Origin: Planctomyces sp. SH-PL62
Lineage (GTDB): Bacteria > Planctomycetota > Planctomycetia > Isosphaerales > Isosphaeraceae
DNA length: 64,000 bases
Direction: 5' to 3'
NCBI RefSeq assembly: GCF_001610895.1
Contig: NZ_CP011273.1
Coordinates: 124,001-188,000 of the forward strand
Positions 1-64,000 of this stretch are shown in pieces (position 1 is the first letter of the stretch; the number at the start of each line of letters is the position of its first letter). A program made the translations under genes and the position numbers. Under the pieces are notes generated by a model. That model was not told where the DNA came from. It did no database searches and saw nothing but the letters and a program-made list of their open reading frames with translations.

Positions 1-258
1 CGCCGCGTCGAAGAGGTACCCCATTTTCAACAGGGGATTTCGTCGCAAGTCGGGCGGGCAGAACTCCAGGGCCTTCGCGATCGCCTGCTCGGCTTCCTCG
101 TAGCGGGCCATCCTGGTCAGGACGTCTCCCAGCCACATCCAGACGACCCCGTCGTCGGGGTAGTCGATCAGGTATCGGCGCGCGACGCGGATCGTCAGGG
201 CCGGGTAATGCCTCTTCGACAATCGCCTCAGACGCTCGTATCGCGCCTCGCGTCCCAT
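1..258 (-). CDS. TPR-repeat protein, N-terminal part (runs off the window edge)
   Basis: The minus strand is open from an ATG at 258 to the window edge, giving 86 codons with no stop. The translation begins MGREARYERLRRL and contains a tetratricopeptide-like pair of helices (WMWLGDVLTRMARYEEAEQ, residues about 40-58), followed by a second helix start rich in Ala and Glu. TPR repeats are protein-interaction scaffolds, so no specific function can be given. The C-terminal part lies outside the window. No signal peptide is visible, which suggests a cytoplasmic protein. Confidence 0.6.
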   Translation of the reverse strand, partial: MGREARYERLRRLSKRHYPALTIRVARRYLIDYPDDGVVWMWLGDVLTRMARYEEAEQAIAKALEFCPPDLRRNPLLKMGYLFDAA

Positions 259-398
259 CACGCCCTCCGTCGCCGGAAGCCCAAGCCCGAGAGATCGACC
301 TGCGAGCCTAACAGGAACCCGGGCTCGGGTGGTCGGGGCGTCGGAATTCCTGTGCCTGGATGCGGCACTTCGCGCAGGCGAAGCCGTCCACAGGCCCC

Positions 399-1424
399 TC
401 ACTTCGCGAATTCGGCGTGGGGGTGGGTGGTGTAGAAGTGCGTCCCGCGACGGGGGTCGTGGAAGCGGTGGAAGGGGACGGCGCCATCGATCGGCTCGGG
501 CAGGACGTGGAACGCGACCCCCTCGGACTGGTAGAGGCGGGGGCGGATGCGTTCGGAATTCGGGTCGGTCGTGTAGAGGTGGTCGGTGCGGCTCCGCAGC
601 AGTTCGACGGAGACGGCGCCCGGGGCGTCGGCGGTCGGGACGTAACCGGCCAGGCCCTCGGGGGTGAAGGCGCCGGGGACGTCGATCGTCGGGCTGAGGG
701 TGTAGCGGTGCGCCCCGGTGCGGACGTTGAGCCAGCGGTGGAGCGGGACCGCGCCCGGTCGGGGCTCCCGGAAGATGTAGCCCAGCGTCCCCTGGCGTTC
801 GAGCCGGGTCAGATCGAACTTCAGGACGACGAAGTCGGGGGCGTAGTCCAGCCCGCAGAGGACGCCGTAGTCCTTGTACATCGCGGCGCGCTTGAGGATC
901 TCGGCGTTGAGCTTCTGGTTGACCGACTCGGCCTTGCCGTCGACGACCTGGGTGGCGATGGCGTCGAACTGCTTGCCCAGCAGCTTCGCCAGCAGTCCCG
1001 CCACCCCTTCCAGCTCTGTCCGCTTGACCTCGTCCACGTCCACCCGGAACCGGGGCGAGCCGTCGGGACCGGCCTCGACGTTGACGCTGGCCTTGATGTC
1101 GAACCGGAACTTCCGCCAGCCGTCGACGTGGTCCTTCGACCGCGAGGCGTTCTCCGAGAGCGGCCCCGAGGCCGGCGGCCGGAACTCTCCCTCCGCCGTG
1201 AACGCCGCCAGCAGCTTCCGCTCCTTCGGGTCGATCCCCACGAGCCGGTACGAATGCACCGAGCCCCGATACTTCTCCTGATCGAACCGGTTCGGCGGCA
1301 GCTTCTCCACCACCCCGGCCAGGTAGCCCTTCTCCAGCTTGATCTCCGTCGCCCCCCGCGCGGGGGCGGCCAGGGCGCTCAAGAGGATCGCGAGCGCGAG
1401 GCCCGCGCGACGGGTGTGGCTCAT
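399..1424 (-). CDS. Secreted protein with C-terminal DUF5648-like repeats
   Basis: The 341-residue product starts at ATG 1424 (MSHTRRAGLALAILLSALAA), a clear Sec signal peptide ending near ARGA. An upstream in-frame ATG at 1649 would add 75 residues without signal character and was not used. The middle part (about 30-220) is unknown. The C-terminal third carries two to three copies of a repeat with aromatic/His signatures (PLHRWLNVRTGAHRYT, DHLYTTDPNSE, PFHRFHDPRRGTHFYTT), which resembles the DUF5648 family found in extracellular proteins. It is probably exported and may bind a surface polymer, but the ligand is unknown. The gene appears monocistronic. Confidence 0.7.
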   Translation of the reverse strand: MSHTRRAGLALAILLSALAAPARGATEIKLEKGYLAGVVEKLPPNRFDQEKYRGSVHSYRLVGIDPKERKLLAAFTAEGEFRPPASGPLSENASRSKDHVDGWRKFRFDIKASVNVEAGPDGSPRFRVDVDEVKRTELEGVAGLLAKLLGKQFDAIATQVVDGKAESVNQKLNAEILKRAAMYKDYGVLCGLDYAPDFVVLKFDLTRLERQGTLGYIFREPRPGAVPLHRWLNVRTGAHRYTLSPTIDVPGAFTPEGLAGYVPTADAPGAVSVELLRSRTDHLYTTDPNSERIRPRLYQSEGVAFHVLPEPIDGAVPFHRFHDPRRGTHFYTTHPHAEFAK

Positions 1425-1665
1425 CAGGATCGATCCATCGAGTGGCGGGGCGGGATCCGTGGGCGCGGATTTATACCAACAACCCGAGGATCGGGCTAGG
1501 CGATTCGAGGCCGTGGGCGCCGTCGAACGTCCTGGCTGCTGGCGTCGCGAGATCGGGCATGGTCTCATGGTCAGCCGACGGTCGAGTCGGGGGCGGCCTC
1601 GGATTCTCGGAGCGGCTCCGGGCCGCCGGATGGGGTTGAAATCCAGCACGAAGGAAGGCCAGACC
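1425..1665. other. Divergent intergenic region
   Basis: This short spacer separates the minus-strand secreted protein from the plus-strand SUKH-like gene. It should hold promoters for both. The only sequence-level signal I can point to is an AAGGAAGG ribosome-binding site at 1651-1658 for the downstream GTG. Confidence 0.4.
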
Positions 1666-2325
1666 GTGACGTCGTACGAGGATCTCTACAGGACCTTGTT
1701 CCAGGACTTCGGCTATCCGCTGACCAATCGCACCGCGTTATCGCCCCGATCGATCGCCCAGGCCGAGTAGCGGCTGGGCGTCCAGGCACCGACGTCCTTG
1801 CGCGAGTATTATCTCGTCGCGGGCCGCGAGAAGCGTTTCAACCTGAGCCAGGAGCGTCTCCTGCCGCCGTCGGATTGGAAGGTGGAGGGGAAGAAGCTGG
1901 TCTTCATGGAGGAGAACCAGGGGGTCTGCATCTGGGGCGCATCCGTCCGCGCGCCCGACGCCGAGGATCCCCCCGTCTCCGAGGGACAGCCCGACGACGA
2001 ATCGACGAGCTGGTACGTCTTGAAGCGCAAGTGCTCGGATTTCCTGGCGGCGATGCTCCACCACCAGGCCGTCTCGGGCGGGCTCCCCCACTTGGCCTTC
2101 GGCACCTTCACCGCGTCGCCGATCTCCGCCCATCGGCTCGCCGAGCGGGGATGGAAGGGCTACGGCGAGATGAAGGGCGAGGCGTGCTACAGCCGACCCA
2201 ACCAGGTGATCACCGTCGCCCCCGTCGCCCTGCCTTGGGCGCGAGGCTGGACGGTCAACGCCGGGGCCCGGACGAAGCGGGATCTCGAAGCGATCCGCTC
2301 GGAGTTGGGACTGGGGGCCGGTTGA
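1666..2325 (+). pseudogene. SUKH/SMI1-KNR4-like protein interrupted by an in-frame TAG
   Basis: One reading frame continues from a GTG at 1666 (AAGGAAGG at 1651-1658 as ribosome-binding site) to the TGA ending at 2325, broken only by TAG at 1768-1770. The sequence on either side reads PRSIAQAE-stop-RLGVQAPTSLREYYLVAG, the typical N-terminal motif of SMI1/KNR4 (SUKH) domains, in which the lost codon usually encodes a polar residue. CAG to TAG by one C-to-T change would explain it. SUKH proteins often act as immunity proteins of polymorphic toxin systems, but no toxin gene lies beside it. Without the stop the protein would be about 219 residues. A shorter product from TTG 1798 is possible but would lack the first part of the domain. 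Confidence 0.6.
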
Positions 2326-2331
2326 GGCGGC

Positions 2332-5067
2332 TCACAGCTCCATCTCCGCGCGGACGACGGCGTCTTCGAGGTCGCGGGTGAGGGTGAAGCCGACCTTCTC
2401 GCAGACGCGGAGCATCTCGACGTTCTCGGGGAGGATGTCGCCGGTCACGCGCGAGACGTGCTCGTCGCGGCCGACCTGCAAGATGCGCCGGAGGAGTTCG
2501 CTCCCCAGGCCGCGGCCCTGGAACTGGTCGCTGACGAGGAGGGCGAATTCGGCCTCGTCGGTCTCGCGGATCTTGCTCAGGCGGCCGACGCCCAGGATCT
2601 TCCGCTCGCCGGTCTCCGGGTCCTTGAAGTCGGCTACGAGGGCCATCTCGCGGTCGTAGTCGATGAAGCAGATGCGGGTCAGCCGCTCGTGGGCGACGCG
2701 GGTGCTGTACTTCATCGCGTGGAAGTAGCGGAATGAGACGCTGCGCTCCGAGAGCGTGGCGTGGAACTTCACCAGCATCGGCTCGTCCTCCGGGCGGATC
2801 GGCCGGATCGTCAGCGCCTCCCCCTTCTTCGACGTCCAGGGGAACGTGTACTGGGAGGGATAGGGCCGGATCGCCGGTCGCGGGAGGTCCTCGGCGTGGA
2901 TCAGGGGGCCGTGGATGATCACGCGGGCGTCCAGGACGATCAGCCGGTCGGGCGAGGCGAAGAGCGGGTTGACGTCGATCTCCTTGATCCAGGGGAGTTC
3001 GACGACCAGGTCGCTGAACCGCACCAGGAGCCGCTCCAGGGCGGCCATGTCGACCGAGGGCTGGCCGCGCACGCCCTTGAGCGCGGCGAAGACGCGGGTC
3101 TGCTCCATCATCCGGCGGGCGAGGGTCGTGTTGAGCGGCGGCAGCCCCAGCGCGCGGTCGCCGACGACCTCGACGTGGCGGCCCCCCGAGCCGAAGAGGA
3201 TGACCGGGCCGAACTCGGGGTCGAGGCTGCTCCCCAGGAGGACCTCCACGCCGGCCTCGGGCTGGACCATGGGCTGGACGCCGACGCCCTGGAAGTGCCC
3301 GTTCCCGACGTGGGCCTCGACCGACCGTTCGATGGAGCGGAAGGCGGCGCGAACGGCGTCGGCGTCGTAGAGGTTGAGCCGGACGCCGCCGACGTCGCTC
3401 TTGTGGGTGATCGTGGTCGAGTTGAGCTTCACCGCGACCGGCCAGCCGAACCCCTCGGCCGCGACCGCCGCCTCCTCGGGCGTCTGGACGACCGTGGTGG
3501 GGACGGTCGGGATCTCGTAGATGGTCAGCAGTCGCTTGGATTCGGCCTCGGTGAGGATCGTCCGACCCTCGCGCCGGACGGCCGCCAGCAGGGCCTCGGC
3601 CCGCTCGCGGGGGGAGCCCGCGGCGCTGTCCTCGGCGGGCATGGTCGGGGTCTCGTAGAGGCCCTGGAGGTTGTAGGACGACCGCCACATGAGGGCGAAG
3701 ACGCGGGCGGCGGCGTCGGGGTGGGGGTAGGTGGGGATGCCGGCCTCGTTGAGGATGCTGGTCCCCTCCTCGATCGATTCGCCCCCCATCCAGCAGGCGA
3801 GGATGGGTTTGCCCAGGACCCTGGCGTGCTTCTTCAGCCGGCCGGCGACGGCGGTGGGGTCGGTGGCGGTCTGGGGGGTGAGGATCGTCAGGAGGCCGTC
3901 GACGGCGTCGTCCCCGGCGAGGACCTCCACCGCCTTGCCGAACCGTTCGGCGTCGGCGTCGCCCAGGACGTCGACCGGATTGTCGCGGCTCCAGCCCCGG
4001 GGGAGGAACAGGTCCAGGTCGCGCAGGGCGTCGGCCGACGGCTCGGCCAACGCGCCGCCGTGCTCGACCAGCGCGTCGGTCGCCAGCACGCCCGGCCCGC
4101 CGGCGTTGGTGACGATCGCCAGCCTCGGCCCGCGCGGGCGGGGCTGCTTGGAGAGGACGTCGGCCATGTCGAACACGTCGGCGATCGAATCGACCCGGAG
4201 CACGCCCACCCGGCGGAAGGCGGCTTCCAGCACCTCGTCGCTGCCGGCGAGCGCCCCGGTGTGGGTCGCCGCCACCCGCGCCGCGGCGTCGCTCCGCCCG
4301 GCCTTCAGGACGATGATCGGCTTGGTCAGGGCCACCTCGCGCGAGGCCGACAGGAACGCCCGCGCGTCGCCGATCGACTCCATGTAGATGACGATGCTCT
4401 TGGTGCGCGGGTCGTCCCCCAGGTAGTCGATCAGGTCGCCCCAGCCGACGTCGAGCATCGAGCCGACCGAGATGAACGCGCTGAAGCCGACGTTCTCCTT
4501 GCGGCTCCAGTCGAGCACCGCCATGTCGAGCGCGCCGCTTTGGCTGATATAGCCGACGCTCCCCGGCCGCGCCGAACGGTGCGCGAACGTGGCGTTCATG
4601 CCGGTGTGGGGCCGCATCACCCCCAGGCAATTCGGCCCGATCACCCGCATCCGCCCCCGCCGCGCCCGCTCCAGGATCTCGTGCTCCAGCCGGAGCCCCT
4701 CCGGCCCGGCCTCGCGGAAGCCGGCCGAGATCACCACGGCCCCCTTCACCCGGGCCGCCACGCATTCGGAGATCACCCCCGGGACCGTCGCGGCGGGCGT
4801 CACCACGATCGCCAGGTCGACCGGGTCGGGGACCGACGCCACGTCCTTGTACGCCTTGATCCCCAGCACGTTCCGCCGGTTCGGGTTGATGGGGAAGACC
4901 GTCGCGCCGAACGGGTTGCTGATCAGGTTCCAGAGCACCGCCCGCCCCGGACTCCCCACCTTCTCCGTCGCCCCGACCACCGCCACCGTCTTCGGCGCGA
5001 AGATCGCATCCAGCGGCCGACCCGCCGCCCCCTCCTCGGAGACCCGCGCCCCGTACAGACGATTCAT
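2332..5067 (-). CDS. ADP-forming acyl-CoA synthetase fused to a GNAT acetyltransferase (PatZ-like)
   Basis: The 911-residue protein has the four-part architecture of acetate-CoA ligase (ADP-forming)/protein acetyltransferases. A CoA-binding Rossmann domain (about 20-115, [15 protein letters not shown]) is followed by succinyl-CoA ligase-like domains (about 160-470), with a [12 protein letters not shown] stretch in the region of the phosphohistidine. An ATP-grasp domain follows (about 495-715, [16 protein letters not shown]). A C-terminal GNAT domain (about 740-911) carries the acetyl-CoA motif [10 protein letters not shown]. In enterobacterial PatZ the ligase part is inactive and the GNAT part acetylates lysines, for example on acetyl-CoA synthetase. 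Whether the ligase is active here cannot be told. It lies tail to tail with the SUKH-like gene and seems to be transcribed alone. Confidence 0.85.
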
Positions 5068-5348
5068 GTCGGTCCTCCCGGACGCCTACCGCTCGTGCTC
5101 CTGACCCCCTCTCATCCTAATCGACGGGCGGGGGCCGCCCTAGCCAGGAGGACGCGCCGCCGGTGCGATCCCGCTGCGCCCGGCCCGGTCGATACGGACC
5201 GGCCCGAAGTCTGTTCGTCGATTTTAGGTGCCTTGATCGCCTTGCCACCGAAGGAGTTGGGGCTGGCTGCGAAAGAGGAATGAGCACGGCCCCGGGGCCG
5301 CTCGGGCCCGCCTTCCGGCCCGGGGAAGGCCGCGAGGGGCGCGCGAAG

Positions 5349-5382
5349 CGACCCGTCGCGGCCGAGGGGTCGCGACGGGTCG
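5349..5382 (-). terminator. Hairpin downstream of the DUF1559 gene
   Basis: A 12-bp inverted repeat (CGACCCGTCGCG / CGCGACGGGTCG) with a 10-nt loop lies about 50 bp after the stop codon of the minus-strand DUF1559 gene. There is no clear T-tract, so it is a candidate terminator or mRNA-stabilising hairpin. Confidence 0.4.
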
Positions 5383-5432
5383 GCGGAGTCGAGGTTGATC
5401 GGCGACTTCCGGTCGAAGGAGATCGCTTCGGC

Positions 5433-6554
5433 TCAGTAGGCGTCGGAGCTGACGATCTCGCCGCCTGCCTTGGTGCCGACGGCCCACCAGATGTTCATGG
5501 CGATCGAACTCTTGACGAAGCGGGTGGAGCCGTCGCCGAAGAGGACGTTCACGCCGCCGGAGTGGTTGCTGTTGGCGTTGGTCAGGTGGGCGTGGTCCGC
5601 GGAGCCCACGCCGCAGCCCCCGCAGCCGAACCGGCAGGAGCCCCAGGTGTACTGGGAAGAGCCCGGGGGCACGACGGTGTTGAAGAGCGTGAAGCCCTCG
5701 GCGCCCCAGGCCCAGTGGCCGCCGCGGTTGGAGTGGAGCCCGCCGCCGGCCGTGGCGTTCTGGAACGCCGTGGAGCAAGTCTGGAGGACCTGGGAGATCG
5801 CGGCCCCGGGGGCCTGCTCGCCCAGGATCAGGGCGCTGCCGGCGTCCGAAGACCGCACGTCGGTGCCCCAACTGCTGAGGCTCTCGACGTTGACGCCGGT
5901 GACGTAGGGGCGGACCCGGCTGTCGCCCGAGCCGACCAGGCCCTCGCTGAAGGCGACCGTGTTGGACGAGCCGTCGGTGATGTCGTTCAGTCCGTAGGTC
6001 TGCTGGTACGAGAAGAGGCCCGTGCTCCGCACGTTGCCGCCGCAGTTCGGCGGGGCGCCCTGGTTGACCTTGTAGTCGGCGTCGAACGTCGTCCCCCGGC
6101 TGGCGTAGTAGCTGTTGTAGCCCACCTTGCCCGCGTTGCCGTCCGAGGGGCAGAGGAACGAGGACACCTTGGTCTGCCACGAGGTCGCGTTGACGTCCCA
6201 GCCGATGCCCTGGAGCGGGTCGAACTGGAAATTGGCGGCGTTGTAGATCGCCGACTGCTCCATCGTGGTCAGCAGCAGCGAATGGGCGCTCCAGCCCGAC
6301 CAGGCCACGCAGCCGCCGTTGATCGAGTTGTACGACGCCGAGACGCCCATCGGGAACGTGTTCTGCGACGAGTGGTAGTTGTGCATCGCCAGCCCGATCT
6401 GCTTCAGGTTGTTGACGCACTGGGCACGGCGGGCGGCCTCGCGGGCGGCCTGCACGGCCGGCAGCAGGAGCGCGATGAGCACGGCGATGATGGCGATGAC
6501 CACCAAGAGTTCGATCAGGGTGAAGCCCCGATCCTTCCTGTCTGGACGCGGCAT
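5433..6554 (-). CDS. DUF1559 type II/IV pseudopilin-like protein
   Basis: The product has 373 residues. The start ATG at 6554 is preceded by an AGGAG Shine-Dalgarno sequence; an upstream in-frame ATG lacks one. The N-terminus is a prepilin-type methylation segment ([20 protein letters not shown]) with the Gly-Phe processing site and Glu5, followed by one membrane helix. The body carries the DUF1559 hallmarks [15 protein letters not shown] and the C-terminal H-x9-DG motif ([16 protein letters not shown]), ending SSDAY. The family is hugely expanded in planctomycetes and is thought to be processed by a prepilin peptidase and placed at the cell surface; its biological role is not known. A small lipoprotein gene lies 80 bp upstream on the same strand and is probably cotranscribed. 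Confidence 0.9.
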
Positions 6555-6634
6555 GGACTGACTCCTGGACGGGCCCGGCCGGGACGAGGCCGGGGTTGGG
6601 GAGGGGGCGGACGGGATTCGTCTCGACGCGGGCC

Positions 6635-6853
6635 TCATCTCCGGGGACTCCCTCTCCTGGAGGATTTCTTCTGCTTATGCATGTCTTGCGAGTACTGGAG
6701 CGACTCCTTCAGCGTCTCGCGAGGCGACTTGTCGAACTGGGCCACGGCCGCGGCGTCCGAGCCGCCGCATCCCGGGGCCGCGGCCAGGGCGCAGGCGGCC
6801 ACGGCCCAGGCGACGCCGACCGTCGCCCAGCCAAAAAAACCACGCGCATTCAT
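6635..6853 (-). CDS. Small putative lipoprotein upstream of DUF1559 gene
   Basis: The 72-residue product starts [18 protein letters not shown] and has a hydrophobic signal segment followed by a Cys in AAAPGCGG, a weak lipobox. The short mature part is charged ([20 protein letters not shown], then [12 protein letters not shown]). The start at 6853 was chosen because the signal peptide begins there and an AAAGG-like ribosome-binding site precedes it; the longer open frame upstream has no signal character. It is the first gene of a two-gene unit with the DUF1559 protein. Lipoprotein plus DUF1559 pairs recur twice more in this window, but this lipoprotein is not related to the other two. Confidence 0.65.
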
Positions 6854-7391
6854 GTTTTCAAGCCTTTCTCGAAGATCGCGCCGGGACGCGAGCGGCCCGG
6901 GACGCCGACGAAGGGGCCGGTGGCCCGCACGGACCCCGGCTTCGAAACCCGATGTTCCGTCGCGGCGATGGGCGCGACCCCGGGCGATGAACCGCTCGGA
7001 AGTCCGGTCGTCCCCCGCCGACGATCGACCCGACGGTCCGCCCATCCCCCCGACCGATCCGGGGGCGCGCGAGCTTGCCAGGCCGGGCGACTCTCGCACG
7101 AATCGCCCTCCCACGAGACCGAAGGAAGCCGACGCCCCACCCGGTCTCGTAATCGGATCTCACTCTACTCAGTAACTATAGATCGTCATGAATGCGGGGC
7201 AAGCGTCTTGGTACGAATTAATTAAGAGATGCGCGCGGGCGGCACCCTTCCGAGGCCTTCGCGGCCCGCCGGAGGGGCCGTCCCGTCGAATTTCGACGCC
7301 TATTGCAAGTTCCGGTAAGTCGTTGCTTCGTCGTTGATTTGATGTCGATGATATATCGCAAAAATAGTTGTGTCGAATCGAGCGGCGGTCC
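6854..7391. other. Gene-free region upstream of the lipoprotein/DUF1559 unit
   Basis: This stretch of about 540 bp holds no convincing coding sequence. Part of it (about 7150-7230 and 7300-7380) is much richer in A and T than its surroundings, including a TTAATTAA-containing segment near 7218, so it probably carries promoter elements for the minus-strand lipoprotein gene and the 3' end of the activator gene. I see no sigma-54 type site here. Confidence 0.4.
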
Positions 7392-8971
7392 TCAGGCTCC
7401 GTCCCCGCGAGGCACCCGGAAACGGCCCCAGTCGACGCCGAGCTTGCGCATCCGGGAGCGGAGGGTGTGGGGGTTCAGGCCGAGGATCGCGGCGGCGCCC
7501 TGGGGGCCCTCGATGCGTCCTCCGGCGCGGGCCAGGGCTTGCTCGATGTGGCGGGCGGCGGCCTCGTCGAGCGTCGCCAGTGGCGCCGAGGCCGAAGTCG
7601 CGGGGGCGGCCGTGGCCGGCGACGGGGAAGGCGGCAGCGGGCGCGCGGCCGGGGGGACGCCCAGGGCCCGGGCCACGTCCAGGCCGGACCCGTTGCCGAG
7701 GATCGCGGCCCGCTCGATCACGGCCGCCAGCTCGCGGACGTTGCCCGGCCAGGGGTACTGGAGGAGCAAGGCGACCTCCTCGGCGGTCGGCGAGAGGTGC
7801 GGCATTCCCAGTCGCCGGGCGGCGCGGCCGGCGAAGTGGGCGGCCAGCGCGGGGACGTCGGCCAGCCGCTCGCGAAGCGGCGGGAGGTAGACCGGGAAGA
7901 CGGCCAGGCGATACCAGAGGTCCTGGCGGAACCGGCCGTCGTGGACCATCGCGTGGAGGTCGCGGTGGGTCGCGGCGACGATCCGCACGTCCGCCCGCCG
8001 GGGCTTCTCGCCCCCGACCCGCTCGAACCAGCCGTCCTGGAGGATTCGCAGCAGCCGGACCTGGGCGGCCGGGGGGAGTTCGCCGCACTCGTCCAGGAAC
8101 AGCGTCCCGCCGTCGGCCCGCTCGAACCAGCCCTTGCGCTCGCCCACGGCCCCGGTGAACGACCCCTTCTCATGGCCGAACAGCTCGGAATCGACCAGCT
8201 CCGCCGGGATCGCGCCGCAGTTCACGCGGAGGAACGGCCCGGACGCCCGCCGGGATCGGGTGTGGATCGCCCTCGCGACGACCTCCTTGCCCGAGCCGGT
8301 CTCGCCGAGGATCAGGACCGGGGCGTCGGCCGTCGAGACCAGCTCGATCTGCTCCATGACCTCGCGCAGGCCGGTCTCCGCGCCGACGATCGAGCCGGCG
8401 AGGTCGTCGCGGCCGAGCTTCGATCGCAACGTGCGGTTCTCGGCCTCGGCCGCCTCGCGCAGCATGACCAGCTCGCGAAGCCGGTGGTCGTTCTCCACGG
8501 CCACCGTCAAGGGCTCGATCAGGGCCCGCACCAGCGCCTCATGCTCGGGGGTCGGCCGTTGGGACGGGCGCAGGGCCAGCAGCAGCACCGCCGGCGCCCC
8601 CTCCTCCGGGTCCAAAGGCGCCGCCAGCATCGCCCCCCCGCCCCGCCCGCGACCAGGCCCGGGAACCGCGCCGCGAAGCTCCGGCGCTCGGCCACTTCCA
8701 GCTCCCCCCGGCCGCACCAGTCCAGGAGCTTCGGCAGGATCTCCGGCATGATCGACGTCCGAGTCTCCCCTCGGGGCTCGCTCCCGCCCGCCGACTCGGC
8801 CGCCACCGTCTCCAGGAATCCGGCGGCCCGGTCCACCGACCGGATCGTCAGCGACTCCATCGGCAGAAGACCCGCCACGAGCGGAACGGTCTCTTCCACG
8901 GACTCCGCAAGCGTCCGGTGCCGCGAGACCACCCGCCAGATACTCAACAAGACCGGCCCGAAGTCGTTCAT
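7392..8971 (-). CDS. Sigma-54-dependent transcriptional activator (GAF-like, AAA+, Fis HTH), frameshifted at a G7 run
   Basis: The gene encodes an NtrC-class activator of about 526 residues. The start is ATG 8971 (MNDFGPVLLSIWRVV). The N-terminal sensory part (about 1-180) resembles GAF-type modules of FhlA-like regulators. The AAA+ domain has Walker A (GETGSGKE), the sigma-54 contact loop as ELFGHEKGSFTGA, Walker B (GGTLFLDE) and the R-finger region. The C-terminus is a Fis-type helix-turn-helix (GAAAILGLNPHTLRSRMRKLG). The reading frame changes at the run of seven C at 8633-8639 (G7 in the mRNA): one added G would join both halves exactly. A missed base in the assembly is the simplest reading; -1 slippage or a real mutation are alternatives. 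It likely acts on the -24/-12 promoter at 9125-9141. Confidence 0.8.
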
Positions 8972-8981
8972 CCACCCAGTA

Positions 8982-9042
8982 TGCCAGGAAATCTCACGGG
9001 TTGCCAGGAAATACCACGGGCACCCCCAGGAAATCTCACGGA
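8982..9042 (+). promoter_or_regulatory. Three ~20-bp direct repeats, probable activator-binding sites
   Basis: Three copies of CCAGGAAATCTCACGG-like sequence begin at 8984, 9004 and 9026 (spacing 20 and 22 bp, about two helical turns, so on one face of the DNA). The middle copy reads ATACCACGG instead of ATCTCACGG. They start 12 bp upstream of the sigma-54 activator's ATG on one side and lie 80-140 bp upstream of a -24/-12 promoter on the other, the usual place for upstream activating sequences of such regulators. Binding by this regulator is an inference. Confidence 0.6.
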
Positions 9043-9124
9043 TTGTGTGCCGCCGAACCGGCTCAAAGCGTGTAAAGTTTGCAATCTCGTGTCATTTAGT
9101 CAGATTTTGGCCTCGCGAGGTCGT

Positions 9125-9141
9125 TTGGCACTCCGCGTGCA
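9125..9141 (+). promoter_or_regulatory. Sigma-54 (-24/-12) promoter
   Basis: The sequence TTGGCACTCCGCGTGCA has GG at 9127-9128 and GC at 9139-9140 with exactly 10 bases between, plus TTGGCAC at -24 and a W after the GC, in good agreement with the sigma-54 consensus YTGGCACGrNNNTTGCW. Transcription would start near 9152 and run into the lipoprotein/DUF1559 unit. The adjacent sigma-54 activator gene and the upstream repeats support the call. Confidence 0.65.
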
Positions 9142-9198
9142 CTAGGCCCTCTCCGTACTCGACAATTCCTACCGACAAGGTTTGGTCGTGGGGTTTCG

Positions 9199-9744
9199 AT
9201 GGCTTTCAGGACGAGACGGACGATGAACACGGCGACGACGGTTCCGGGTGCGACGAGACGAGGATCGATCCAGGGTCGGTGGAATCCGACCCGCGTGGCG
9301 GCGGGCATGATGGGCCGGGCCGCGCTGGCGGTCATGGTCGCGGGGGCCTGGGGTTGTCGCGACGAGGGCGTCGTCCGCCCGGAGGCTCCAATCTTCCCGG
9401 CCCAGGGGAAGGTGACGTTCGAGGGCGAGCCGGCCGCCGGGGCGTTCGTGGTCTTCAGCCCCAAGGCCGCGCCGAAGTCCGGCCAGGAGGGCTTCACCCC
9501 CCGGGCGACCGTGCGGGCCGACGGCACCTTCTCGTTGACGAGCGCCACCGAGGGCGACGGCGCCCCGGCCGGCGACTACGCCGTGACCGTCCGCTGGTCG
9601 AAGCCGGTCAAGCAGGGGAACGAACTGGTCGCCGGCCCGAACGTGATCCCCAAGGCCTACGCCGACCCCGCGACCACGCCGCTGCAGGCCACGATCCGCG
9701 AGTCGGACAACGAGCTGGAGCCGTTCGCGATCACCAGGAAGTGA
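9199..9744 (+). CDS. Carboxypeptidase-regulatory-like lipoprotein
   Basis: The longest form has 181 residues. A lipoprotein signal is seen in MMGRAALAVMVAGAWGC, which suggests that translation may begin at ATG 9307 rather than 9199; the earlier start would give an unusually long n-region. The mature part opens PAQGKVTFEGEPAAGAFVVF and contains VRADGTFSL and GDYAVTVRW, the beta-sandwich pattern of planctomycete lipoproteins with a carboxypeptidase-regulatory-like fold. It is related to the lipoprotein at 29219-29650. It precedes a DUF1559 gene by about 130 bp and is probably cotranscribed from the sigma-54 promoter. Function is unknown; it may sit in a membrane as partner of the pseudopilin. 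Confidence 0.75.
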   Translation: MAFRTRRTMNTATTVPGATRRGSIQGRWNPTRVAAGMMGRAALAVMVAGAWGCRDEGVVRPEAPIFPAQGKVTFEGEPAAGAFVVFSPKAAPKSGQEGFTPRATVRADGTFSLTSATEGDGAPAGDYAVTVRWSKPVKQGNELVAGPNVIPKAYADPATTPLQATIRESDNELEPFAITRK

Positions 9745-9870
9745 GCGCGAACGCGGCCGAGGCCCGGCCGACCGATCGACGACAACATTGATGCTTTCAT
9801 GAAGACAATGACGCGTGACGACGAGTGTCGAGCGCGAGACCTCCGAACGACGGATATCCAGGAGTCCAGG

Positions 9871-10884
9871 ATGAACCGCCCCAGCCCCCGCCGCCCCCGC
9901 CCCGGTTTCACGCTGATCGAACTGCTGGTCGTGATCGCCATCATCGCGGTCCTGATCTCGCTCCTGCTGCCGGCCGTGCAGGCCGCCCGCGAGGCCGCCC
10001 GCCGCTCCCAGTGCGTCAACAACCTGAAGCAGCTGGGGATCGCGGTCCACAACTTCCACGACGTCAACAGCGAACTCCCCAGCAGCGTGCGGCCGACCGG
10101 CCTGACGACCCTGCCGCGAGTCGCGGCGCTCCTGGGCATGCTCAACTTCATGGAGCAGACGCAGGTCTACAACGCCCTGAACGTCGGCGTCACCTGGGGC
10201 GATCCGGTCAACCAGACGGCCGTCAAGACGCGGATCAACACCCTGCTCTGCCCCTCGACGCCCGCCGACCCGGGCCGGCTCGACGGCATCCCCGAGGTGC
10301 AGCCCTACTCGCCCAGCTGGACCGCCACCGTCGCCGCCGTCACCGACTACTCGCCGATCGTGGGCATCGACGCCCGGCTCGGCGGGGCGCCCTACAACGT
10401 GTTCGCGGCCGGCTCCACCCCGCCCGAGTCGCTGATCGTCAAGAACAAGAAGACCCGGCTGGCCGACGCCACGGACGGGCTCTCGAACACGATCGTCTTC
10501 GTCGAGTCGGCCGGTCGGCCGTTCGTCTACCGTCGCGGCGGCAAGGTCTTCGGCGCGGTCCCCGACCACCGCGTCAACTCCGGCGGCTGGGCCCGCCCGG
10601 CCAGCGACGTCACCCTCAACGGGTCGACGGCCGACGGCTCGGTCTTCCCCGGCCCGGTCGTCCTCAACGCCGCCAACGGCGAGAACGTCAACGGCCAGCC
10701 GTTCCCCCACCCCTACTACGTCACCGAGGGGACCGGCGGCCTCTTCTCGTTCCACTCGGGCGGGATCAACGTCCTGCTGGGCGACGGCTCGGTCCGGTTC
10801 GTCAAGGACTCGGTCTCGCTGCCGACCATCGCCGCCCTGGTCACCCGCGGCGGGGGTGAGATCGTCTCCGCCGACCAGTATTGA
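9871..10884 (+). CDS. DUF1559 type II/IV pseudopilin-like protein
   Basis: The 337-residue product starts at ATG 9871, which follows AGGAGTCCAGG; the open frame upstream is not needed. It carries the prepilin segment [20 protein letters not shown], then [15 protein letters not shown] and the C-terminal [16 protein letters not shown] motif of DUF1559. The central part (about 120-290) is a beta-rich variable region with [11 protein letters not shown], conserved in the family. It forms a unit with the preceding lipoprotein. A perfect 38-bp palindrome that probably ends the transcript lies about 45 bp downstream. Confidence 0.9.
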
Positions 10885-10927
10885 CATGGACGCCGAGGCG
10901 TCATCGCCCGACAATTCGTACCCAACG

Positions 10928-10965
10928 ACCAGTCCCCTCGCGTCGGCCGACGCGAGGGGACTGGT
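10928..10965 (+). terminator. Perfect 38-bp palindrome after the DUF1559 gene
   Basis: Two perfect 19-nt arms (starting ACCAGTCCCCTCGCGTCGG) meet without spacer, giving a very stable hairpin in RNA. No T-run follows. It separates the DUF1559 unit from the sulfate importer genes and is most likely a terminator, although a dyad this symmetrical could also bind a dimeric protein ahead of the sulfate operon. Confidence 0.55.
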
Positions 10966-11004
10966 TCCACGGCCTTCCGCCCCGATCGATTCAAAGGGAT
11001 CCCC

Positions 11005-12078
11005 ATGGAGTTCCGTCCCCCTCACGCCGCCCGGACCGTCCCGATCTCGATCTCGCTGTCGCTCGCGATGATGCTGGCGACGACGACGATCGGCTGCGGC
11101 GGCAAGCCCGTCTCGAACGCCGATTCGCTGAAGATCGGCGCGTACTCGGTGGTCCGCGAGGTCTTCCACGACGGCCTCATCCCCGCGTTCGCGAAGAAGT
11201 GGAAGGCCGAGACCGGCCGGGACGCCACGTTCGAGGAGTCTTACAACGCTTCCGGGGCCCAGGCCCGCTCGATCGGATCGGGCTTCGACGCCGACGTCGC
11301 GGCCCTCTCCCACGTGGGCGACATGGACCTGCTGGTCAAGGCCGGCAAGGTCGCCCCCGACTGGAAGGACGGGCCCTACAAGGGGATCCTGACCCACAGC
11401 CTCGTCGTCATCGGCCATCGCGCCGGGAACCCCAAGTCGATCCACGACTTCGCCGACCTGGCGAAGCCCGGCGTCGGCGTCCTCTACCCCGACCCCAAGA
11501 CGTCCGGCGGCGCCCGCTGGAACATCAACGCCATCTACGGCTCGGCGCTGCGGGAGGCCCGCGCGAAGGACGCGGCGAACCCGGACCTCGCCGCCGTCCG
11601 CGACCGTCTGAGGAAGGTGCAGTCGAACGTCGTCAACATGGACCAGTCGGGCCGCCAGAGCATGGCGTCGTTCTCCAGGACGGGGACCGGCGACGCCGTG
11701 GTGACGTATGAGAACGAGTTGCTGCTCCGGGCCAAGGAAGGGGACGCGATCCCTTACGTCGTCCCCCCGGCCACGCTCCTGATCGAGAGCCCGATCGCCC
11801 TGGTCGGGCCGTCGATCGCCAAGCACGGCAACGAGGAGCTGGCGAAGGCGTTCCTGGCGTTCCTGACCTCGGCCGAAGGCCAGCGGATCTTCGCCGAGTA
11901 CGGCTTCCGGCCGGTGAATCCCGAGGCCGAGGACGCGGTCGCCGGCCGCCCCGAGCCCACCGAGGTCTTCACGACCGACGACCTCGGCGGCTGGGCCGCG
12001 CTGGAGGAGGAGCTGTATTCCAGCGGCGGCCTCTGGTCGACCATCGCCGCCGAGGCCGTGCAGAACCGGGGGAAGTGA
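11005..12078 (+). CDS. Sulfate ABC transporter substrate-binding lipoprotein
   Basis: The 357-residue protein is a Sbp/CysP-type periplasmic binding protein of the sulfate/thiosulfate importer. A signal peptide ends in a lipobox (TTTIGCGG), so it is probably membrane-anchored. Family motifs are visible: EVFHDGLIPAFAKKW near the N-terminus, ESYNASGAQARSIGSGFDADV (ligand-binding part), and FLAFLTSAEGQRIFAEYGFRP near the C-terminus. It is the first gene of an importer operon; the permease gene follows after 3 bp. The mid-region PDPKTSGGARWNI matches the family's conserved P-x-P-K-T-S-G-G-A-R-W block, so assignment to this family is firm, although thiosulfate or another oxyanion could also be bound. 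Confidence 0.88.
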   Translation: MEFRPPHAARTVPISISLSLAMMLATTTIGCGGKPVSNADSLKIGAYSVVREVFHDGLIPAFAKKWKAETGRDATFEESYNASGAQARSIGSGFDADVAALSHVGDMDLLVKAGKVAPDWKDGPYKGILTHSLVVIGHRAGNPKSIHDFADLAKPGVGVLYPDPKTSGGARWNINAIYGSALREARAKDAANPDLAAVRDRLRKVQSNVVNMDQSGRQSMASFSRTGTGDAVVTYENELLLRAKEGDAIPYVVPPATLLIESPIALVGPSIAKHGNEELAKAFLAFLTSAEGQRIFAEYGFRPVNPEAEDAVAGRPEPTEVFTTDDLGGWAALEEELYSSGGLWSTIAAEAVQNRGK

Positions 12079-12081
12079 GCC

Positions 12082-12927
12082 ATGTCCGCCGGAATCTCCA
12101 CCCTCGCCCGGCGCAGGCCGCGGTTGCGTGAAGGGGCCCTGCTCCGCGGGGCCAGCCTCTCCTATCTGGGCGTCATGGTCGTCCTGCCGATCCTGGCGAT
12201 GGCCTGGCAGGCGGCCGAGCCCGGCCCGAGGGCCTTCTGGGCGGCCGTCTCCGAGCCCTACGCCTGGCACGCGCTGAAGCTCACCTTCATCACGGCCTTC
12301 ATTATGGTCTTCGTGGGCGCGGTCACGGGGACGGCGACGGCCTGGGTCCTCGTGCGCTACGAGTTCCCGGGGAAGAATCTGGTCAACGCCCTGATCGACC
12401 TGCCGTTCGCCGTGCCGACGGTGGTCACGGGGGTCATGCTGGTGGCCCTCTACGGGCCGTCGAGCGTCGTCGGCGCGATCGCCGGAAAGGCGGGCTGGAA
12501 GGTCATCTACGACCAGCCGGGCATCATCCTGGCGCTCCTGTTCGTGACCTACCCGTTCGTGATCCGGAGCGTCCAGCCGGTGCTCCTGGGGCTGGACAAG
12601 GCGGAGGAGGAGGCCGCGGCGACCCTGGGCGCGGGCCCCTGGACGACCTTCCTGCGGGTCACCCTGCCGACCCTCTGGCCCTCGATCCTGACCGGCTCGG
12701 CCCTCTCGTTCAGCCGGGCGCTGGGGGAGTACGGCAGCGTCGTGATGGTCGCCGGCAACCAGCCGCTGCTGACCAAGACGGCGCCCATCTACGTCTTCGG
12801 CGAGATCGAAAGCGGCAACCGTCACGGCGCCCTGGCCGTCTCGGCGGTCCTCCTGGCCTCGTCGCTCTTGATCCTCGTCATCCTCAACGCGCTGCAGCGC
12901 CGGGGGGGGAACCGTGATGCGACTTGA
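12082..12927 (+). CDS. cysT: Sulfate ABC transporter permease, CysT/CysU type
   Basis: The 281-residue membrane protein has about six hydrophobic segments and the EAA-loop of ABC importers (EEEAAATLGAGPWTTFLRVTLP, residues about 172-193), which contacts the ATPase. Conserved family stretches include LIDLPFAVPTVVTGVML and SRALGEYGSVVMVAGN. It begins 3 bp after the binding-protein gene and its end overlaps the second permease gene, so the genes are translationally coupled. With its partner it forms the transmembrane channel for sulfate. Confidence 0.9.
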   Translation: MSAGISTLARRRPRLREGALLRGASLSYLGVMVVLPILAMAWQAAEPGPRAFWAAVSEPYAWHALKLTFITAFIMVFVGAVTGTATAWVLVRYEFPGKNLVNALIDLPFAVPTVVTGVMLVALYGPSSVVGAIAGKAGWKVIYDQPGIILALLFVTYPFVIRSVQPVLLGLDKAEEEAAATLGAGPWTTFLRVTLPTLWPSILTGSALSFSRALGEYGSVVMVAGNQPLLTKTAPIYVFGEIESGNRHGALAVSAVLLASSLLILVILNALQRRGGNRDAT

Positions 12928-13822
12928 CGACGGCGAGGCCCCGACGGGCCCGGAACCGACCCCGACGCCCCGCCTCGTCGAATTCCCCGCGAGGGGGAAC
13001 GAGGCCCCGTCGTCGTGGGGGCGTCGGCTGCTGATCGGGGCGGTGCTGCTCTGGTTCGCGGCCCTGATCCTGATCCCCGGCCTGGCCCTGACGAGGCAGG
13101 CGGTGGCGGGGGGCCTGAAACCCCTGATCGCGGCCCTGGGCGAGCCGGCGGTGCAGCGGGCGTTCGTGATGTCGCTGGGGATCGCCCTGGTCGCCACGGT
13201 GGTCAACACGGTGTTCGGGATCGCCATGGCGCTGGTCCTGGTGCGGCAGCGGTTCTTCGGGCGGTCGCTGATCGACGGCGTGGTCGACATGCCGTTCGCC
13301 GTCTCGCCGATCGTGGCCGGGTTGATGCTGATCGTCCTCTACGGCCCCGAGAGCGGCGTGGGGGGCTGGCTGGAATCGCGGGGGGTGCAGGTCGTCTACG
13401 CCCTGCCGGGGATGATCCTGGCGACGATGTTCGTGACGGTCCCCTTCGTGGTCCGCGAGCTGGTGCCGATCCTCCGCGAGCTGGGCGAGGAGTACGAGCA
13501 GGCGGCGTACACGCTGGGGGCGTCCCGCTGGCGGACCTTCCGGAGCATCACCCTGCCGTCGATCCGCTGGGGCGTGGCCTACGGCGTGACCCTGACCGTC
13601 GCCCGGTGCCTGGGCGAGTTCGGGGCCGTCCTGGTCGTCTCGGGCAACGTGATCGGCCACACCCAGACGGCCACGCTCTACATCGCCGAGGGGATCGAGA
13701 GCTTCCATCCCGAGGGGGCCTACGCCGCCAGCCTGGTCCTGGCCGCGACCTCGTTCGTCCTGCTGGTCGGGATGGACCTCCTGCGGGCCCGCCTGGAACG
13801 GTCGAGGGAGGTGGAGTCGTGA
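12917..13822 (+). CDS. cysW: Sulfate ABC transporter permease, CysW type
   Basis: The product has 301 residues from ATG 12917 (a GTG at 12914 would add one residue) and overlaps the end of cysT by 11 bp. It has about six membrane segments and the typical [45 protein letters not shown] (EAA loop) and [15 protein letters not shown] blocks of CysW. It pairs with CysT in the importer. The N-terminal 35 residues are a cytoplasmic, Pro-rich tail. Confidence 0.9.
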
Positions 13823-13956
13823 GCATGGCGCCGAATCTTCAAGTGGGGCGGACTCATCCGAGATTGGCATCGGGGGCCTCGCTTTCGTACCATCGAGGGA
13901 CGGGGCCGTCGCCGCGGCGCGAGGCCGCGACGGGCACGGGCGACGAGGAGAAGACA

Positions 13957-15062
13957 GTGGCGATCGAGGTTCGGGGGCTTTCCAAGAAGTACGGCTCGTT
14001 CCAGGCGGTGAACGACGTCTCGTTCGAAGTCCAGGCGGGCCAGCTCGTGGCCCTCCTGGGGCCCTCCGGGTCGGGCAAGAGCACGATCCTCCGGACGATC
14101 GCCGGCCTGGAATCGGCCGACTCCGGCAGCGTCATGCTCACCGGAGAAGACGCGACCGCACTCCCGGTACAGCAACGCGGGGTCGGCTTCGTGTTCCAGC
14201 ACTACGCCCTCTTCCGCCACATGACCGTGCGCGAGAATATCGGCTTCGGCCTGAAGATCCGCAAGGTCCCCAAGCCCGAGATCCGCCGCCGCGTCGACGA
14301 GCTGCTCGACCTGATCCAGCTCGGCGGCTACGCCAACCGCTTCCCCTCCCAGCTCTCCGGCGGCCAGCGCCAGCGCGTCGCCCTGGCCCGCGCCCTGGCG
14401 CCGACCCCCAAGGTCCTCCTGCTCGACGAGCCCTTCGGCGCCCTCGACGCCAAGGTCCGCGACGAACTCCGCACCTGGCTCCGCCGGCTCCACGACGAGG
14501 TCCACGTCACCAGCCTCTTCGTCACCCACGACCAGCGCGAGGCCTTCGAGGTCTCCGACCAGATCGTCGTCCTGGCCGACGGCCAGGTCCAGCAGATCGG
14601 CCCCCCCAGACCCTCTACGAACGGCCCGCCAACCCGTTCGTCGCCGGCTTCCTCGGCGCCATCAACGTCCTCCCCCTCCGCTCGCTCAAGGCCGGATCGA
14701 TCGGCCGGGGCCCGGAGAGCTGGCTCGACCGCCCCCCCGCCGACCACGCCGAGGCCTACGTCCGCCCCCACGACCTCGACGTCTTCGCCGAGCGCGACGG
14801 CAAGCCCTACTGGCCCGCCACCGTCGAACGGATCACCCCCCTGGGGAGCGTCGTCCGGCTGGACCTCCGCATCGCCCCCGACCACCCCCTCCAGATCGAA
14901 CTCCCTCGCAACCGCTCCCTGGGCGTCGGCTTCGAATACGGCGACGAGGTCTACGTCTCCCCCCGACACCTGAACATCTATGACCGCGTCCAGGGCACCT
15001 TCCAGCCCGTCGACGTCCATCACGCCCTGGGCCTCTCCCTCCAGGAAGGCGCCGGCATCTGA
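13957..15062 (+). CDS. cysA: Sulfate/thiosulfate ABC transporter ATPase CysA, frameshifted at a C7 run
   Basis: Read with one base restored, the product has about 368 residues, the normal CysA length. GTG 13957 ([15 protein letters not shown]) was chosen because GAGGAG precedes it by 6 bp; earlier starts (GTG 13819, overlapping the cysW stop) add about 46 residues with no ABC character. Walker A is GPSGSGKST, the signature is [14 protein letters not shown] and Walker B is [12 protein letters not shown], followed by THDQ. At the seven-C run at 14601-14607 the frame is lost; adding one C gives [20 protein letters not shown] and the regulatory C-terminal domain up to TGA 15060-15062. Unrepaired, the domain would be replaced by a Ser/Pro/Thr-rich tail. 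A missed base in the assembly is likely. Confidence 0.85.
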
Positions 15063-15070
15063 CCCCCCGA

Positions 15071-15185
15071 ATTGGCTTCGCTCGCAACCCCCGGCGAACA
15101 AAGCCATCGGACGCAAGTCCTTATGTTGGATTGATATGCGTCGGATTTTCGGGGTTCGCGATTGGCTTCGTTCGGCGGTTTTCAC
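15071..15185 (+). repeat. ~115-bp dispersed repeat, copy 1
   Basis: This block is related to 63121-63240. Shared anchors, in order, are TGGCTTCG, GCCATCGGACGCAAGTC, and GATTGGCTTCG followed by CGGCG and TTTTCA. TGGCTTCG and AAAGCCA form a weak inverted repeat at its left end. It begins 8 bp after the cysA stop codon, just as the other copy begins right after another stop codon. Confidence 0.5.
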
Positions 15186-15188
15186 GAC

Positions 15189-15367
15189 ACTCCTCACTCA
15201 ACTCCACCGCTTCAAGCGGGGTCGGGGTGCCACGGGTTCCCTGAACCCGTGGATCGGCGTCGGGCCGGTCCCGAGCCGTCGTCCGAATCCCCGCCGGTCC
15301 ACGGGTTCAGGGAACCCGTGGCACCCCAAGGCCTTCCGTCAGGACTCGGTGGAGTTGAGTGAGGAGT
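15189..15367. mobile_element. MITE-like palindromic element, copy 1
   Basis: The 179-bp element has perfect 20-bp terminal inverted repeats (ACTCCTCACTCAACTCCACC and its complement). Inside are two smaller hairpins with CCACGGGTTC / GAACCCGTGG arms. A related 194-bp copy with the same termini lies at 47653-47846. It contains no gene. Size, termini and copy number fit a miniature inverted-repeat element or a large REP-like unit. No target duplication is obvious at the ends. Confidence 0.6.
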
Positions 15368-15673
15368 CTCGTTTCACCTTCGCCGTCCGGCCCGATCGCG
15401 CGACTGCGCCGAGACGCCGGATTCGATCGCGACGCAGCCCTCCATGATAGAGGATGCATCTCGATTGTGGATTGGTGACGGACGCCCGGAGGATCGAGCG
15501 ACGGGAGGGGGAGAGGTCCGCGGGAGGGGGGGCCGGGAAAAAGACGCGGGGCCGTACGGTGTTCTCAGGTCGTACGGCCCCGGTCTCGCTTGTTCGGAAG
15601 GCAGGATGATTCGTTTGTTTCGATACCGCCTCCTTTCGAGAAGAGTTCAGGAGCGGATCGCCCGCGGCGGGTT
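15368..15673. other. Gene-free region with terminator
   Basis: About 300 bp separate the MITE-like element from the PEP-CTERM gene. Apart from the terminator hairpin at 15548-15581 I see no coding or repeat signal. Confidence 0.4.
15537..15581 (-). terminator. Rho-independent terminator of the PEP-CTERM gene
   Basis: An 11-bp stem (GGGGCCGTACG / CGTACGGCCCC, 15548-15558 and 15571-15581) with a 12-nt loop is followed, reading the minus strand, by CGCGTCTTTTTC. It lies about 90 bp after the stop codon of the minus-strand gene. Confidence 0.7.
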
Positions 15674-16360
15674 TCAGCCGCGGGCCGCGCGGCGACGAGC
15701 GGCGAGGATCAGGCCGACCACGCCCAGGCCCATGAGGCCCGCCGAGGTCGGTTCGGGGACGACCGGCGGGGTGGTGTTGCCGCCGGTGACGCCGACGAAG
15801 TTGAGGGCCAGGTCCGCGCCATCGGGCGCGGAGAAGAGCACGGCGATGGACGCGACGCTCGAGAAGTCGACGCCCGAGAAGTTGCCGAAGAGGAAGTTGA
15901 CGAGGCCGACGCCGGGGGTGCTCAGGGTGAAGGTGTCCGTGCCGCCCAGGGTGTCGGTGACCTGGATGCCGAGCGCCAGGCTGGCGTCGCCGAAGACGAC
16001 GTCGAACGTGAACTGCGAGCCGGAGCTGGCCAGGTCCACGCCGCCGAGGCCGGCGCCGCCGGCGTCGTAGACGATGGAGCCGTTCGCGCCCACGCCCGCG
16101 CCGGACTCCAGGAAGAAGTAGCCCGTGCCGGTGTCGACCGAGGCGACGGCCGAACGATTCAGCGGGTTGTCCGTGACGTCGAGGAACAACGTCCGGGTGC
16201 CGCCCAGGACGGCCGCGGCCGTCGTGCTCGAGGTCGAGCCGAGCCCCGTGACCGCGGCGGACTGCGCGCTCGAGCCGAAATCGTCGATGACGAGGTCCGC
16301 GCGGGCCGACGACGAGGCCAGCGCGAGCAAGGCGGCGAGTGCGACGAGCTTCCGATGCAT
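15674..16360 (-). CDS. PEP-CTERM sorting-domain protein
   Basis: The 228-residue exported protein has a Sec signal (MHRKLVALAALLALASSSARA) and ends with a PEP-CTERM signal: VPEPTSAGLMGLGVVGLILA followed by RRRAARG. The body is rich in Gly, Ser, Thr and Asp with beta-strand character (VDLASSGSQFTFDVVFGD). PEP-CTERM proteins are recognised by an exosortase and usually reach the cell surface or extracellular matrix. No exosortase is in this window. A strong terminator follows the gene. The specific role is unknown. Confidence 0.85.
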   Translation of the reverse strand: MHRKLVALAALLALASSSARADLVIDDFGSSAQSAAVTGLGSTSSTTAAAVLGGTRTLFLDVTDNPLNRSAVASVDTGTGYFFLESGAGVGANGSIVYDAGGAGLGGVDLASSGSQFTFDVVFGDASLALGIQVTDTLGGTDTFTLSTPGVGLVNFLFGNFSGVDFSSVASIAVLFSAPDGADLALNFVGVTGGNTTPPVVPEPTSAGLMGLGVVGLILAARRRAARG

Positions 16361-17191
16361 TGAAGCGAAACTCCTAGAGTGTCCGAGGGAAGCGATCGAG
16401 ATGGAGACGCCCCGCTCGAAAGCCGGGCGGCGGGAGGGATCGACCTCCCGCGGAGCCGCCCGAACCCCCCGGGGGTCGGGCCGACGGCCGCCCCGAAGCG
16501 GGGGAGCCGACCCGCGTCATTATAAAGCTTGATTCGCTTGCGCTCAAATCAAGAATACAAGAAATCGGTATCTTGGAGCGTTTTCAAATGCTTGCGTGAT
16601 TCCTCACCGACATGAGGAGGAGCGATCGCCGAAATGCTGGAATTGCAGGCGTTTGTGCGGAAAGTCTCCCCCGGACGGCTCGGTGCGCGCGGCGAGGATT
16701 TCTCGATTCCCGATCCCGAAATAAACCGAACGCGACGGGGCCCGGGCTGGTTTCGGACGTTAGATTTAAGCTTGATCAGAAATCCTGTAAATGAGAGTGC
16801 GTTGATGGCGGTTTAGGCGGCCCCGCCCTGCGCGTGCGCATCGTCGCATCCGGGCGCATCGCCAGGCCGCCCAGGCCACGGGGCGGGCTTTCGACGGGAC
16901 GCCCTTGAAGGGGAAGGCGCCGCGCAGCGGCGGATGGGGGGCGACGAGAACGAAGTCCGTCGCACCCTCGGTTCGTCCGCGATGAGAGCGACCGGCGCGG
17001 AGCGGAGGCCGTCGACGCCGCGTCGGGCCGGCCTGTGAAATCCGACCCCGGCGGGGTCGACCTTCCCCGTGATTGTGATTGGGGAAGGCGTCGGGAGGGC
17101 CTGTCATTCGACCTGAAGGGACGGTCGCTCGATCCGTCGCGGATCGTCCAGGACGGGGGGGACGGCCGGGGCGATTCAGGTGGCCCGGGGG
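16361..17191. other. Gene-free region of about 830 bp
   Basis: I see no convincing gene here. The part at about 16515-16620 is rich in A and T and contains an imperfect hairpin (CTTGATT/AATCAAG near 16528-16553), so it probably holds the promoter of the upstream PEP-CTERM gene. Two short hairpins at 17043-17088 may terminate the small secreted-protein gene. Open frames between 16612 and 17107 lack ribosome-binding sites and have no recognisable protein features. Confidence 0.4.
17061..17088 (-). terminator. Hairpin downstream of the small secreted-protein gene
   Basis: An 8-bp stem CCTTCCCC/GGGGAAGG with a 12-nt loop lies next to a second hairpin (CGACCCC/GGGGTCG at 17043-17059), about 100 bp past the minus-strand stop at 17192. 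There is no T-tract, so the role is uncertain. Confidence 0.3.
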
Positions 17192-17566
17192 TCAGGGGCG
17201 ACGGAGGGGGGCGGCGGCGGGGGCGGCGGGCCTGGGGGAGCGGCGTCGGCTGGAGCTGTAACGGCCTGAGAAGCTCGTGGAGCGGTCGCGCACCGAGAAG
17301 TAGCCCGAGACGGAGCGGCCGGACATGTCGAAGCGGCCGGTGCCGTCGGCGCCGCCGTAATTCGGGCGGGACTGGGGCCCGGACATGTGGGCGTTACGGC
17401 TGGAGCGGGCGGTATATCGCCTCTGCTGGCTTAGTTGGGATTTCGCATCCTTCTGGATCTGGTCGGCCAGATCGCCGGCCCCGCCGCCGAACTGGGCTGA
17501 GGCCGGCTGCGCGAGGGCCGCGGACAGGAGGGTGAAGGCGGCCACGGAGAGCATTCGCTTCATCAT
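17192..17566 (-). CDS. Small secreted protein of unknown function
   Basis: The 124-residue product begins MMKRMLSVAAFTLLSAALAQPASAQ, a clear signal peptide with an AxA cleavage site. The mature part has a short Gly-rich start, a polar middle (DLADQIQKDAKSQLSQQ), and a Ser/Arg/Tyr-rich stretch (SFSGRYSSSRRRS) ending in a Pro/Ala tail. I do not recognise a family. The signal peptide and codon composition support a real gene. The next gene on the strand, a copper monooxygenase, ends 153 bp upstream of this start, so the two could share a transcript. Confidence 0.55.
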   Translation of the reverse strand: MMKRMLSVAAFTLLSAALAQPASAQFGGGAGDLADQIQKDAKSQLSQQRRYTARSSRNAHMSGPQSRPNYGGADGTGRFDMSGRSVSGYFSVRDRSTSFSGRYSSSRRRSPRPAAPAAAPLRRP

Positions 17567-17719
17567 GATGGTTGGCGTCTCTCAGGAAAGACCAAACAAC
17601 CAGGGCGACCGCCGTCGATCGCCTCCAATACTTTGCATCTTCGCCGAGGTCCGGGGAGATTTCAAGCGTCGTTGTGTGGCGAGGACGCCACGTGCGGGGC
17701 GTCAGGGGTGGTCGGCTCC

Positions 17720-19120
17720 TCAACGACGGGCGAATCGCTCGCGGACGACCTTGCGGTAATATTGGCGGGAGAGGATCTGGAAGAGGTCGTCCTTCTGGCC
17801 CGGCTGCGTGAGGTCCTGTCCCTTTTTAACCACGCCGATGTAGCCGACGAGCATCTCGTCGGCGGCGCCCGGTCCCCAGGTGACGTCTTTCGGCGGGCTG
17901 TGGGGGTTGAGGGGATGGGCCGAGTTGTCGAAGTGGGCGACGACGTGGACCGTGGAGCCGCGAGGGAGAAGGATCCGTTCCTTGAAGTAGTAGGTGTTCT
18001 GCCACGAGGGGTCCCAGCGGGGGATGTCGATCAGCTCGCGGACGGCGCCGCCGGGGAGGGTCGCGGTCATGCGGAAGTCGCGGCCGAGCTGGTGCATGTG
18101 GGGGGTGACGCCCAGGGCCTCGACGTCCACGGGGACGTGCCAGTCCGCCTTGATCTCGACGTTGGGGTCGCCGGCGGGGAGCCGAAGCTTTTCGTTGGTG
18201 GCGTTGGCCCAGTGGATGGACTGCTCGACCGGCTTTCGGCAGAGGTGGAGGCCCAGCCGCGTGCGGTCGACCTCGGGCTTGCCGGTGGGGTGGTAATGGA
18301 CCTGGAGGATCACGTCGGCCCCGCCGGGGATCAAGCGGCCGACACCGTCGGGGAGATGGGAGACCTGATTGCCGGCGGCGAAGCCCCCGAGGTCGCCGTC
18401 GATCACCACGCCCGCGCCGGAGTACGAGGTGTAACCGGGGCCGGATTCGGCCTTGTCGCGCTCCCGCCCTCCCCCTTTCATGTCGATGAACGCCATGGCG
18501 TGGTGGACGACCTTGCGGTTGCCGGGCCGGTACTCGATGGCCGAGATGTAGACGTCACGCGACAGCCGGGAGGGGATCACGAAGCAGCGATAGATGTCGG
18601 GGCCGCCGGCCGGGACGGTGAATTCCTCGGTCATTTCCAGGACGACGTCGGGCTCGCCCAGGGACCAGCCCTCATCCGAGGCGTCGACCGCGGCGGGCTC
18701 GGCGTCGGTCCCCTCCCCCTGCGGGGCGCCGGCCTCGGCCCAGGCCCGAAGCACGGCGATCTCCGAGGGGGTGAGCGTGGGGTCGTGCTTGAGCCTGGGG
18801 CCGAACTTGGCGTTGGCCTTCCACGGCGGCATCGACCGCTCCTCGGCAACGTCCGCGAGGTCGTGGGCCCGCTTGCGGGCCTGGGCGAACGTCTCCAGCT
18901 GGAACGGCCCCACGTCCCCCTTGCGATGGCAGGTCACGCAACGGGCCTGCAAGATCGGCCGAACGTCGCGCCGGAAGGTCGGCGTCGGCGTCGGCTTCGG
19001 GGCCGGCCCGGCAGGGAGGCCGGTCGGCTGCTCCGCCGCGCCGGCGACCGCCGCGATCGTCAGGACGAACACCATCGAGAGCGCAGCAAGAACCGGCCCG
19101 GCGAGACGTCGAGTCCCCAT
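17720..19120 (-). CDS. Cytochrome c / copper type II ascorbate-dependent monooxygenase-like protein
   Basis: The 466-residue exported protein has a signal peptide (LAALSMVFVLTIAAVAGAA), then one c-type haem site CVTCH at residues 61-65 in the segment FRRDVRPILQARCVTCH, typical of planctomycete cytochromes. The rest matches the copper type II monooxygenase fold (peptidylglycine alpha-hydroxylating monooxygenase relatives): VVHHAMAF near residue 205, VHYH near 274 and HMHQLGRDF near 340 provide candidate copper ligands for the two sites. Such proteins may hydroxylate or oxidatively cleave small substrates using copper and an electron donor; here the fused haem could feed the electrons. The substrate is unknown. 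The gene is divergent from 19551. Confidence 0.8.
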   Translation of the reverse strand: MGTRRLAGPVLAALSMVFVLTIAAVAGAAEQPTGLPAGPAPKPTPTPTFRRDVRPILQARCVTCHRKGDVGPFQLETFAQARKRAHDLADVAEERSMPPWKANAKFGPRLKHDPTLTPSEIAVLRAWAEAGAPQGEGTDAEPAAVDASDEGWSLGEPDVVLEMTEEFTVPAGGPDIYRCFVIPSRLSRDVYISAIEYRPGNRKVVHHAMAFIDMKGGGRERDKAESGPGYTSYSGAGVVIDGDLGGFAAGNQVSHLPDGVGRLIPGGADVILQVHYHPTGKPEVDRTRLGLHLCRKPVEQSIHWANATNEKLRLPAGDPNVEIKADWHVPVDVEALGVTPHMHQLGRDFRMTATLPGGAVRELIDIPRWDPSWQNTYYFKERILLPRGSTVHVVAHFDNSAHPLNPHSPPKDVTWGPGAADEMLVGYIGVVKKGQDLTQPGQKDDLFQILSRQYYRKVVRERFARR

Positions 19121-19550
19121 GAAGACGCGTCCTCCTGGATGTGGCGAGGCGAACCGAACGGCCCGGACGACTCCCTTCAGGACCGCTCCCCGCCGGGGCC
19201 ATCAAGCCCCGGGGCGCATCATCACCCCGAAAACGGGGGCCGAGCCGACTTCATCGGGATCGGCGCGCGGCGATCCGCCAGGGGCGGACGACGAACGCGG
19301 GGCCCAAGGACAGCCCGACTTGAGAACGCGATGGATCGTCTTGAATTGGATCGAGAGAAGAGAAGGGTCGACTTCAACGGTATCATCGTCCATCGGCATC
19401 GGCAAGGGTCTGATATCGGAATGCTTTCGGATTCGCACCTCTGGCTGTCAAGAGCGGTCGCCGAGGGCGGAGTGTTGCATGGCTCGTCGGGCGGGGGTTA
19501 AATGAATCGTGCGTTGTGAAACGGAATTTCTGTTTGATCTGGAGAACGCC
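19121..19550. other. Divergent intergenic region of about 430 bp
   Basis: No gene is evident. It separates the minus-strand monooxygenase from the plus-strand NTF2-like gene and must hold both promoters. Its last 200 bp are less GC-rich than the surroundings. GGAGA at 19541-19545 is the ribosome-binding site of the downstream gene. Confidence 0.4.
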
Positions 19551-20030
19551 ATGAACCGCTGGATCCTCCCCTGCCTCGCGACCGCCTGCCTGGCCCTCGC
19601 GCCGATCGCGGCGACCGCCGACGACGCCGATGCGGCGGCCCGGAAGATCGCCGAGAAGGTCACCACGGAGGGGGCGGCGATCTTCGACACCTACAACGCC
19701 CACGCCATGGCCGCCACCTACGCCGAGGCCTCCATCCTCACGATCTACACGAAGGAGGACGGCAAGCTGAAGCGCGAGGTCCGCGAGGGCCGGGAGGGCG
19801 TCGAGGCCGCCTACGCCGAGCTGTTCAAGAACCCCGAGACCATCAAGTCGGCCAACCACGTCGAGCACGCCCGGCTCGTGAGCCCGGACGTGCTGGTCAT
19901 CAACGGGACGTTCGACACCAACTCGCTCAAGCCCGATTCGCCCAAGGTCCCGTTCCATCAGGTCCGCTCCCAGAAGGACGGGAAGTGGTTGGTTTCGAGC
20001 ATGGAAATCTACCTGACCCTCGGCAAGTAA
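19551..20030 (+). CDS. Exported SnoaL/NTF2-like protein
   Basis: The 159-residue product starts at ATG 19551 after GGAGA. It has a signal peptide (MNRWILPCLATACLALAPIAATADD) and then an NTF2-like domain of the SgcJ/EcaC type: an N-terminal helix with TYNAHAMAATYAEASILTIY, the central REGREGVEAAYAELF and C-terminal strands with VRSQKDGKWLVSSME. Such domains form a cone-shaped fold that binds small ligands or acts as a protein adaptor. Planctomycetes have many secreted members of unknown function. The ComEC gene begins inside or just after its 3' end, so coupling is likely. Confidence 0.75.
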   Translation: MNRWILPCLATACLALAPIAATADDADAAARKIAEKVTTEGAAIFDTYNAHAMAATYAEASILTIYTKEDGKLKREVREGREGVEAAYAELFKNPETIKSANHVEHARLVSPDVLVINGTFDTNSLKPDSPKVPFHQVRSQKDGKWLVSSMEIYLTLGK

Positions 20031-22642
20031 CCGCCACCGACGCACCATCGCCGACGCCGACGCGCGAGCCAGGCCCGGGGTGGCCCGATCGGGCCCCCCG
20101 GTGGCCGCTGGCCTCGATGGCGCCGGCGCTGGCGGCCCTGGTCGTCGGAACCGTCCTGGATCGCCGGTTCGAGCCGTTCGGGACGGCCGGCTGGGTCGCC
20201 GGGCTCGTCGCCTTCGCGGCGGGCTCGATCCTGCTGGGCTTCCGTCGCCCCGCGTTCGCGAACCTGGCCCTGGCGGCGGCCCTCGCCGCGGGCGGCGGCG
20301 CCTATCACCACTTCCGCTGGTTCGACGTCGCGGCCGACGACCTGGCCGCGGGCGTCGGCCGGGCGTCGCGCCCGGCCTGGATGCGCGGGCACGTCGAGGA
20401 GGTCTCCGGCCTGCGCCGTCGAGACGGCCGATCGCCGGGCGACGACTCTCGGGCGCGGACCCGCTTCTTCCTCCGGATCGACGCGATCCACGACGGCTCA
20501 GGTTTCCGGCCGACGAGCGGCCGGGCCGAGGTCTTCGTGCAGGGAGACCGCTCGGATCTCGTCGCCGGCCAGCCGGTGCAGGTCGCGGGCCGGCTCTCGC
20601 TCGCGGACGGCCCGCTCAACCCGGGGGAGTTCGACCGCCGCGCCTTCCTCCGGGCGCAGGGGGTCCGCCTGACGATGGGCGTGGACGAGCCCTCGGGCGT
20701 CATGGACGATCCCGACGGCGACTGGTCGTGGGGGGCGGGCTGGCTGGGGGCGCTGCGGACCTGGAGCCGCGACCGGCTCGTCGAGGGGCTCGACCCCCAG
20801 GTCGCGGCGCTGGCCTCGGCCCTGGTGCTGGGGCGTCGCGACGAGATCGACGCCGAGGTCGACGACGCCTTCGCGACGACCGGGACCACGCACCTGCTCG
20901 CCGTCTCCGGCCTTCAACTCCAGGTCCTGGCCTGGGCGCTCGGCATGACGCTGGTCCTCGTCGGCGTCCCCAGGGGGCTGCGATACGCCCTGGTGGCGAT
21001 CGCGGCGGTCTGGTACGCGATGATCGTCGGCTGGTCGCCGTCGGTGACCCGGTCGATGGTGATGACCGTCTCGTTCTGCGCGGCGCTCGGGACGAGTCGG
21101 CAGGCGCGGCCGGCCGACGCCCTGGCCCTCGCCGGGACGTTGACGCTCCTGTTCAACCCGGCCTTCCTGTTCGACGTCGGCTGTCAGCTCTCGTTCCTCG
21201 CCGTCGTCGCCCTGTTCTGGCTGTCGACGCCCGCGTCTCGGCTCCTCGCGGCGGCCTACGGTCGGATCTTCGGGCCGCCCGACGCGCTCGACGAGCTGGA
21301 GTCCTGGAGTCGGCCGAACGTCGCGCGGGTCCGCGAATTCCTGGGCCGTCAGGTGGGGCAGCTGGCCCTGGCGTCGGTGGTCGTGTGGGGGGTCGCGGCG
21401 CCGCTGTCGGCTCTGCGATTCCACCTGTTCTCGCCGGTCGGGGTGCTCCTGAACGTGCCGCTGGTCCCGCTGACTTCGGCCGCGCTGCTGGCGGGCGCGC
21501 TGAAGCTGACGATGGCGACGGTCGGGCTGACCCCGGCGGCCTGGCTCCTCGGCCGGCTGGTCGGGATGCTGCTGGGGCTCTCCGAGATCGTCGTGAAGTG
21601 GGGGGCGGCGATCCCCTGGGGGCACTGGTACACGCCCGGCCCCACGCCCGAGGCGGTGCTGGTCTTCTACGCCCTGCTGGGCGTCGCCGCGTACCTGATG
21701 CACGTCGGCCCGCGGCGCGGCGACCCGCCGCGGGCGCTCCGTGGGGCGCGCGGGCTGGCCTGGGCGTTGACCTTCGCCTGGTGCCTGCCCTGCTGGATCT
21801 TCTCGGGCGTGGGACGAGCGCCGGCGACTTTGGAGGGAGAAGTGCTGGCCGTCGGCCACGGCCTGGCGGTCGTGCTGCGGACGCCCGAGGGGAAGACGTT
21901 CTTGTATGATTGCGGGCGGATGGACGACCCCGGCGTGGGGCGTCGGATCATCGCCCCGGCGCTCTGGTCGCGGGGCGTCTCGCGGATCGACTCGGTCTTC
22001 CTCAGCCACGCCGATCAGGACCACTTCAACGGCCTGCCCGACCTCCTCGACCGCTTCGCCGTCGGCGAGGTCGTCGTCGCCCCCGATTTCGCGGGCCCTG
22101 GCAACCCGGCCGCGACGGGCCTTTTGCGGGAGATCGAGGCTCGCGGAGTCCCCTTGCGCACCCTGGCCGCGCCGACGACGTGGCTGTCGGGAACGACCCG
22201 GTTCGAGGCGATCCATCCTCCGGCGGGCTGGACCCCCGAAGCGGCCGACAACGCGCGCAGTTTGGTGATCGACGTCTCGCACCAGGGGCGGCGGCTGCTC
22301 CTCACCGGTGATCTGGAGCGCGACGGCCTGGCGGAGTTGCTGGCGAAGCCCGAGCCCCGGCCGCCGATCGACCTGCTGCTCGCCCCGCACCACGGCGGTC
22401 GGGCGGCCAACCCGCCGGAGCTTTACGAGTGGTCCCGGCCCCGCCTCGTCGCCGTCAGCCAGAAGCCGCCGGCCGTCGGCGCGGCGGACGCGTTGACGCC
22501 CCTGGAGGCCGGGGATATCGTGCTCTTGAGGACCTGGAAGGTCGGCGCGATCCTCCTGCAATGGTCGCCCGAAGGGATCGTCGCGCGGGGGTTCCTCGAC
22601 CTGGAGCGGCGAACGGAGGGGCGGCCGGGATGGAGTGGTTGA
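19985..22642 (+). CDS. comEC: DNA internalisation-related competence protein ComEC/Rec2
   Basis: The 885-residue membrane protein imports single-stranded DNA across the inner membrane in natural transformation. A DUF4131 N-terminal part (with GVGRASRPAWMRGHVEE) is followed by the Competence domain with many hydrophobic helices (about 290-560, TTHLLAVSGLQLQVLAWALG). The C-terminus is a metallo-beta-lactamase-like domain with FLSHADQDHFNG and LLAPHHGG as metal ligands. GTG 19985 follows AAGGA but overlaps the preceding gene by 46 bp; ATG 20117 is the alternative, though RAPRWPLASMAPALAALVVG looks like the usual ComEC start and favours the longer form. The hydrolase gene overlaps its 3' end. Confidence 0.88.
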   Translation: MVGFEHGNLPDPRQVTATDAPSPTPTREPGPGWPDRAPRWPLASMAPALAALVVGTVLDRRFEPFGTAGWVAGLVAFAAGSILLGFRRPAFANLALAAALAAGGGAYHHFRWFDVAADDLAAGVGRASRPAWMRGHVEEVSGLRRRDGRSPGDDSRARTRFFLRIDAIHDGSGFRPTSGRAEVFVQGDRSDLVAGQPVQVAGRLSLADGPLNPGEFDRRAFLRAQGVRLTMGVDEPSGVMDDPDGDWSWGAGWLGALRTWSRDRLVEGLDPQVAALASALVLGRRDEIDAEVDDAFATTGTTHLLAVSGLQLQVLAWALGMTLVLVGVPRGLRYALVAIAAVWYAMIVGWSPSVTRSMVMTVSFCAALGTSRQARPADALALAGTLTLLFNPAFLFDVGCQLSFLAVVALFWLSTPASRLLAAAYGRIFGPPDALDELESWSRPNVARVREFLGRQVGQLALASVVVWGVAAPLSALRFHLFSPVGVLLNVPLVPLTSAALLAGALKLTMATVGLTPAAWLLGRLVGMLLGLSEIVVKWGAAIPWGHWYTPGPTPEAVLVFYALLGVAAYLMHVGPRRGDPPRALRGARGLAWALTFAWCLPCWIFSGVGRAPATLEGEVLAVGHGLAVVLRTPEGKTFLYDCGRMDDPGVGRRIIAPALWSRGVSRIDSVFLSHADQDHFNGLPDLLDRFAVGEVVVAPDFAGPGNPAATGLLREIEARGVPLRTLAAPTTWLSGTTRFEAIHPPAGWTPEAADNARSLVIDVSHQGRRLLLTGDLERDGLAELLAKPEPRPPIDLLLAPHHGGRAANPPELYEWSRPRLVAVSQKPPAVGAADALTPLEAGDIVLLRTWKVGAILLQWSPEGIVARGFLDLERRTEGRPGWSG

Positions 22643-23586
22643 TCGCATCATTGGGGGTCGGCGCGGGGCTGCTCGGAGGACTTGCGCTGGTCGTGGTCGA
22701 GTTCGGCGCCTGGGCGCTCGTCACGCCGAGGCGGATCTCGGAGCCGGTCCCGAATCGCTGGCGAGGCCGCGACGGTCGGGCGCCCTCCATGCCGACGTCC
22801 GATCCCGAATCGGACCCGGCCGGCGTGTCCGTCGTGCAGGAGAGCGGGCCGATCTTCATCCGGGCGGCCGACGGCGTGGAGCTGGCGGGCCGCTGGGCCC
22901 CGGCCGAGGAGCCGACCGGCCGGGTGATGATCCTGATCCACGGCTTCATCGACGGCCCCGGCATGATGCTCGTCGATCGCGCCCCGGCGATCCTGGCTCG
23001 GGGCTGGAACGTCGCGGCGATCGACCTGCGGGGCTACGGCGAGAGCCAGGGGGAATACTCCAGCTTCGGGGGCCGCGAGGCCGGCGACCTCCACGCCTGG
23101 CTCGACGCGCTGGCCGCGAGGGTCCCGGCCGGCGAGCCGTTCGTCCCCGTCGCCTGGGGACGCTCGATGGGCGCGGCGATCGCCCTCCGCGCGGCCGTCG
23201 AGGACCCTCGCATCCGGGCGCTGGTGCTGGAGGCGCCGATGGTCGACCTCCAGGCGTCGGTGGCGACCGTCATGCGCAAGCGTCGGCTGCCGCTGGCCCC
23301 GGTGCTCGCGCGGCTGGTCGTCCGTCGCGCGGGGAGGATCGCCGGGACTCCCCTGGGCCGTCCCCGGCCGCTGGACCTGGCCCGACGGTTCGACCGCCCG
23401 GTCGTCGTCGTCCACGGGACCGACGACGACCTGATCCCGGCCTCGTCCGCCAGGCGGCTCGCCGAGTCCTTCCCGACGCCCGCCACGCTGCTGGAAGTCG
23501 CCGGGGCCAGGCACGCCGACGTCGCCCGCGTGGGCGGCCGGGCGCTGCTCGACGACGTGCTCGATCGCATCGACCGGGCCGTCTGA
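22630..23586 (+). CDS. Membrane-anchored alpha/beta hydrolase
   Basis: The 318-residue protein starts at ATG 22630 after GGAGGGG and overlaps comEC by 13 bp. An N-terminal hydrophobic segment (LIASLGVGAGLLGGLALVVV) probably anchors it. The alpha/beta-hydrolase domain follows, with an oxyanion HGFIDG near residue 100, the nucleophile elbow GRSMGA near residue 180, Asp in HGTDDDLIP and His in GARHADV, so the catalytic triad is complete. It resembles the BEM46/YqkD-type serine hydrolases. The substrate is unknown. Confidence 0.8.
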   Translation: MEWLIASLGVGAGLLGGLALVVVEFGAWALVTPRRISEPVPNRWRGRDGRAPSMPTSDPESDPAGVSVVQESGPIFIRAADGVELAGRWAPAEEPTGRVMILIHGFIDGPGMMLVDRAPAILARGWNVAAIDLRGYGESQGEYSSFGGREAGDLHAWLDALAARVPAGEPFVPVAWGRSMGAAIALRAAVEDPRIRALVLEAPMVDLQASVATVMRKRRLPLAPVLARLVVRRAGRIAGTPLGRPRPLDLARRFDRPVVVVHGTDDDLIPASSARRLAESFPTPATLLEVAGARHADVARVGGRALLDDVLDRIDRAV

Positions 23587-23605
23587 GGAGCCCTCGCTCG
23601 CCGGG

Positions 23606-25540
23606 TCAGGGCTTCCGCGCGACCTGCTCCGTGCGGTCGAGCCGGGCTAGTGTGGCGAGGGCCAGGTCGGAGGCGACGGAACGGTCGACGGAGTGGGCGC
23701 GGACCCATTCCAGGTGCTCGCGAGCTTCCGTGGTCTTATGCTTGCGCAGGAGATCGAGCGCGACGAGCGTGTGGGCCTCGGCCCGCTGGACGTCGTTCCC
23801 GGCGCGATCGACGAGGTCGGCGTCGGCGAGGTCGCCGTTGAGGTGCAGGAGCGCCGGGCGGGGCCAGGCGTCCCGTTGCGGGAGCTTGGCGAGGGCCTCT
23901 TCCAGAACGGCGTAGGCGGCCTGGTCGCGGCCGGCGCGGCGTTCGGCCAGCACGCCGAGCATGGCCATGTAGGCGGAGGCGGGGTCGCTCCAGCCTTCGA
24001 GGTTCAGGTACGCGCGGGCGTCGGTCTCCGCGCCGTCGACGTCGGCGCAGAGGCGGGACCAGCCTCGGGCGATGTAGGATTCGCCGCGCCGGGGGTCGGC
24101 GGCGATGGCGCGGTCGTACGCGGCGATCGCGCGGGTCCAGTCGCCGGCGGCCTGGAGCGACCGCCCCTCCGCCAGCCGGAGATCGGCCTCGCTCGACGGC
24201 GCGGGTCGAGGCGCCGGGGTGCGCACGGCCATCCGCTCGCGGGACATCTCGGCGAAGACCTTGTGGGCGCCGCCGTAGGAGGCGAGCAGTTTGGGATCGG
24301 CCTCCTCGACGGCCTGGTAGTCGGCCAGCGCCTGCTCCCTGAGCCCGAGCTTGGCGTAGACGTTCCCCCGGTTGAAGTGGACGATCGCGTTGCGAGGGGC
24401 GAGCTTCACCGCCTCCCCGAGGTCTTCCAGCGAACGCTCGAAGTCGCCCAGCATGAAGTACGCCAGCCCGCAATTGGTCCGGGCGCCGGCGTTTTTCGGG
24501 TCGAGGGCGATGGCCCGGTCGAGATCCGCCACGGCGTCCTCGTAGCGGGCGAGGCTGTTGTACGCGGCCCCCCGGTTCTGGTACGCCCTGGCGTTCTTGG
24601 GGTCGATCTGGATCGCGCGGTCGAGCTCGGCGAGGGCCTCCTCGAACTTGCCCATGCGGACGAGGACGCCGCCGCGATCCTTGAGCGTCTCGGCGTCGTT
24701 GGGCCGCAGGCGGGCGACGATCTCGAAATCCTCGAGGGCCTCCTCGTTGCGGCCGAGCCGCGAGCGAAGGCCGCCGCGCAGGCGATGGGCGAAGGTGTAG
24801 CTCGGGTCGATCTCGATCGCGCGGGCGTAGTCGGCCTCGGCCCGATCGTCCTGCTTGAGGTCTTCGAGGAGCCGGCCCCGGCTGGCGAAGGCGCGCGGGT
24901 ATCCCGGCCCGAGCCGGACGGCCTCGTCGAGATCCGCGAGGGCGCGAGGGAAGTCGCCCAGGGCCCGATGGACGTCGCCCCGGCCGATGTGACTGTTGGG
25001 ATCGCTCGGATAGATGCGGATCGCCTGGTCGTATTCGGCCAGGGCTTCATCATCGCGGTTCAGCCGATGGTGCACCTGCGCGAGGCCGGCGTAGGCGGTG
25101 GCCCTCGCCTCCTGCACGGCGTCTCGCCCCCCTCCTCCGAGGCCCCGGGCGCCGTTGAGCGGGACTTCCCGGAGCCGGATCGAGCGGACGAACGCGGCCT
25201 CGGACTCGTCGAGCCGGCCGAGCATCATCAGCGCGACCGCGCGGTCGGTGTGGCCCGACGTGTTCAGCGGGTCTCGCTGGATCACCCGCTCGAAATCGCT
25301 CAGAGCCTTCGACGGCCGATCGAGCCGAAGGTAGGCGTTGCCGCGTTTGACGAGCGCCTCCAGGTCGTTGGGATGGCGTTCGAGCACGGCGTCGAAGCGA
25401 GGGAGAGCCTCCACGAACCGCCCCGCCTGATAGAGCGTCAGGGCCTCGGCCCGAAGGTCGTTGGTCGACGCCGCGACGCGGCTCCAACCGGCCAGGACGA
25501 GGCAGACCGCGAGCGCGAGCGGGGGATTCTTCACCGTCAT
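23606..25540 (-). CDS. Exported protein with about twelve TPR repeats
   Basis: The 644-residue protein has a signal peptide (PPLALAVCLVLAGWSRVAA) and then tandem tetratricopeptide repeats from about residue 28 to 390, such as LYQAGRFVEALPRFDAVLER, QNRGAAYNSLARYEDAVADL and HFNRGNVYAKLGLREQALAD. A second set (about 415-540) contains the repeat RSLQAAGDWTRAIAAYDRAI. TPR superhelices mediate protein contacts in the cell envelope. It lies tail to tail with the hydrolase gene with a gap of only 19 bp, leaving no room for separate terminators. Confidence 0.85.
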   Translation of the reverse strand: MTVKNPPLALAVCLVLAGWSRVAASTNDLRAEALTLYQAGRFVEALPRFDAVLERHPNDLEALVKRGNAYLRLDRPSKALSDFERVIQRDPLNTSGHTDRAVALMMLGRLDESEAAFVRSIRLREVPLNGARGLGGGGRDAVQEARATAYAGLAQVHHRLNRDDEALAEYDQAIRIYPSDPNSHIGRGDVHRALGDFPRALADLDEAVRLGPGYPRAFASRGRLLEDLKQDDRAEADYARAIEIDPSYTFAHRLRGGLRSRLGRNEEALEDFEIVARLRPNDAETLKDRGGVLVRMGKFEEALAELDRAIQIDPKNARAYQNRGAAYNSLARYEDAVADLDRAIALDPKNAGARTNCGLAYFMLGDFERSLEDLGEAVKLAPRNAIVHFNRGNVYAKLGLREQALADYQAVEEADPKLLASYGGAHKVFAEMSRERMAVRTPAPRPAPSSEADLRLAEGRSLQAAGDWTRAIAAYDRAIAADPRRGESYIARGWSRLCADVDGAETDARAYLNLEGWSDPASAYMAMLGVLAERRAGRDQAAYAVLEEALAKLPQRDAWPRPALLHLNGDLADADLVDRAGNDVQRAEAHTLVALDLLRKHKTTEAREHLEWVRAHSVDRSVASDLALATLARLDRTEQVARKP

Positions 25541-25874
25541 TGCGAGCGACCGTCCTTAGTCAGGACTCGGCTGGGATCGAACTCACCCCCTTCCTCATCG
25601 GTTCGCAGGACTCCCCGACGACGCCCCGGCGCGTCCGGGAATTCCGCCGCCGGACGGGTTCTCGCAAGGTTTCCATCCTTCGCGAAAACAACCATCCGCG
25701 CAAGGAATCCGCGCGTCGCGACGATCCGGCTTGTCCCGGATGTTTCGGCGGCGCGCGGCAGGCCGCCGGAGACGCCGCGGCTTCCGTGCGCAATCACGGT
25801 CTTCCCCCGCGAGGGGGGGAGGACTTGATGACGACGGCCTCATGTCATCGCGGACGAAGCGGGACGCCCGGGGG
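25541..25874. other. Gene-free spacer with a dispersed repeat
   Basis: About 330 bp without a supported gene; both flanking genes are on the minus strand. It contains one copy of a 58-bp dispersed repeat (25801-25858). No terminator or promoter could be identified with confidence. Confidence 0.4.
25801..25858 (+). repeat. 58-bp dispersed repeat, copy 1
   Basis: It starts CTTCCCCCGCGAGGGGGG and ends TCGCGGACGAA. It matches 63573-63630 at 48 of 58 positions without gaps, counted by eye. It is intergenic and non-coding. Confidence 0.55.
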
Positions 25875-26306
25875 CTATTCGGATTCTTCGATCGAGCGGA
25901 CGACGGCGAGGACTTGCTGGGCGGTTTCTTCGCCGTCCAGGTCGGACCACTGGCCGAGGGCCAGGATCGTCCGGGTCGGGGTGCGGAAGCAACGGATCGA
26001 GGCGGAGTTGGTGACGTCGAGGGAGACGAACTCCAGGTCGTGGCCGGTGGCCGCGTGATCGTTGATCGTTTCCAGGATCGGCCGGGATTCCAGGTCGGGA
26101 TAGTCGTCGCGCATCGCCTGGAGCGCGGCGTCGGCGATCTCGGCCGGGTCGGGCCGGGAGTCGTCCGTCTGGATGACGGCGAAGCCCGCGCCGTCGGGGG
26201 CCTGGACGGCCACGGTCCGCACGGCGCCGTCCTCGGTCTCTTCCAGCACCCAGTCGGGGGGATAATCGAACCGGAGCCCCTGTTCGTCGTAAGTCTGATC
26301 TGACAC
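25875..26306 (-). CDS. Small cytoplasmic protein of unknown function
   Basis: The 143-residue product starts at GTG 26306 (VSDQTYDEQGLRFDYPPDW) because a perfect GGAGGAGG lies 6 bp before it; an ATG at 26357 would add 17 residues with no supporting site. The sequence alternates beta strands and one helix (PAEIADAALQAMRDDYPDL), with the start GLRFDYPPDWVLEE recalling the opening strand of PsbP/DUF1795-like domains. I cannot confirm that family. There is no signal peptide. It appears monocistronic and divergent from the sulfatase gene. Confidence 0.6.
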   Translation of the reverse strand: MSDQTYDEQGLRFDYPPDWVLEETEDGAVRTVAVQAPDGAGFAVIQTDDSRPDPAEIADAALQAMRDDYPDLESRPILETINDHAATGHDLEFVSLDVTNSASIRCFRTPTRTILALGQWSDLDGEETAQQVLAVVRSIEESE

Positions 26307-26518
26307 CGCGCGCCTCCTCCGCTGGAAAATCGATCGCCACGAATCCGGGCACGCCACGATCCCGACCGTCGCATGATTCAGCCGCCGATCGTAACGCGCC
26401 GTGGGGCGGTCGCCAATCGCGAGTCGTCGGCGAGCCTTGACCCGTCGCGAGGGCGTCTCCTATAGTTCGACCTCAACGCGGCGGCGGCGCACCTTTCCCG
26501 ATCCTCTGGCGGGCTCTC

Positions 26519-27973
26519 ATGAGGCGGCACATGCGGATTCTCACGGCGGGCGTCCTGGCGGCGATCCTCGGCTTCGGGGCCGATCCGGCGCTCGCGGCGG
26601 ACCGGAAGCCGAACGTGGTGTTCATCCTGGCGGACGACCTGGGGTATTCCGACGTCGCCTGTTACGGCGGCAAGTTCTACCGGACCCCGAACATCGACCG
26701 TATGGCGACGGAGGGGATCCGGCTCACGGACGGCTACTCGTGCGGGCCGAACTGCCAACCGACCCGCGCGGCCCTGATCAGCGGCCAGTACGGGCCCCGC
26801 ACGGGGGTCTACACCGTCGGGTCGATCGACCGCTTCGCCTGGCGCACCCGGCCGCTCCGGCCGGTGGACAACGTCGCCAAGCTGCCGCTGGAGACCTTCA
26901 CGCTCGCCCAGGCGATCCAGGAGGCGGGCTACGCGACGGCCCTGTTCGGCAAATGGCATCTCGGCCAGGACGCCGATCACCATCCCTCGAAGCGCGGGTT
27001 CGACGAGGCGATCGTCTCGATGGGCCGGCACTTCGACTTCAAGACGATTCCCCCGGTCGACTACCCGGCCGGCACGTACCTCGCGGACTTCCTCACCGAC
27101 AAGGCCGTCGATTTCATCACCCGCCACAAGGACGAGCCGTTCTTCCTGGCGCTGCACCATTTCGGGGTCCACTCGCCGTACCAGGCCAAGCCGGAGATCG
27201 TGGCGCGGTTCGTGGGGACGAGGCCCGAAGGGGGCCATGACGATCCGACTTACGCGGCGATGATCGCCAGCGTCGACGAGAGCGTCGGCCGGGTCTTGAA
27301 GACGATCGACGACCTGGGCCTGGGCGACGACACGCTGGTCATCTTCACGAGCGACAACGGCGGCGTCGGCGGCTACTCGCGCGAGGGGATCCGGGTCGGC
27401 CATGAGGCCACCGACAACGCCCCGCTGCGGGGGGGCAAGGGGATGCTCTACGAGGGGGGCGTCCGCGTCCCCTACATCTTCCGGTGGCCCGGAAGGATCC
27501 CGGCGGGGGCGACCAGCGACCGGCCCGTCAACAGCGTCGACCTGTACCCGACCCTGATGGAAGTCACCGGCGGCCGGGCGAAGTCGACGCTCGACGGCAC
27601 CGGCTACCTGCGGCTGCTCACCACCGGCGGCGCGGACCGCCCCGGGCGCGACGCGCTCTACTGGCACTTCCCCGGCTACCTCGGCGCGGCGCGGGGCGAC
27701 TGGCGGACCACCCCCGCCGGCGCGATCCGCGACGGGGACTGGAAGCTCCTCGAATTCTTCGAGACCGGCAAGGTCGAACTCTACAACCTCCGCGACGATC
27801 CGGGCGAGACCCGCGACCTCGCCGCCGCCGACCCCGATCGCGCCGGGGCGATGCACGCCAGGCTCGTCGACTGGCGGAAGCACGTCAAGGCCCCCATGCC
27901 CACCCCCCACACGCCCGAGCCCGAGGCCGCCAGGACCAAGAAGCAGCGGAAGCAGGCCGACGAGGACGAGTGA
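26519..27973 (+). CDS. Exported sulfatase
   Basis: The 484-residue protein begins with a signal peptide (MRILTAGVLAAILGFGADPALAA; ATG 26531 is an equally good start). KPNVVFILADDLGYSD carries the calcium-binding Asp pair, and CQPTRAALISGQYGPRTG (about 81-98) holds the C-x-P-x-R motif in which Cys is converted to formylglycine. GKWHLG, HHFGVHSPYQ and FTSDNGG further support family S1. The C-terminal tail (about 465-484) is Lys/Arg/Glu-rich. Sulfatases of this type remove sulfate esters from polysaccharides or glycosaminoglycan-like polymers, a hallmark of planctomycetes. The maturation enzyme gene is not in this window. The gene is followed by a large hairpin shared with the converging DUF1559 gene. 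Confidence 0.9.
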   Translation: MRRHMRILTAGVLAAILGFGADPALAADRKPNVVFILADDLGYSDVACYGGKFYRTPNIDRMATEGIRLTDGYSCGPNCQPTRAALISGQYGPRTGVYTVGSIDRFAWRTRPLRPVDNVAKLPLETFTLAQAIQEAGYATALFGKWHLGQDADHHPSKRGFDEAIVSMGRHFDFKTIPPVDYPAGTYLADFLTDKAVDFITRHKDEPFFLALHHFGVHSPYQAKPEIVARFVGTRPEGGHDDPTYAAMIASVDESVGRVLKTIDDLGLGDDTLVIFTSDNGGVGGYSREGIRVGHEATDNAPLRGGKGMLYEGGVRVPYIFRWPGRIPAGATSDRPVNSVDLYPTLMEVTGGRAKSTLDGTGYLRLLTTGGADRPGRDALYWHFPGYLGAARGDWRTTPAGAIRDGDWKLLEFFETGKVELYNLRDDPGETRDLAAADPDRAGAMHARLVDWRKHVKAPMPTPHTPEPEAARTKKQRKQADEDE

Positions 27974-27992
27974 GACGCGGGAACGAAACGAC

Positions 27993-28030
27993 GCCGGCCC
28001 GGCTCGCGCGAGAGGCGCGGCCGGGCCGGC
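27993..28030. terminator. Bidirectional hairpin between converging genes
   Basis: An 11-bp perfect stem (GCCGGCCCGGC / GCCGGGCCGGC) with a 16-nt loop lies between the stop codons of the sulfatase gene (+) and the DUF1559 gene (-). There is no T-run on either side. Confidence 0.5.
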
Positions 28031-28066
28031 GAGGGGAAGGTCGACGTTCGGTTCAGGGCGAGCCGA

Positions 28067-29113
28067 TCAATAGGCGTCGGAGCTGACGACCTCGCCGCCC
28101 TGGGTGGAGGCGATGGCCTGGTAGGTCGGCGGGCTGACGGAGTTCTTGATGAACTTGACGCTGCCGTCGCAGAAGCCGACGTTGACGCCGCCGGAGTGGT
28201 TGCTGCGGGCGGCGATGATGACCAGGCCGTCGGGGCCGCCGATGCAGGGCGGGTTCTTGGCGGCCGGGTAGTTGCAGTAGCCGGAGCTCTGCATCCAGTC
28301 GGGCTTCGTGCTGTTGGGGGTCAGGAAGCCGGAGAAGTTGGCGGCGTAGGCCCAGTGCGAGAAGCCGCGGAGGTCCCAGCTCGCGGTGGAGACGCCGACG
28401 AGGACCTCGGAGGTCATCATGGTGTTGCTCAGGCCGTCGGAGATCGACGCGATCCGGATCGTGCCGTTGCGGGCGCCCTGGCCGCCACCCGCCGCGATGT
28501 CCGGGAAGGGGGAGCCGACGTCGCCGAACGGGGCGCCGCGGAACTCGTAACGGATGCCGTTGTCGATGAAGAACGGCTGGAGCGTCCCCCCCTGCATGCT
28601 CCCCTGCTGCATGGTGATGTTGCCGAAATTCACGACGTAGTTCTGCGACGTCACCTTCATGCCCATCGCCTCGATGCCGACGGTCTGGGTGTTGTTGCCG
28701 TCGCTGGGGCACATGTAGGCGTTGACGCGGGTCGACGTGACGGTGATGTTCGCGACGCCCGCGTACCGGAACAGACTCTCCGAGCCGATGCTGGCCGAGA
28801 GGCTCGCGTCATTGTTCCCCGAGGCGTTCCACGCGTTGAACAGCGCCTGCTGCTCGACGAACGGCAGGATGGGGATCAGCCAGGACCCCCAGCAGCAGCC
28901 CCGCATCCCCTGGGGGAATGCGCCGTTGGAGCTTTCGTAATTGTGCATCCCCAGGCCGATCTGCTTGAGGTTGTTCACGCATTGCGCCCGACGGGCCGCC
29001 TCGCGCGCCGATTGGACGGCGGGGAGCAGCAAGGCGATGAGGACGGCGATGATGGCGATGACCACCAGCAGTTCGATCAGGGTGAACCCTGATTTGCGAC
29101 GCGATCCCATCAT
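28067..29113 (-). CDS. DUF1559 type II/IV pseudopilin-like protein
   Basis: The 348-residue product starts [20 protein letters not shown] with the prepilin segment and one N-terminal membrane helix; AAAGGG precedes the start. [25 protein letters not shown] and the C-terminal [22 protein letters not shown] (H-x9-DG) define DUF1559; it ends SSDAY like the copy at 5433-6554, its closest relative here. It lies 105 bp downstream of a lipoprotein gene on the same strand and forms the third such module of the window. Confidence 0.9.
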
Positions 29114-29218
29114 GATGAAAGGTCCCTTTATCTAGCGACGTCGATCTGAAAACGGAGGGTCGAATGACGAGGATGGAGACGCCGCGCCCGCCCGACGAGG
29201 CGGCCCGCGGCGGCCCGC

Positions 29219-29650
29219 TCACTTCGTGGTGAGGGCGAAATTGGCCTCGGTAGACCCACCCGAGCCGACATCGGCCGTCAGGGTGGATTCGGCGTTGTAC
29301 TGCTTGGGGATCGGGTCCGGCGCGGGCTTCCTGGGGGGCATCCCGGGCGCGGCCTTCTCCTGGGGCGCGTCGCCCCCGGCGGATCGGATCGACACCTTGT
29401 ACTTGCCCGGGGTCGGTCCCTGGGCCCGGTCGATCGAGTAGGCCCCGTCGATGATCGTCCCCCCCGATCCCACGGCACCGGCCTGGCCTTCGGCCGGGTC
29501 CAGCGTGATCACCCCCTTGGTGAGCGGGACTCCGTCCAGCGTGACCTTGCCGTAGACCGTCTTGCGGTCCAGGCCGTCGGACGAGCCATCTCCGCAACCG
29601 GCCGCGAACAGGACCGAAGCGGCGGCCGACCACGCGAACATCCGCGACAT
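29219..29650 (-). CDS. Carboxypeptidase-regulatory-like lipoprotein
   Basis: The 143-residue product starts at ATG 29650 with a lipoprotein signal MSRMFAWSAAASVLFAAGCG; lipidation is expected at the Cys of AAGC. A longer frame reaching 29896 lacks a signal. The mature part contains RKTVYGKVTLDGVPLTKGVI, GAYSIDRAQGPTPGKYKVSI and a C-terminal TEANFALTTK, matching the beta-sandwich pattern of the lipoprotein at 9199-9744. It is the first gene of a pair with the DUF1559 gene. Function is unknown; a role next to the pseudopilin in the envelope is inferred from this repeated arrangement. Confidence 0.75.
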   Translation of the reverse strand: MSRMFAWSAAASVLFAAGCGDGSSDGLDRKTVYGKVTLDGVPLTKGVITLDPAEGQAGAVGSGGTIIDGAYSIDRAQGPTPGKYKVSIRSAGGDAPQEKAAPGMPPRKPAPDPIPKQYNAESTLTADVGSGGSTEANFALTTK

Positions 29651-30155
29651 GAACGCTCTCGCTCGAATGACACACCTCCTGCCGCGCGGGGCCGCCGGCG
29701 CGGCCGCGCAGCGGGCGCGCGGCAACACGGCGACGGACCCAAGGGGCCCCTCGTGAACTTGCATGCTCGATCGCAAGCGGAATGCGACCGTCCCGCCGAG
29801 TGCCGGGACGGGAGTCGGAGGACCGGCCGCGAAGGCCGCCGGTCCGTCCAAGGAAACGGAGAGATCCTCGTGTAGATACCGCTTCGTCGATGCCATGTCA
29901 AAGACATTCTTCGGCGTGGAATCAGATTCCCTTGATAACCGAATTCCTTCATGATTCGGTGCGGTCGGCGGCTGCGGACGAATGAATTCGTCGCCGCTCG
30001 CCGCAAGTCCAGGCCCGGTCAGGGACGGGGCGTCATCCCGCTCGGGGGGCGTGGGGGGCCGCGGAGCCCGGCTTGGACGCCGTCGGGCGATCCTGGTAGA
30101 TTAACTGGGCGCGGTCGCGCGCGAGCGACGCACGACCGAGGTCGAGGAGGAATCG
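29651..30155. other. Divergent intergenic region of about 500 bp
   Basis: It lies between the minus-strand lipoprotein gene and the plus-strand trpS. An AT-richer part near 29880-29990 probably carries a promoter for the lipoprotein unit. No repeat or RNA gene was recognised. Confidence 0.4.
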
Positions 30156-31127
30156 ATGAGGATCTTGTCGGGGATTCAGCCTTCGGGCCCGCTGCACATC
30201 GGCAATTACCTGGGCGCCATCCAGCAGTACATCACGCTCCAGGACGCGAACGACGCCTATTACTTCGTCGCGGACTATCACGCCCTCACGAGCGTGCGCG
30301 ACCCGGCGACGCTGCGCAAGTACGTGTTCGACGTGCTGCTGGACCTGCTGGCCCTGGGGCTCGACCCGGAGAAGGCGACCCTGTTCGTCCAGTCGGACGT
30401 CCCCGAGACGGTCGAGCTGTCGTGGCTGTTGACCTCGGTCACGCCGATGGGATGGCTGGAGAAGTGCGTCAGCTACAAGGACAAGGTGCAGCAGGGCCTG
30501 CCGGCCGAGCACGGCCTCTTCGCCTACCCGGTCCTCCAGGCGGCCGACATCCTCCTGTACGACGCCGACCTCGTCCCGGTAGGGCAGGACCAGAAGCAGC
30601 ACCTGGAGATCACCCGCGACGTCGCCGAGCGGTTCAACAACGTGTACGGCGGCAAGAAGGGGGTGTTTCGGCTCCCCAAACCCTACATCCTGGACAACGT
30701 GGCCGTGATCCCGGGGCTCGACGGCCGGAAGATGTCCAAGAGCTACAACAACACGATCGAGATTTTCGAGGAGCCCGGCGCGATCCGGAAGAAGGTCAAG
30801 AAGTTCGTGACCGACAGCACCCCCGTCGAGGCCCCCAAGGACCCCGACACCTGCCCGCTGTTCGGCCTCTTCAAGCTCTTCGCCACCGCCGAGGATCGCG
30901 ACGAGGTCGAGCGCCGGTATCGCGAGGGGGGCGTCGGCTACGGCGAGGTCAAGACGCGGCTGGGCGAGGCGATCATCGGCCACTTCGCCGAGGCGCGCGA
31001 GCGTCGGGCCGACTGGCTCGCCCACCCCGAGCGGGTGGCCGAGGTCCGCGCCGCCGGCGCGACGAAGGCCCGAGCCACGGCGCGACAGATCCTCGAACGG
31101 GCCCGAGCGGCCTGCGGCCTGGGCTGA
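30156..31127 (+). CDS. trpS: Tryptophan-tRNA ligase
   Basis: The 323-residue class I aminoacyl-tRNA synthetase charges tRNA-Trp using ATP. The HIGH-like motif is in SGIQPSGPLHIGNYLGA at the N-terminus, the KMSKS loop is in GLDGRKMSKSYNN (about 188-200), and VPVGQDQKQHLEITRDVAERFN is the family's conserved block. Length is close to bacterial TrpS (about 330). GAGGAGG precedes the start. The gene is followed after 46 bp by a small membrane-protein gene. Confidence 0.95.
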   Translation: MRILSGIQPSGPLHIGNYLGAIQQYITLQDANDAYYFVADYHALTSVRDPATLRKYVFDVLLDLLALGLDPEKATLFVQSDVPETVELSWLLTSVTPMGWLEKCVSYKDKVQQGLPAEHGLFAYPVLQAADILLYDADLVPVGQDQKQHLEITRDVAERFNNVYGGKKGVFRLPKPYILDNVAVIPGLDGRKMSKSYNNTIEIFEEPGAIRKKVKKFVTDSTPVEAPKDPDTCPLFGLFKLFATAEDRDEVERRYREGGVGYGEVKTRLGEAIIGHFAEARERRADWLAHPERVAEVRAAGATKARATARQILERARAACGLG

Positions 31128-31173
31128 TCGGCCCCGATCCGATCTCCCCTGCTCTCTCTCAAGGAGTCATGGA

Positions 31174-31431
31174 ATGGGCCTGCTCTTCTCGCTGATCTGG
31201 TTCCTGCTCATCGGCCTGGCCGCCGGCTGGCTCGCCGGCCAGCTCACCAAGGGGCGCGACTTCGGCGCCGTCAACAACATGATCGTCGGCGGCCTCGGCG
31301 CGATCCTCGGCGGCTTCCTCTTTCGGATCATCGGCCTGGGCCCCACCAACCTGATCGGCAGCCTGATCTCCGCCACCGTCGGCGCGGTCCTGGTCCTCTA
31401 CCTGCTCGGCCGCTACGGCCGCAAGTTCTGA
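31174..31431 (+). CDS. GlsB/YeaQ/YmgE-family small membrane protein
   Basis: The 85-residue protein has three hydrophobic segments with the family pattern GLAAGWLAGQLTKG, NMIVGGLGAILGGFLF and LIGSLISATVGAVLVLYLLG (transglycosylase-associated protein family). AAGGAG at 31161-31166 sets the start at 31174. Members are linked to stress responses in other bacteria, but the molecular function is not established. It may be cotranscribed with trpS. Confidence 0.85.
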   Translation: MGLLFSLIWFLLIGLAAGWLAGQLTKGRDFGAVNNMIVGGLGAILGGFLFRIIGLGPTNLIGSLISATVGAVLVLYLLGRYGRKF

Positions 31432-31487
31432 GGCGGCGGGCGGGGGGAGCGACTCGTCGCAACCCCCGCCTCGCGTCGTCGCCTGGG

Positions 31488-32870
31488 TCAGATCTCCCAG
31501 CCCTTGCGGTAGGTCCCCTTGAGGAGCCCGTCGGCCTCGGGGTTGTTGGTGATCCGGCCGGCCTCGCCGTCGTAGTCGATCGCCTGGCCGGTCTTCATGG
31601 CGACGTTGCCCAGGAGGATCGCCTCGGTCTGGACGGCCGCGAAATCGAAGTTCGAGAAGGGGGCCTCGGGCTTGCCGGCGCGGATGGCCTGGAACCATTC
31701 GAGCTTGTGGGCGTCGTCGAAATCGGACCCCAGCTTCTCGATCCGGGGGAGGGTCGGCTCGGGGGCCCGGAAGTCCTTGAAGCGGTCCGCGGGCCAGAGG
31801 TGACGTCCGACCGACTCGCCTCGGGCGGAGCCCATCGTCCCCGCCGAGCCGATGCAGAGCCAGCCGTTGGACTCGGGCTGGAAGCCTTCGGGGAACAGCT
31901 CGGCGGGGGGCATGTTGACCTTCCCGTCTTTCGCCCCTTCGTACCAGGTGAGCTTCACCGGCGGCAGCTTGCCGCGCGCGGGGAACTCATAGACGACCGT
32001 CGCCCAGGCGGGGAACGTCTCGGGGTTGATCTCGCCGCTCTGGGCCGAGACGCGGGTGGGCAGGCCGAGATTCAGGCCGTGGAACGGGACGTTGGTGTTG
32101 TGGCAGGCCATGTCCCCCAGGACGCCGGTCCCGAAGTCCCACCAGCCCCGCCAGAGCATCGGCGTATACACCGGCGCGAACGGGCGTTCGGGGGCTCCGG
32201 CGAGGAACAGGTCCCAGTGGAGATGGTCGGGGACCTCGAACGTCCCCTCCGGCCTCGCGGTGATCGCGGGGGCCTGCTTCCAGTACTCGCGGGGGCGGTC
32301 GGTCCAGACGTGAACCTCGACCACGTCGCCGAGCACGCCCGCCTGAAGGATCTCGACGCTGGCGCGGAGGCCGTCGGTGGCCGATCCCTGGTTCCCCATC
32401 TGGGTGCAGACGCCGTGCTTGCGGGCGGTCTCGCGCATCAGGCGGGCCTCCCACACGGTGTGCGTCAGCGGCTTCTGGCAGTAAACGTGCTTGCCCAGCC
32501 GCATCGCGGCGACCGACGCCGCCGCGTGCGCGTGGTCGGCCGTCGAGACGGTCACGGCGTCGATCTTGTCGCCCATCTGGGCGAACAGCTCGCGGAAGTC
32601 GTGGAACCCCCGGGCGTCCTTGTAGTGATCGAGCTTCGCCTTGAGCGGGCGGTCGTCGACGTCGCAGAGGGCGACGATCCGGCCGTGGTTGCCCGCGTGG
32701 TCGGTGTCGCTGCTCCCCTTGCCGCCGACGCCGATGCAGGCCACCTGGATCACGTCGTTCGGCCCGACCCCCGCCGCCCGGCCGTTCCTCCCCTGGCAGA
32801 AGATCCCGAACCCCGCGAGCGAGGCCCCGTACAGGAACGCGCGACGATCCATCTCCGGCTTCAGCGACAT
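31488..32870 (-). CDS. Tat-exported Gfo/Idh/MocA-family oxidoreductase
   Basis: The 460-residue protein starts at ATG 32870 with a twin-arginine leader MDRRAFLYGASLAGFGIF. An NAD(P)-binding Rossmann domain follows (VIQVACIGVGGKGSSDT, VALCDVD), then AVTVSTADHAHAAASVAAM and the GKHVYCQKPLTHTVWEARLM motif with the catalytic-type Lys-Pro. The C-terminal half is the alpha/beta dimerisation domain. These enzymes usually act on sugars or inositols. Export with a cofactor is typical of planctomycete members; whether NAD is retained in the periplasm is not known. The longer frame upstream of 32870 is not coding-like. Confidence 0.88.
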   Translation of the reverse strand: MSLKPEMDRRAFLYGASLAGFGIFCQGRNGRAAGVGPNDVIQVACIGVGGKGSSDTDHAGNHGRIVALCDVDDRPLKAKLDHYKDARGFHDFRELFAQMGDKIDAVTVSTADHAHAAASVAAMRLGKHVYCQKPLTHTVWEARLMRETARKHGVCTQMGNQGSATDGLRASVEILQAGVLGDVVEVHVWTDRPREYWKQAPAITARPEGTFEVPDHLHWDLFLAGAPERPFAPVYTPMLWRGWWDFGTGVLGDMACHNTNVPFHGLNLGLPTRVSAQSGEINPETFPAWATVVYEFPARGKLPPVKLTWYEGAKDGKVNMPPAELFPEGFQPESNGWLCIGSAGTMGSARGESVGRHLWPADRFKDFRAPEPTLPRIEKLGSDFDDAHKLEWFQAIRAGKPEAPFSNFDFAAVQTEAILLGNVAMKTGQAIDYDGEAGRITNNPEADGLLKGTYRKGWEI

Positions 32871-33145
32871 CGGCAGGGTCCTCGGGAGGGAGTGTTCGGG
32901 CGGGGACGACCGATCCGTCGCGACACGGAGGGATCGGCGTCGAGCCCACCATAGCGCGCGACGAGCCGGATGCCAAGGTTTTTTCGCGGGGCGAGCGAGC
33001 CGGCCCGGGTCGCCGGGCGGGAGCCGGGGATGGATGAGGAGGGGCGAGGCGACCGGGGGCCGCCGAGACGGCAGGCGTGACCTAAGATTCGGTTGAGGGG
33101 GGTTCGTCACCGCCCAGAGATCCAGCCGGGAAGGACAGAGCGGAC

Positions 33146-34132
33146 ATGAGCAGACGACTCGCCGCCTCGCCGCGGAGGGACGGTCCGGAGCGGGCGGGCG
33201 CCACGAACTACTTTCAGCGGGTCGTCGATGCTCTGCTGACCCACATCGCCGTTCTCCGGCCCGACGGCGAGATCGTCGCGGTGAACGCCGCGTGGAGCGA
33301 GTTCGCGGCCCGGAACGGGCTGGCCCCGAGTCGCTGCGGGCCGGGGATGAACTACCTTCGCGTCTGCGAAGGAGCTTCCGACGCCGGTTGCGAGGAGGCC
33401 CGCCTCGTCGCCCGGGGCCTCCGCGACGTCGCGCGGGGCCGCGTGCCGGACTTCCAGCTCGAGTACCCCTGCCACTCCCCGACCCAGCCCCGCTGGTTCC
33501 TCGTCCGCGCGACGCGGTTCGTCATCGATTCGCAGGTCTCCCTCGTGGTCATGCACGACGACGTCACCGAGCGGAAGCTCGCCGAGCTGGAGCTGCGGAA
33601 GGCGAATCACGCGCTCGAGGCGCAGGTCGTCACCGACGGCCTCACAGGCGCGAGCAACCGGCGCCTTTTCGACCAGGTGCTGAGCCTGGAGTGGAGTCGC
33701 CACGTCCGCACCGGGGCGCCGCTCTCGATGCTCCTGCTCGACGTGGACCATTTCAAGCGATACAACGACCTCCACGGCCACCTCGCCGGCGACGACTGCC
33801 TGCGCGAGGTCGCCCGGACGCTCCTGGGGTCGATCCGACGGCCCGGGGACGTCGCGGCCCGCTACGGCGGCGAGGAGTTCGCCGCGATCCTCCCCCGGAC
33901 CGACCGCGCCGGGGCCCTCGCCGTGGCCGCGATCGCGATGGAACGGCTGCGGCTCCGGGGGCTGCGGCACGCCGCGCCGGGGGCCGGCCCGCTTGTCACG
34001 ATGAGCGTCGGTTGCGCCACGATCGTCCCGACCAGGAACGTCCTCCCCAGCGAACTCGTCTCTCGGGCCGACCGGGCCCTCTACGCCGCCAAGCAAGCCG
34101 GGCGCGACCGGATCGTCGCCTTCGACGGGTGA
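33146..34132 (+). CDS. PAS-GGDEF diguanylate cyclase
   Basis: The 328-residue protein contains an N-terminal PAS-like domain (about 15-150, VVDALLTHIAVLRPDGEIVAVNAAW) and a C-terminal GGDEF domain (about 160-325). The start of the GGDEF domain is TDGLTGASNRRLFDQ, with LLLDVDHFKRYNDLHGHLAGDDCL and the active-site signature as RYGGEEF near residue 240. All features of an active cyclase that makes cyclic di-GMP from GTP are present. No transmembrane segment is seen, so it is a cytoplasmic sensor. GGAAGGA lies upstream of the ATG. Confidence 0.88.
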   Translation: MSRRLAASPRRDGPERAGATNYFQRVVDALLTHIAVLRPDGEIVAVNAAWSEFAARNGLAPSRCGPGMNYLRVCEGASDAGCEEARLVARGLRDVARGRVPDFQLEYPCHSPTQPRWFLVRATRFVIDSQVSLVVMHDDVTERKLAELELRKANHALEAQVVTDGLTGASNRRLFDQVLSLEWSRHVRTGAPLSMLLLDVDHFKRYNDLHGHLAGDDCLREVARTLLGSIRRPGDVAARYGGEEFAAILPRTDRAGALAVAAIAMERLRLRGLRHAAPGAGPLVTMSVGCATIVPTRNVLPSELVSRADRALYAAKQAGRDRIVAFDG

Positions 34133-34616
34133 CGAGCCCGAGACGCCGTCGCTTTCCGACCCCCTCGGCTCGCCGGTCCCTCCGGCCGGCTCGCGTCCGG
34201 ATCCTCGACGAGGCCGGGGCCCGGCGGTGGCGCCGTCCCTGGCGCCTGGCGATCTCGGCGGCCCGATCGGGAGGCGGCGCCCCCCGGGTGCGAGACCTCC
34301 CGTTTCCTGGAGGCCCGCGATGTCGGCTTGCGGCCGCTTGACGATCTCGATCGTTTCGTCGACGAGGCGATTTCATTCGTGGGCTCCCCGCCTGGTGCCC
34401 CTCGCATCGATCCGAGCCGTCCATGAGAAGGCCGGGCGCCGGATGCAACGCGGCGATCGATCCCCTCGGGAGGCCCTTCCGGAGACGCCGCCCGCCGGCC
34501 GTTCCACAAGCTGAAACCCCGGCGGCTCCCCATCCCTGACCGCTTGACGGCGCCGGGCGGCTGGTCGATCCTGGATCGTCCTCGACGCCACTCGCCATGC
34601 TCCCTGGGGCCGCCGA
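34133..34616. other. Gene-free region of about 480 bp
   Basis: No supported gene, repeat or RNA. Both flanking genes are on the plus strand, so the promoter of the esterase gene is expected near its right end. Confidence 0.4.
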
Positions 34617-35759
34617 ATGAAACGCAACGGTTTGATCATGTTCGCGAACGTCTTGTTGATCCTGGGCTCGTCGATCTCGTCGGCGTCGGGTCCGGACGAG
34701 GCTCCCCCGACGGCTTCGGCGCGGCTGCCGCGCGAGGACCTGCTGGTCCGCCGCACGGCCGACGGCGCGCGGGCCCCGGTTCGATCGGTCGAGGACTGGT
34801 CGGAGCGCCGAGCGGAGATCGTCCGGGGGGTCGAGTCGATCATGGGGCGGCTCCCGGGAGAGGCGAGGCGCTCGCCCCTCGACCCGACGACCGAGGAGAC
34901 CGTCGACTGCGGCCTCTACGTCCGCAAGAAGATCCTCTATCAGTCCGAGCCCGGCTCGCGGGTCCCCGCGTATCTGCTGATCCCCAAGGCGGTCCTCGGA
35001 AATCCCCAGGCGCGGGTCCCGGCGATTCTCTGTCTGCACGGGACCGACAACGTCGTCGGCGCGGGGGTCGTCGTCGGCGTGGGCGACCGTCCCAACCGCC
35101 AGTACGCCCGCGAGCTTGCGGAGCGCGGCTACGTGACGCTGGCGCCGAACTATCCGCTGCTCGCGGAGTATCAGCCGGACCTGGCGAAGCTCGGCTGGGA
35201 GAGCGGCAGCCTGAAAGCCGTCTGGGACAACATCCGGGGGATCGACCTGCTGAGCTCGCTCCCCTACGTCCGTCCCGACGCGATCGGCGTGATCGGCCAC
35301 TCGCTCGGCGGCCACAACGCCGTCTTCACCGCCGTTTTCGACGATCGGATCAAGGCCGTCGTCTCCAGTTGCGGCCTTGATTCGTTCCTGGATTACAAGC
35401 ACGGCGACGAGGCCAACTGGCAGCCGGAGCGGGGCTGGTGCCAGACCCGATACATGAAGCGGCTGGCCGACTATCGCGGCCGACTGGCGGAGATCCCGTT
35501 CGACTTCCACGAGCTGATCGGGGCGCTCGCCCCGCGCCGGACGCTCATCATCGCCCCGTTCGGCGACGCGAACTTCGACTGGCGGAGCGTCGACCGGATC
35601 GCCGCCGCCGCGAGGCCCGTCTTCGACCTCTACGGCGCGGCCGACCACCTGCGCGTCGAGCACCCCGATTCCGCCCACGACTTCCCCGAGGCGATGCGGC
35701 AGGCCGCCTACAAGCTGTTCGACGACGAGTTCGGCCGCCCCGCCGCCGCCAGGCCCTGA
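34617..35759 (+). CDS. Exported alpha/beta hydrolase (esterase-like)
   Basis: The 380-residue protein has an N-terminal signal (LIMFANVLLILGSSISSASG) and an alpha/beta-hydrolase fold of the dienelactone hydrolase / acetyl-xylan-esterase type. VPAILCLHGTDNVVG provides the oxyanion region, VIGHSLGGHNAVF (about 225) the nucleophile, and LYGAADHLRVEHPDSAHDFP the acidic and His residues. It probably deacylates polysaccharides or degradation products outside the cytoplasm. The FAD oxidoreductase gene follows after 39 bp, suggesting an operon. Confidence 0.8.
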   Translation: MKRNGLIMFANVLLILGSSISSASGPDEAPPTASARLPREDLLVRRTADGARAPVRSVEDWSERRAEIVRGVESIMGRLPGEARRSPLDPTTEETVDCGLYVRKKILYQSEPGSRVPAYLLIPKAVLGNPQARVPAILCLHGTDNVVGAGVVVGVGDRPNRQYARELAERGYVTLAPNYPLLAEYQPDLAKLGWESGSLKAVWDNIRGIDLLSSLPYVRPDAIGVIGHSLGGHNAVFTAVFDDRIKAVVSSCGLDSFLDYKHGDEANWQPERGWCQTRYMKRLADYRGRLAEIPFDFHELIGALAPRRTLIIAPFGDANFDWRSVDRIAAAARPVFDLYGAADHLRVEHPDSAHDFPEAMRQAAYKLFDDEFGRPAAARP

Positions 35760-35798
35760 CACTCCCGATCCCCACGCGAATCCGAGGAAAGTGCTGAT

Positions 35799-37892
35799 AT
35801 GCTTCAACGAACGTGCATCCGGCTCGCGGCGATCGCGGGCCTCGCCGTCACCGCGGCCCCGGCGTGGGCCTGGCAGGCCCCGGCGGAGGCGCCGCGTTAC
35901 GACGTCGTGATCTACGGCGGGACCTCGGCCGGGGTGGCGGCGGCCGTCCAGGCTTCGCGGATGGGGAAGTCGGTCGTCCTGATCGAGCCGGGGAATCGTC
36001 TGGGGGGGCTGACCACCGGTGGGCTCGGGGCCACCGACATCGGCAACAAGGCGGCCGTCGGCGGCGTCTCGCGCGAATTCTATCGCGAGGTCGCCCGCCA
36101 CTACGCGAAGGACGAATCGTGGACCCGGCAGACCCGCGCCCAGTACGGCGAGCGCCGGAGTACGGCCGGCGAGGATACGATGTGGACCTTCGAGCCCCAC
36201 GTCGCCGAGGCCATCCTCAATCGATGGATCGCCGACGCCAGGATCCCGGTCCGATTCGGCGAGCGGCTCGACCTGAAGTCCGGGGTCCGCAAGCGGGGGA
36301 ACGCGATCGAGTCGATCGAGATGGAGAGCGGCCTGACGCTGGCGGGTTCGGTCTTCATCGACGCGACCTATGAGGGAGACCTGATGGCGAAGGCCGGGGT
36401 CTCGTATCACGTCGGCCGCGAGGCCAACGCCCGCTACGGCGAGACGCTCAACGGCGTGCAATTCGGCCACCCGCATCACCAGTTCCTCAAGGACGTCGAC
36501 CCTTACAAGGTCCCCGGCGACCCGTCGAGCGGGCTGCTGCCGGGCGTCCACGGCGGCTCCCCCGGCGTCAACGGCGAGGGGGACCGTCGCGTTCAGGCGT
36601 ACAACTTCCGGGTCTGCCTGACCGACGTCCCGGAGAACCAGCTCCCGCTCCCCAAACCCGAGGGCTATGATCCGCTCCGCTATGAACTGCTCCTGCGCTA
36701 CATCAACGCCGGCGTGTGGGACGTCCTGAAGCTCAATACGCCGATGCCGAATCGCAAGACCGACATCAACAATTACGGCGGCTTCTCGTCCGATAACATC
36801 GGGATGAATTACGACTATCCCGACGGCGACTACGCTCGCCGCGCCGAGATCTTCCAGGAGCACGTCACCTATCACCAGGGGATGCTCTGGTTTTTGGCGA
36901 ACGACCCGCGCGTGCCGGCCGAGGTTCGGGCCGACGTGAACCGCTGGGGGCTTTGCAAGGACGAGTTCCTCGACACCGGCGGCTGGCCGCATCAGCTTTA
37001 CGTCCGCGAGGCGCGTCGGATGATCTCCGACCACGTCATGACCCAGCACGATTGCCAGGGGCGGTCCGTGGTCGACGACGCGGTCGCGCTGGCGGCCTAC
37101 ACGATGGATTCGCACAACGTCCAGCGGTTCGTCAAGGACGGCAAGGCCTGGAACGAGGGGGACGTGGAGGTCGGCGGCTTCCCCCCCTACCCCATCGCCT
37201 ATCGCTCGATCGTGCCGACCGAGGCCCAGTGCTCGAACCTGATCGTGCCGGTCTGCCTGTCGGCCTCGCACATCGCTTATGGGTCGATCCGGATGGAGCC
37301 CGTGTTCATGGTGCTCGGCCAGTCGGCGGCCACGGCGGCGAGCCTCGCCATCGACGCTGGCAAGCCGGTCCAGCGGATCGACGTCCCGGCGCTCCAGGCG
37401 CAGCTCCTGAAGGACGGCCAGGTCCTCAAGTGGACCGGCCCCCGACCCAGGCCGCCGGTCGACGCCGCCAGCCTCCCCGGCGTCGTCCTCGACGACCCCC
37501 AGGCCCAGCTCACCGGCGACTGGGGCCGAAGCTCGGCCCTCGCGCCGTACGTCGGCGATCACTATCTCCACGACGACAACGAGGCCAAGGGCGCCCGTTC
37601 CGCCCGCTTCGTCCTGAGCGTGGATAAGCCGGGCCGCTACGAGGTCCGCATGTCCTATACCGCGAGCCCCAACCGCGCCCGCGCCGTCCCCGTCGCCATC
37701 CGCGACGCCGACGGATCCCACACCGTCCACGTCGACCAGCGCAAGGCGCCCGCCGCCCCCCCCTTCCAACCCCTCGGCGTCTTCCGGCTCACTCCCGACG
37801 CCCCCGCCGAGGTCGTCATCTCCAACGAGGCCACCGACGGCCACGTCGTCGTCGACGCCGTGCAAGCCGTGCCGGCGGGCTCGAACCCGTAA
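35799..37892 (+). CDS. Exported FAD-dependent oxidoreductase (xanthan-lyase-associated type)
   Basis: The 697-residue protein has a signal peptide (AAIAGLAVTAAPAWA). The FAD-binding Rossmann motif is YDVVIYGGTSAGVAAAVQAS (about 28-47), and NRLGGLTTGGLGATDIG is the conserved block of the family often annotated next to xanthan-lyase-like domains. The C-terminal 150 residues (about 545-697) form a separate beta-rich part, with YEVRMSYTASPNRARAVPVA resembling a xanthan-lyase-like carbohydrate-associated domain. The substrate is unknown, probably a sugar derivative. It ends beside a strong hairpin shared with the converging DUF1080 gene. Confidence 0.82.
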   Translation: MLQRTCIRLAAIAGLAVTAAPAWAWQAPAEAPRYDVVIYGGTSAGVAAAVQASRMGKSVVLIEPGNRLGGLTTGGLGATDIGNKAAVGGVSREFYREVARHYAKDESWTRQTRAQYGERRSTAGEDTMWTFEPHVAEAILNRWIADARIPVRFGERLDLKSGVRKRGNAIESIEMESGLTLAGSVFIDATYEGDLMAKAGVSYHVGREANARYGETLNGVQFGHPHHQFLKDVDPYKVPGDPSSGLLPGVHGGSPGVNGEGDRRVQAYNFRVCLTDVPENQLPLPKPEGYDPLRYELLLRYINAGVWDVLKLNTPMPNRKTDINNYGGFSSDNIGMNYDYPDGDYARRAEIFQEHVTYHQGMLWFLANDPRVPAEVRADVNRWGLCKDEFLDTGGWPHQLYVREARRMISDHVMTQHDCQGRSVVDDAVALAAYTMDSHNVQRFVKDGKAWNEGDVEVGGFPPYPIAYRSIVPTEAQCSNLIVPVCLSASHIAYGSIRMEPVFMVLGQSAATAASLAIDAGKPVQRIDVPALQAQLLKDGQVLKWTGPRPRPPVDAASLPGVVLDDPQAQLTGDWGRSSALAPYVGDHYLHDDNEAKGARSARFVLSVDKPGRYEVRMSYTASPNRARAVPVAIRDADGSHTVHVDQRKAPAAPPFQPLGVFRLTPDAPAEVVISNEATDGHVVVDAVQAVPAGSNP

Positions 37893-37916
37893 GGCCGTCC
37901 GCCTCCCGAATCGCGA

Positions 37917-37946
37917 CGGCCCGGCCCGATGATCGGGACCGGGCCG
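37917..37946. terminator. Bidirectional hairpin between converging genes
   Basis: The inverted repeat CGGCCCGG...CCGGGCCG with an inner CCGAT/ATCGG stem lies 25 bp after the FAD oxidoreductase stop (+) and 60 bp after the DUF1080 gene stop (-). It fits a shared terminator. Confidence 0.5.
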
Positions 37947-38006
37947 TATCGCGGGCGGCTCGCCGACGTCCGCAAGCTCGCGGTAATCGTCGAGACGACT
38001 CGGGGG

Positions 38007-38681
38007 TCAGTCGGCGGACTTGGCCAGCGGACGGACCGAGACTTCCTTGAAAAAGACGATCGAATCCTTGTCGTGGTTCTGCAGGCCGATGTAGCCGGTC
38101 TCCGGCCTGGGGCCGCGCGCGGGGTCGCCCTCGCCGGTTGTTTCCTTGGCCTGGGGCTTCAGTTCGGAAGAGTCGAAGTCGGCGACCGGCGTGCCGTTGA
38201 TCGCGGTGGAGATCCGGTTCCCCTTGAGCGTGACTTCGAGCGTGTTCCATTCGCCGGACTTGCCGGGCTGGGCCTTGGCGTCGGCGAAGGTGTAGACCGA
38301 GCCCGCGCCCCGGGCCGACCGGCCGCCGTCGACGATCTGGACCTCGAAGCCGTGGTGGACGGCGTACCAGGGATCGGCCGGCTTCTCGGCGATCCGGATG
38401 TAGAGGCCCGAATTCGATCGGGGCGTCCCGAGCTTGTACACGACCTTGATGGTGCAGTCGCCCAGCTTCTCGCGCGAATAGTAGAGCAGCCCCATCCCGC
38501 CCTCGGTCCGAAGCTGGCCGTCCTCGACCACGAACCGACCCGGGCCGACGTGCTCCCACCCGTCCAGGCTCTTCCCGTCGAACAGCGGCTTGCCCTCGGC
38601 CGGCGCCTCCGCGAAGCAGGGGACGCCGATCGCGAGAGCGAATATCAGGCTCGTGAAGATGTTCATGCCCAGGCGCATCAT
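38007..38681 (-). CDS. Exported DUF1080 (3-keto-disaccharide hydrolase-like) protein
   Basis: The 224-residue product starts at ATG 38681 after AAAGGATT and carries a signal peptide (GMNIFTSLIFALAIGVPCFA). The DUF1080 domain fills the rest: PLFDGKSLDGWEHVG, then TIKVVYKLGTPRSNSGLYIR and YIGLQNHDKDSIVFFKEVSV at the end, which is the concanavalin-like jelly-roll pattern. Some members hydrolyse 3-keto-glycosides; others may only bind sugars. It belongs to the polysaccharide-related gene group around it. It is encoded opposite to the flanking genes. Confidence 0.85.
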   Translation of the reverse strand: MMRLGMNIFTSLIFALAIGVPCFAEAPAEGKPLFDGKSLDGWEHVGPGRFVVEDGQLRTEGGMGLLYYSREKLGDCTIKVVYKLGTPRSNSGLYIRIAEKPADPWYAVHHGFEVQIVDGGRSARGAGSVYTFADAKAQPGKSGEWNTLEVTLKGNRISTAINGTPVADFDSSELKPQAKETTGEGDPARGPRPETGYIGLQNHDKDSIVFFKEVSVRPLAKSAD

Positions 38682-39159
38682 GTTGGAATCCTTTCGGGAT
38701 CGTGTCCGGTCGGCAACAGACCCGAGCTTATCGCGCGAGGGCGCGACGATCAATCTCGGCAGGCCCCGCCGCTCCGTCCCGCCCCCCCCGGCCCCGGCGC
38801 GGCTCCGTTCCTCGACTCATCCCCGACCGGAGCCGAGAGGCCGCCTCCGCAGTCCGGCCGCAGTGGTCATCGACGCCGGCCGACCGAGCGTCTCGGCGGG
38901 AATCGAGGGGGACTCGCTCACGGGGGGGCGGCCTCCTCACCAACGCCCCTGTGGACTCGGCGACGCCGTGCAGGAATTCGCCCCGCCCTGCAGGTCGACC
39001 GCAACGTGATCTGCTGCCAGATCGGGAGGTCTGGAAATTTTGAGGAAAATGATGAGAAACGAAAATGAGTATCTTTATTTCACGGTTGGGATGATCCAGA
39101 TTTGAATGAGGGGGCCTTTCAGGATCCGCCGTGCAGGCTCGTGGACGGGAAGCACATCG
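38682..39159. other. Divergent intergenic region of about 480 bp
   Basis: The right part (about 39035-39100) is strikingly AT-rich for this genome (GGAAATTTTGAGGAAAATGA and following bases) and probably holds the promoter of the glucosidase gene. The left part is GC-rich and shows nothing recognisable. Confidence 0.45.
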
Positions 39160-41880
39160 ATGAACACCGAGAAGATGCGGCTTGAGGACGTCCGCAACGG
39201 GGTGGCCGAATGGAAAAAATGGGGGCCTTATCTGTCCGAGCGACAGTGGGGCACCGTGCGTGAAGACTACAGTCAGAATGGGGACGCCTGGAACTTCTTC
39301 ACCCACGATCACGCCCGCTCGCGGGCCTATCGCTGGGGCGAGGACGGTCTGGCGGGGCTCTCCGACGATCAGCAGCGCCTCTGCTTCGCCCTGGCCCTCT
39401 GGAATGGGAAAGATCCCATTCTCAAGGAGCGCCTCTTCGGGTTGACCAACAGCGAAGGCAACCACGGCGAGGATGTCAAGGAGTATTATTTCTACCTCGA
39501 CAGCACGCCGACCCACTCGTACATGAAATACCTGTACAAGTATCCGCAGGCGGCCTATCCCTACGCCGATCTTGTGGAGACGAACCGGCGGCGCAATCGC
39601 AACGAGATGGAGTATGAACTCCTCGACACGGGCGTCTTCGACGGCGACCGGTACTTCGACGTCTTCGTCGAGTACGCCAAGTCCGCCCCCGAGGACGTCC
39701 TGGTGCGGATCACGGCCGTGAACCGGGGGCCTGATCCGGCCGAATTGCACCTCCTGCCGACGCTCTGGTTTCGAAACGACTGGTCGGCTTGGATCGCCGA
39801 ATCGAACCGAGCCGCCCGCAAGCCGAACCTCCGGCAGGTCGAGACCTCGCCGGGCGTGCGCGCGGTCGCGGGGACGCACCCGCTGCTCGGCGAGTTCACC
39901 CTTTACTGCGAAGGCGACGCGCCGCTCCTCTTCACCGAGAACGAGACCAACCACGTGCGGCTGTTCCCCGGTCGAGAGAACGAGAGCCCCTACGTCAAGG
40001 ACGGCATCAACGACTACGTGGTGCAGGGGCGTCGAGACGCGGTGAATCCGGCGAGGCAAGGCACGAAAGCCGCGGCGCATTATCGCGCCGAGGTCGCCGC
40101 CGGTCAGTCCCTGGTGATTCGCCTACGGCTCGCCCGGGCTTCCTCGCCGGAGCTGGACGGCGAACTGTTGGGAGCGGATTTCGATCGGATCTTCGCCGAC
40201 AGGCTTTGCGAGGCCGACGAGTTCTACGAGTCCGTCACGCCGCCGTCGGTCGGCGCCGAGGCGGCCGATGTGATGCGCCAGGCGCTGGCGGGCATGCTCT
40301 GGAGCAAGCAGTTCTTCTTCTTCGACGGCGACGACTGGCTCGACGAGCACAACTCGAACCCGCTGCACTCGGGATATCGGAACTCCCGGAATTCGGAATG
40401 GTTCCACATGTTGAATCGAGACATCATCTCGATGCCCGACAAGTGGGAGTACCCCTGGTACGCGTCGTGGGATCTGGCCTTCCACACGCTTCCGCTGGCG
40501 ATCGTGGACCCCGACTTCGCCAAGGACCAGATGAAGCTGATGCTCAAGTCGGTGTACTTGCATCCCAGCGGTCAGCTCCCGGCTTACGAGTGGAATTTCA
40601 GCGACGTGAACCCGCCGGTCCACGCCTGGGCCACCCTCTTCCTGCATCGCACCGCGCAGGCGATCGGCGGCGAGCCTGACGTCGAATTCCTGGCGTCGGC
40701 GTTCAACAAGCTGATGCTGAATTTCACCTGGTGGGCGAATCGCAAGGATCGCTACGGGCGGAACGTCTTCGAGGGGGGCTTTCTCGGGCTCGACAACATC
40801 GGCGTCTTCGACCGCAGCGCCCCGCTCCCCACCGGCGGCTATCTGGAGCAGGCCGACGGCACGGCCTGGATGGCCCTGTTCAGCCAGAACATGACGGAGC
40901 TCGCCATCGAGCTTTCGACCCACGATCCGGTCTACGAGGACATGGTCCTGAAGTTCGCCGAGCAGTTCTTCTACATCGCCGCGGCCATGAACCGCTCCGG
41001 GCGGGATGGCATGTGGGATGAGGAAGACGGCTTCTACTACGACCTGCTCCAGCTCCCCGACGGGACCGCCACGCGGCTCAAGGTGCGTTCGCTGGTCGGC
41101 CTGCTCCCCCTCTGCGCCACCACGGTCATCGAGCCGTGGCAGCGAGAGCACATCCCTCGGGCGATGGCCGGCCTGTTGAGTCGGCTGCGGCGGATCCCGG
41201 AGCTGGTTCGCACGATGCATCCCACCGGCCCGGGGCATTACGGCGTGCAGGATCGGGGCGTTCTCGCGGTCCTCAACCCGGAGCGGCTCCGCCGGATCCT
41301 CGCGAAGATGCTCGACGAGGAGGAATTCCTGGGGCCCCACGGCATCCGCTCGGTCTCGAAGTTCCACAAGCGGAACCCCTACGTCCTGCACGTGCAGGGC
41401 GTGGAGTATCGGGTGGATTATGTGCCGGCCGAATCGGACACCGGCATGTTCGGCGGCAACTCGAACTGGCGAGGCCCCGTCTGGATGCCGGTGAACGCCA
41501 TGATCATCCGGGCCCTCCTGCAATTCTACCTGTACTACGGCGACGGCTTTCAGATCGAATGCCCCACCGGATCGGGCAACCTGATGAACCTCTTCGAGGT
41601 GAGCCGGGAAATTTCCGACCGGCTCACACGCGTCTTCCTGCGCGACGAGCGCGGCAGGCGTCCGGTCTACGGCGGAACGGAAAAGTTCCAGACCGACCCC
41701 CATTGGCGGGATTATCTCCTCTTCTATGAATACTTCCACGGCGACGACGGCGCGGGCCTGGGCGCCAGCCATCAGACCGGTTGGACCGGGCTCGTGGCCA
41801 AGTTCATCCAGCTTTACGGCGTCCTGGATCCGAAGCGGGCCCTGGAACTCGGCAAGATGTCGGCCTTCCAGAAAGTCTGA
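39160..41880 (+). CDS. GH63-like glucosidase (mannosyl-oligosaccharide glucosidase family)
   Basis: The 906-residue protein starts at ATG 39160 (MNTEKMRLEDVRNGV; GGGAAG upstream); ATG 39106 would add 18 residues. It has no signal peptide. NGDAWNFFTHDHARSRAYRWG and QRLCFALALWNGKDPILKERL are conserved at the N-terminus of this group, and the C-terminal half is an alpha/alpha toroid with PWYASWDLAFHTLP, GGFLGLDNIGVFDRS, WRGPVWMPVNAMIIRAL and GLGASHQTGWTGLVAKFI. GH63 and related enzymes hydrolyse alpha-glucosidic bonds with inversion. The cytoplasmic location suggests action on imported oligosaccharides or on internal glucans. The gene appears monocistronic. Confidence 0.85.
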   Translation: MNTEKMRLEDVRNGVAEWKKWGPYLSERQWGTVREDYSQNGDAWNFFTHDHARSRAYRWGEDGLAGLSDDQQRLCFALALWNGKDPILKERLFGLTNSEGNHGEDVKEYYFYLDSTPTHSYMKYLYKYPQAAYPYADLVETNRRRNRNEMEYELLDTGVFDGDRYFDVFVEYAKSAPEDVLVRITAVNRGPDPAELHLLPTLWFRNDWSAWIAESNRAARKPNLRQVETSPGVRAVAGTHPLLGEFTLYCEGDAPLLFTENETNHVRLFPGRENESPYVKDGINDYVVQGRRDAVNPARQGTKAAAHYRAEVAAGQSLVIRLRLARASSPELDGELLGADFDRIFADRLCEADEFYESVTPPSVGAEAADVMRQALAGMLWSKQFFFFDGDDWLDEHNSNPLHSGYRNSRNSEWFHMLNRDIISMPDKWEYPWYASWDLAFHTLPLAIVDPDFAKDQMKLMLKSVYLHPSGQLPAYEWNFSDVNPPVHAWATLFLHRTAQAIGGEPDVEFLASAFNKLMLNFTWWANRKDRYGRNVFEGGFLGLDNIGVFDRSAPLPTGGYLEQADGTAWMALFSQNMTELAIELSTHDPVYEDMVLKFAEQFFYIAAAMNRSGRDGMWDEEDGFYYDLLQLPDGTATRLKVRSLVGLLPLCATTVIEPWQREHIPRAMAGLLSRLRRIPELVRTMHPTGPGHYGVQDRGVLAVLNPERLRRILAKMLDEEEFLGPHGIRSVSKFHKRNPYVLHVQGVEYRVDYVPAESDTGMFGGNSNWRGPVWMPVNAMIIRALLQFYLYYGDGFQIECPTGSGNLMNLFEVSREISDRLTRVFLRDERGRRPVYGGTEKFQTDPHWRDYLLFYEYFHGDDGAGLGASHQTGWTGLVAKFIQLYGVLDPKRALELGKMSAFQKV

Positions 41881-42009
41881 CGGCGGAGGTCGACGTGGGC
41901 GTCTCACAAGCTCATGCTCGACTTCGCGCCCAATCGCATGGGGCTCGATCTTCCCCATGTCGATCGCGCGAACGCCGTCTCTTCAGTTCACCTGGGCGCG
42001 GGGGCCGGC

Positions 42010-42705
42010 TCAGCCCGGTCCCGGCGGGATCAATTCGAAGACGCCGATGGGTCGTGGGGCGGCCTCCTCGCCGACGTCCCAGTGGGAGTAGGTGACGCGC
42101 CAGGAGTCGGCTTCGAGGGATTGCAGGAAGCCGAGGGCGCCGGGGCGGAAGGGGTCGGAAATGAGGACTCGGCCGCCGGGCGCGAGGTTGGATTCGAAGA
42201 TGCGGCGGAGGAAGGGATGGAGGGTGTCGCCGTAGAGGACGTCGGCGCCGAGGATCCAGTCATAGCGGCCGGTCTCGGACCATTCGGCCCAGTCGGCGAG
42301 GCGGCTCTCGATGGCCGCCGCGCCGTTGCGCTCGGCGTTGCGACGGCAGAGGTGCAGGGCCAGCTCCTCGCGGTCGGTCTGGACCGTCCGGGCGCCGAGC
42401 GAGGCGGCGACGATCCCCGGCAGGCCCACGCCGGCCCCCAGCTCCAGGACGCTCCGGCCCCGGAACTCGGCCTCGCGGACGGCGATCTCGTGCGCGAGGG
42501 CGATCGCGGAGGGCCAGAGCGAGACTCCGTAGGGGAGCCGGTTCGTCTTGCGGACGAGGGCCCGCGTCTCGTCGGCGTCGGTCAACACCGCGCCGACGTG
42601 CAGGACCGACCACTCGCGACCGTCCCGCCGCAGGCGGTAGTCGAGCAGCGTGAAGTCCCCGGCGGTGGTCTCCAGCGACTGATCTGGTGAGGGATTCTCG
42701 CTCAT
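42010..42705 (-). CDS. Class I SAM-dependent methyltransferase
   Basis: The 231-residue protein has the seven-strand methyltransferase fold of the Methyltransf_16/23 (METTL21-like) group. The SAM-binding motif I is GRSVLELGAGVGLPGIVAAS (about 95-114), TDREELAL follows strand 2, and YDWILGADVLYGD is the post-I region with an acidic residue. Relatives methylate lysines in proteins or small molecules; the substrate here is unknown. Its ATG lies only 10 bp after the stop of the gene at 42716-44686, so the two are probably cotranscribed. Confidence 0.85.
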   Translation of the reverse strand: MSENPSPDQSLETTAGDFTLLDYRLRRDGREWSVLHVGAVLTDADETRALVRKTNRLPYGVSLWPSAIALAHEIAVREAEFRGRSVLELGAGVGLPGIVAASLGARTVQTDREELALHLCRRNAERNGAAAIESRLADWAEWSETGRYDWILGADVLYGDTLHPFLRRIFESNLAPGGRVLISDPFRPGALGFLQSLEADSWRVTYSHWDVGEEAAPRPIGVFELIPPGPG

Positions 42706-42715
42706 CGCGACCCGC

Positions 42716-44686
42716 TCACTCGCCCGCCGGCCGGGGCCGCCGCGAGCTGAGATGCTCTTCCATCTTCTGGAAGCCGACGACGCCGACGGTGGCCTGGGCC
42801 ATCTGGGCGCCGAGGTACTTGAGCCCGCGCTCGGGGGGGATGCGGAGGACGATCTCGGCGCCGTCGCGGAGGAGTCGGAACGGGGCCCAGGTGGAGAGTC
42901 GGAGCCCGGCCTTCGCGCACAGGGGGCGGGCGACGTCGGCGAGCCGGCTCAGCGGCATGAGCGGGAGGGCTTCCGGGGCGCGTCGGAGGACCTGATAGAG
43001 CCCGCCGGCGGAGCGGACGGTCCACCATCGGGCGAGTCGGCGGGCGGCGAGGTCGCCGGATTCGCGGGTCGCGGCCTTCGCGGCGGTCTCGACGCCAGAC
43101 TCCACCGCCTCGCGGCCGACCGATCGGGACGCCTCGCGGACGGTCGCCTTGACCTCGGTGCGGGCGGCCTCGACGGCCAGGGCGGCGCCGGGCTGGATCG
43201 TCGCCAGGCTGAGGACGTCGGTCACCACGAAGCAGGCGTCCAGCAGCGCCCAGGCCGTCTCGCCGGTCGTCGGCGCGTAGCCGCGGCGGAGGACGTCGCC
43301 CAGGTGGATCATGTCGTAGAGGGGGAGGAACTGGTAGTAGCGCAGGTCCTGGTCGCCCAGGCTGGCGATCCGAGCAAGGCCGTCGTTGCGGATGATTCGG
43401 ATGATCGCCTGGCCGTCGTCGCCGGAGAGGTAGAGGGCCGTCTTGGCGAAGCTCTCGGTGAAGGTGGGGCGTTCCTTGGACTGGAGGAAGGCGAGGGTCT
43501 CCGGGCCGGCGTCGGCGCGGGCGATGGGGGGGATGATCGCCCCGCCGTAGGCGCGGAGGATCTCGCGGAAGTCGGGGTCGGTGGAGTATTTCTCCAGCAT
43601 GGCCAGGGCCATCGCGCCGTGGTCGCCCAGGGCGGCGGCGGCCTGGCGGCGGAGGACGGGGTCGGTGAAGTCGTCGAAGACCACGTCGGCGGCGTCGGGC
43701 CCGGCCTTGGCGAGGGCCTTCTCGCCGATCTCGCCGTACTCGACGGCCAGCCGGAGGGCGTTCGGGCTGCCGCCCACCTCTTTCACCAGGCCGACGGCCT
43801 TGACGTGGGCCAGCCGCCGCGCGACCGTCTCGGGCCGGTGGGTCTGGAGCTGCTCGTCGAGGAAGTCGGTGTTCACGCGGAGGACGATGAGGCTCTCGTC
43901 GAGCGGCATCGCCGAGCCCAGGCTCTCGAGCACGGAGCCGTACAGGCTCGCCAGCGCGAAGCCCTCGGGGCCGTACAGGCGGAAGGCGTCGACGGCCAGC
44001 GTGGGGTGGTCTTCCAGCGTTCGAAGGGCCGCGCGGACGTCGGCCGCGCCGTGCTCCAGGCTGACGAGGCTGAGGACGACCAGGCGGTCGACGAGCGCCG
44101 CGTCGTCCTCGCCGCAGGCGGCCATCATCTCGGCCACGCGCTCGGGCTCGGCCAGCATCAGGGGGAGCGAGTTGGGGTGCTTCGCGGCCAGGCGACGCTG
44201 GGAAGGGCTCAGTCCTTCCAGCTCGGCGATGAGGATCTTGCGGTCGGTCTCGTCGGCCCGCTTCATGCCGAAGTACTCCCGCCAGTGCAGGAGCAGGTCG
44301 GCCGCGGCGTCGTCGCCGAGCAGGTCGCGGAGCCGCCGGAACTCGGTGGGGTGCTTCTCGTGGAGGAAGAGGGCTTCCAGGTCCAGCCGGTCCAGCAGCT
44401 TCAGGCCGCGGAGGCCGTCGGAGCGCTCGATCAGCACGGCGTTGCGACGGTAGCGTTCGAGGGTGCGGGCCACCAGCGCGCGGTCGTCGGCCGAGGCGTC
44501 CTGATAGCGGGCGACCAGGGCGTCTTCCTCGGTGATCGCCGAGGGGCCCCCGCCCTCCTCCCGCCCCGCCGCGACGCCGTCGGCCGGCGCGCCCGGTCGC
44601 GCGGGGACGCCGGTCGGCCGGACGGCCAGCTTGGCCATCACGCCGAGCGCGGCGAGCAGGACGACGACCGCAAAGGTTCGCTTCAT
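42716..44686 (-). CDS. Large membrane-anchored protein of unknown function
   Basis: The 656-residue product starts at ATG 44686 (MKRTFAVVVLLAALGVMA), with an N-terminal hydrophobic anchor or signal; an upstream ATG at 44863 adds 59 residues without such a feature. The middle is almost entirely alpha-helical, with repeated units such as DVVFDDFTDPVLRRQAAAAL, AMALAMLEKYSTDPDFREIL and RAYGGAIIPPIARADAGPET. The last 170 residues are rich in Ala and Arg. I do not recognise a family. The stretch ILRAYGGAIIPPIA...GPETLAFL resembles AVRTFGDDVAEVLA...GPESLGVL in the protein encoded at 59527-60525, so the two may be distant relatives. It is cotranscribed with the methyltransferase gene. Confidence 0.65.
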   Translation of the reverse strand: MKRTFAVVVLLAALGVMAKLAVRPTGVPARPGAPADGVAAGREEGGGPSAITEEDALVARYQDASADDRALVARTLERYRRNAVLIERSDGLRGLKLLDRLDLEALFLHEKHPTEFRRLRDLLGDDAAADLLLHWREYFGMKRADETDRKILIAELEGLSPSQRRLAAKHPNSLPLMLAEPERVAEMMAACGEDDAALVDRLVVLSLVSLEHGAADVRAALRTLEDHPTLAVDAFRLYGPEGFALASLYGSVLESLGSAMPLDESLIVLRVNTDFLDEQLQTHRPETVARRLAHVKAVGLVKEVGGSPNALRLAVEYGEIGEKALAKAGPDAADVVFDDFTDPVLRRQAAAALGDHGAMALAMLEKYSTDPDFREILRAYGGAIIPPIARADAGPETLAFLQSKERPTFTESFAKTALYLSGDDGQAIIRIIRNDGLARIASLGDQDLRYYQFLPLYDMIHLGDVLRRGYAPTTGETAWALLDACFVVTDVLSLATIQPGAALAVEAARTEVKATVREASRSVGREAVESGVETAAKAATRESGDLAARRLARWWTVRSAGGLYQVLRRAPEALPLMPLSRLADVARPLCAKAGLRLSTWAPFRLLRDGAEIVLRIPPERGLKYLGAQMAQATVGVVGFQKMEEHLSSRRPRPAGE

Positions 44687-45102
44687 GGGAGAGTCGGCCT
44701 CGTGGTGGGGGAGTCCGATGATGCTCGCGGCGACGATCGACCCGGGCGCGGCCCCCGGCCGTCGCGTCGGCGTTGACGAGGGGAACCCCGGCGCCCCCGT
44801 CGAGGGGCTCGCCCCTGGTGAGGATTCGCGGCGGGTCGATTCTTGTTGGGGTGAACCCTTCAATTGTCCGCGACGTTGCCGGATTCGTCAATTCCGACCG
44901 CGCGGAAGGGCTCGTCGGCTTGCGGGTTCGGATCGATCGGGAGGGTCGGCGGGGCTTTTGGGAGACGCCCGATCGAGGGGGACGCTCTAAGGATACCTGG
45001 GCAAGCGGCGGCCTCATCCCTTAGAGTCGAGGATTTGCGGGCCTGGCGCGCCAAGGGAGACGCGTCGTCGAGCATGTCGCCATACTTGAACCGGGATGGA
45101 CT
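44687..45102. other. Divergent intergenic region of about 415 bp
   Basis: It lies between the minus-strand unknown membrane protein and pyruvate kinase (+) and should hold promoters for both. No repeat or RNA element was identified. Confidence 0.4.
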
Positions 45103-46611
45103 ATGACGGTTAATCAGGTGGAGCCTGTCGGCAAGGTTCGGACGAAGATCGTCGCGACGGTGGGGCCCGCCTCGCGCGATCCCGCCATGTTGCGCCGATT
45201 GGTCGAGGCCGGGGTGGACGTGTTCCGGCTGAACTTCTCGCACGGCTCCCATGAGGAGCACTCTCGGACGTTTCAGGCGATCCAGGACATCAACCGGGAG
45301 ATGGGGCGGCAGGTCGCGGTGTTGCAGGACCTCTGCGGCCCCAAGATCCGACTGGGGACCATCGCCGGCGACGTGGCGGCCTGCGACCTCGACGCCGAGT
45401 TCGTGTTGACCTCGAACCCGATCTCGCCGGACGATCCGCGCGAGCTGACCTGCACCTACCAAGAGCTCGCCGACGACCTGGAGATCGGCCAGACCGTCCT
45501 CTTCGCCGACGGCACGGTCGGGATGGTCGTGCTGGAGAAGCGGCCGGGCTGGGTGCGGATGAAGGTCACGCTCCCCGGTCGGATCCGGTCCAACCAGGGG
45601 ATCAACGTCCCCGGCGCGGCGCTGAGCGTCTCGGCGCTGACCCCCAAGGACCTGGCCGACCTGGAGTGGACGGCCAACCACGCGGTCTCCTACGTGGGCC
45701 TCTCGTTCGTGCGGCACGCCGCCGACGTGACCCGGCTCCGCGCCGAACTGCAGACCCGGGGGAGCCGCGCCCGGATCATCGCCAAGATCGAGAAGCCCCA
45801 GGCGGTCGCCAACCTGGAGTCGATCGTGGCCGAGGCCGACGGCGTGATGGTGGCCCGCGGCGACCTGGGCGTCGAGATCGACGTGGCCAAGGTCCCGGCG
45901 GTCCAGAAGCGGATCATCGAGATCTGCCACCGGGCCCGCGTGCCGGTCATCACGGCGACCCAGATGCTCAACAGCATGGAGTCGTCCAGCCGCCCCACCC
46001 GGGCCGAGGCGTCGGACGTCTTCAACGCCGTGCTCGACGGGTCCGACGCGGTCATGCTCTCGGGCGAGACGGCGATCGGGATGTATCCCGTGGATGCCGT
46101 CACCACCATGAGCCAGATCGCCTACGAGGCCGAGAACCTCGTTTTCTCGCGTTCCCATTCGGGCCGCGGCGGCTGGCCGATGACGGCCGAGACCTGCCGG
46201 GACTGCCCGTGCGGGCCGTCGGGGACGGTCGCCCGCGCCGGCCAGGTGCTGCCGATCACCGAGGCGGTCGTCGAGGCCGCCAGCCAGGTCGCCGCCACCC
46301 TCCGCGCCCGGCTCATGGTCGTCGCCACCCACTCCGGCCGCACCGCCTTGGCCCTCTCCAAGCAGCGCGCCGCCACGCCCACCCTGGCCCTGACCGACGA
46401 CCAGGAGGTCGCCCTGGCCATGGCCCTCTACTGGGGCGTCACCGCCTTGCACATCCCCGAGATCTTCGACACCGGCCAGGTCCTCGCCTTCGCCGACGAG
46501 TGGTGCCGCCAGCACGACCTGATCGACACCGGCGACCGCCTCGTCGTCGTCCGCGGCGTCATCCCCGACAACCCCAACCACAACGCCATCCTCGTCCACG
46601 AGGTCGAGTGA
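45103..46611 (+). CDS. pyk: Pyruvate kinase
   Basis: The 502-residue enzyme converts phosphoenolpyruvate and ADP to pyruvate and ATP, the last step of glycolysis. KIVATVGPASRD is the N-terminal barrel start, VFRLNFSHGSHEEH the substrate-binding Asn-Ser-His, IIAKIEKPQAV carries the catalytic Lys, VMVARGDLGVEI the metal-binding region, TATQMLNSM and SGETAIGMYPVDAV follow. The C-terminal domain (about 385-502) has the usual effector-site fold. Residues 349-375 contain an insertion with three Cys (AETCRDCPCGPSG) between barrel and C-domain, which is not in the common form and may be surface-exposed. Confidence 0.95.
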   Translation: MTVNQVEPVGKVRTKIVATVGPASRDPAMLRRLVEAGVDVFRLNFSHGSHEEHSRTFQAIQDINREMGRQVAVLQDLCGPKIRLGTIAGDVAACDLDAEFVLTSNPISPDDPRELTCTYQELADDLEIGQTVLFADGTVGMVVLEKRPGWVRMKVTLPGRIRSNQGINVPGAALSVSALTPKDLADLEWTANHAVSYVGLSFVRHAADVTRLRAELQTRGSRARIIAKIEKPQAVANLESIVAEADGVMVARGDLGVEIDVAKVPAVQKRIIEICHRARVPVITATQMLNSMESSSRPTRAEASDVFNAVLDGSDAVMLSGETAIGMYPVDAVTTMSQIAYEAENLVFSRSHSGRGGWPMTAETCRDCPCGPSGTVARAGQVLPITEAVVEAASQVAATLRARLMVVATHSGRTALALSKQRAATPTLALTDDQEVALAMALYWGVTALHIPEIFDTGQVLAFADEWCRQHDLIDTGDRLVVVRGVIPDNPNHNAILVHEVE

Positions 46612-46633
46612 CCGCGTCGCCCCCGCCGAACCT

Positions 46634-46659
46634 CCCCCGGCCCGCACGAAGGTCGGGGG
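46634..46659 (+). terminator. Hairpin after pyruvate kinase
   Basis: CCCCCGGCC and GGTCGGGGG form a 9-bp stem with one G-T pair and an 8-nt loop, 22 bp past the pyk stop. No T-tract follows, so the call is tentative. Confidence 0.4.
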
Positions 46660-46906
46660 TCCAGTACGCGAGGGAGGCCGCGCGTCGGACCTCGTGCGTG
46701 GCGCATCACAAGAACCTGGCGTCGCGATCCACCACTTCCCAGGCCTTCACGGCGGGCGGCCTTCATGCATCTTGGTGAGCGGACCGCATGGATTCGCCGG
46801 GCGGCTTCGGCCTGACCGGGCCGTGAGGCCGCCCCAAGGCCCCGCAACTCGACGCGGCCGGCCCACGAGGTCGTCGGGATCGCCGAACCTGCGAGATCAA
46901 GCCGCC

Positions 46907-47623
46907 ATGAACCTCCTCGGGTCCGCTCTCGTTCTGGCTTTGATAGGATTTCCCATCGCGTGGATCGTTTCCGAGTTCCGATGCGGCCGCGGGGTGCGGA
47001 TCTTGCTTGGGATCAACGCGATGGCGGTCGTGACCGTCGCGGCGTCGACCCTCTGGGCGACCCTTTTGTACCTCCAATACAACGCGGATTTCGGGTTCGC
47101 GACTCAGGGTTTGATCGATGCTTCCATCGAGCAGATCGAGGACGGCCACCTGGACCGCGTCCTGAAGGCCTGGAGGGGGTTGAACGCCCCGCCCTACGAG
47201 AACCGCGCCCGATACCCGGAACTGGCGGCCGAGGCGACCGCTCTGATTCGCGGCGAGAAGCCCTTCACGCCCGGCACGCGTTGGGACGCAGGGCCTTTCG
47301 ATCGCGAAACCTGGGCCGGGCACTGGGAGAGCGATACGGGCCACTGGATCGTCGTGGACCGCTCGGTGTTGAGCGTGTACGGCCCTGAGAGGATGCAAGC
47401 CGTCACCCTGTCCGACGACTTCAAGACGCTCACTTTCCACAAGGGTGGGCAGTGGCGTCACACCCTGACCCTGATCGGCAAGTCTGAGCTGACGCACGAA
47501 TGGTTCGACCTGACCCGCCAGCAGGTTTGGCGAACGGAGCCGATGCATAAGCTCGTACGAGCCATCGAGGAACAAGTTCCGGTGGCCCCGCAGGATGCGA
47601 GAGAATCGAAACCCGGGCCGTGA
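46907..47623 (+). CDS. Membrane protein of unknown function
   Basis: The 238-residue product starts at ATG 46907 (MNLLGSALVLALIGFPIAWI). Two membrane helices lie at about 2-19 and 30-53 (VRILLGINAMAVVTVAASTLWATLLYL), so the mature domain (about 60-238) should face the periplasm or cytoplasm as a soluble part. It contains GTRWDAGPFDRETWAGHWES and ends in a Pro/Glu tail. The soluble part has beta-strand character. I recognise no family. The MITE-like element at 47653-47846 begins 30 bp after its stop codon. Confidence 0.6.
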   Translation: MNLLGSALVLALIGFPIAWIVSEFRCGRGVRILLGINAMAVVTVAASTLWATLLYLQYNADFGFATQGLIDASIEQIEDGHLDRVLKAWRGLNAPPYENRARYPELAAEATALIRGEKPFTPGTRWDAGPFDRETWAGHWESDTGHWIVVDRSVLSVYGPERMQAVTLSDDFKTLTFHKGGQWRHTLTLIGKSELTHEWFDLTRQQVWRTEPMHKLVRAIEEQVPVAPQDARESKPGP

Positions 47624-47982
47624 CGCCGGCGAGCTGGACGGCCCTCCCCGAGACTCCTCACTTAACTCCACCGGGTTGTGGCGGAAAACCCTCGGGTGCC
47701 ACGGGTTCGGAGAACCCGTGGATCGGCATCGGCCCCCTCCCGAGCCGTCGCCGAGACCCCCCGGCCGGTTCACGGGTCCTCCGAACCCGTGGCACCCCGA
47801 TCGACGCCCCTCGACGAGCTTGAGGCGGTGGTGTTAAGTGAGGAGTGCCCCCTCCCCGGTCCGGCGCCAGGACCGGGCCGTCGCTGGCCGCGTCGTCGGC
47901 GCCCGCTTGAGTCGGCCCGACCGTCGGAGTATGTTCACGAAAAGTTGAACCCTCTGGCTTGTCGGGATAGGGAGGCGTCGCG
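47624..47982. other. Intergenic region mostly filled by a MITE-like element
   Basis: About 360 bp without genes. The element at 47653-47846 accounts for more than half; the remainder (47847-47982) should carry the promoter of the dehydrogenase gene. Confidence 0.45.
47653..47846. mobile_element. MITE-like palindromic element, copy 2
   Basis: The 194-bp element has termini ACTCCTCACTTAACTCCACC and GGTGGTGTTAAGTGAGGAGT (one mismatch between arms) and two internal hairpins with CCACGGGTTC / GAACCCGTGG-type arms. It matches the element at 15189-15367 in termini and layout; the inner arms differ by several bases. It contains no gene. Confidence 0.6.
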
Positions 47983-49320
47983 ATGTTCGTGCGGACCGGC
48001 GGTGATCGGCGGGAGTTCCTGCGGGTGGGGGCGTCGGGCGCGGCGCTGGCGATGCTGGGCGAGGCGCCGCGCGCGGCCCTCGGCGCGGGGTTCCGGGCGA
48101 AGAACGAGCGGCCCCGGCTGGCGCTGATCGGCGCGGGGGGCCAGGGGACCTGGGACGCGATCCGCGCCGCCCACTTCGGCGACTTCGTCGCCGTGGCCGA
48201 CGTCCACAAGGGCCACGCCGAGAAGGCCCGCGACAGCGACCGCGTCGGCAAGAAGAAGGCCGAGGCGTTCGAGGACTACCGCAAGATCCTCGACCGCAAC
48301 GACGTCGACGCCGTGATCATCGGCACGCCCGATCACTGGCACACCAAGATCTGCATCGACGCCATGAACGCGGGCAAGGACGTCTACTGCGAGAAGCCCC
48401 TGACCCTCACCATCGACGAGGGCAAGAAGCTCCGCGAGTCGGTCGAGAAGACCGGCCGGGTCCTCCAGGTCGGCTCCCAGCAGCGGAGCGACCACAACAA
48501 GGTCTTCCTGCTGGCCGTCGCCCTGGTGCGCTCGGGGCGGATCGGCAAGATCAAGAAGGTCACGGCGGCGATCGGCGGCGGCCCCTCGGGCGGCCCGTTC
48601 TCCAAAGAAACCCCGCCCCCGGAGCTGAACTGGGACATGTGGCTGGGCCAGGCGCCGAAGGTCGACTACATCGCCAAGCGCGCCGACCCCGACTTCCGCT
48701 GGTGGTATGAATACTCCGGCGGCAAGCTCACCGACTGGGGCGCGCACCACGTCGACGTCGCCCACTGGGGGCTCGACAAGGAGAAGACCGGCCCGACCAC
48801 GATCGAGGTCGAGCGGGCCGTGCTGCCGGTCCCCTACAAGGGGGGCTTCGCGACCGTCGACGACTGCTACAACACCGCGAACAGCTTCCTCGTGAGGGCC
48901 ACCTTCGCCGACGGCGTCCCGCTGGAGATCCGCGACGACACCGAGAACGGCGTGACCTTCCAGGGCGAGGGGGGCCGGATCTTCGTCACCCGCGATCGGA
49001 TCGACCTCGACGGCGGCGCGGTCGCCGCGCTGTACAAGGACCCGATCCCCGAGTCCCTGCTCCGCGACCTGCGTCACGGCAAGCTGGACGACGACCACAT
49101 GGCGAACTTCTTCGCCTGCTGCGGCGACCGGGGCAAGCCGGCCTCGGACGTCTGGAGCCACCACCGCTCCCTCACCACCTGCCACCTGGCGAACATCGCC
49201 ATCCGCCTCGGCGGCCGCAAGCTGACCTGGGATCCGGAGAAGGAGGCCATCGTCGGCGACGACGAGGCCAACGGCTTCCTCTCCCGCCCCCAGCGCGCCG
49301 GCTTCGAGATCGTCGTCTGA
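47983..49320 (+). CDS. Tat-exported Gfo/Idh/MocA-family oxidoreductase
   Basis: The 445-residue protein has a twin-arginine leader (DRREFLRVGASGAALAMLG) and the family's Rossmann domain (PRLALIGAGGQGTWDAI, VAVADV). AVIIGTPDHWHTKICIDAM and GKDVYCEKPLTLTIDEGKKL include the catalytic-type Lys-Pro. The C-terminal domain contains YEYSGGKLTDWGAHHVDVAHW, a conserved block with His residues. It is related to the enzyme at 31488-32870 but clearly divergent. The substrate is probably a sugar; unknown. A strong terminator follows. Confidence 0.88.
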   Translation: MFVRTGGDRREFLRVGASGAALAMLGEAPRAALGAGFRAKNERPRLALIGAGGQGTWDAIRAAHFGDFVAVADVHKGHAEKARDSDRVGKKKAEAFEDYRKILDRNDVDAVIIGTPDHWHTKICIDAMNAGKDVYCEKPLTLTIDEGKKLRESVEKTGRVLQVGSQQRSDHNKVFLLAVALVRSGRIGKIKKVTAAIGGGPSGGPFSKETPPPELNWDMWLGQAPKVDYIAKRADPDFRWWYEYSGGKLTDWGAHHVDVAHWGLDKEKTGPTTIEVERAVLPVPYKGGFATVDDCYNTANSFLVRATFADGVPLEIRDDTENGVTFQGEGGRIFVTRDRIDLDGGAVAALYKDPIPESLLRDLRHGKLDDDHMANFFACCGDRGKPASDVWSHHRSLTTCHLANIAIRLGGRKLTWDPEKEAIVGDDEANGFLSRPQRAGFEIVV

Positions 49321-49349
49321 CGCTCCCGCCCGCCGCGATTCGAATGCGA

Positions 49350-49395
49350 ACGGCCCCGTCCCGGATGGGGGGACGGGGCCGTCGCTTCGCTTTTT
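49350..49395. terminator. Strong terminator between converging genes
   Basis: A 13-bp perfect stem (ACGGCCCCGTCCC, 49350-49362, and its complement 49370-49382) with a 7-nt loop is followed on the plus strand by CGCTTCGCTTTTTC. It lies between the Gfo/Idh/MocA gene (+) and the PEP-CTERM gene (-). Confidence 0.75.
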
Positions 49396-49410
49396 CAGAG
49401 CCCGCGTCGC

Positions 49411-50121
49411 TCAGGCGACGGGCGGCTTGGCACCCCGCCGGGTCCGGCGGTAGCCGAAGAGGCCCATCGCTCCCATGCCGACCGCGGCCGAGACGAGGCT
49501 CGCGGGCTCGGGCACGAAGTTCTGGCCGGTGAGCCCGATCATGTTTTGATACGAGCCCACCGGGTCGATCACGAAGAGCTTCGCGAGGCCTTCGCCGTAG
49601 AACGTTCCGCCGTCATAGCCGGCGAAGGTGATGAACGAGGAGTACTGGTTGTTGACCGCCGTGTTGCCGCCGGTATAGCTGAAGTTCTGGTCCATGGTGT
49701 ACCAGATCGCCAGCGCCAGGGCGGAATTCGCGGTCGAGTCGCCGCCGCCGTGGGTCACCAGCAGGTAGGCCAGCCGGTTGCCGACGTCCGAGAAGCTCGA
49801 ATGGGTGAAGAAGGACTGGCCCACGGTGTTCAGTTCCAGGACCGAGCTGGCGTAGATGGTGTCCGGCCCCCAGCCGACCTGGACGTCGGGCGAGACGCAG
49901 AAGCCGGCGAACGCGGGACCCGCGGGGCCGGTCGGCGTCAGGGTGAAGGCGCCCGCGCCGCCGGTCTCCGAACCCGTCCCGCTCCCGGTCGAATAGGTCA
50001 TGTTGACGTTCACGCCGCCGTTGAACTGGCTGATCAAGGTCGCATCGGCGTGGGCGGCCCCCGCGCCAAGACCCGCCGAGAGGACGACCGCCGCAACCGA
50101 ACCGAGAAGTGATCGCATCAT
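49411..50121 (-). CDS. PEP-CTERM sorting-domain protein
   Basis: The 236-residue exported protein starts at ATG 50121 (MMRSLLGSVAAVVLSAGLGAG, signal peptide) and ends with a PEP-CTERM signal: VPEPASLVSAAVGMGAMGLF then YRRTRRGAKPPVA. The middle has beta-strand-rich and Thr/Gly-rich segments (LISQFNGGVNVNMTYSTGSG). It resembles extracellular-matrix-type PEP-CTERM proteins. An ATG at 50247 further upstream would precede the signal and was not used. GGAG lies before the start. Confidence 0.83.
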   Translation of the reverse strand: MMRSLLGSVAAVVLSAGLGAGAAHADATLISQFNGGVNVNMTYSTGSGTGSETGGAGAFTLTPTGPAGPAFAGFCVSPDVQVGWGPDTIYASSVLELNTVGQSFFTHSSFSDVGNRLAYLLVTHGGGDSTANSALALAIWYTMDQNFSYTGGNTAVNNQYSSFITFAGYDGGTFYGEGLAKLFVIDPVGSYQNMIGLTGQNFVPEPASLVSAAVGMGAMGLFGYRRTRRGAKPPVA

Positions 50122-50336
50122 CAAGTGGCTCTCCAGCACGCTTTCCAATTCATCCGCCATTCGATTCCGTCCACGCTTTTCTTCGCTGACACGCTTCTTA
50201 CGACCGCGACCCGACGCCGGACGCCGACGTCGCCGAAATCCATCCACGCGCGCGGAAGCGGCCCCGCGCGTCGTCCCGAGACGACGGGGGCCGCCATGCG
50301 TGGCGTTCCGAGGACGCGCCGCGACGTTCCGAGGGG

Positions 50337-53300
50337 TCAGTCGCCGAGATCAAGCCGCCGCAGTGCGTCTTCCAGCGCGTCGAGGTCCCAGAACTCGACG
50401 GCGGGGTCCGCGCCGAGGACCGCCAGCCGGCGGCCGTCGGGACGGAAGGCGAGGGCGAAGGTCCGCCCGCTCGGCCCGGGGAGCCGGTAGGAGGGGCGTG
50501 GGGAGGAGGGGACGTCGAGGTCCCAGAACTGGACCCCCTGCTGCGAGCCGGCCGCGAGCCGACGGCCGTCGGGCGAGAAGGTCAGGGCCGTCGCGACGGC
50601 TTCCGGCTCGTCCGGTCGCGGGGCGATCCGGCCCACGACCGTGAGCCGAAGGGCGTCCATCAGGACGATGGAGCCGGTGCCGTCGCTGATCGCCAGCAGG
50701 CCGCCGTCGGGGCTGAGGGCGATCGCCGAGGGGTTGGCGGGGGGGGCGTCCACCCAGGATTCGACGGTCGCCTCGACCCGGTCCTCGGTCCGTCGCAGCG
50801 ACCACGCCTGGACCGACGGGGGCGTTCCGAAGACGAGGTAGAGCCGATCGGAGGCCGGTGCGATCTGGAACGACCGGAGCCGACCCCACGGCGAAGCCCA
50901 CGGCGGCGTTTCCGCCGGCCCGGGGGGGCGAAGGCGTTTGTCGTGGGGCGCGGGGGGGCCGACGACGGGGCGCTGGGCCGGGCCCCGCCGGCGGGCGTCG
51001 TCGGAAGGCCCGGACGCCCACGGGGGCGCGAGGCCGCTCAAGGCCTCGTCGACCCTCGTCAGGGGGAGCAGCCGGTCGGGCCGATCGGGTTCCCAGAGGT
51101 AGAGGGAGCGGCCCCGCGCCAGGACCAGGGTCCTGCGGTCGCCGGCGCGGGCCAGGGCGCCGACGACGGCGGCGACGGGGGGCCGACCACGTCCTGGCGG
51201 GCGATCGTCTCGGACTGGGCCGCGGACAGGCGGTAGGCCGCGACGGCCGCCTCGGACGCGGCTCGGGGCTCGCTCCAGAGCCAGACGTCGCCGGCGAGGT
51301 CGGCGATCGCCAGCAGGCCGTCGTCCCGGAAGGCGATCGAGACGGGTCGGGAGTCGAGGCCCCCGACCAGGGTCCGCACGGCCGGTTCGTGGATCGTCCA
51401 CGACGACGTCGTGAGGTTCCGGCCGCCGGCGGCCAGGGTGCGGCCGTCCGCCGAGAAGGCCAGGTCCGCGACCGGGTCGGCGGCGGAGAGGACCGCGACG
51501 AGCTTGTGGGTCAGGGCGTCCCAGAGTTCCACCTGGGGGCCGACGAACGAGGCCGCCGCCAGCAGGGTCCCCTGGGGATTGAACTGGAGCCGGACGACCG
51601 GGCTCTGCGAGGACGAGAGGCTGGTGACGAAGCCGGCGGCGTCGGGGTTCGCGAGGTTCCAGAGCTGGATCGTCCCCTCGGAGGCCGCGGCCAGCAGGTC
51701 CCGCCCCCCCAGGGCCAGCGCCCGGACGTCGGCCGGGGCCTCGATCGCGCGGATCTCGCCGCCGTCCTCGGTCGACAACAGCCGGATGGTGGTCGCGCCC
51801 GAGGCGGTCACGGCCAGGGTCTTGCCGTCGACCGAGACGGCGACCATCGGGGGCATCGGGTAGCGGCCTTCCAGGTCCAGGTCGAGCACCCTGGCGTGGG
51901 GTTCGGAGGGTTCGAGGTCCCAGAGGACCACGCGATAGTCGCGCCGGGGGCCGAGGTTGTCGAAGGAAGGGGGCGTCGGCGGTCCCTCGCGGGGCTCGAC
52001 CTCCATCTCGACGGACGCCAGCCGCTTGCCGGTCGGCTCGCCGAAGACCCCCACGACGCGGCCGGCGCCCCGGTCCAGCTCCCGGACGAGGCCGCCGGTG
52101 GCGGCGTCCACGAGCAGGATCGACGCGCCCTCCTCCGGGACGACCGCCAGGTTCGAGCCGCAGGGGGCGAGCCGATCGCCCCAGCCCCACCACCAGCCCC
52201 CCCGTCGCGGCGACGCGCCGCCTCCCCCGGAGCCGCGGCCTCCCGACGGCGGGGGCTCGTCGCGGGGGTCGACCCTGGCGAGCTTGCGGAGGGCGACCGC
52301 GTCGCCTCGGCGGCGGCAGGCCACGTCCCAGAACGCCAGTTCCTCGCCGTCGATCGAGGCGGTCAGGGAGGTGAGCCGCGAGCCGGCGGCGCCCAGGACG
52401 ACGTCGCGGGTCGGGCCGGTCGCCAGGTCGACGCGGGGCTCGACGTCGCGGAGGATGAGGAATTCGGCGGCCTCGTCGCGGAGGCTGGCCTTCATCGCGG
52501 GGGCGGGCTCCAGGGCGGCCGCCTGCTTCAAGAGGTCGAGCCCCAGGCCGCGGCGGTCGGGGGCGTCGGTGCGTCGGACCAGCTCGGCGTGCCGCCAGAG
52601 CCCCGTCCGCAGGGCGGCCTGGGTCTCGCGCATCGCCTCCTCGGTCTTGGCGAGCGCCGCGTCGGCCCTGTGCAGGGCCTCGACCTTCAGGTCCCGCTCC
52701 TGCTCGGCGAGGTCGCGCTCCTTGACGACGCGGTGGTAGGCGAACGCGGCGACCGCCAGGATGATCAGGCTGGCGGCGGCCGTGACCGAGCTGATGCCTG
52801 GATGCCGCCGCAAGACGCGCCAGGCCCGGCCGGGGAGGCTGATCCGCCGGGCCTTGACGGGCTCTCGGTTGAGGAATCGGGCGAGGTCGGCGGCGAGGTC
52901 GGCGGCCGTGGCGTAGCGGTCGGCGGGCCGCTTCGCCAGCGACTTGAGGACGATCGTCTCCAGGTCGCGGGGTATTCGGGAGTCGATCGCGCGAGGCGGG
53001 GCCGGCTCGCGGCCGGCGATCTGGTCGAGCAGCTCGGCGGCGCTGGAGCCGTCGAACGGCGGCCGGAGGGTCAGCAGCTCATAGAGGGTGGCGCCCAGGC
53101 TGTAGACGTCGGTCCGGCCGTCGATCACGCCGGTCCGGCCCTGCTCGGGGCTCATGTAGCGGGGCGTGCCGAGGATGCCGTCGTGGTGGGTCAGGCCGGG
53201 GTCGGCCAGCCGCCTGGCCAGGCCGAAGTCGGCGACCCAGATGGACCCCGCGGCGTCGATCAGGAGGTTCGACGGCTTGACGTCGCGATGGATGACCCCG

Positions 53301-54223
53301 TGCTGATGGGCGTGGTCGAGCGCCTCGGCCGCCTCGCGCCCCACCCGGGCCGCCCATCGGTAGTAGGACGAGCCGCGAGGGGGCTCGAACGGGGGCGCGG
53401 ACTCGTCCTCGCGGGGGCGGGCGACGGCCAGCGCGGTCGCCGCGCCCGACCGGGAGAGCCGGGAGAGGGAATGGCCGTGGGACCAGGTCGGGGTGGGGTC
53501 GTCGGCGATCTGCGAACGGGGGCCGGGCGCGGGCGAGCGTCGCGTCCAAGGGAGTCCGGAGGAGGCCCGCGACCAGGCCCGCAGGAACTTCGTGGCGGAG
53601 GAGGAGGAGTTCCGCCCGCCGGTCTCGCTCCAGCGTCCCGCGCCGCTGCCGCGCTCGCGGCGGAGCCAGCGGACCACGCTGTCGAGGCCGCTCCCCTCGA
53701 TCCGCTGCATGGCGTAGTAGCAGAGCCCGCCGACCTGGCCGACGTCGAAGACGGGGACGATGTGGGTGTGGTGGAGCCCGGCGGCGGTGCGGGCCTCGTT
53801 CAGGAAGCGGCGGCGGGCCGAGGAGTCGGGGGCCGCGTGGGTCCCCAGCACCTTGAGGGCCACCGGGCGGTCGAGGCCGACGTGGACGGCCTCGTAGACG
53901 GTCCCCATGCCGCCGCGTCCCAACTCTCGGACGACGCGGTAGCCGGCGATCCGGCGGCCCGACTCGATGTTCCGGCCGGGCCCCGAGTCCCCCGAGACGG
54001 CCGATCCGCTGCCGCCGCCGACCAGGCCGTGGACCAGCTCCAGGCCTTCGAGCGCCGCGCGGACGTCGGCCCCGAGGTCGCCGTAGCGGGCGGCGAAGGT
54101 CTCGGCGGCCGGGGCCTCGCCGCGCTCGATCAGTTCGAGATAGAGCTCGATCGCCTCCCCCAGACGGTCGTCGTCGTCGAAGGGGGTGAGGTCGGAGGCG
54201 GCGTCGTCAGCCGGCTGGGTCAT
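50337..54223 (-). CDS. Ser/Thr protein kinase with membrane helix and WD40-like repeats, frameshifted at a C6 run
   Basis: The kinase domain (about 85-440) has VVRELGRGGMGTVYEAVHVG, an ALKVL Lys, HRDVKPSNLLID, VADFGLARR and GTPRYMSPEQG, all needed for activity. A 90-residue Ser/Arg/Pro-rich insertion (about 194-283) lies between the N- and C-lobes. A transmembrane helix (VTAAASLIILAVAAFAY, about 480-500) and a coiled coil lead to WD40-like repeats, for example LQFNPQGTLLAAASFVGPQV. At six G at 51177-51182 (C6 in the mRNA) the frame changes; one more C gives GPPVAAVVGALARAGDRRTL and joins the rest, which ends at 50337 with two more repeats (TALTFSPDGRRLAAGSQQGV). Unrepaired, the protein would have 1054 residues. 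The start at 54223 overlaps the sigma-factor gene by 17 bp. Confidence 0.8.
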
Positions 54224-54878
54224 CGTCGTACCTCAAGGATCCGCCCGGCGGGCCTTCGAGCGAGCGTTTCAGGCGTTTGAGGCCCCGCGCCCAGACGCCT
54301 CGCACCGACTTCCGGCTGAGCCCCACGCGCTCGCCGATCGTCTCGAACGACAGGCCCTCCGCGTGGTAGAGCCAGAGGACGTCGGCCTCTCCCTCGGGGA
54401 GCGCCGCCAAGGCGTCGGCCAGCAGCACGATCAGTTCGCGGCGGCTGACGACCTCGCTCGGGCTGGTCTGGCTGAGGGCCAGCATGTCGAGCAAACGTCC
54501 GCCGCCCCCCCCGTCCCCCCCCTTCTCCGCGCGGCCGCCGTCCCAGGGGGCGTCGAGCGGGACCGCGGCCACCCCCCCGGCCCGCTTCGTGCGGCTGTGG
54601 AAGCGGCCCAGGTCGGCGAGCTTCTGGCCCACCAGCCGCCGCAGCCAGCCCACCAGGGCCGCCTCGTTCTGGCCGGTGAACTGGGGGAACTGGCGGACGA
54701 CCTCGACCAGCGCCTCCTGGACCACGTCGGAGAGTTCCAGGCGCTCGCGGAGCCGGGGGCCCAGGCCGGTCCGGACGACCATCCTCAGGTAGTTCCGGTA
54801 CAGCGCGCACAGCTCGCCGAGCGCCTCGGTCTCCCCGGCGCGGGCCCTGGTCAGCAGCTCGATCGGCCCCTCGGCCAT
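54207..54878 (-). CDS. ECF-type RNA polymerase sigma factor
   Basis: From ATG 54878 (AGGGG upstream; ATG 54899 adds seven residues) the product has 223 residues. Region 2 contains LCALYRNYLRMVVRTGLGP and LSDVVQEALVEVVRQFPQF; region 4 is VLWLYHAEGLSFETIGERVG followed by LSRKSVRGVWARGLKRLKRSL. A Gly-rich linker (about 112-135) joins them. Its stop lies inside the start of the kinase gene, so translation is coupled; the kinase may phosphorylate and control this sigma factor or its anti-sigma system, a common planctomycete arrangement, but no anti-sigma factor is visible. Confidence 0.85.
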   Translation of the reverse strand: MAEGPIELLTRARAGETEALGELCALYRNYLRMVVRTGLGPRLRERLELSDVVQEALVEVVRQFPQFTGQNEAALVGWLRRLVGQKLADLGRFHSRTKRAGGVAAVPLDAPWDGGRAEKGGDGGGGGRLLDMLALSQTSPSEVVSRRELIVLLADALAALPEGEADVLWLYHAEGLSFETIGERVGLSRKSVRGVWARGLKRLKRSLEGPPGGSLRYDDDPAG

Positions 54879-55061
54879 GGCGGTCGCCCCTACTTTCATC
54901 GTCTCAATCTAAGTAGGCGACGCCCCGCAGCCGGCCGGACCGTGCACCCCTCGAAAATCGCCGACGGCCGAGGGTGACGGTCCCGCGGCCTCGATCCCGA
55001 TCCCGATCCCGATCAATCATGGGGAGGACTGGGGCGGTCGGCAAGGCGGGCGGCGGGCGGG

Positions 55062-55103
55062 GCGCATGAAAAAACCCCTGGCGATCGGGAGGATCGCCGG
55101 GGG
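55062..55103 (-). terminator. Rho-independent terminator of the PEP-CTERM gene
   Basis: CCCCTGGCGATC and GATCGCCGGGGG (55075-55086 and 55092-55103) pair with a 5-nt loop and one G-T; reading the minus strand, GGGG is followed directly by six T. It is about 60 bp past the stop codon of the gene at 55165-55821. Confidence 0.75.
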
Positions 55104-55164
55104 TCCGGAGGAAAAGTCGTCGTGACGACTCGTCGTGTCGAGAGGAGCGGCCGATCGGCCGGGC

Positions 55165-55821
55165 TCAGGCGGCCTTGGTGCGGCGGCCGGAGACGTACTT
55201 GCGGAGGCCGAGGCCGCCCAGGGTGGTGAGCACCAGGGCGATCGTGCTCGGTTCGGGCACCGGGGCCTCGGTGTTCGTCGAGGTGATGAGGGCCTCGACC
55301 GTGGTCAGGCCGGCGTTGGACTGCGAGGGCACCAGGAGCTTGTCGCCCTTGGGGAAGCTGAAGCTGAGCTTCTGCGTGCCCAGGTCCAGCTCGTCGATCG
55401 GCTGGTCGAAGGTGGCGGTCACCGTCGAGTGGTAGGGGCTGTCGACGACGCCGTTGAGCACGCCCGTGATGACCGTCGAGAGGGCGGTCAGCGGGTTGCC
55501 GTTGAGATCCTGCGGCAGGATCGTGATGGCGAATCCGACGTTGTTGTAGGTGGTGCTCGACCCGGCGGCCGGCGGGGCGACGACGAACGTCCCCAGGCCG
55601 GCGTTCACGGAGCCGGAGGCCAGGTCCACGCCCGCCGCGCTGGCCGGGGTGAAGCTGATCAGGTTCGGCCCGCTGATCCCCTTGCTCAGGTCGATCGCGG
55701 TGGCGGTCTGGTACTTGAGGATCGCGGCCGCCTCGACGTTCGAGCCCAGGCCCGTGCCGACGATCATCCCCAGCGCGAGGGCCGCGGACCGCAGCCTCGT
55801 CAATCCTTTAGTCATGCTCAT
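55165..55821 (-). CDS. PEP-CTERM sorting-domain protein
   Basis: The 218-residue exported protein begins MSMTKGLTRLRSAALALGMI with a signal peptide ending near VEAA; AGGAGG lies 5 bp before the ATG. The body is beta-rich (FVVAPPAAGSSTTYNNVGFA, FDQPIDELDLGTQKLSFSF). It ends VPEPSTIALVLTTLGGLGL followed by RKYVSGRRTKAA, a PEP-CTERM signal. No exosortase is encoded nearby. Function unknown; surface or matrix location expected. Confidence 0.83.
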   Translation of the reverse strand: MSMTKGLTRLRSAALALGMIVGTGLGSNVEAAAILKYQTATAIDLSKGISGPNLISFTPASAAGVDLASGSVNAGLGTFVVAPPAAGSSTTYNNVGFAITILPQDLNGNPLTALSTVITGVLNGVVDSPYHSTVTATFDQPIDELDLGTQKLSFSFPKGDKLLVPSQSNAGLTTVEALITSTNTEAPVPEPSTIALVLTTLGGLGLRKYVSGRRTKAA

Positions 55822-56269
55822 CTCTTCCTCCTGAACAAGATCGGATTGTCACGACGCAATCCTGGTTCCTCGGTCGCTGCTTCTGACTCGCGTCGCGACG
55901 GCCTCGCCCGCTCGGTTGAGACGCGGCGCGGATCGAACTTCGCGAGACACGGGGATCACGACCCGGACAGGCTTCCTGGAGGGCCCCCTTTGGGGAGGGC
56001 CGCGAGATCGCGACGGATCGGGGGGAAGGGAGAAGGATGAGAGCTGAAGGCCATCGCATCCATGCCCGCCTCCGCCTAGACTCCGCCATGAGTCTCTTCG
56101 CCAAGATGTCCGTGATGTGAGCCAACGGCGGGGAGAATACTCCGGGTCGGGAAACCTGTAAACGCGACTTTGGGGCTTTGTCGGAAATTCCGTGAATTTC
56201 CCTCGTCCGAAAGCCGAGTCGCCCCGCCCCCTGCAGGAACCGCGTCCGAATAGGCGGACTCCGGCCCGA
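55822..56269. other. Gene-free region of about 450 bp
   Basis: It lies between the start of the PEP-CTERM gene and the end of priA, both on the minus strand. A less GC-rich part near 56120-56210 (including GGAAATTCCGTGAATTTCC, an imperfect palindrome) may be a promoter or operator for the PEP-CTERM gene. No coding sequence is supported. Confidence 0.4.
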
Positions 56270-58660
56270 TCAGAGCATCCCTACCGGGTCCACGTCGACC
56301 GCTAGCTCGACTTTGGGGGGGAGCGGGGGATTGGAAAGGTCGTGCAGGAGGGAGCGGAGAGGGCCCGGCGTCGCGCACCGGAGCTGGAGGTGGAATCGGA
56401 ACTCTTCCTTGATCTTCAGGACGGGGGCCGGGCAAGGGCCGAGGAAACGCACCGAGGGATCGGCCTTCGCCCGCAGGACGGTCGTCAGCTCGTCGAGGTA
56501 CGCCTTCACCCGGCCCTCGTCGCGGCCTCGGGCCAGCAGCCGGACGATCCGGCCGTAGGGAGAGGCCAGGACGGCCGAGCGATGGGGGAGTTCCTGGGTG
56601 ACGAAGCTCTCGTAGTCATGGCGGGCGGCGTGGAGGATGGCCGGGCTCTCGGGGCTGTAGGTCTGGACCAGCACCCTCCCCTTGCGGTCGCCCCGCCCGG
56701 TGCGGCCGGCGACCTGCGCCACGAGCTGGAACGTCCGCTCGGCGGCGCGGAAGTCGGGGAGGTGGAGGGCCACGTCGGCGTCGACCACGCCGACCAGGGT
56801 CACGTTCGGGAAGTCCAGCCCCTTGGCGATCATCTGCGTCCCCAGGAGGATCCGCACCTCTCCCGACTTGAACGCGGCGAGGGCCTCCTCATGGCTGCCG
56901 TGGCGGCGCATGGTGTCGGAGTCCATCCGGCGGGCGGCGTGGAACGGGAACTCCATCGCCACCTCGCGCTCCAGGCGTTCGGTCCCGATCCCGCCGTAGT
57001 GGAGCACGGGGGCGTGGCACGACGGGCAGGCGGGGGGGCAAGGCCGCTCGGCGTCGCACATGTGGCAGATCAGCAGCCGACGCCCCTTGTGGAAGGTCGC
57101 CGCCACGTCGCAGTGCCGGCACTTCACCACCTCGCCGCACTTGGGGCAGATGATGAACGTGTTGTAGCCCCGGCGGTTCAACAGCAGGATCACCTGGCCG
57201 TCGTCGTCGAGCGCCTGGTGGATGGCCAGGCGCAGGGTGTCGCTCAGGCCGCCGGTCATGTGCTTCTCATGCCGGAGGTCGATCAGCTCGACGGCGGGCA
57301 TCGGCCTCCCCTCGACGCGGCTGGGCATGTCGATCTTCGTGTATCGCCCGCGCTCGGCGTTCGACCAGGATTCGAGCGAGGGGGTGGCCGAGCCCAGCAT
57401 GACCGGCACGGATTCCAGGTGGGCCCGCTTCACGGCGACGTCGCGCGCGTGGTAGCGGGGGGCGGTCTCCTGCTTGAAGGTGCTCTCGTGCTCCTCGTCG
57501 ACGACGATCAGCCCCAGGCGGCGGGTGGGGGCGAAGATGGCCGAGCGGGCGCCGACGACCACGTCGATCTCGCCCCGGGCGATGTTCCGCCAGTGGCGGT
57601 GCCGCTCCACGTCGCTCAGGTGGCTGTGGAGCACCGCGACCCGCCGGAACCGACGCTTGAAGCGCCGGATCGTCTGGGGAGTCAGGCTGATCTCGGGGAC
57701 CAGGACGATCGCCTCCCGGCCTCGGGCGACGACCTGCTCGATGGCCGACAGGTAGACCTCGGTCTTGCCGCTCCCCGTCACGCCGAAGACCAGGAACGGG
57801 GCGAACGCGTCCCCTTGCAAGGCGGGCGAGAGCGCGTCCATCGCCTCCTGCTGCTCGGGCGTGAGGGCCAGCCTCGGCTTGGCCTCGGTCGCCTCGGCGG
57901 CTGCCGGGGCCGGGGCCTGGGCCGTCGCGTCCGCCTCCTCGTCCTTCGCGGCCTTGCGGGCCTCGTCGAGCGCGAGCCGGCGCTTGACGGTGTGGAGGCG
58001 GCCGTCGCGGCGGAGGCCGGCGACGACCCCCGGCCCGCACTTGGCGCGTCGGCAGACGTCGGAGACGGTGAGCATGTCTCCCTCGGCCCGGCAGACGGCG
58101 TCGATCGCGGCGGCCTGCTTGGCGGTGAGGGTCGCTTCCAGGGTCCCGTCCCGCCAGGCCTGGAGGGTCTCCGGGGGGACGACCAGGAACGTGCCGATCC
58201 GCGTCCCCGCCTGGTTGCGGACCCCGGCCGGGACCACGGCGTCGAGCGCCTGGCCCCACGAGCACAGGTAGTACCCGGCCATCCAGCGGGTCAGTTCCAG
58301 CATCCGGGCGTCGATCAGCGGGACCGGGTCGAGGATCTCGGCGATGTTCTTGATCCGGGACGGGTCGAGCCCCTCGGGCGGGAGCAGGCCGACCGACACG
58401 CAGTAGCCCGTCACCAGCCCCCCCCGCTTCCCCAGGGGGACCCGCACCCGCTGGCCCACCTGGACCCCGCTCACCAGCTTGCGGGGGACGCCGTAGGTCA
58501 GCGCCTGGTCGAACGCCCGATTGACGACGACCTCGATGAACAGCCCCCCGCGCTCGGCGGGCGCGACGTCCTCGCCGCCGAACCACGACGGGGGGCGGAC
58601 CAACCTTCCCGAGGGACGGGCGGCCTCGCCGTCCCGATCATCCTGATTGACAACGCTCAT
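56270..58660 (-). CDS. priA: Primosomal replication restart helicase PriA
   Basis: The 796-residue protein restarts stalled replication forks. The N-terminal DNA-binding domain (RAFDQALTYGVPRKL, QRVRVPLGKRGGLVTGYCV) is followed by the helicase core with Walker A GVTGSGKTEVYLSAIEQV, Walker B VVDEEHESTFKQE, and the Zn-binding Cys cluster CPKCGEVVKCRHCDVA, CHMCDAERPCPPACPSC. LGTQMIAKGLDFPNVTLVGV and QVAGRTGRG are motifs V and VI. Length is slightly above typical (730). A 45-residue Ala/Glu-rich insertion (about 233-278) lies before the helicase core. The gene is monocistronic and divergent from nadD. Confidence 0.93.
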   Translation of the reverse strand: MSVVNQDDRDGEAARPSGRLVRPPSWFGGEDVAPAERGGLFIEVVVNRAFDQALTYGVPRKLVSGVQVGQRVRVPLGKRGGLVTGYCVSVGLLPPEGLDPSRIKNIAEILDPVPLIDARMLELTRWMAGYYLCSWGQALDAVVPAGVRNQAGTRIGTFLVVPPETLQAWRDGTLEATLTAKQAAAIDAVCRAEGDMLTVSDVCRRAKCGPGVVAGLRRDGRLHTVKRRLALDEARKAAKDEEADATAQAPAPAAAEATEAKPRLALTPEQQEAMDALSPALQGDAFAPFLVFGVTGSGKTEVYLSAIEQVVARGREAIVLVPEISLTPQTIRRFKRRFRRVAVLHSHLSDVERHRHWRNIARGEIDVVVGARSAIFAPTRRLGLIVVDEEHESTFKQETAPRYHARDVAVKRAHLESVPVMLGSATPSLESWSNAERGRYTKIDMPSRVEGRPMPAVELIDLRHEKHMTGGLSDTLRLAIHQALDDDGQVILLLNRRGYNTFIICPKCGEVVKCRHCDVAATFHKGRRLLICHMCDAERPCPPACPSCHAPVLHYGGIGTERLEREVAMEFPFHAARRMDSDTMRRHGSHEEALAAFKSGEVRILLGTQMIAKGLDFPNVTLVGVVDADVALHLPDFRAAERTFQLVAQVAGRTGRGDRKGRVLVQTYSPESPAILHAARHDYESFVTQELPHRSAVLASPYGRIVRLLARGRDEGRVKAYLDELTTVLRAKADPSVRFLGPCPAPVLKIKEEFRFHLQLRCATPGPLRSLLHDLSNPPLPPKVELAVDVDPVGML

Positions 58661-58794
58661 CGGGCGAACCTATCGTCGAGTTTCCGGGCCGTCGGCTGAC
58701 TATCGAGATTATACGCCGAACCGTCGAACTTCTGCACGCCTGTCCAGACGGCCGCGGTCGAGGTTCCGTCGGGTCGAAGGGGGTTTGCTCGTCC

Positions 58795-59394
58795 ATGCGA
58801 TTAGGGGTTTACGGCGGGACGTTCGATCCGATCCACCTGGGGCATCTGATCCTCGCGGAGCAGTGCCGCGAGGCCTGCCGCCTGGATCGGGTCTGGTTCG
58901 TGGTCGCGAACGAGCCGCCCCACAAGCGCGGGGCGAAACGGTCGGCGGTCCATCATCGGATCGAGATGACCCGGCTGGCGATCGCCGGGAATGACGCGTT
59001 CGAGGTCTCCGAGATCGAGGCGACCCGGCCGGGACCCTCCTACAGCGTGGACACCCTGGCCCAGATCCGGGAGGAACGCCCCGAGGACGAGTTGTTCTTC
59101 CTGATCGGCGGCGACAGCCTGGTCGATCTCCCCACCTGGCGGCAGCCCGATCAGATCGCCGCGACGGCGACGATCGTGGTGGCGAACCGGCCGGGATCGG
59201 ACGTTGAGCCCCCTCCCGCTTCGCTATTCGGCCCCGACGCCCGACCCCTCCAGTTCGTCTCGATCCCCCCGATCGGTATCGCTTCCCAGGGCCTCCGGAG
59301 TCGGCTCGCCGAGGGCCGGAGCATCCGCTACCAGACCCCGAGGGCCGTGGAAGCCTACATCGAGGCCCACAAGCTCTATCGCGAGGCCCCCTGA
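58795..59394 (+). CDS. nadD: Nicotinate-nucleotide adenylyltransferase
   Basis: The 199-residue enzyme makes nicotinic acid adenine dinucleotide from nicotinate mononucleotide and ATP, in NAD synthesis. GVYGGTFDPIHLGHLILAEQ contains the nucleotidyltransferase H-x-G-H motif, PPHKRG is the family's substrate motif, and SQGLRSRLAEGRSIRYQTP matches the C-terminal S-x-x-x-R block. Length is typical. Confidence 0.93.
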   Translation: MRLGVYGGTFDPIHLGHLILAEQCREACRLDRVWFVVANEPPHKRGAKRSAVHHRIEMTRLAIAGNDAFEVSEIEATRPGPSYSVDTLAQIREERPEDELFFLIGGDSLVDLPTWRQPDQIAATATIVVANRPGSDVEPPPASLFGPDARPLQFVSIPPIGIASQGLRSRLAEGRSIRYQTPRAVEAYIEAHKLYREAP

Positions 59395-59526
59395 CCGATC
59401 GCCCGGCGATTTTTCGGAATCGAGCGGGCTTCACCTTGGAAAACCTTTCGGGCGATACAATAGAGGATGGCTTCGGCCGAATCGACTTCCTCTGGTTCTC
59501 GGAACACGCGCGGAAGGAAAGGGAAC

Positions 59527-60525
59527 ATGCTGCTCCTCTCCCACAGCGGGCAGCCGGCTCGCCGGCTCGGCCTGATTCGGATACTCGGGCTGGCCCTGGC
59601 CGCGGCCGTGCTCGGGACGTCGTCCCCGGCGCGGGCGGGGGCGTTCTCCTGGCTGGACGAGGTCGTGCAGCAGATCATCGTCGAGGCTCGCGGGGGCAAG
59701 GCGGTGCTGCACACGGGCGACGCCGCCCGGATCGAGGCCCGCGGCGGCGGCAAGCTGTTCGCGAAGGGGACCGAGGAAGGGCTCGAAGGCCTGGTCAAGC
59801 AGTCGGACGAATTCGCGGCGGCGGCGCGTCGGGTCGAGAACCCGAGCGAGCTTTTGCTGGAGAGCCGCTTCGGCCAGCTCGTGGGCCGCGACGCCGACGC
59901 CCTGCGGACGTTCTCGGCGCTCAAGCCGGCCGAGAAGCGGGTGGTCGTCGAGATGGGCGAGTCGGCCCGTCGGATCGCCCAGCGGTATCCCCAGGAAGCC
60001 GAGGCCATGATCGGCCGGCTCGGCCCGGAGGGGCTGACCGCCGTGCGGACGTTCGGCGACGACGTGGCCGAGGTGCTGGCGAAGGAAGGTCCGGAGAGTC
60101 TGGGCGTGCTGCGCAAGACCGGCCGGGGGGGCTGGGAGTTCCTGACCACCCAGGTCCTTCCTCATAAGAAGAAGCTGGCCGCGGCCGGCGTGCTGGCCGC
60201 CTTCTACGCCAACCCGGACGCCTTCATCGACTACACCGGACGCGCCACCGAGTACGCCGCCCGCGAATTCGCCCGCGCCGGCGTGACCCTGGCGACTACC
60301 GTCGGCGGCGGTCTGGCCCAGGGGCTGGAGACCTCGATCGGCGAGGCCCTCGCCAGCCGAGGGCTGGATTTCCTGGTCTTCCGCAAGCTGGGCGTGATCC
60401 TGGCCGGGCTCGTGGCGTGCGGGGCGCTCCTGGTCGTCCTGGGGATGCCCATGCGGACGATGCTCCGGCCGTTCACCGGAGCCCTCTGGCTGTTCCGCAA
60501 GGCCGTCTCGCGACGTTCGGCCTGA
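59527..60525 (+). CDS. Exported helical protein with C-terminal membrane segments, unknown function
   Basis: The 332-residue product starts at ATG 59527 (AAAGGGA upstream). The N-terminus is a signal peptide (LGLIRILGLALAAAVLGTSS ... PARAG). The middle (about 40-240) is helical with AFSWLDEVVQQIIVEARGGK and ERAVVEMGESARRIAQRYP-type repeats. Near the C-terminus a hydrophobic helix (VILAGLVACGALLVVLGMPM, about 292-311) and weaker segments (LAAAGVLAAFYANPDA) suggest membrane attachment. I recognise no family. It is followed after about 250 bp by the GTPase-like gene on the same strand and may be its partner. Part of the sequence recalls the protein at 42716-44686. Confidence 0.65.
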   Translation: MLLLSHSGQPARRLGLIRILGLALAAAVLGTSSPARAGAFSWLDEVVQQIIVEARGGKAVLHTGDAARIEARGGGKLFAKGTEEGLEGLVKQSDEFAAAARRVENPSELLLESRFGQLVGRDADALRTFSALKPAEKRVVVEMGESARRIAQRYPQEAEAMIGRLGPEGLTAVRTFGDDVAEVLAKEGPESLGVLRKTGRGGWEFLTTQVLPHKKKLAAAGVLAAFYANPDAFIDYTGRATEYAAREFARAGVTLATTVGGGLAQGLETSIGEALASRGLDFLVFRKLGVILAGLVACGALLVVLGMPMRTMLRPFTGALWLFRKAVSRRSA

Positions 60526-60776
60526 ACGATCGGCATCGAACCACCCGCCCTCCCCTTTCGTATCGAACGCGGGAAGCGGTCCGCTCCCCCCGGCGGTAAA
60601 CTCGACGGGGGTTGAGCATCCCTCCCGACGCGACCCTCGGCCCGGCCGGGGACGCTCGGGTCGAGGGTCGAAACGGTCGATCATCAGCAAGCGGCCGCGA
60701 ACTCTCGACGGCCCTTCCGCCGTGGGCATGGACGCCCTCACGTCTGGTCTGGTGGCTCAGGAGATCGGGGACGAGC

Positions 60777-63119
60777 GTGTCAAACCGCCGCAACGCGCGA
60801 CTGGACGCCCTGGAGGCCCGGCTCACGGGCCCCAAGCGGATCGCCCTGTTCGGGCATCGGAACGTCGGGAAGACGACCCTGCTGGCGATGTTCTACCGGC
60901 AGGCCGCCGGGGGGCAGGTGCCGGGCGTGCGCCTGGCCGCCGCCGACCCCCCGACCGCCGAGTACCTGGCCGAGAAGATCGCCCAGATCGAGTCCGGCCA
61001 GTCCACCACCGGCACCCTCTCGGAAACCGAGCTGCACCTGCGGCTGTACCACGGCCCCGCTCGGTTCGAGCTGATCGTCAAGGATTACCAGGGGGAGCAC
61101 GTCACCCTGGGGACCGACGAGCCGATCCAGGAGTTCTTCGCCGGCTGCGACGCCGTCTTCCTCTGCCTGGACCCCGAGGGCTCCAACGACCCCGCCGAGC
61201 GCCGGCGCCGCCAGCAGGAGGTCGAGAACCTGCTGGAGCGGTACATCGAGCGGTCCGAGGACATCAGCACCGACCGCCCCGTCGCCCTGCTCCTGACCAA
61301 GTTCGACCGGGTGCTCGCCCGCGAGGGGCGGGGCTCGACGGCCGACGAGGCGTTCGTCGAGGCCCTGGTCGACCGCCAGTACGGCATGACCCGCCACGCC
61401 CTCCGCCAGCACGCGCCCGACGGCGTGATCTTCGCCGTCAGCTCGTTCGGGACCGGCTCGGACGGCAACCGGCCGCCGTCGGAGATCCGACCGATGGGCC
61501 TCGAAGGCCCGCTGGGCTGGGTCGCCGAGCAGCTCGAGACCCGCGACCGCGCCCAGATGGAGCTGCTCTGGGACCTCGCCGCCGGCGACCTCCCGAGGCT
61601 CAGGCGCTGCCTGGCCGCCTACGAGAAGCGCTACCCCCGATCGAACCGGACGTACGAGTTCCGCGCCCGGCTGAAGCGTCGGGAGCGGGGCCGGACGCTG
61701 CGACGGGCGGCGAAGCTCGCGGGCGCCCTCGCACTGCTGGCGGGCGTGGTGGTCGGCTACGACTACTGGGGCTACCACGTCGCCTCGGCGTTCGAGCGCG
61801 ACCCGGGGAATACGGCCACGGCCGTCGCCGGGCGCTGGGCGGACCTGCTGGAAGGCCACCCGACGCTCCCCTACGTCCTCCCCCGGCTCGCCCGCGAGGC
61901 GGCGAACAAGAAGGCCGAGTGGAGCGTCAAGGCCAGTGGCGTGCAGATCGCCGCCGGGACCGTCGTCCCCGATCTCGAAGCGCGGCTGGAGGCCGCCCGC
62001 AACCAGGCCCCCCAGCTCGCCCCGGCGATCCGCGAGGTCGAGAAGTCTCGCGAGCAGGTCCGTCACGACGAGCGCTGGAAGGAGGTGTACGCCCAGGCCA
62101 ATTCCCTGGAGGCGATCGACGAGCCCGCCAAGGCCGTCACCGCGCTCGACGGCTTCCTCCGCGAGTTCCCCGACACCCCCCGACGCCCCGAGATCCTCAA
62201 GCTGGCCCAGGGTCTCAAGGCCGAGCTGACCACCCGTCGAAGCGCCGCCGAACGCCGGACCATCGACGACCTCGTCCGCTCCGAGTCCCTCCCCAACGCC
62301 TCGCTCGCCGACCTGATCGAGCGTTCGCGGCAGTTCCTGAACGAGCACCCGGAAAGCCCGTATCGGTCCGAGGTCCAGGAGCGGCTCGACGACTACGTCC
62401 GCCGCCTGGACGAGCGCGACATCGCCCGCGCCCGCGAATACTCCCAGCGCCAGCCGACGAGCTTCGAGACCCGGATCGAGAAGTACCAGGACTACCTGAA
62501 GGCCCACCAGACCGGCGGGCTGTTCATCAGCGAGGCGATCGAGGCCCGCGACAAGATCCTCCGCGAGTGGGACGCCTACTCCTACCGCCAGGCCTACGAC
62601 CACGCCACGGCCCACCCCGACGACGTCGCCGAGGTCGCCCGGCGGCTCCGCGACTACCTCCGCGACCATCCCGACGGCCGCTTCGCCAGCACCTCCAAAA
62701 CGTACCTCGACTGGTGGGACAAGGTCTCCGTCCCCCACGGCTACCGCGTCACCCTGCGCCGGGGCGAGGTCTCCCCGTCGATCGCCAAGTACCTGGCCGG
62801 CGGCGGCCCCGACCTGGGCGTGACCCTCGAAGTCGGCGGCGTGACCTACGGCCCCTCCCCCGTCATCGCCAACTCCACGCGGCCGATCTGGGACTACACC
62901 TTCCCCCAGCCGATCATCTGGAAGTATGGCGACCCCGTCACCATCCGGGTCATCGACTACGACTGGTCCGCCTCCGAGGTCGCCGTCCTCAACAGCCGCC
63001 AGGGGGACCCCCTCGCCCTCCGCCTGCTCGACAACACCATCCGATTCGCCAGGGGAGGCCAAACCTCCCTCACCTTCACCTCCGACTTCGCCATGCCCAC
63101 CCTCGCCCGGCCCGAATGA
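60777..63119 (+). CDS. GTPase-like membrane protein with helical repeats and C2-like domain
   Basis: From GTG 60777 (VSNRRNARLDALEARLTGPK) the product has 780 residues; TTG 60612 would add 55 W/R-rich residues and is less likely. Residues 26-34 (GHRNVGKTT) form a P-loop, KDYQGEH around 102 resembles the G3/switch-II position, LLTKFD near 172 fits G4 (TKxD) and AVSSFG near 221 fits G5. This matches TRAFAC-type GTPases. A single membrane helix follows (AGALALLAGVVVGYDYWGY, about 313-332). About 335-650 are helical units with a repeated FL.E.P pattern (DGFLREFPDTPRRPE, RQFLNEHPESPYRSE, RDYLRDHPDGRF), like BamD/YbgF-type TPRs. The last 125 residues look like a C2-type beta-sandwich (VTLEVGGVTYGPSPVIANST, VTIRVIDYDW). 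The role is unknown. Confidence 0.75.
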   Translation: MSNRRNARLDALEARLTGPKRIALFGHRNVGKTTLLAMFYRQAAGGQVPGVRLAAADPPTAEYLAEKIAQIESGQSTTGTLSETELHLRLYHGPARFELIVKDYQGEHVTLGTDEPIQEFFAGCDAVFLCLDPEGSNDPAERRRRQQEVENLLERYIERSEDISTDRPVALLLTKFDRVLAREGRGSTADEAFVEALVDRQYGMTRHALRQHAPDGVIFAVSSFGTGSDGNRPPSEIRPMGLEGPLGWVAEQLETRDRAQMELLWDLAAGDLPRLRRCLAAYEKRYPRSNRTYEFRARLKRRERGRTLRRAAKLAGALALLAGVVVGYDYWGYHVASAFERDPGNTATAVAGRWADLLEGHPTLPYVLPRLAREAANKKAEWSVKASGVQIAAGTVVPDLEARLEAARNQAPQLAPAIREVEKSREQVRHDERWKEVYAQANSLEAIDEPAKAVTALDGFLREFPDTPRRPEILKLAQGLKAELTTRRSAAERRTIDDLVRSESLPNASLADLIERSRQFLNEHPESPYRSEVQERLDDYVRRLDERDIARAREYSQRQPTSFETRIEKYQDYLKAHQTGGLFISEAIEARDKILREWDAYSYRQAYDHATAHPDDVAEVARRLRDYLRDHPDGRFASTSKTYLDWWDKVSVPHGYRVTLRRGEVSPSIAKYLAGGGPDLGVTLEVGGVTYGPSPVIANSTRPIWDYTFPQPIIWKYGDPVTIRVIDYDWSASEVAVLNSRQGDPLALRLLDNTIRFARGGQTSLTFTSDFAMPTLARPE

Positions 63120-63120
63120 C

Positions 63121-63240
63121 CGGAATGGCTTCGTTTGGACCGGCGTTAAACGAAGCCATCGGACGCAAGTCGTTGCGGCGGTTGAGTTTTGATGCTGGTT
63201 TCCGACTCCGGGATTGGCTTCGAACGGCGATTTTTCATCG
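63121..63240 (+). repeat. ~115-bp dispersed repeat, copy 2
   Basis: Related to 15071-15185. At its left end ATGGCTTCGTTT and AAACGAAGCCAT form a perfect 12-bp inverted repeat around an 11-nt loop; then GCCATCGGACGCAAGTC and, 55 bp later, GGATTGGCTTCG. It begins directly at the stop codon of the GTPase gene, so it could also act as its terminator. Confidence 0.5.
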
Positions 63241-63374
63241 CTTCCGGCATCGATCCCCCGCAGCCGATCGCCCTTCTCGATCGCTCCGAAGCGCAACCCG
63301 CCATCCTCACAATGCGCCCTCCCGACCGATTACGGAGCCGGGCCATCGCCCGGAGGAAGGCTCGCGCAATCCTG

Positions 63375-63397
63375 CCTTCTCCCGTGGTGGGAGGAGG
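63375..63397 (+). repeat. Intergenic hairpin, CCTTCTCCC type
   Basis: CCTTCTCCC, a 5-nt loop and GGGAGGAGG form a short hairpin followed by TGGCCGGAAGCCGATGAGG, a form common in intergenic repeat units of many bacteria. Only one copy is seen in the window. Confidence 0.35.
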
Positions 63398-63572
63398 TGG
63401 CCGGAAGCCGATGAGGGGGACCATCATCGCGGATCAACCGAAACGGTGCCGGCCCTCGGGCTGGCCGCCCCTCATACGTAGTTGCTTTGATGAATCGTCA
63501 TTGGCGAGCGGCCTCGGGCGCCACGGGTCGGTGATCGAGGCGATTTGGTCTCATCCGCCGCTGCACGGGTAC

Positions 63573-63630
63573 CTTCTCCCGCGAGGGGGGGAAGGCATGA
63601 TCGCGACGGTCCCACGTCGTCGCGGACGAA
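63573..63630 (+). repeat. 58-bp dispersed repeat, copy 2
   Basis: CTTCTCCCGCGAGGGGGG at the start and GTCGTCGCGGACGAA at the end; same length and 48 of 58 positions equal to the copy at 25801-25858. Confidence 0.55.
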
Positions 63631-64000
63631 CACAAGAGTCGACGGCCCCGGTGCTCGTCACCGCGTCAGCCAAGGAGGAAGGACTTCGCGGCGGGAGAGT
63701 TGGCGGGCGGGGAAATGAATGGATCGAGGCGTCTCCGGAGGCCGATATCAGGCGATGGTGTCGACGCGTGCGACGCGTCCCTTCCGCGGCTTCGGCCGTG
63801 AATCCCCGGTCTCGGCGGCCCTGTCGTCCCGGTCTGGGGATGGTTCGGAGGTTGCGTCGCGTTCGCCCCCCGACGCCGGGCGCGCCTCGCGAGTTCTCGC
63901 TGGGGGTCGCCCGGGGAAGTCGCGGCGGGCGGGATAAAGGACGGTCCTGTGCACCTGGGAACCGAGCGAAAGCCTATCCCCCGATCGTTGCGGATATGGT

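Follow-up and report, generated by a model that had tools for sequence, protein, structure and literature searches.

A putative sigma-54 control region for a planctomycete sulfur-acquisition operon under a divergent GAF-AAA+-Fis activator

We propose with considerable confidence that positions 8971-9199 of the window (the whole 64-kb stretch of DNA analysed here) control an operon for sulfur acquisition that depends on sigma-54 and on a divergently encoded GAF-AAA+-Fis enhancer-binding protein. Sequence comparison gives strong support to a dedicated activator that acts with sigma-54 through phased operators and a -24/-12 promoter; judged by gene neighbourhoods, its conserved partner is the sulfate ABC transporter, not DUF1559 alone. 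An earlier note on this DNA had described the region as a dedicated switch for a pseudopilin/lipoprotein pair. The switch itself holds up, given the activator, the operators and the promoter, their conservation and their joint loss in a congener, but its purpose was drawn too narrowly: the sulfate ABC genes that run from 11005 to about 14.6 kb had been overlooked, and a target limited to the pair is improbable.

Between the activator gene and the divergent lipoprotein/DUF1559 pair, three 16-bp units lie on the plus strand at 8984-8999 (operator 1, CCAGGAAATCTCACGG, a degenerate dyad of CCGTGA-N4-TCACGG), 9004-9019 (operator 2, CCAGGAAATACCACGG) and 9026-9041 (operator 3, CCAGGAAATCTCACGG). Their spacing of 20 and 22 bp, and their position ahead of the promoter, are as the earlier note reported. 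Plain direct repeats were ruled out, because relatives show full dyads of the form CCGTGA-AATA-TCACGG; the phased units that the note had seen are therefore better described as degraded inverted repeats. Compared with the best-kept unit, CCGTGAAATATCACGG, the window's CCAGGAAATCTCACGG has retained its right arm while the left arm has partly decayed, and the window operators are among the more degenerate ones. A triple-dyad scan of the region scored 34.7, and shuffles reached 27.2 at most. The whole genome holds 48 CCAGGAAATNNCACGG sites at ≤2 mismatches, clustered at the window locus only; no second cluster at this threshold was found in the home genome, and single sites of the repeat type occur in isolation elsewhere (for example, at C1:1172363).

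Downstream of the operators, a predicted -24/-12 sigma-54 promoter, TTGGCACTCCGCGTGCA, occupies 9125-9141 on the plus strand, with an expected transcription start near 9152. Its GG and GC elements are exactly 10 bp apart, as previously claimed, and it is near consensus with one mismatch. Because TTGGCACTCCGCGTGCA is the sole match to TGGCAC-N5-TTGC at ≤1 mismatch in the 64-kb window, the other two DUF1559 modules of the window lack such a site, again in agreement with the earlier reading. In high-GC DNA a single one-mismatch match is weak evidence alone, and its weight comes from positional conservation, the site being kept in place in relatives. Sigma-54 itself, which the earlier reading presupposed, is encoded by one rpoN gene in the genome (PF04552 at C1:1936486-1936962).

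The upstream gene (7392-8971, minus strand) does encode a sigma-54 activator (bEBP), with a GAF-like N-terminus, an AAA+ sigma-54 interaction domain (PF00158, 1.5e-68, 230.2 bits versus a cut-off of 20.2), an AAA+ lid (PF25601) and a Fis-type HTH (PF02954, 28.8 bits versus 22). The window and every orthologue inspected have GSFTGA at the GAFTGA motif, which thus retains its Phe and Thr. What the earlier note did not report is that the gene is split over two frames in the window, the N-terminal 110 residues lying in the other frame, with a C7 tract (8633-8639) near the junction. Orthologues are single open frames (the gene is intact in Paludisphaera soli and Aquisphaera insulae, for example), which points to either a sequencing error (indel) or a young frameshift; if the frameshift is genuine, the switch may be broken in the window strain. 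NorR, NifA and NtrC identities were rejected, as the protein fell below each curated equivalog cut-off (326.6 versus 476 bits for NorR, for the frameshifted window copy; 326.8 versus 528.85 for NifA; 312.5 versus 558.6 for NtrC, with a GAF fold and not a receiver). A structure model of the N-terminal domain of an orthologue showed a GAF fold (pLDDT 88.6), and its only clear sequence match in the PDB, a weak one, was the GAF domain of NifA (9qq6_C, E 7.5e-4), an activator that differs in serving nitrogen fixation targets. Structure searches with the model returned generic GAF domains and no telling ligand, so we infer the signal from the neighbouring genes, by which sulfur limitation is probably the activating cue.

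Downstream of the promoter, six genes follow on the plus strand. The first encodes a small predicted secreted protein or lipoprotein (9199-9744) for which no Pfam or NCBIfam match was found; G028-G032 and G040 have orthologues at the corresponding position. The second (9799-10884) encodes a DUF1559 pseudopilin-like protein (PF07596, 3.9e-45, 155.4 bits) with a prepilin-type N-terminus (N_methyl) and an H-X9-DG motif, assigned to a sulfur-linked subfamily by tree and subfamily profile. The sulfate ABC transporter is complete, each part scoring over its curated cut-off: an Sbp-type substrate-binding protein (11005-12078; TIGR00971, 195.0 bits, cut-off 155.5), the permease CysT (12082-12927; TIGR02139, 286.3, cut-off 246.1), a permease in the CysW position (12914-13822; TIGR00969, 294.1, cut-off 240) and the ATPase CysA (matched part 13963-14628; TIGR00968, 357.5, cut-off 342.75). 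Gaps from the lipoprotein gene through DUF1559 and sbp to cysT are 54, 120 and 3 nt, and CysT and CysW overlap by 14 nt. The CysA frame apparently shifts past the ATPase core (14550-14650), a second possible indel of the region. A long, very stable stem-loop without a T tract lies between the DUF1559 and sulfate-binding genes (10927-10966, plus strand); most relatives have one at the equivalent place, with a different sequence and likewise no T tract. It may serve in the processing or stabilisation of the RNA, and it could also uncouple the transporter from the promoter.

We compared this arrangement across a set of 45 family genomes. The sulfate-binding protein occurred in 30 of them and true activator orthologues in 10; as many transporter-bearing members are without the activator, it is not universal. 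Seven genomes besides the window have the activator divergent from the sulfate operon, and in 7/7 three units precede a -24/-12 site, at spacings of 19-21 and 21-22 bp (20 and 22 in G031, G029 and G028, as in the window; 19 and 22 in G032, G001 and G002; 21 and 21 in G003). Where the sites fell inside the 200 nt scanned, the triple scores of these family genomes were higher than in any of 100 shuffles; the G001 array lies further upstream, and its sites were read directly. In G001 and G002, the promoter stands directly before the sulfate-binding gene, with DUF1559 absent between them. The congener G030 keeps the order lipoprotein-DUF1559-Sbp-CysTWA, and there the activator orthologue, the operators and the -24/-12 site are all absent, a single natural instance in which the three were lost together. 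The search of related genomes that the earlier note had suggested thus came out in its favour, both in the recurrence of repeats and promoter and in their disappearance with the activator.

Other family loci vary on this layout. In G040, sulfatases, TauE and DUF1559 flank the activator, and the sulfate operon lies about 10 kb off. G005 carries an exact operator palindrome upstream of metY-metX (L113 6532-6547, G005:C54), after a hydrogenase-like gene and about 1 kb from the called start. A second, broken activator copy in G003 (L116 7241-8767, G003:C384) lies with sites resembling the operator and, at 7973, a -24/-12-like site, before a cysteine dioxygenase gene.

The association extends beyond the family. 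A species-genome scan for the activator family gave 43 loci from 43 species of several phyla, and the activator was found beside sulfate, sulfonate or other sulfur transporters in Planctomycetota, Gemmatimonadota, Latescibacterota, Calditrichota, Myxococcota and proteobacterial genomes. Sulfate ABC genes lay inside the fetched flank in 30/43 species and other sulfur-type transporters in 8/43, namely SsuA-type ABC genes in four (L123, L128 with SsuD, L140 and L159), TauE-type permeases in three (L121, L132 and L143) and a DASS symporter in one (L133); the assignments of L121, L132 and L159 rely on their similarity to neighbours that were tested, and L140 is slightly under the SsuA cut-off. No sulfur-type transporter gene was seen in the flank of the remaining five loci. 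In many loci, including L144 of Gemmatimonadota and L143 of Thiobacillaceae, a -24/-12 site lies 125-200 nt from the activator start. In a second, evenly sampled set of 392 phylum genomes, whose species may overlap with the 43-locus sample, the family occurred in 23; among the 22 genomes other than the window's own, a sulfate-binding gene lay within 1.5 kb in six, an ABC ATPase in three and a cysteine dioxygenase in four (L215, L216, L218 and L219). By comparison, the similar flanks of 15 other GAF-type activators contained no sulfur gene except for one weak ABC-ATPase match.

The earlier note had also suggested that regulation may mark out some members of the DUF1559 family. In a tree of 52 proteins, whose unlinked sample covers the best-scoring part of the family only, a single clade (99/98) united 10/10 sulfate-operon copies, 4/8 other activator-linked copies and one unlinked protein, from a locus (L180) with DUF1559 and a distant sulfatase-type match, where the activator was not found. 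A profile of the clade picked out a single clear orthologue in most of the genomes tested and two in G040, at E ~1e-130 to 1e-176 against ~1e-72 for the next match; searches of G005 and G027 found none. By this comparison the operon DUF1559 is a member of a single, clearly separate subfamily, most of it linked to sulfur genes or to the activator. The clade bears out the suggestion in part, but orthologues located elsewhere in G001, G002 and G011 have no operator or -24/-12 site in promoter position, so the link between DUF1559 and regulation is strong and not strict.

We suggest the following mode of action. Activator dimers would bind the three dyad operators, which lie about two helical turns apart with centres about 160, 140 and 118 bp upstream of the predicted start (9152). 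An active hexamer assembled there would remodel sigma-54 RNA polymerase waiting at 9125-9141, and lipoprotein, DUF1559, sbp, cysT, cysW and cysA would be co-transcribed and made. The GAF domain is the probable sensor of sulfur status, so that a shortage of sulfate or reduced sulfur would switch the operon on. Operator 1 lies 12 bp from the activator start codon, so its occupation probably limits the activator's own expression too.

Could the activator serve the lipoprotein/DUF1559 pair only, with the sulfate genes a separate unit under their own promoter? The pair stands closest to the promoter, the 120-nt gap with its strong stem-loop splits it from sbp, and DUF1559 adjoins the activator in G005, L127, L129, L130 and L136. 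We nevertheless consider this reading improbable: the promoter of G001 and G002 feeds the sulfate-binding gene without DUF1559, the sulfate transporter is the activator's partner across phyla that have no DUF1559, and neither a sigma-70-like promoter nor a T-tailed terminator was found at 8900-11100. On the G001 and G002 arrangement and the other phyla, DUF1559 was rejected as the main target. Still less credible is that the repeats and the promoter-like site are chance or functionless relics. The frameshifted activator and the operators with one arm partly lost would fit relics, whereas seven family genomes and several phyla share the spacing and position, and shuffles rarely reached the observed scores.

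It is also conceivable, if unlikely, that the same switch answers another cue, such as excess sulfate, a toxic oxyanion (sulfite, selenate or chromate) or redox/NO. NorR of Escherichia coli, which responds in the last way, shares the GAF-AAA+-Fis HTH order, a position divergent from its target and three enhancers before a sigma-54 promoter (PMC2941729), and TauE and cysteine dioxygenase are also among the activator's neighbours. NorR differs in its operator and in its targets, which serve NO reduction and not sulfur uptake. What the neighbourhoods have in common is chiefly genes for uptake and scavenging (sulfate ABC, SsuA/SsuD, sulfatase), expected to be needed under sulfur scarcity, and we retain sulfur limitation as the probable signal of the switch.

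The best-known regulators of sulfate uptake in model bacteria are LysR-type. Among them is CysB of enterobacteria and pseudomonads, which switches on genes for sulfate uptake when sulfur is limiting, is sigma-70 dependent and is unrelated to the window activator. Where sigma-54 is known to act in sulfur metabolism, the main case is the use of sulfones. SfnR of Pseudomonas putida, according to work cited in PMC8234197 and PMC13352529, is a sigma-54-dependent activator in the sulfate-starvation response; it controls sulfone-use genes and is itself CysB-regulated, and the passages searched do not describe control of a sulfate ABC transporter. The passages searched of three sigma-54 regulon surveys (PMC12316311, PMC3162934, PMC4641369) likewise contain no activator-sulfur association. 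An account of the activator family was not found in the literature; subscription journals were mostly outside the search, so its novelty is unproven.

It is an even call whether these activators form an undescribed, multi-phylum clade of GAF-type bEBPs that acts through sigma-54 as a master regulator devoted to sulfur acquisition, with a DUF1559/lipoprotein subfamily recruited in Planctomycetota as a functional component of the uptake of sulfate or sulfate esters. If so, this would be another widespread mode of sulfur-uptake control. The activator's operator offers a handle for regulon prediction, and sulfur uptake becomes a testable role for one subfamily of DUF1559, a large family of unknown function.
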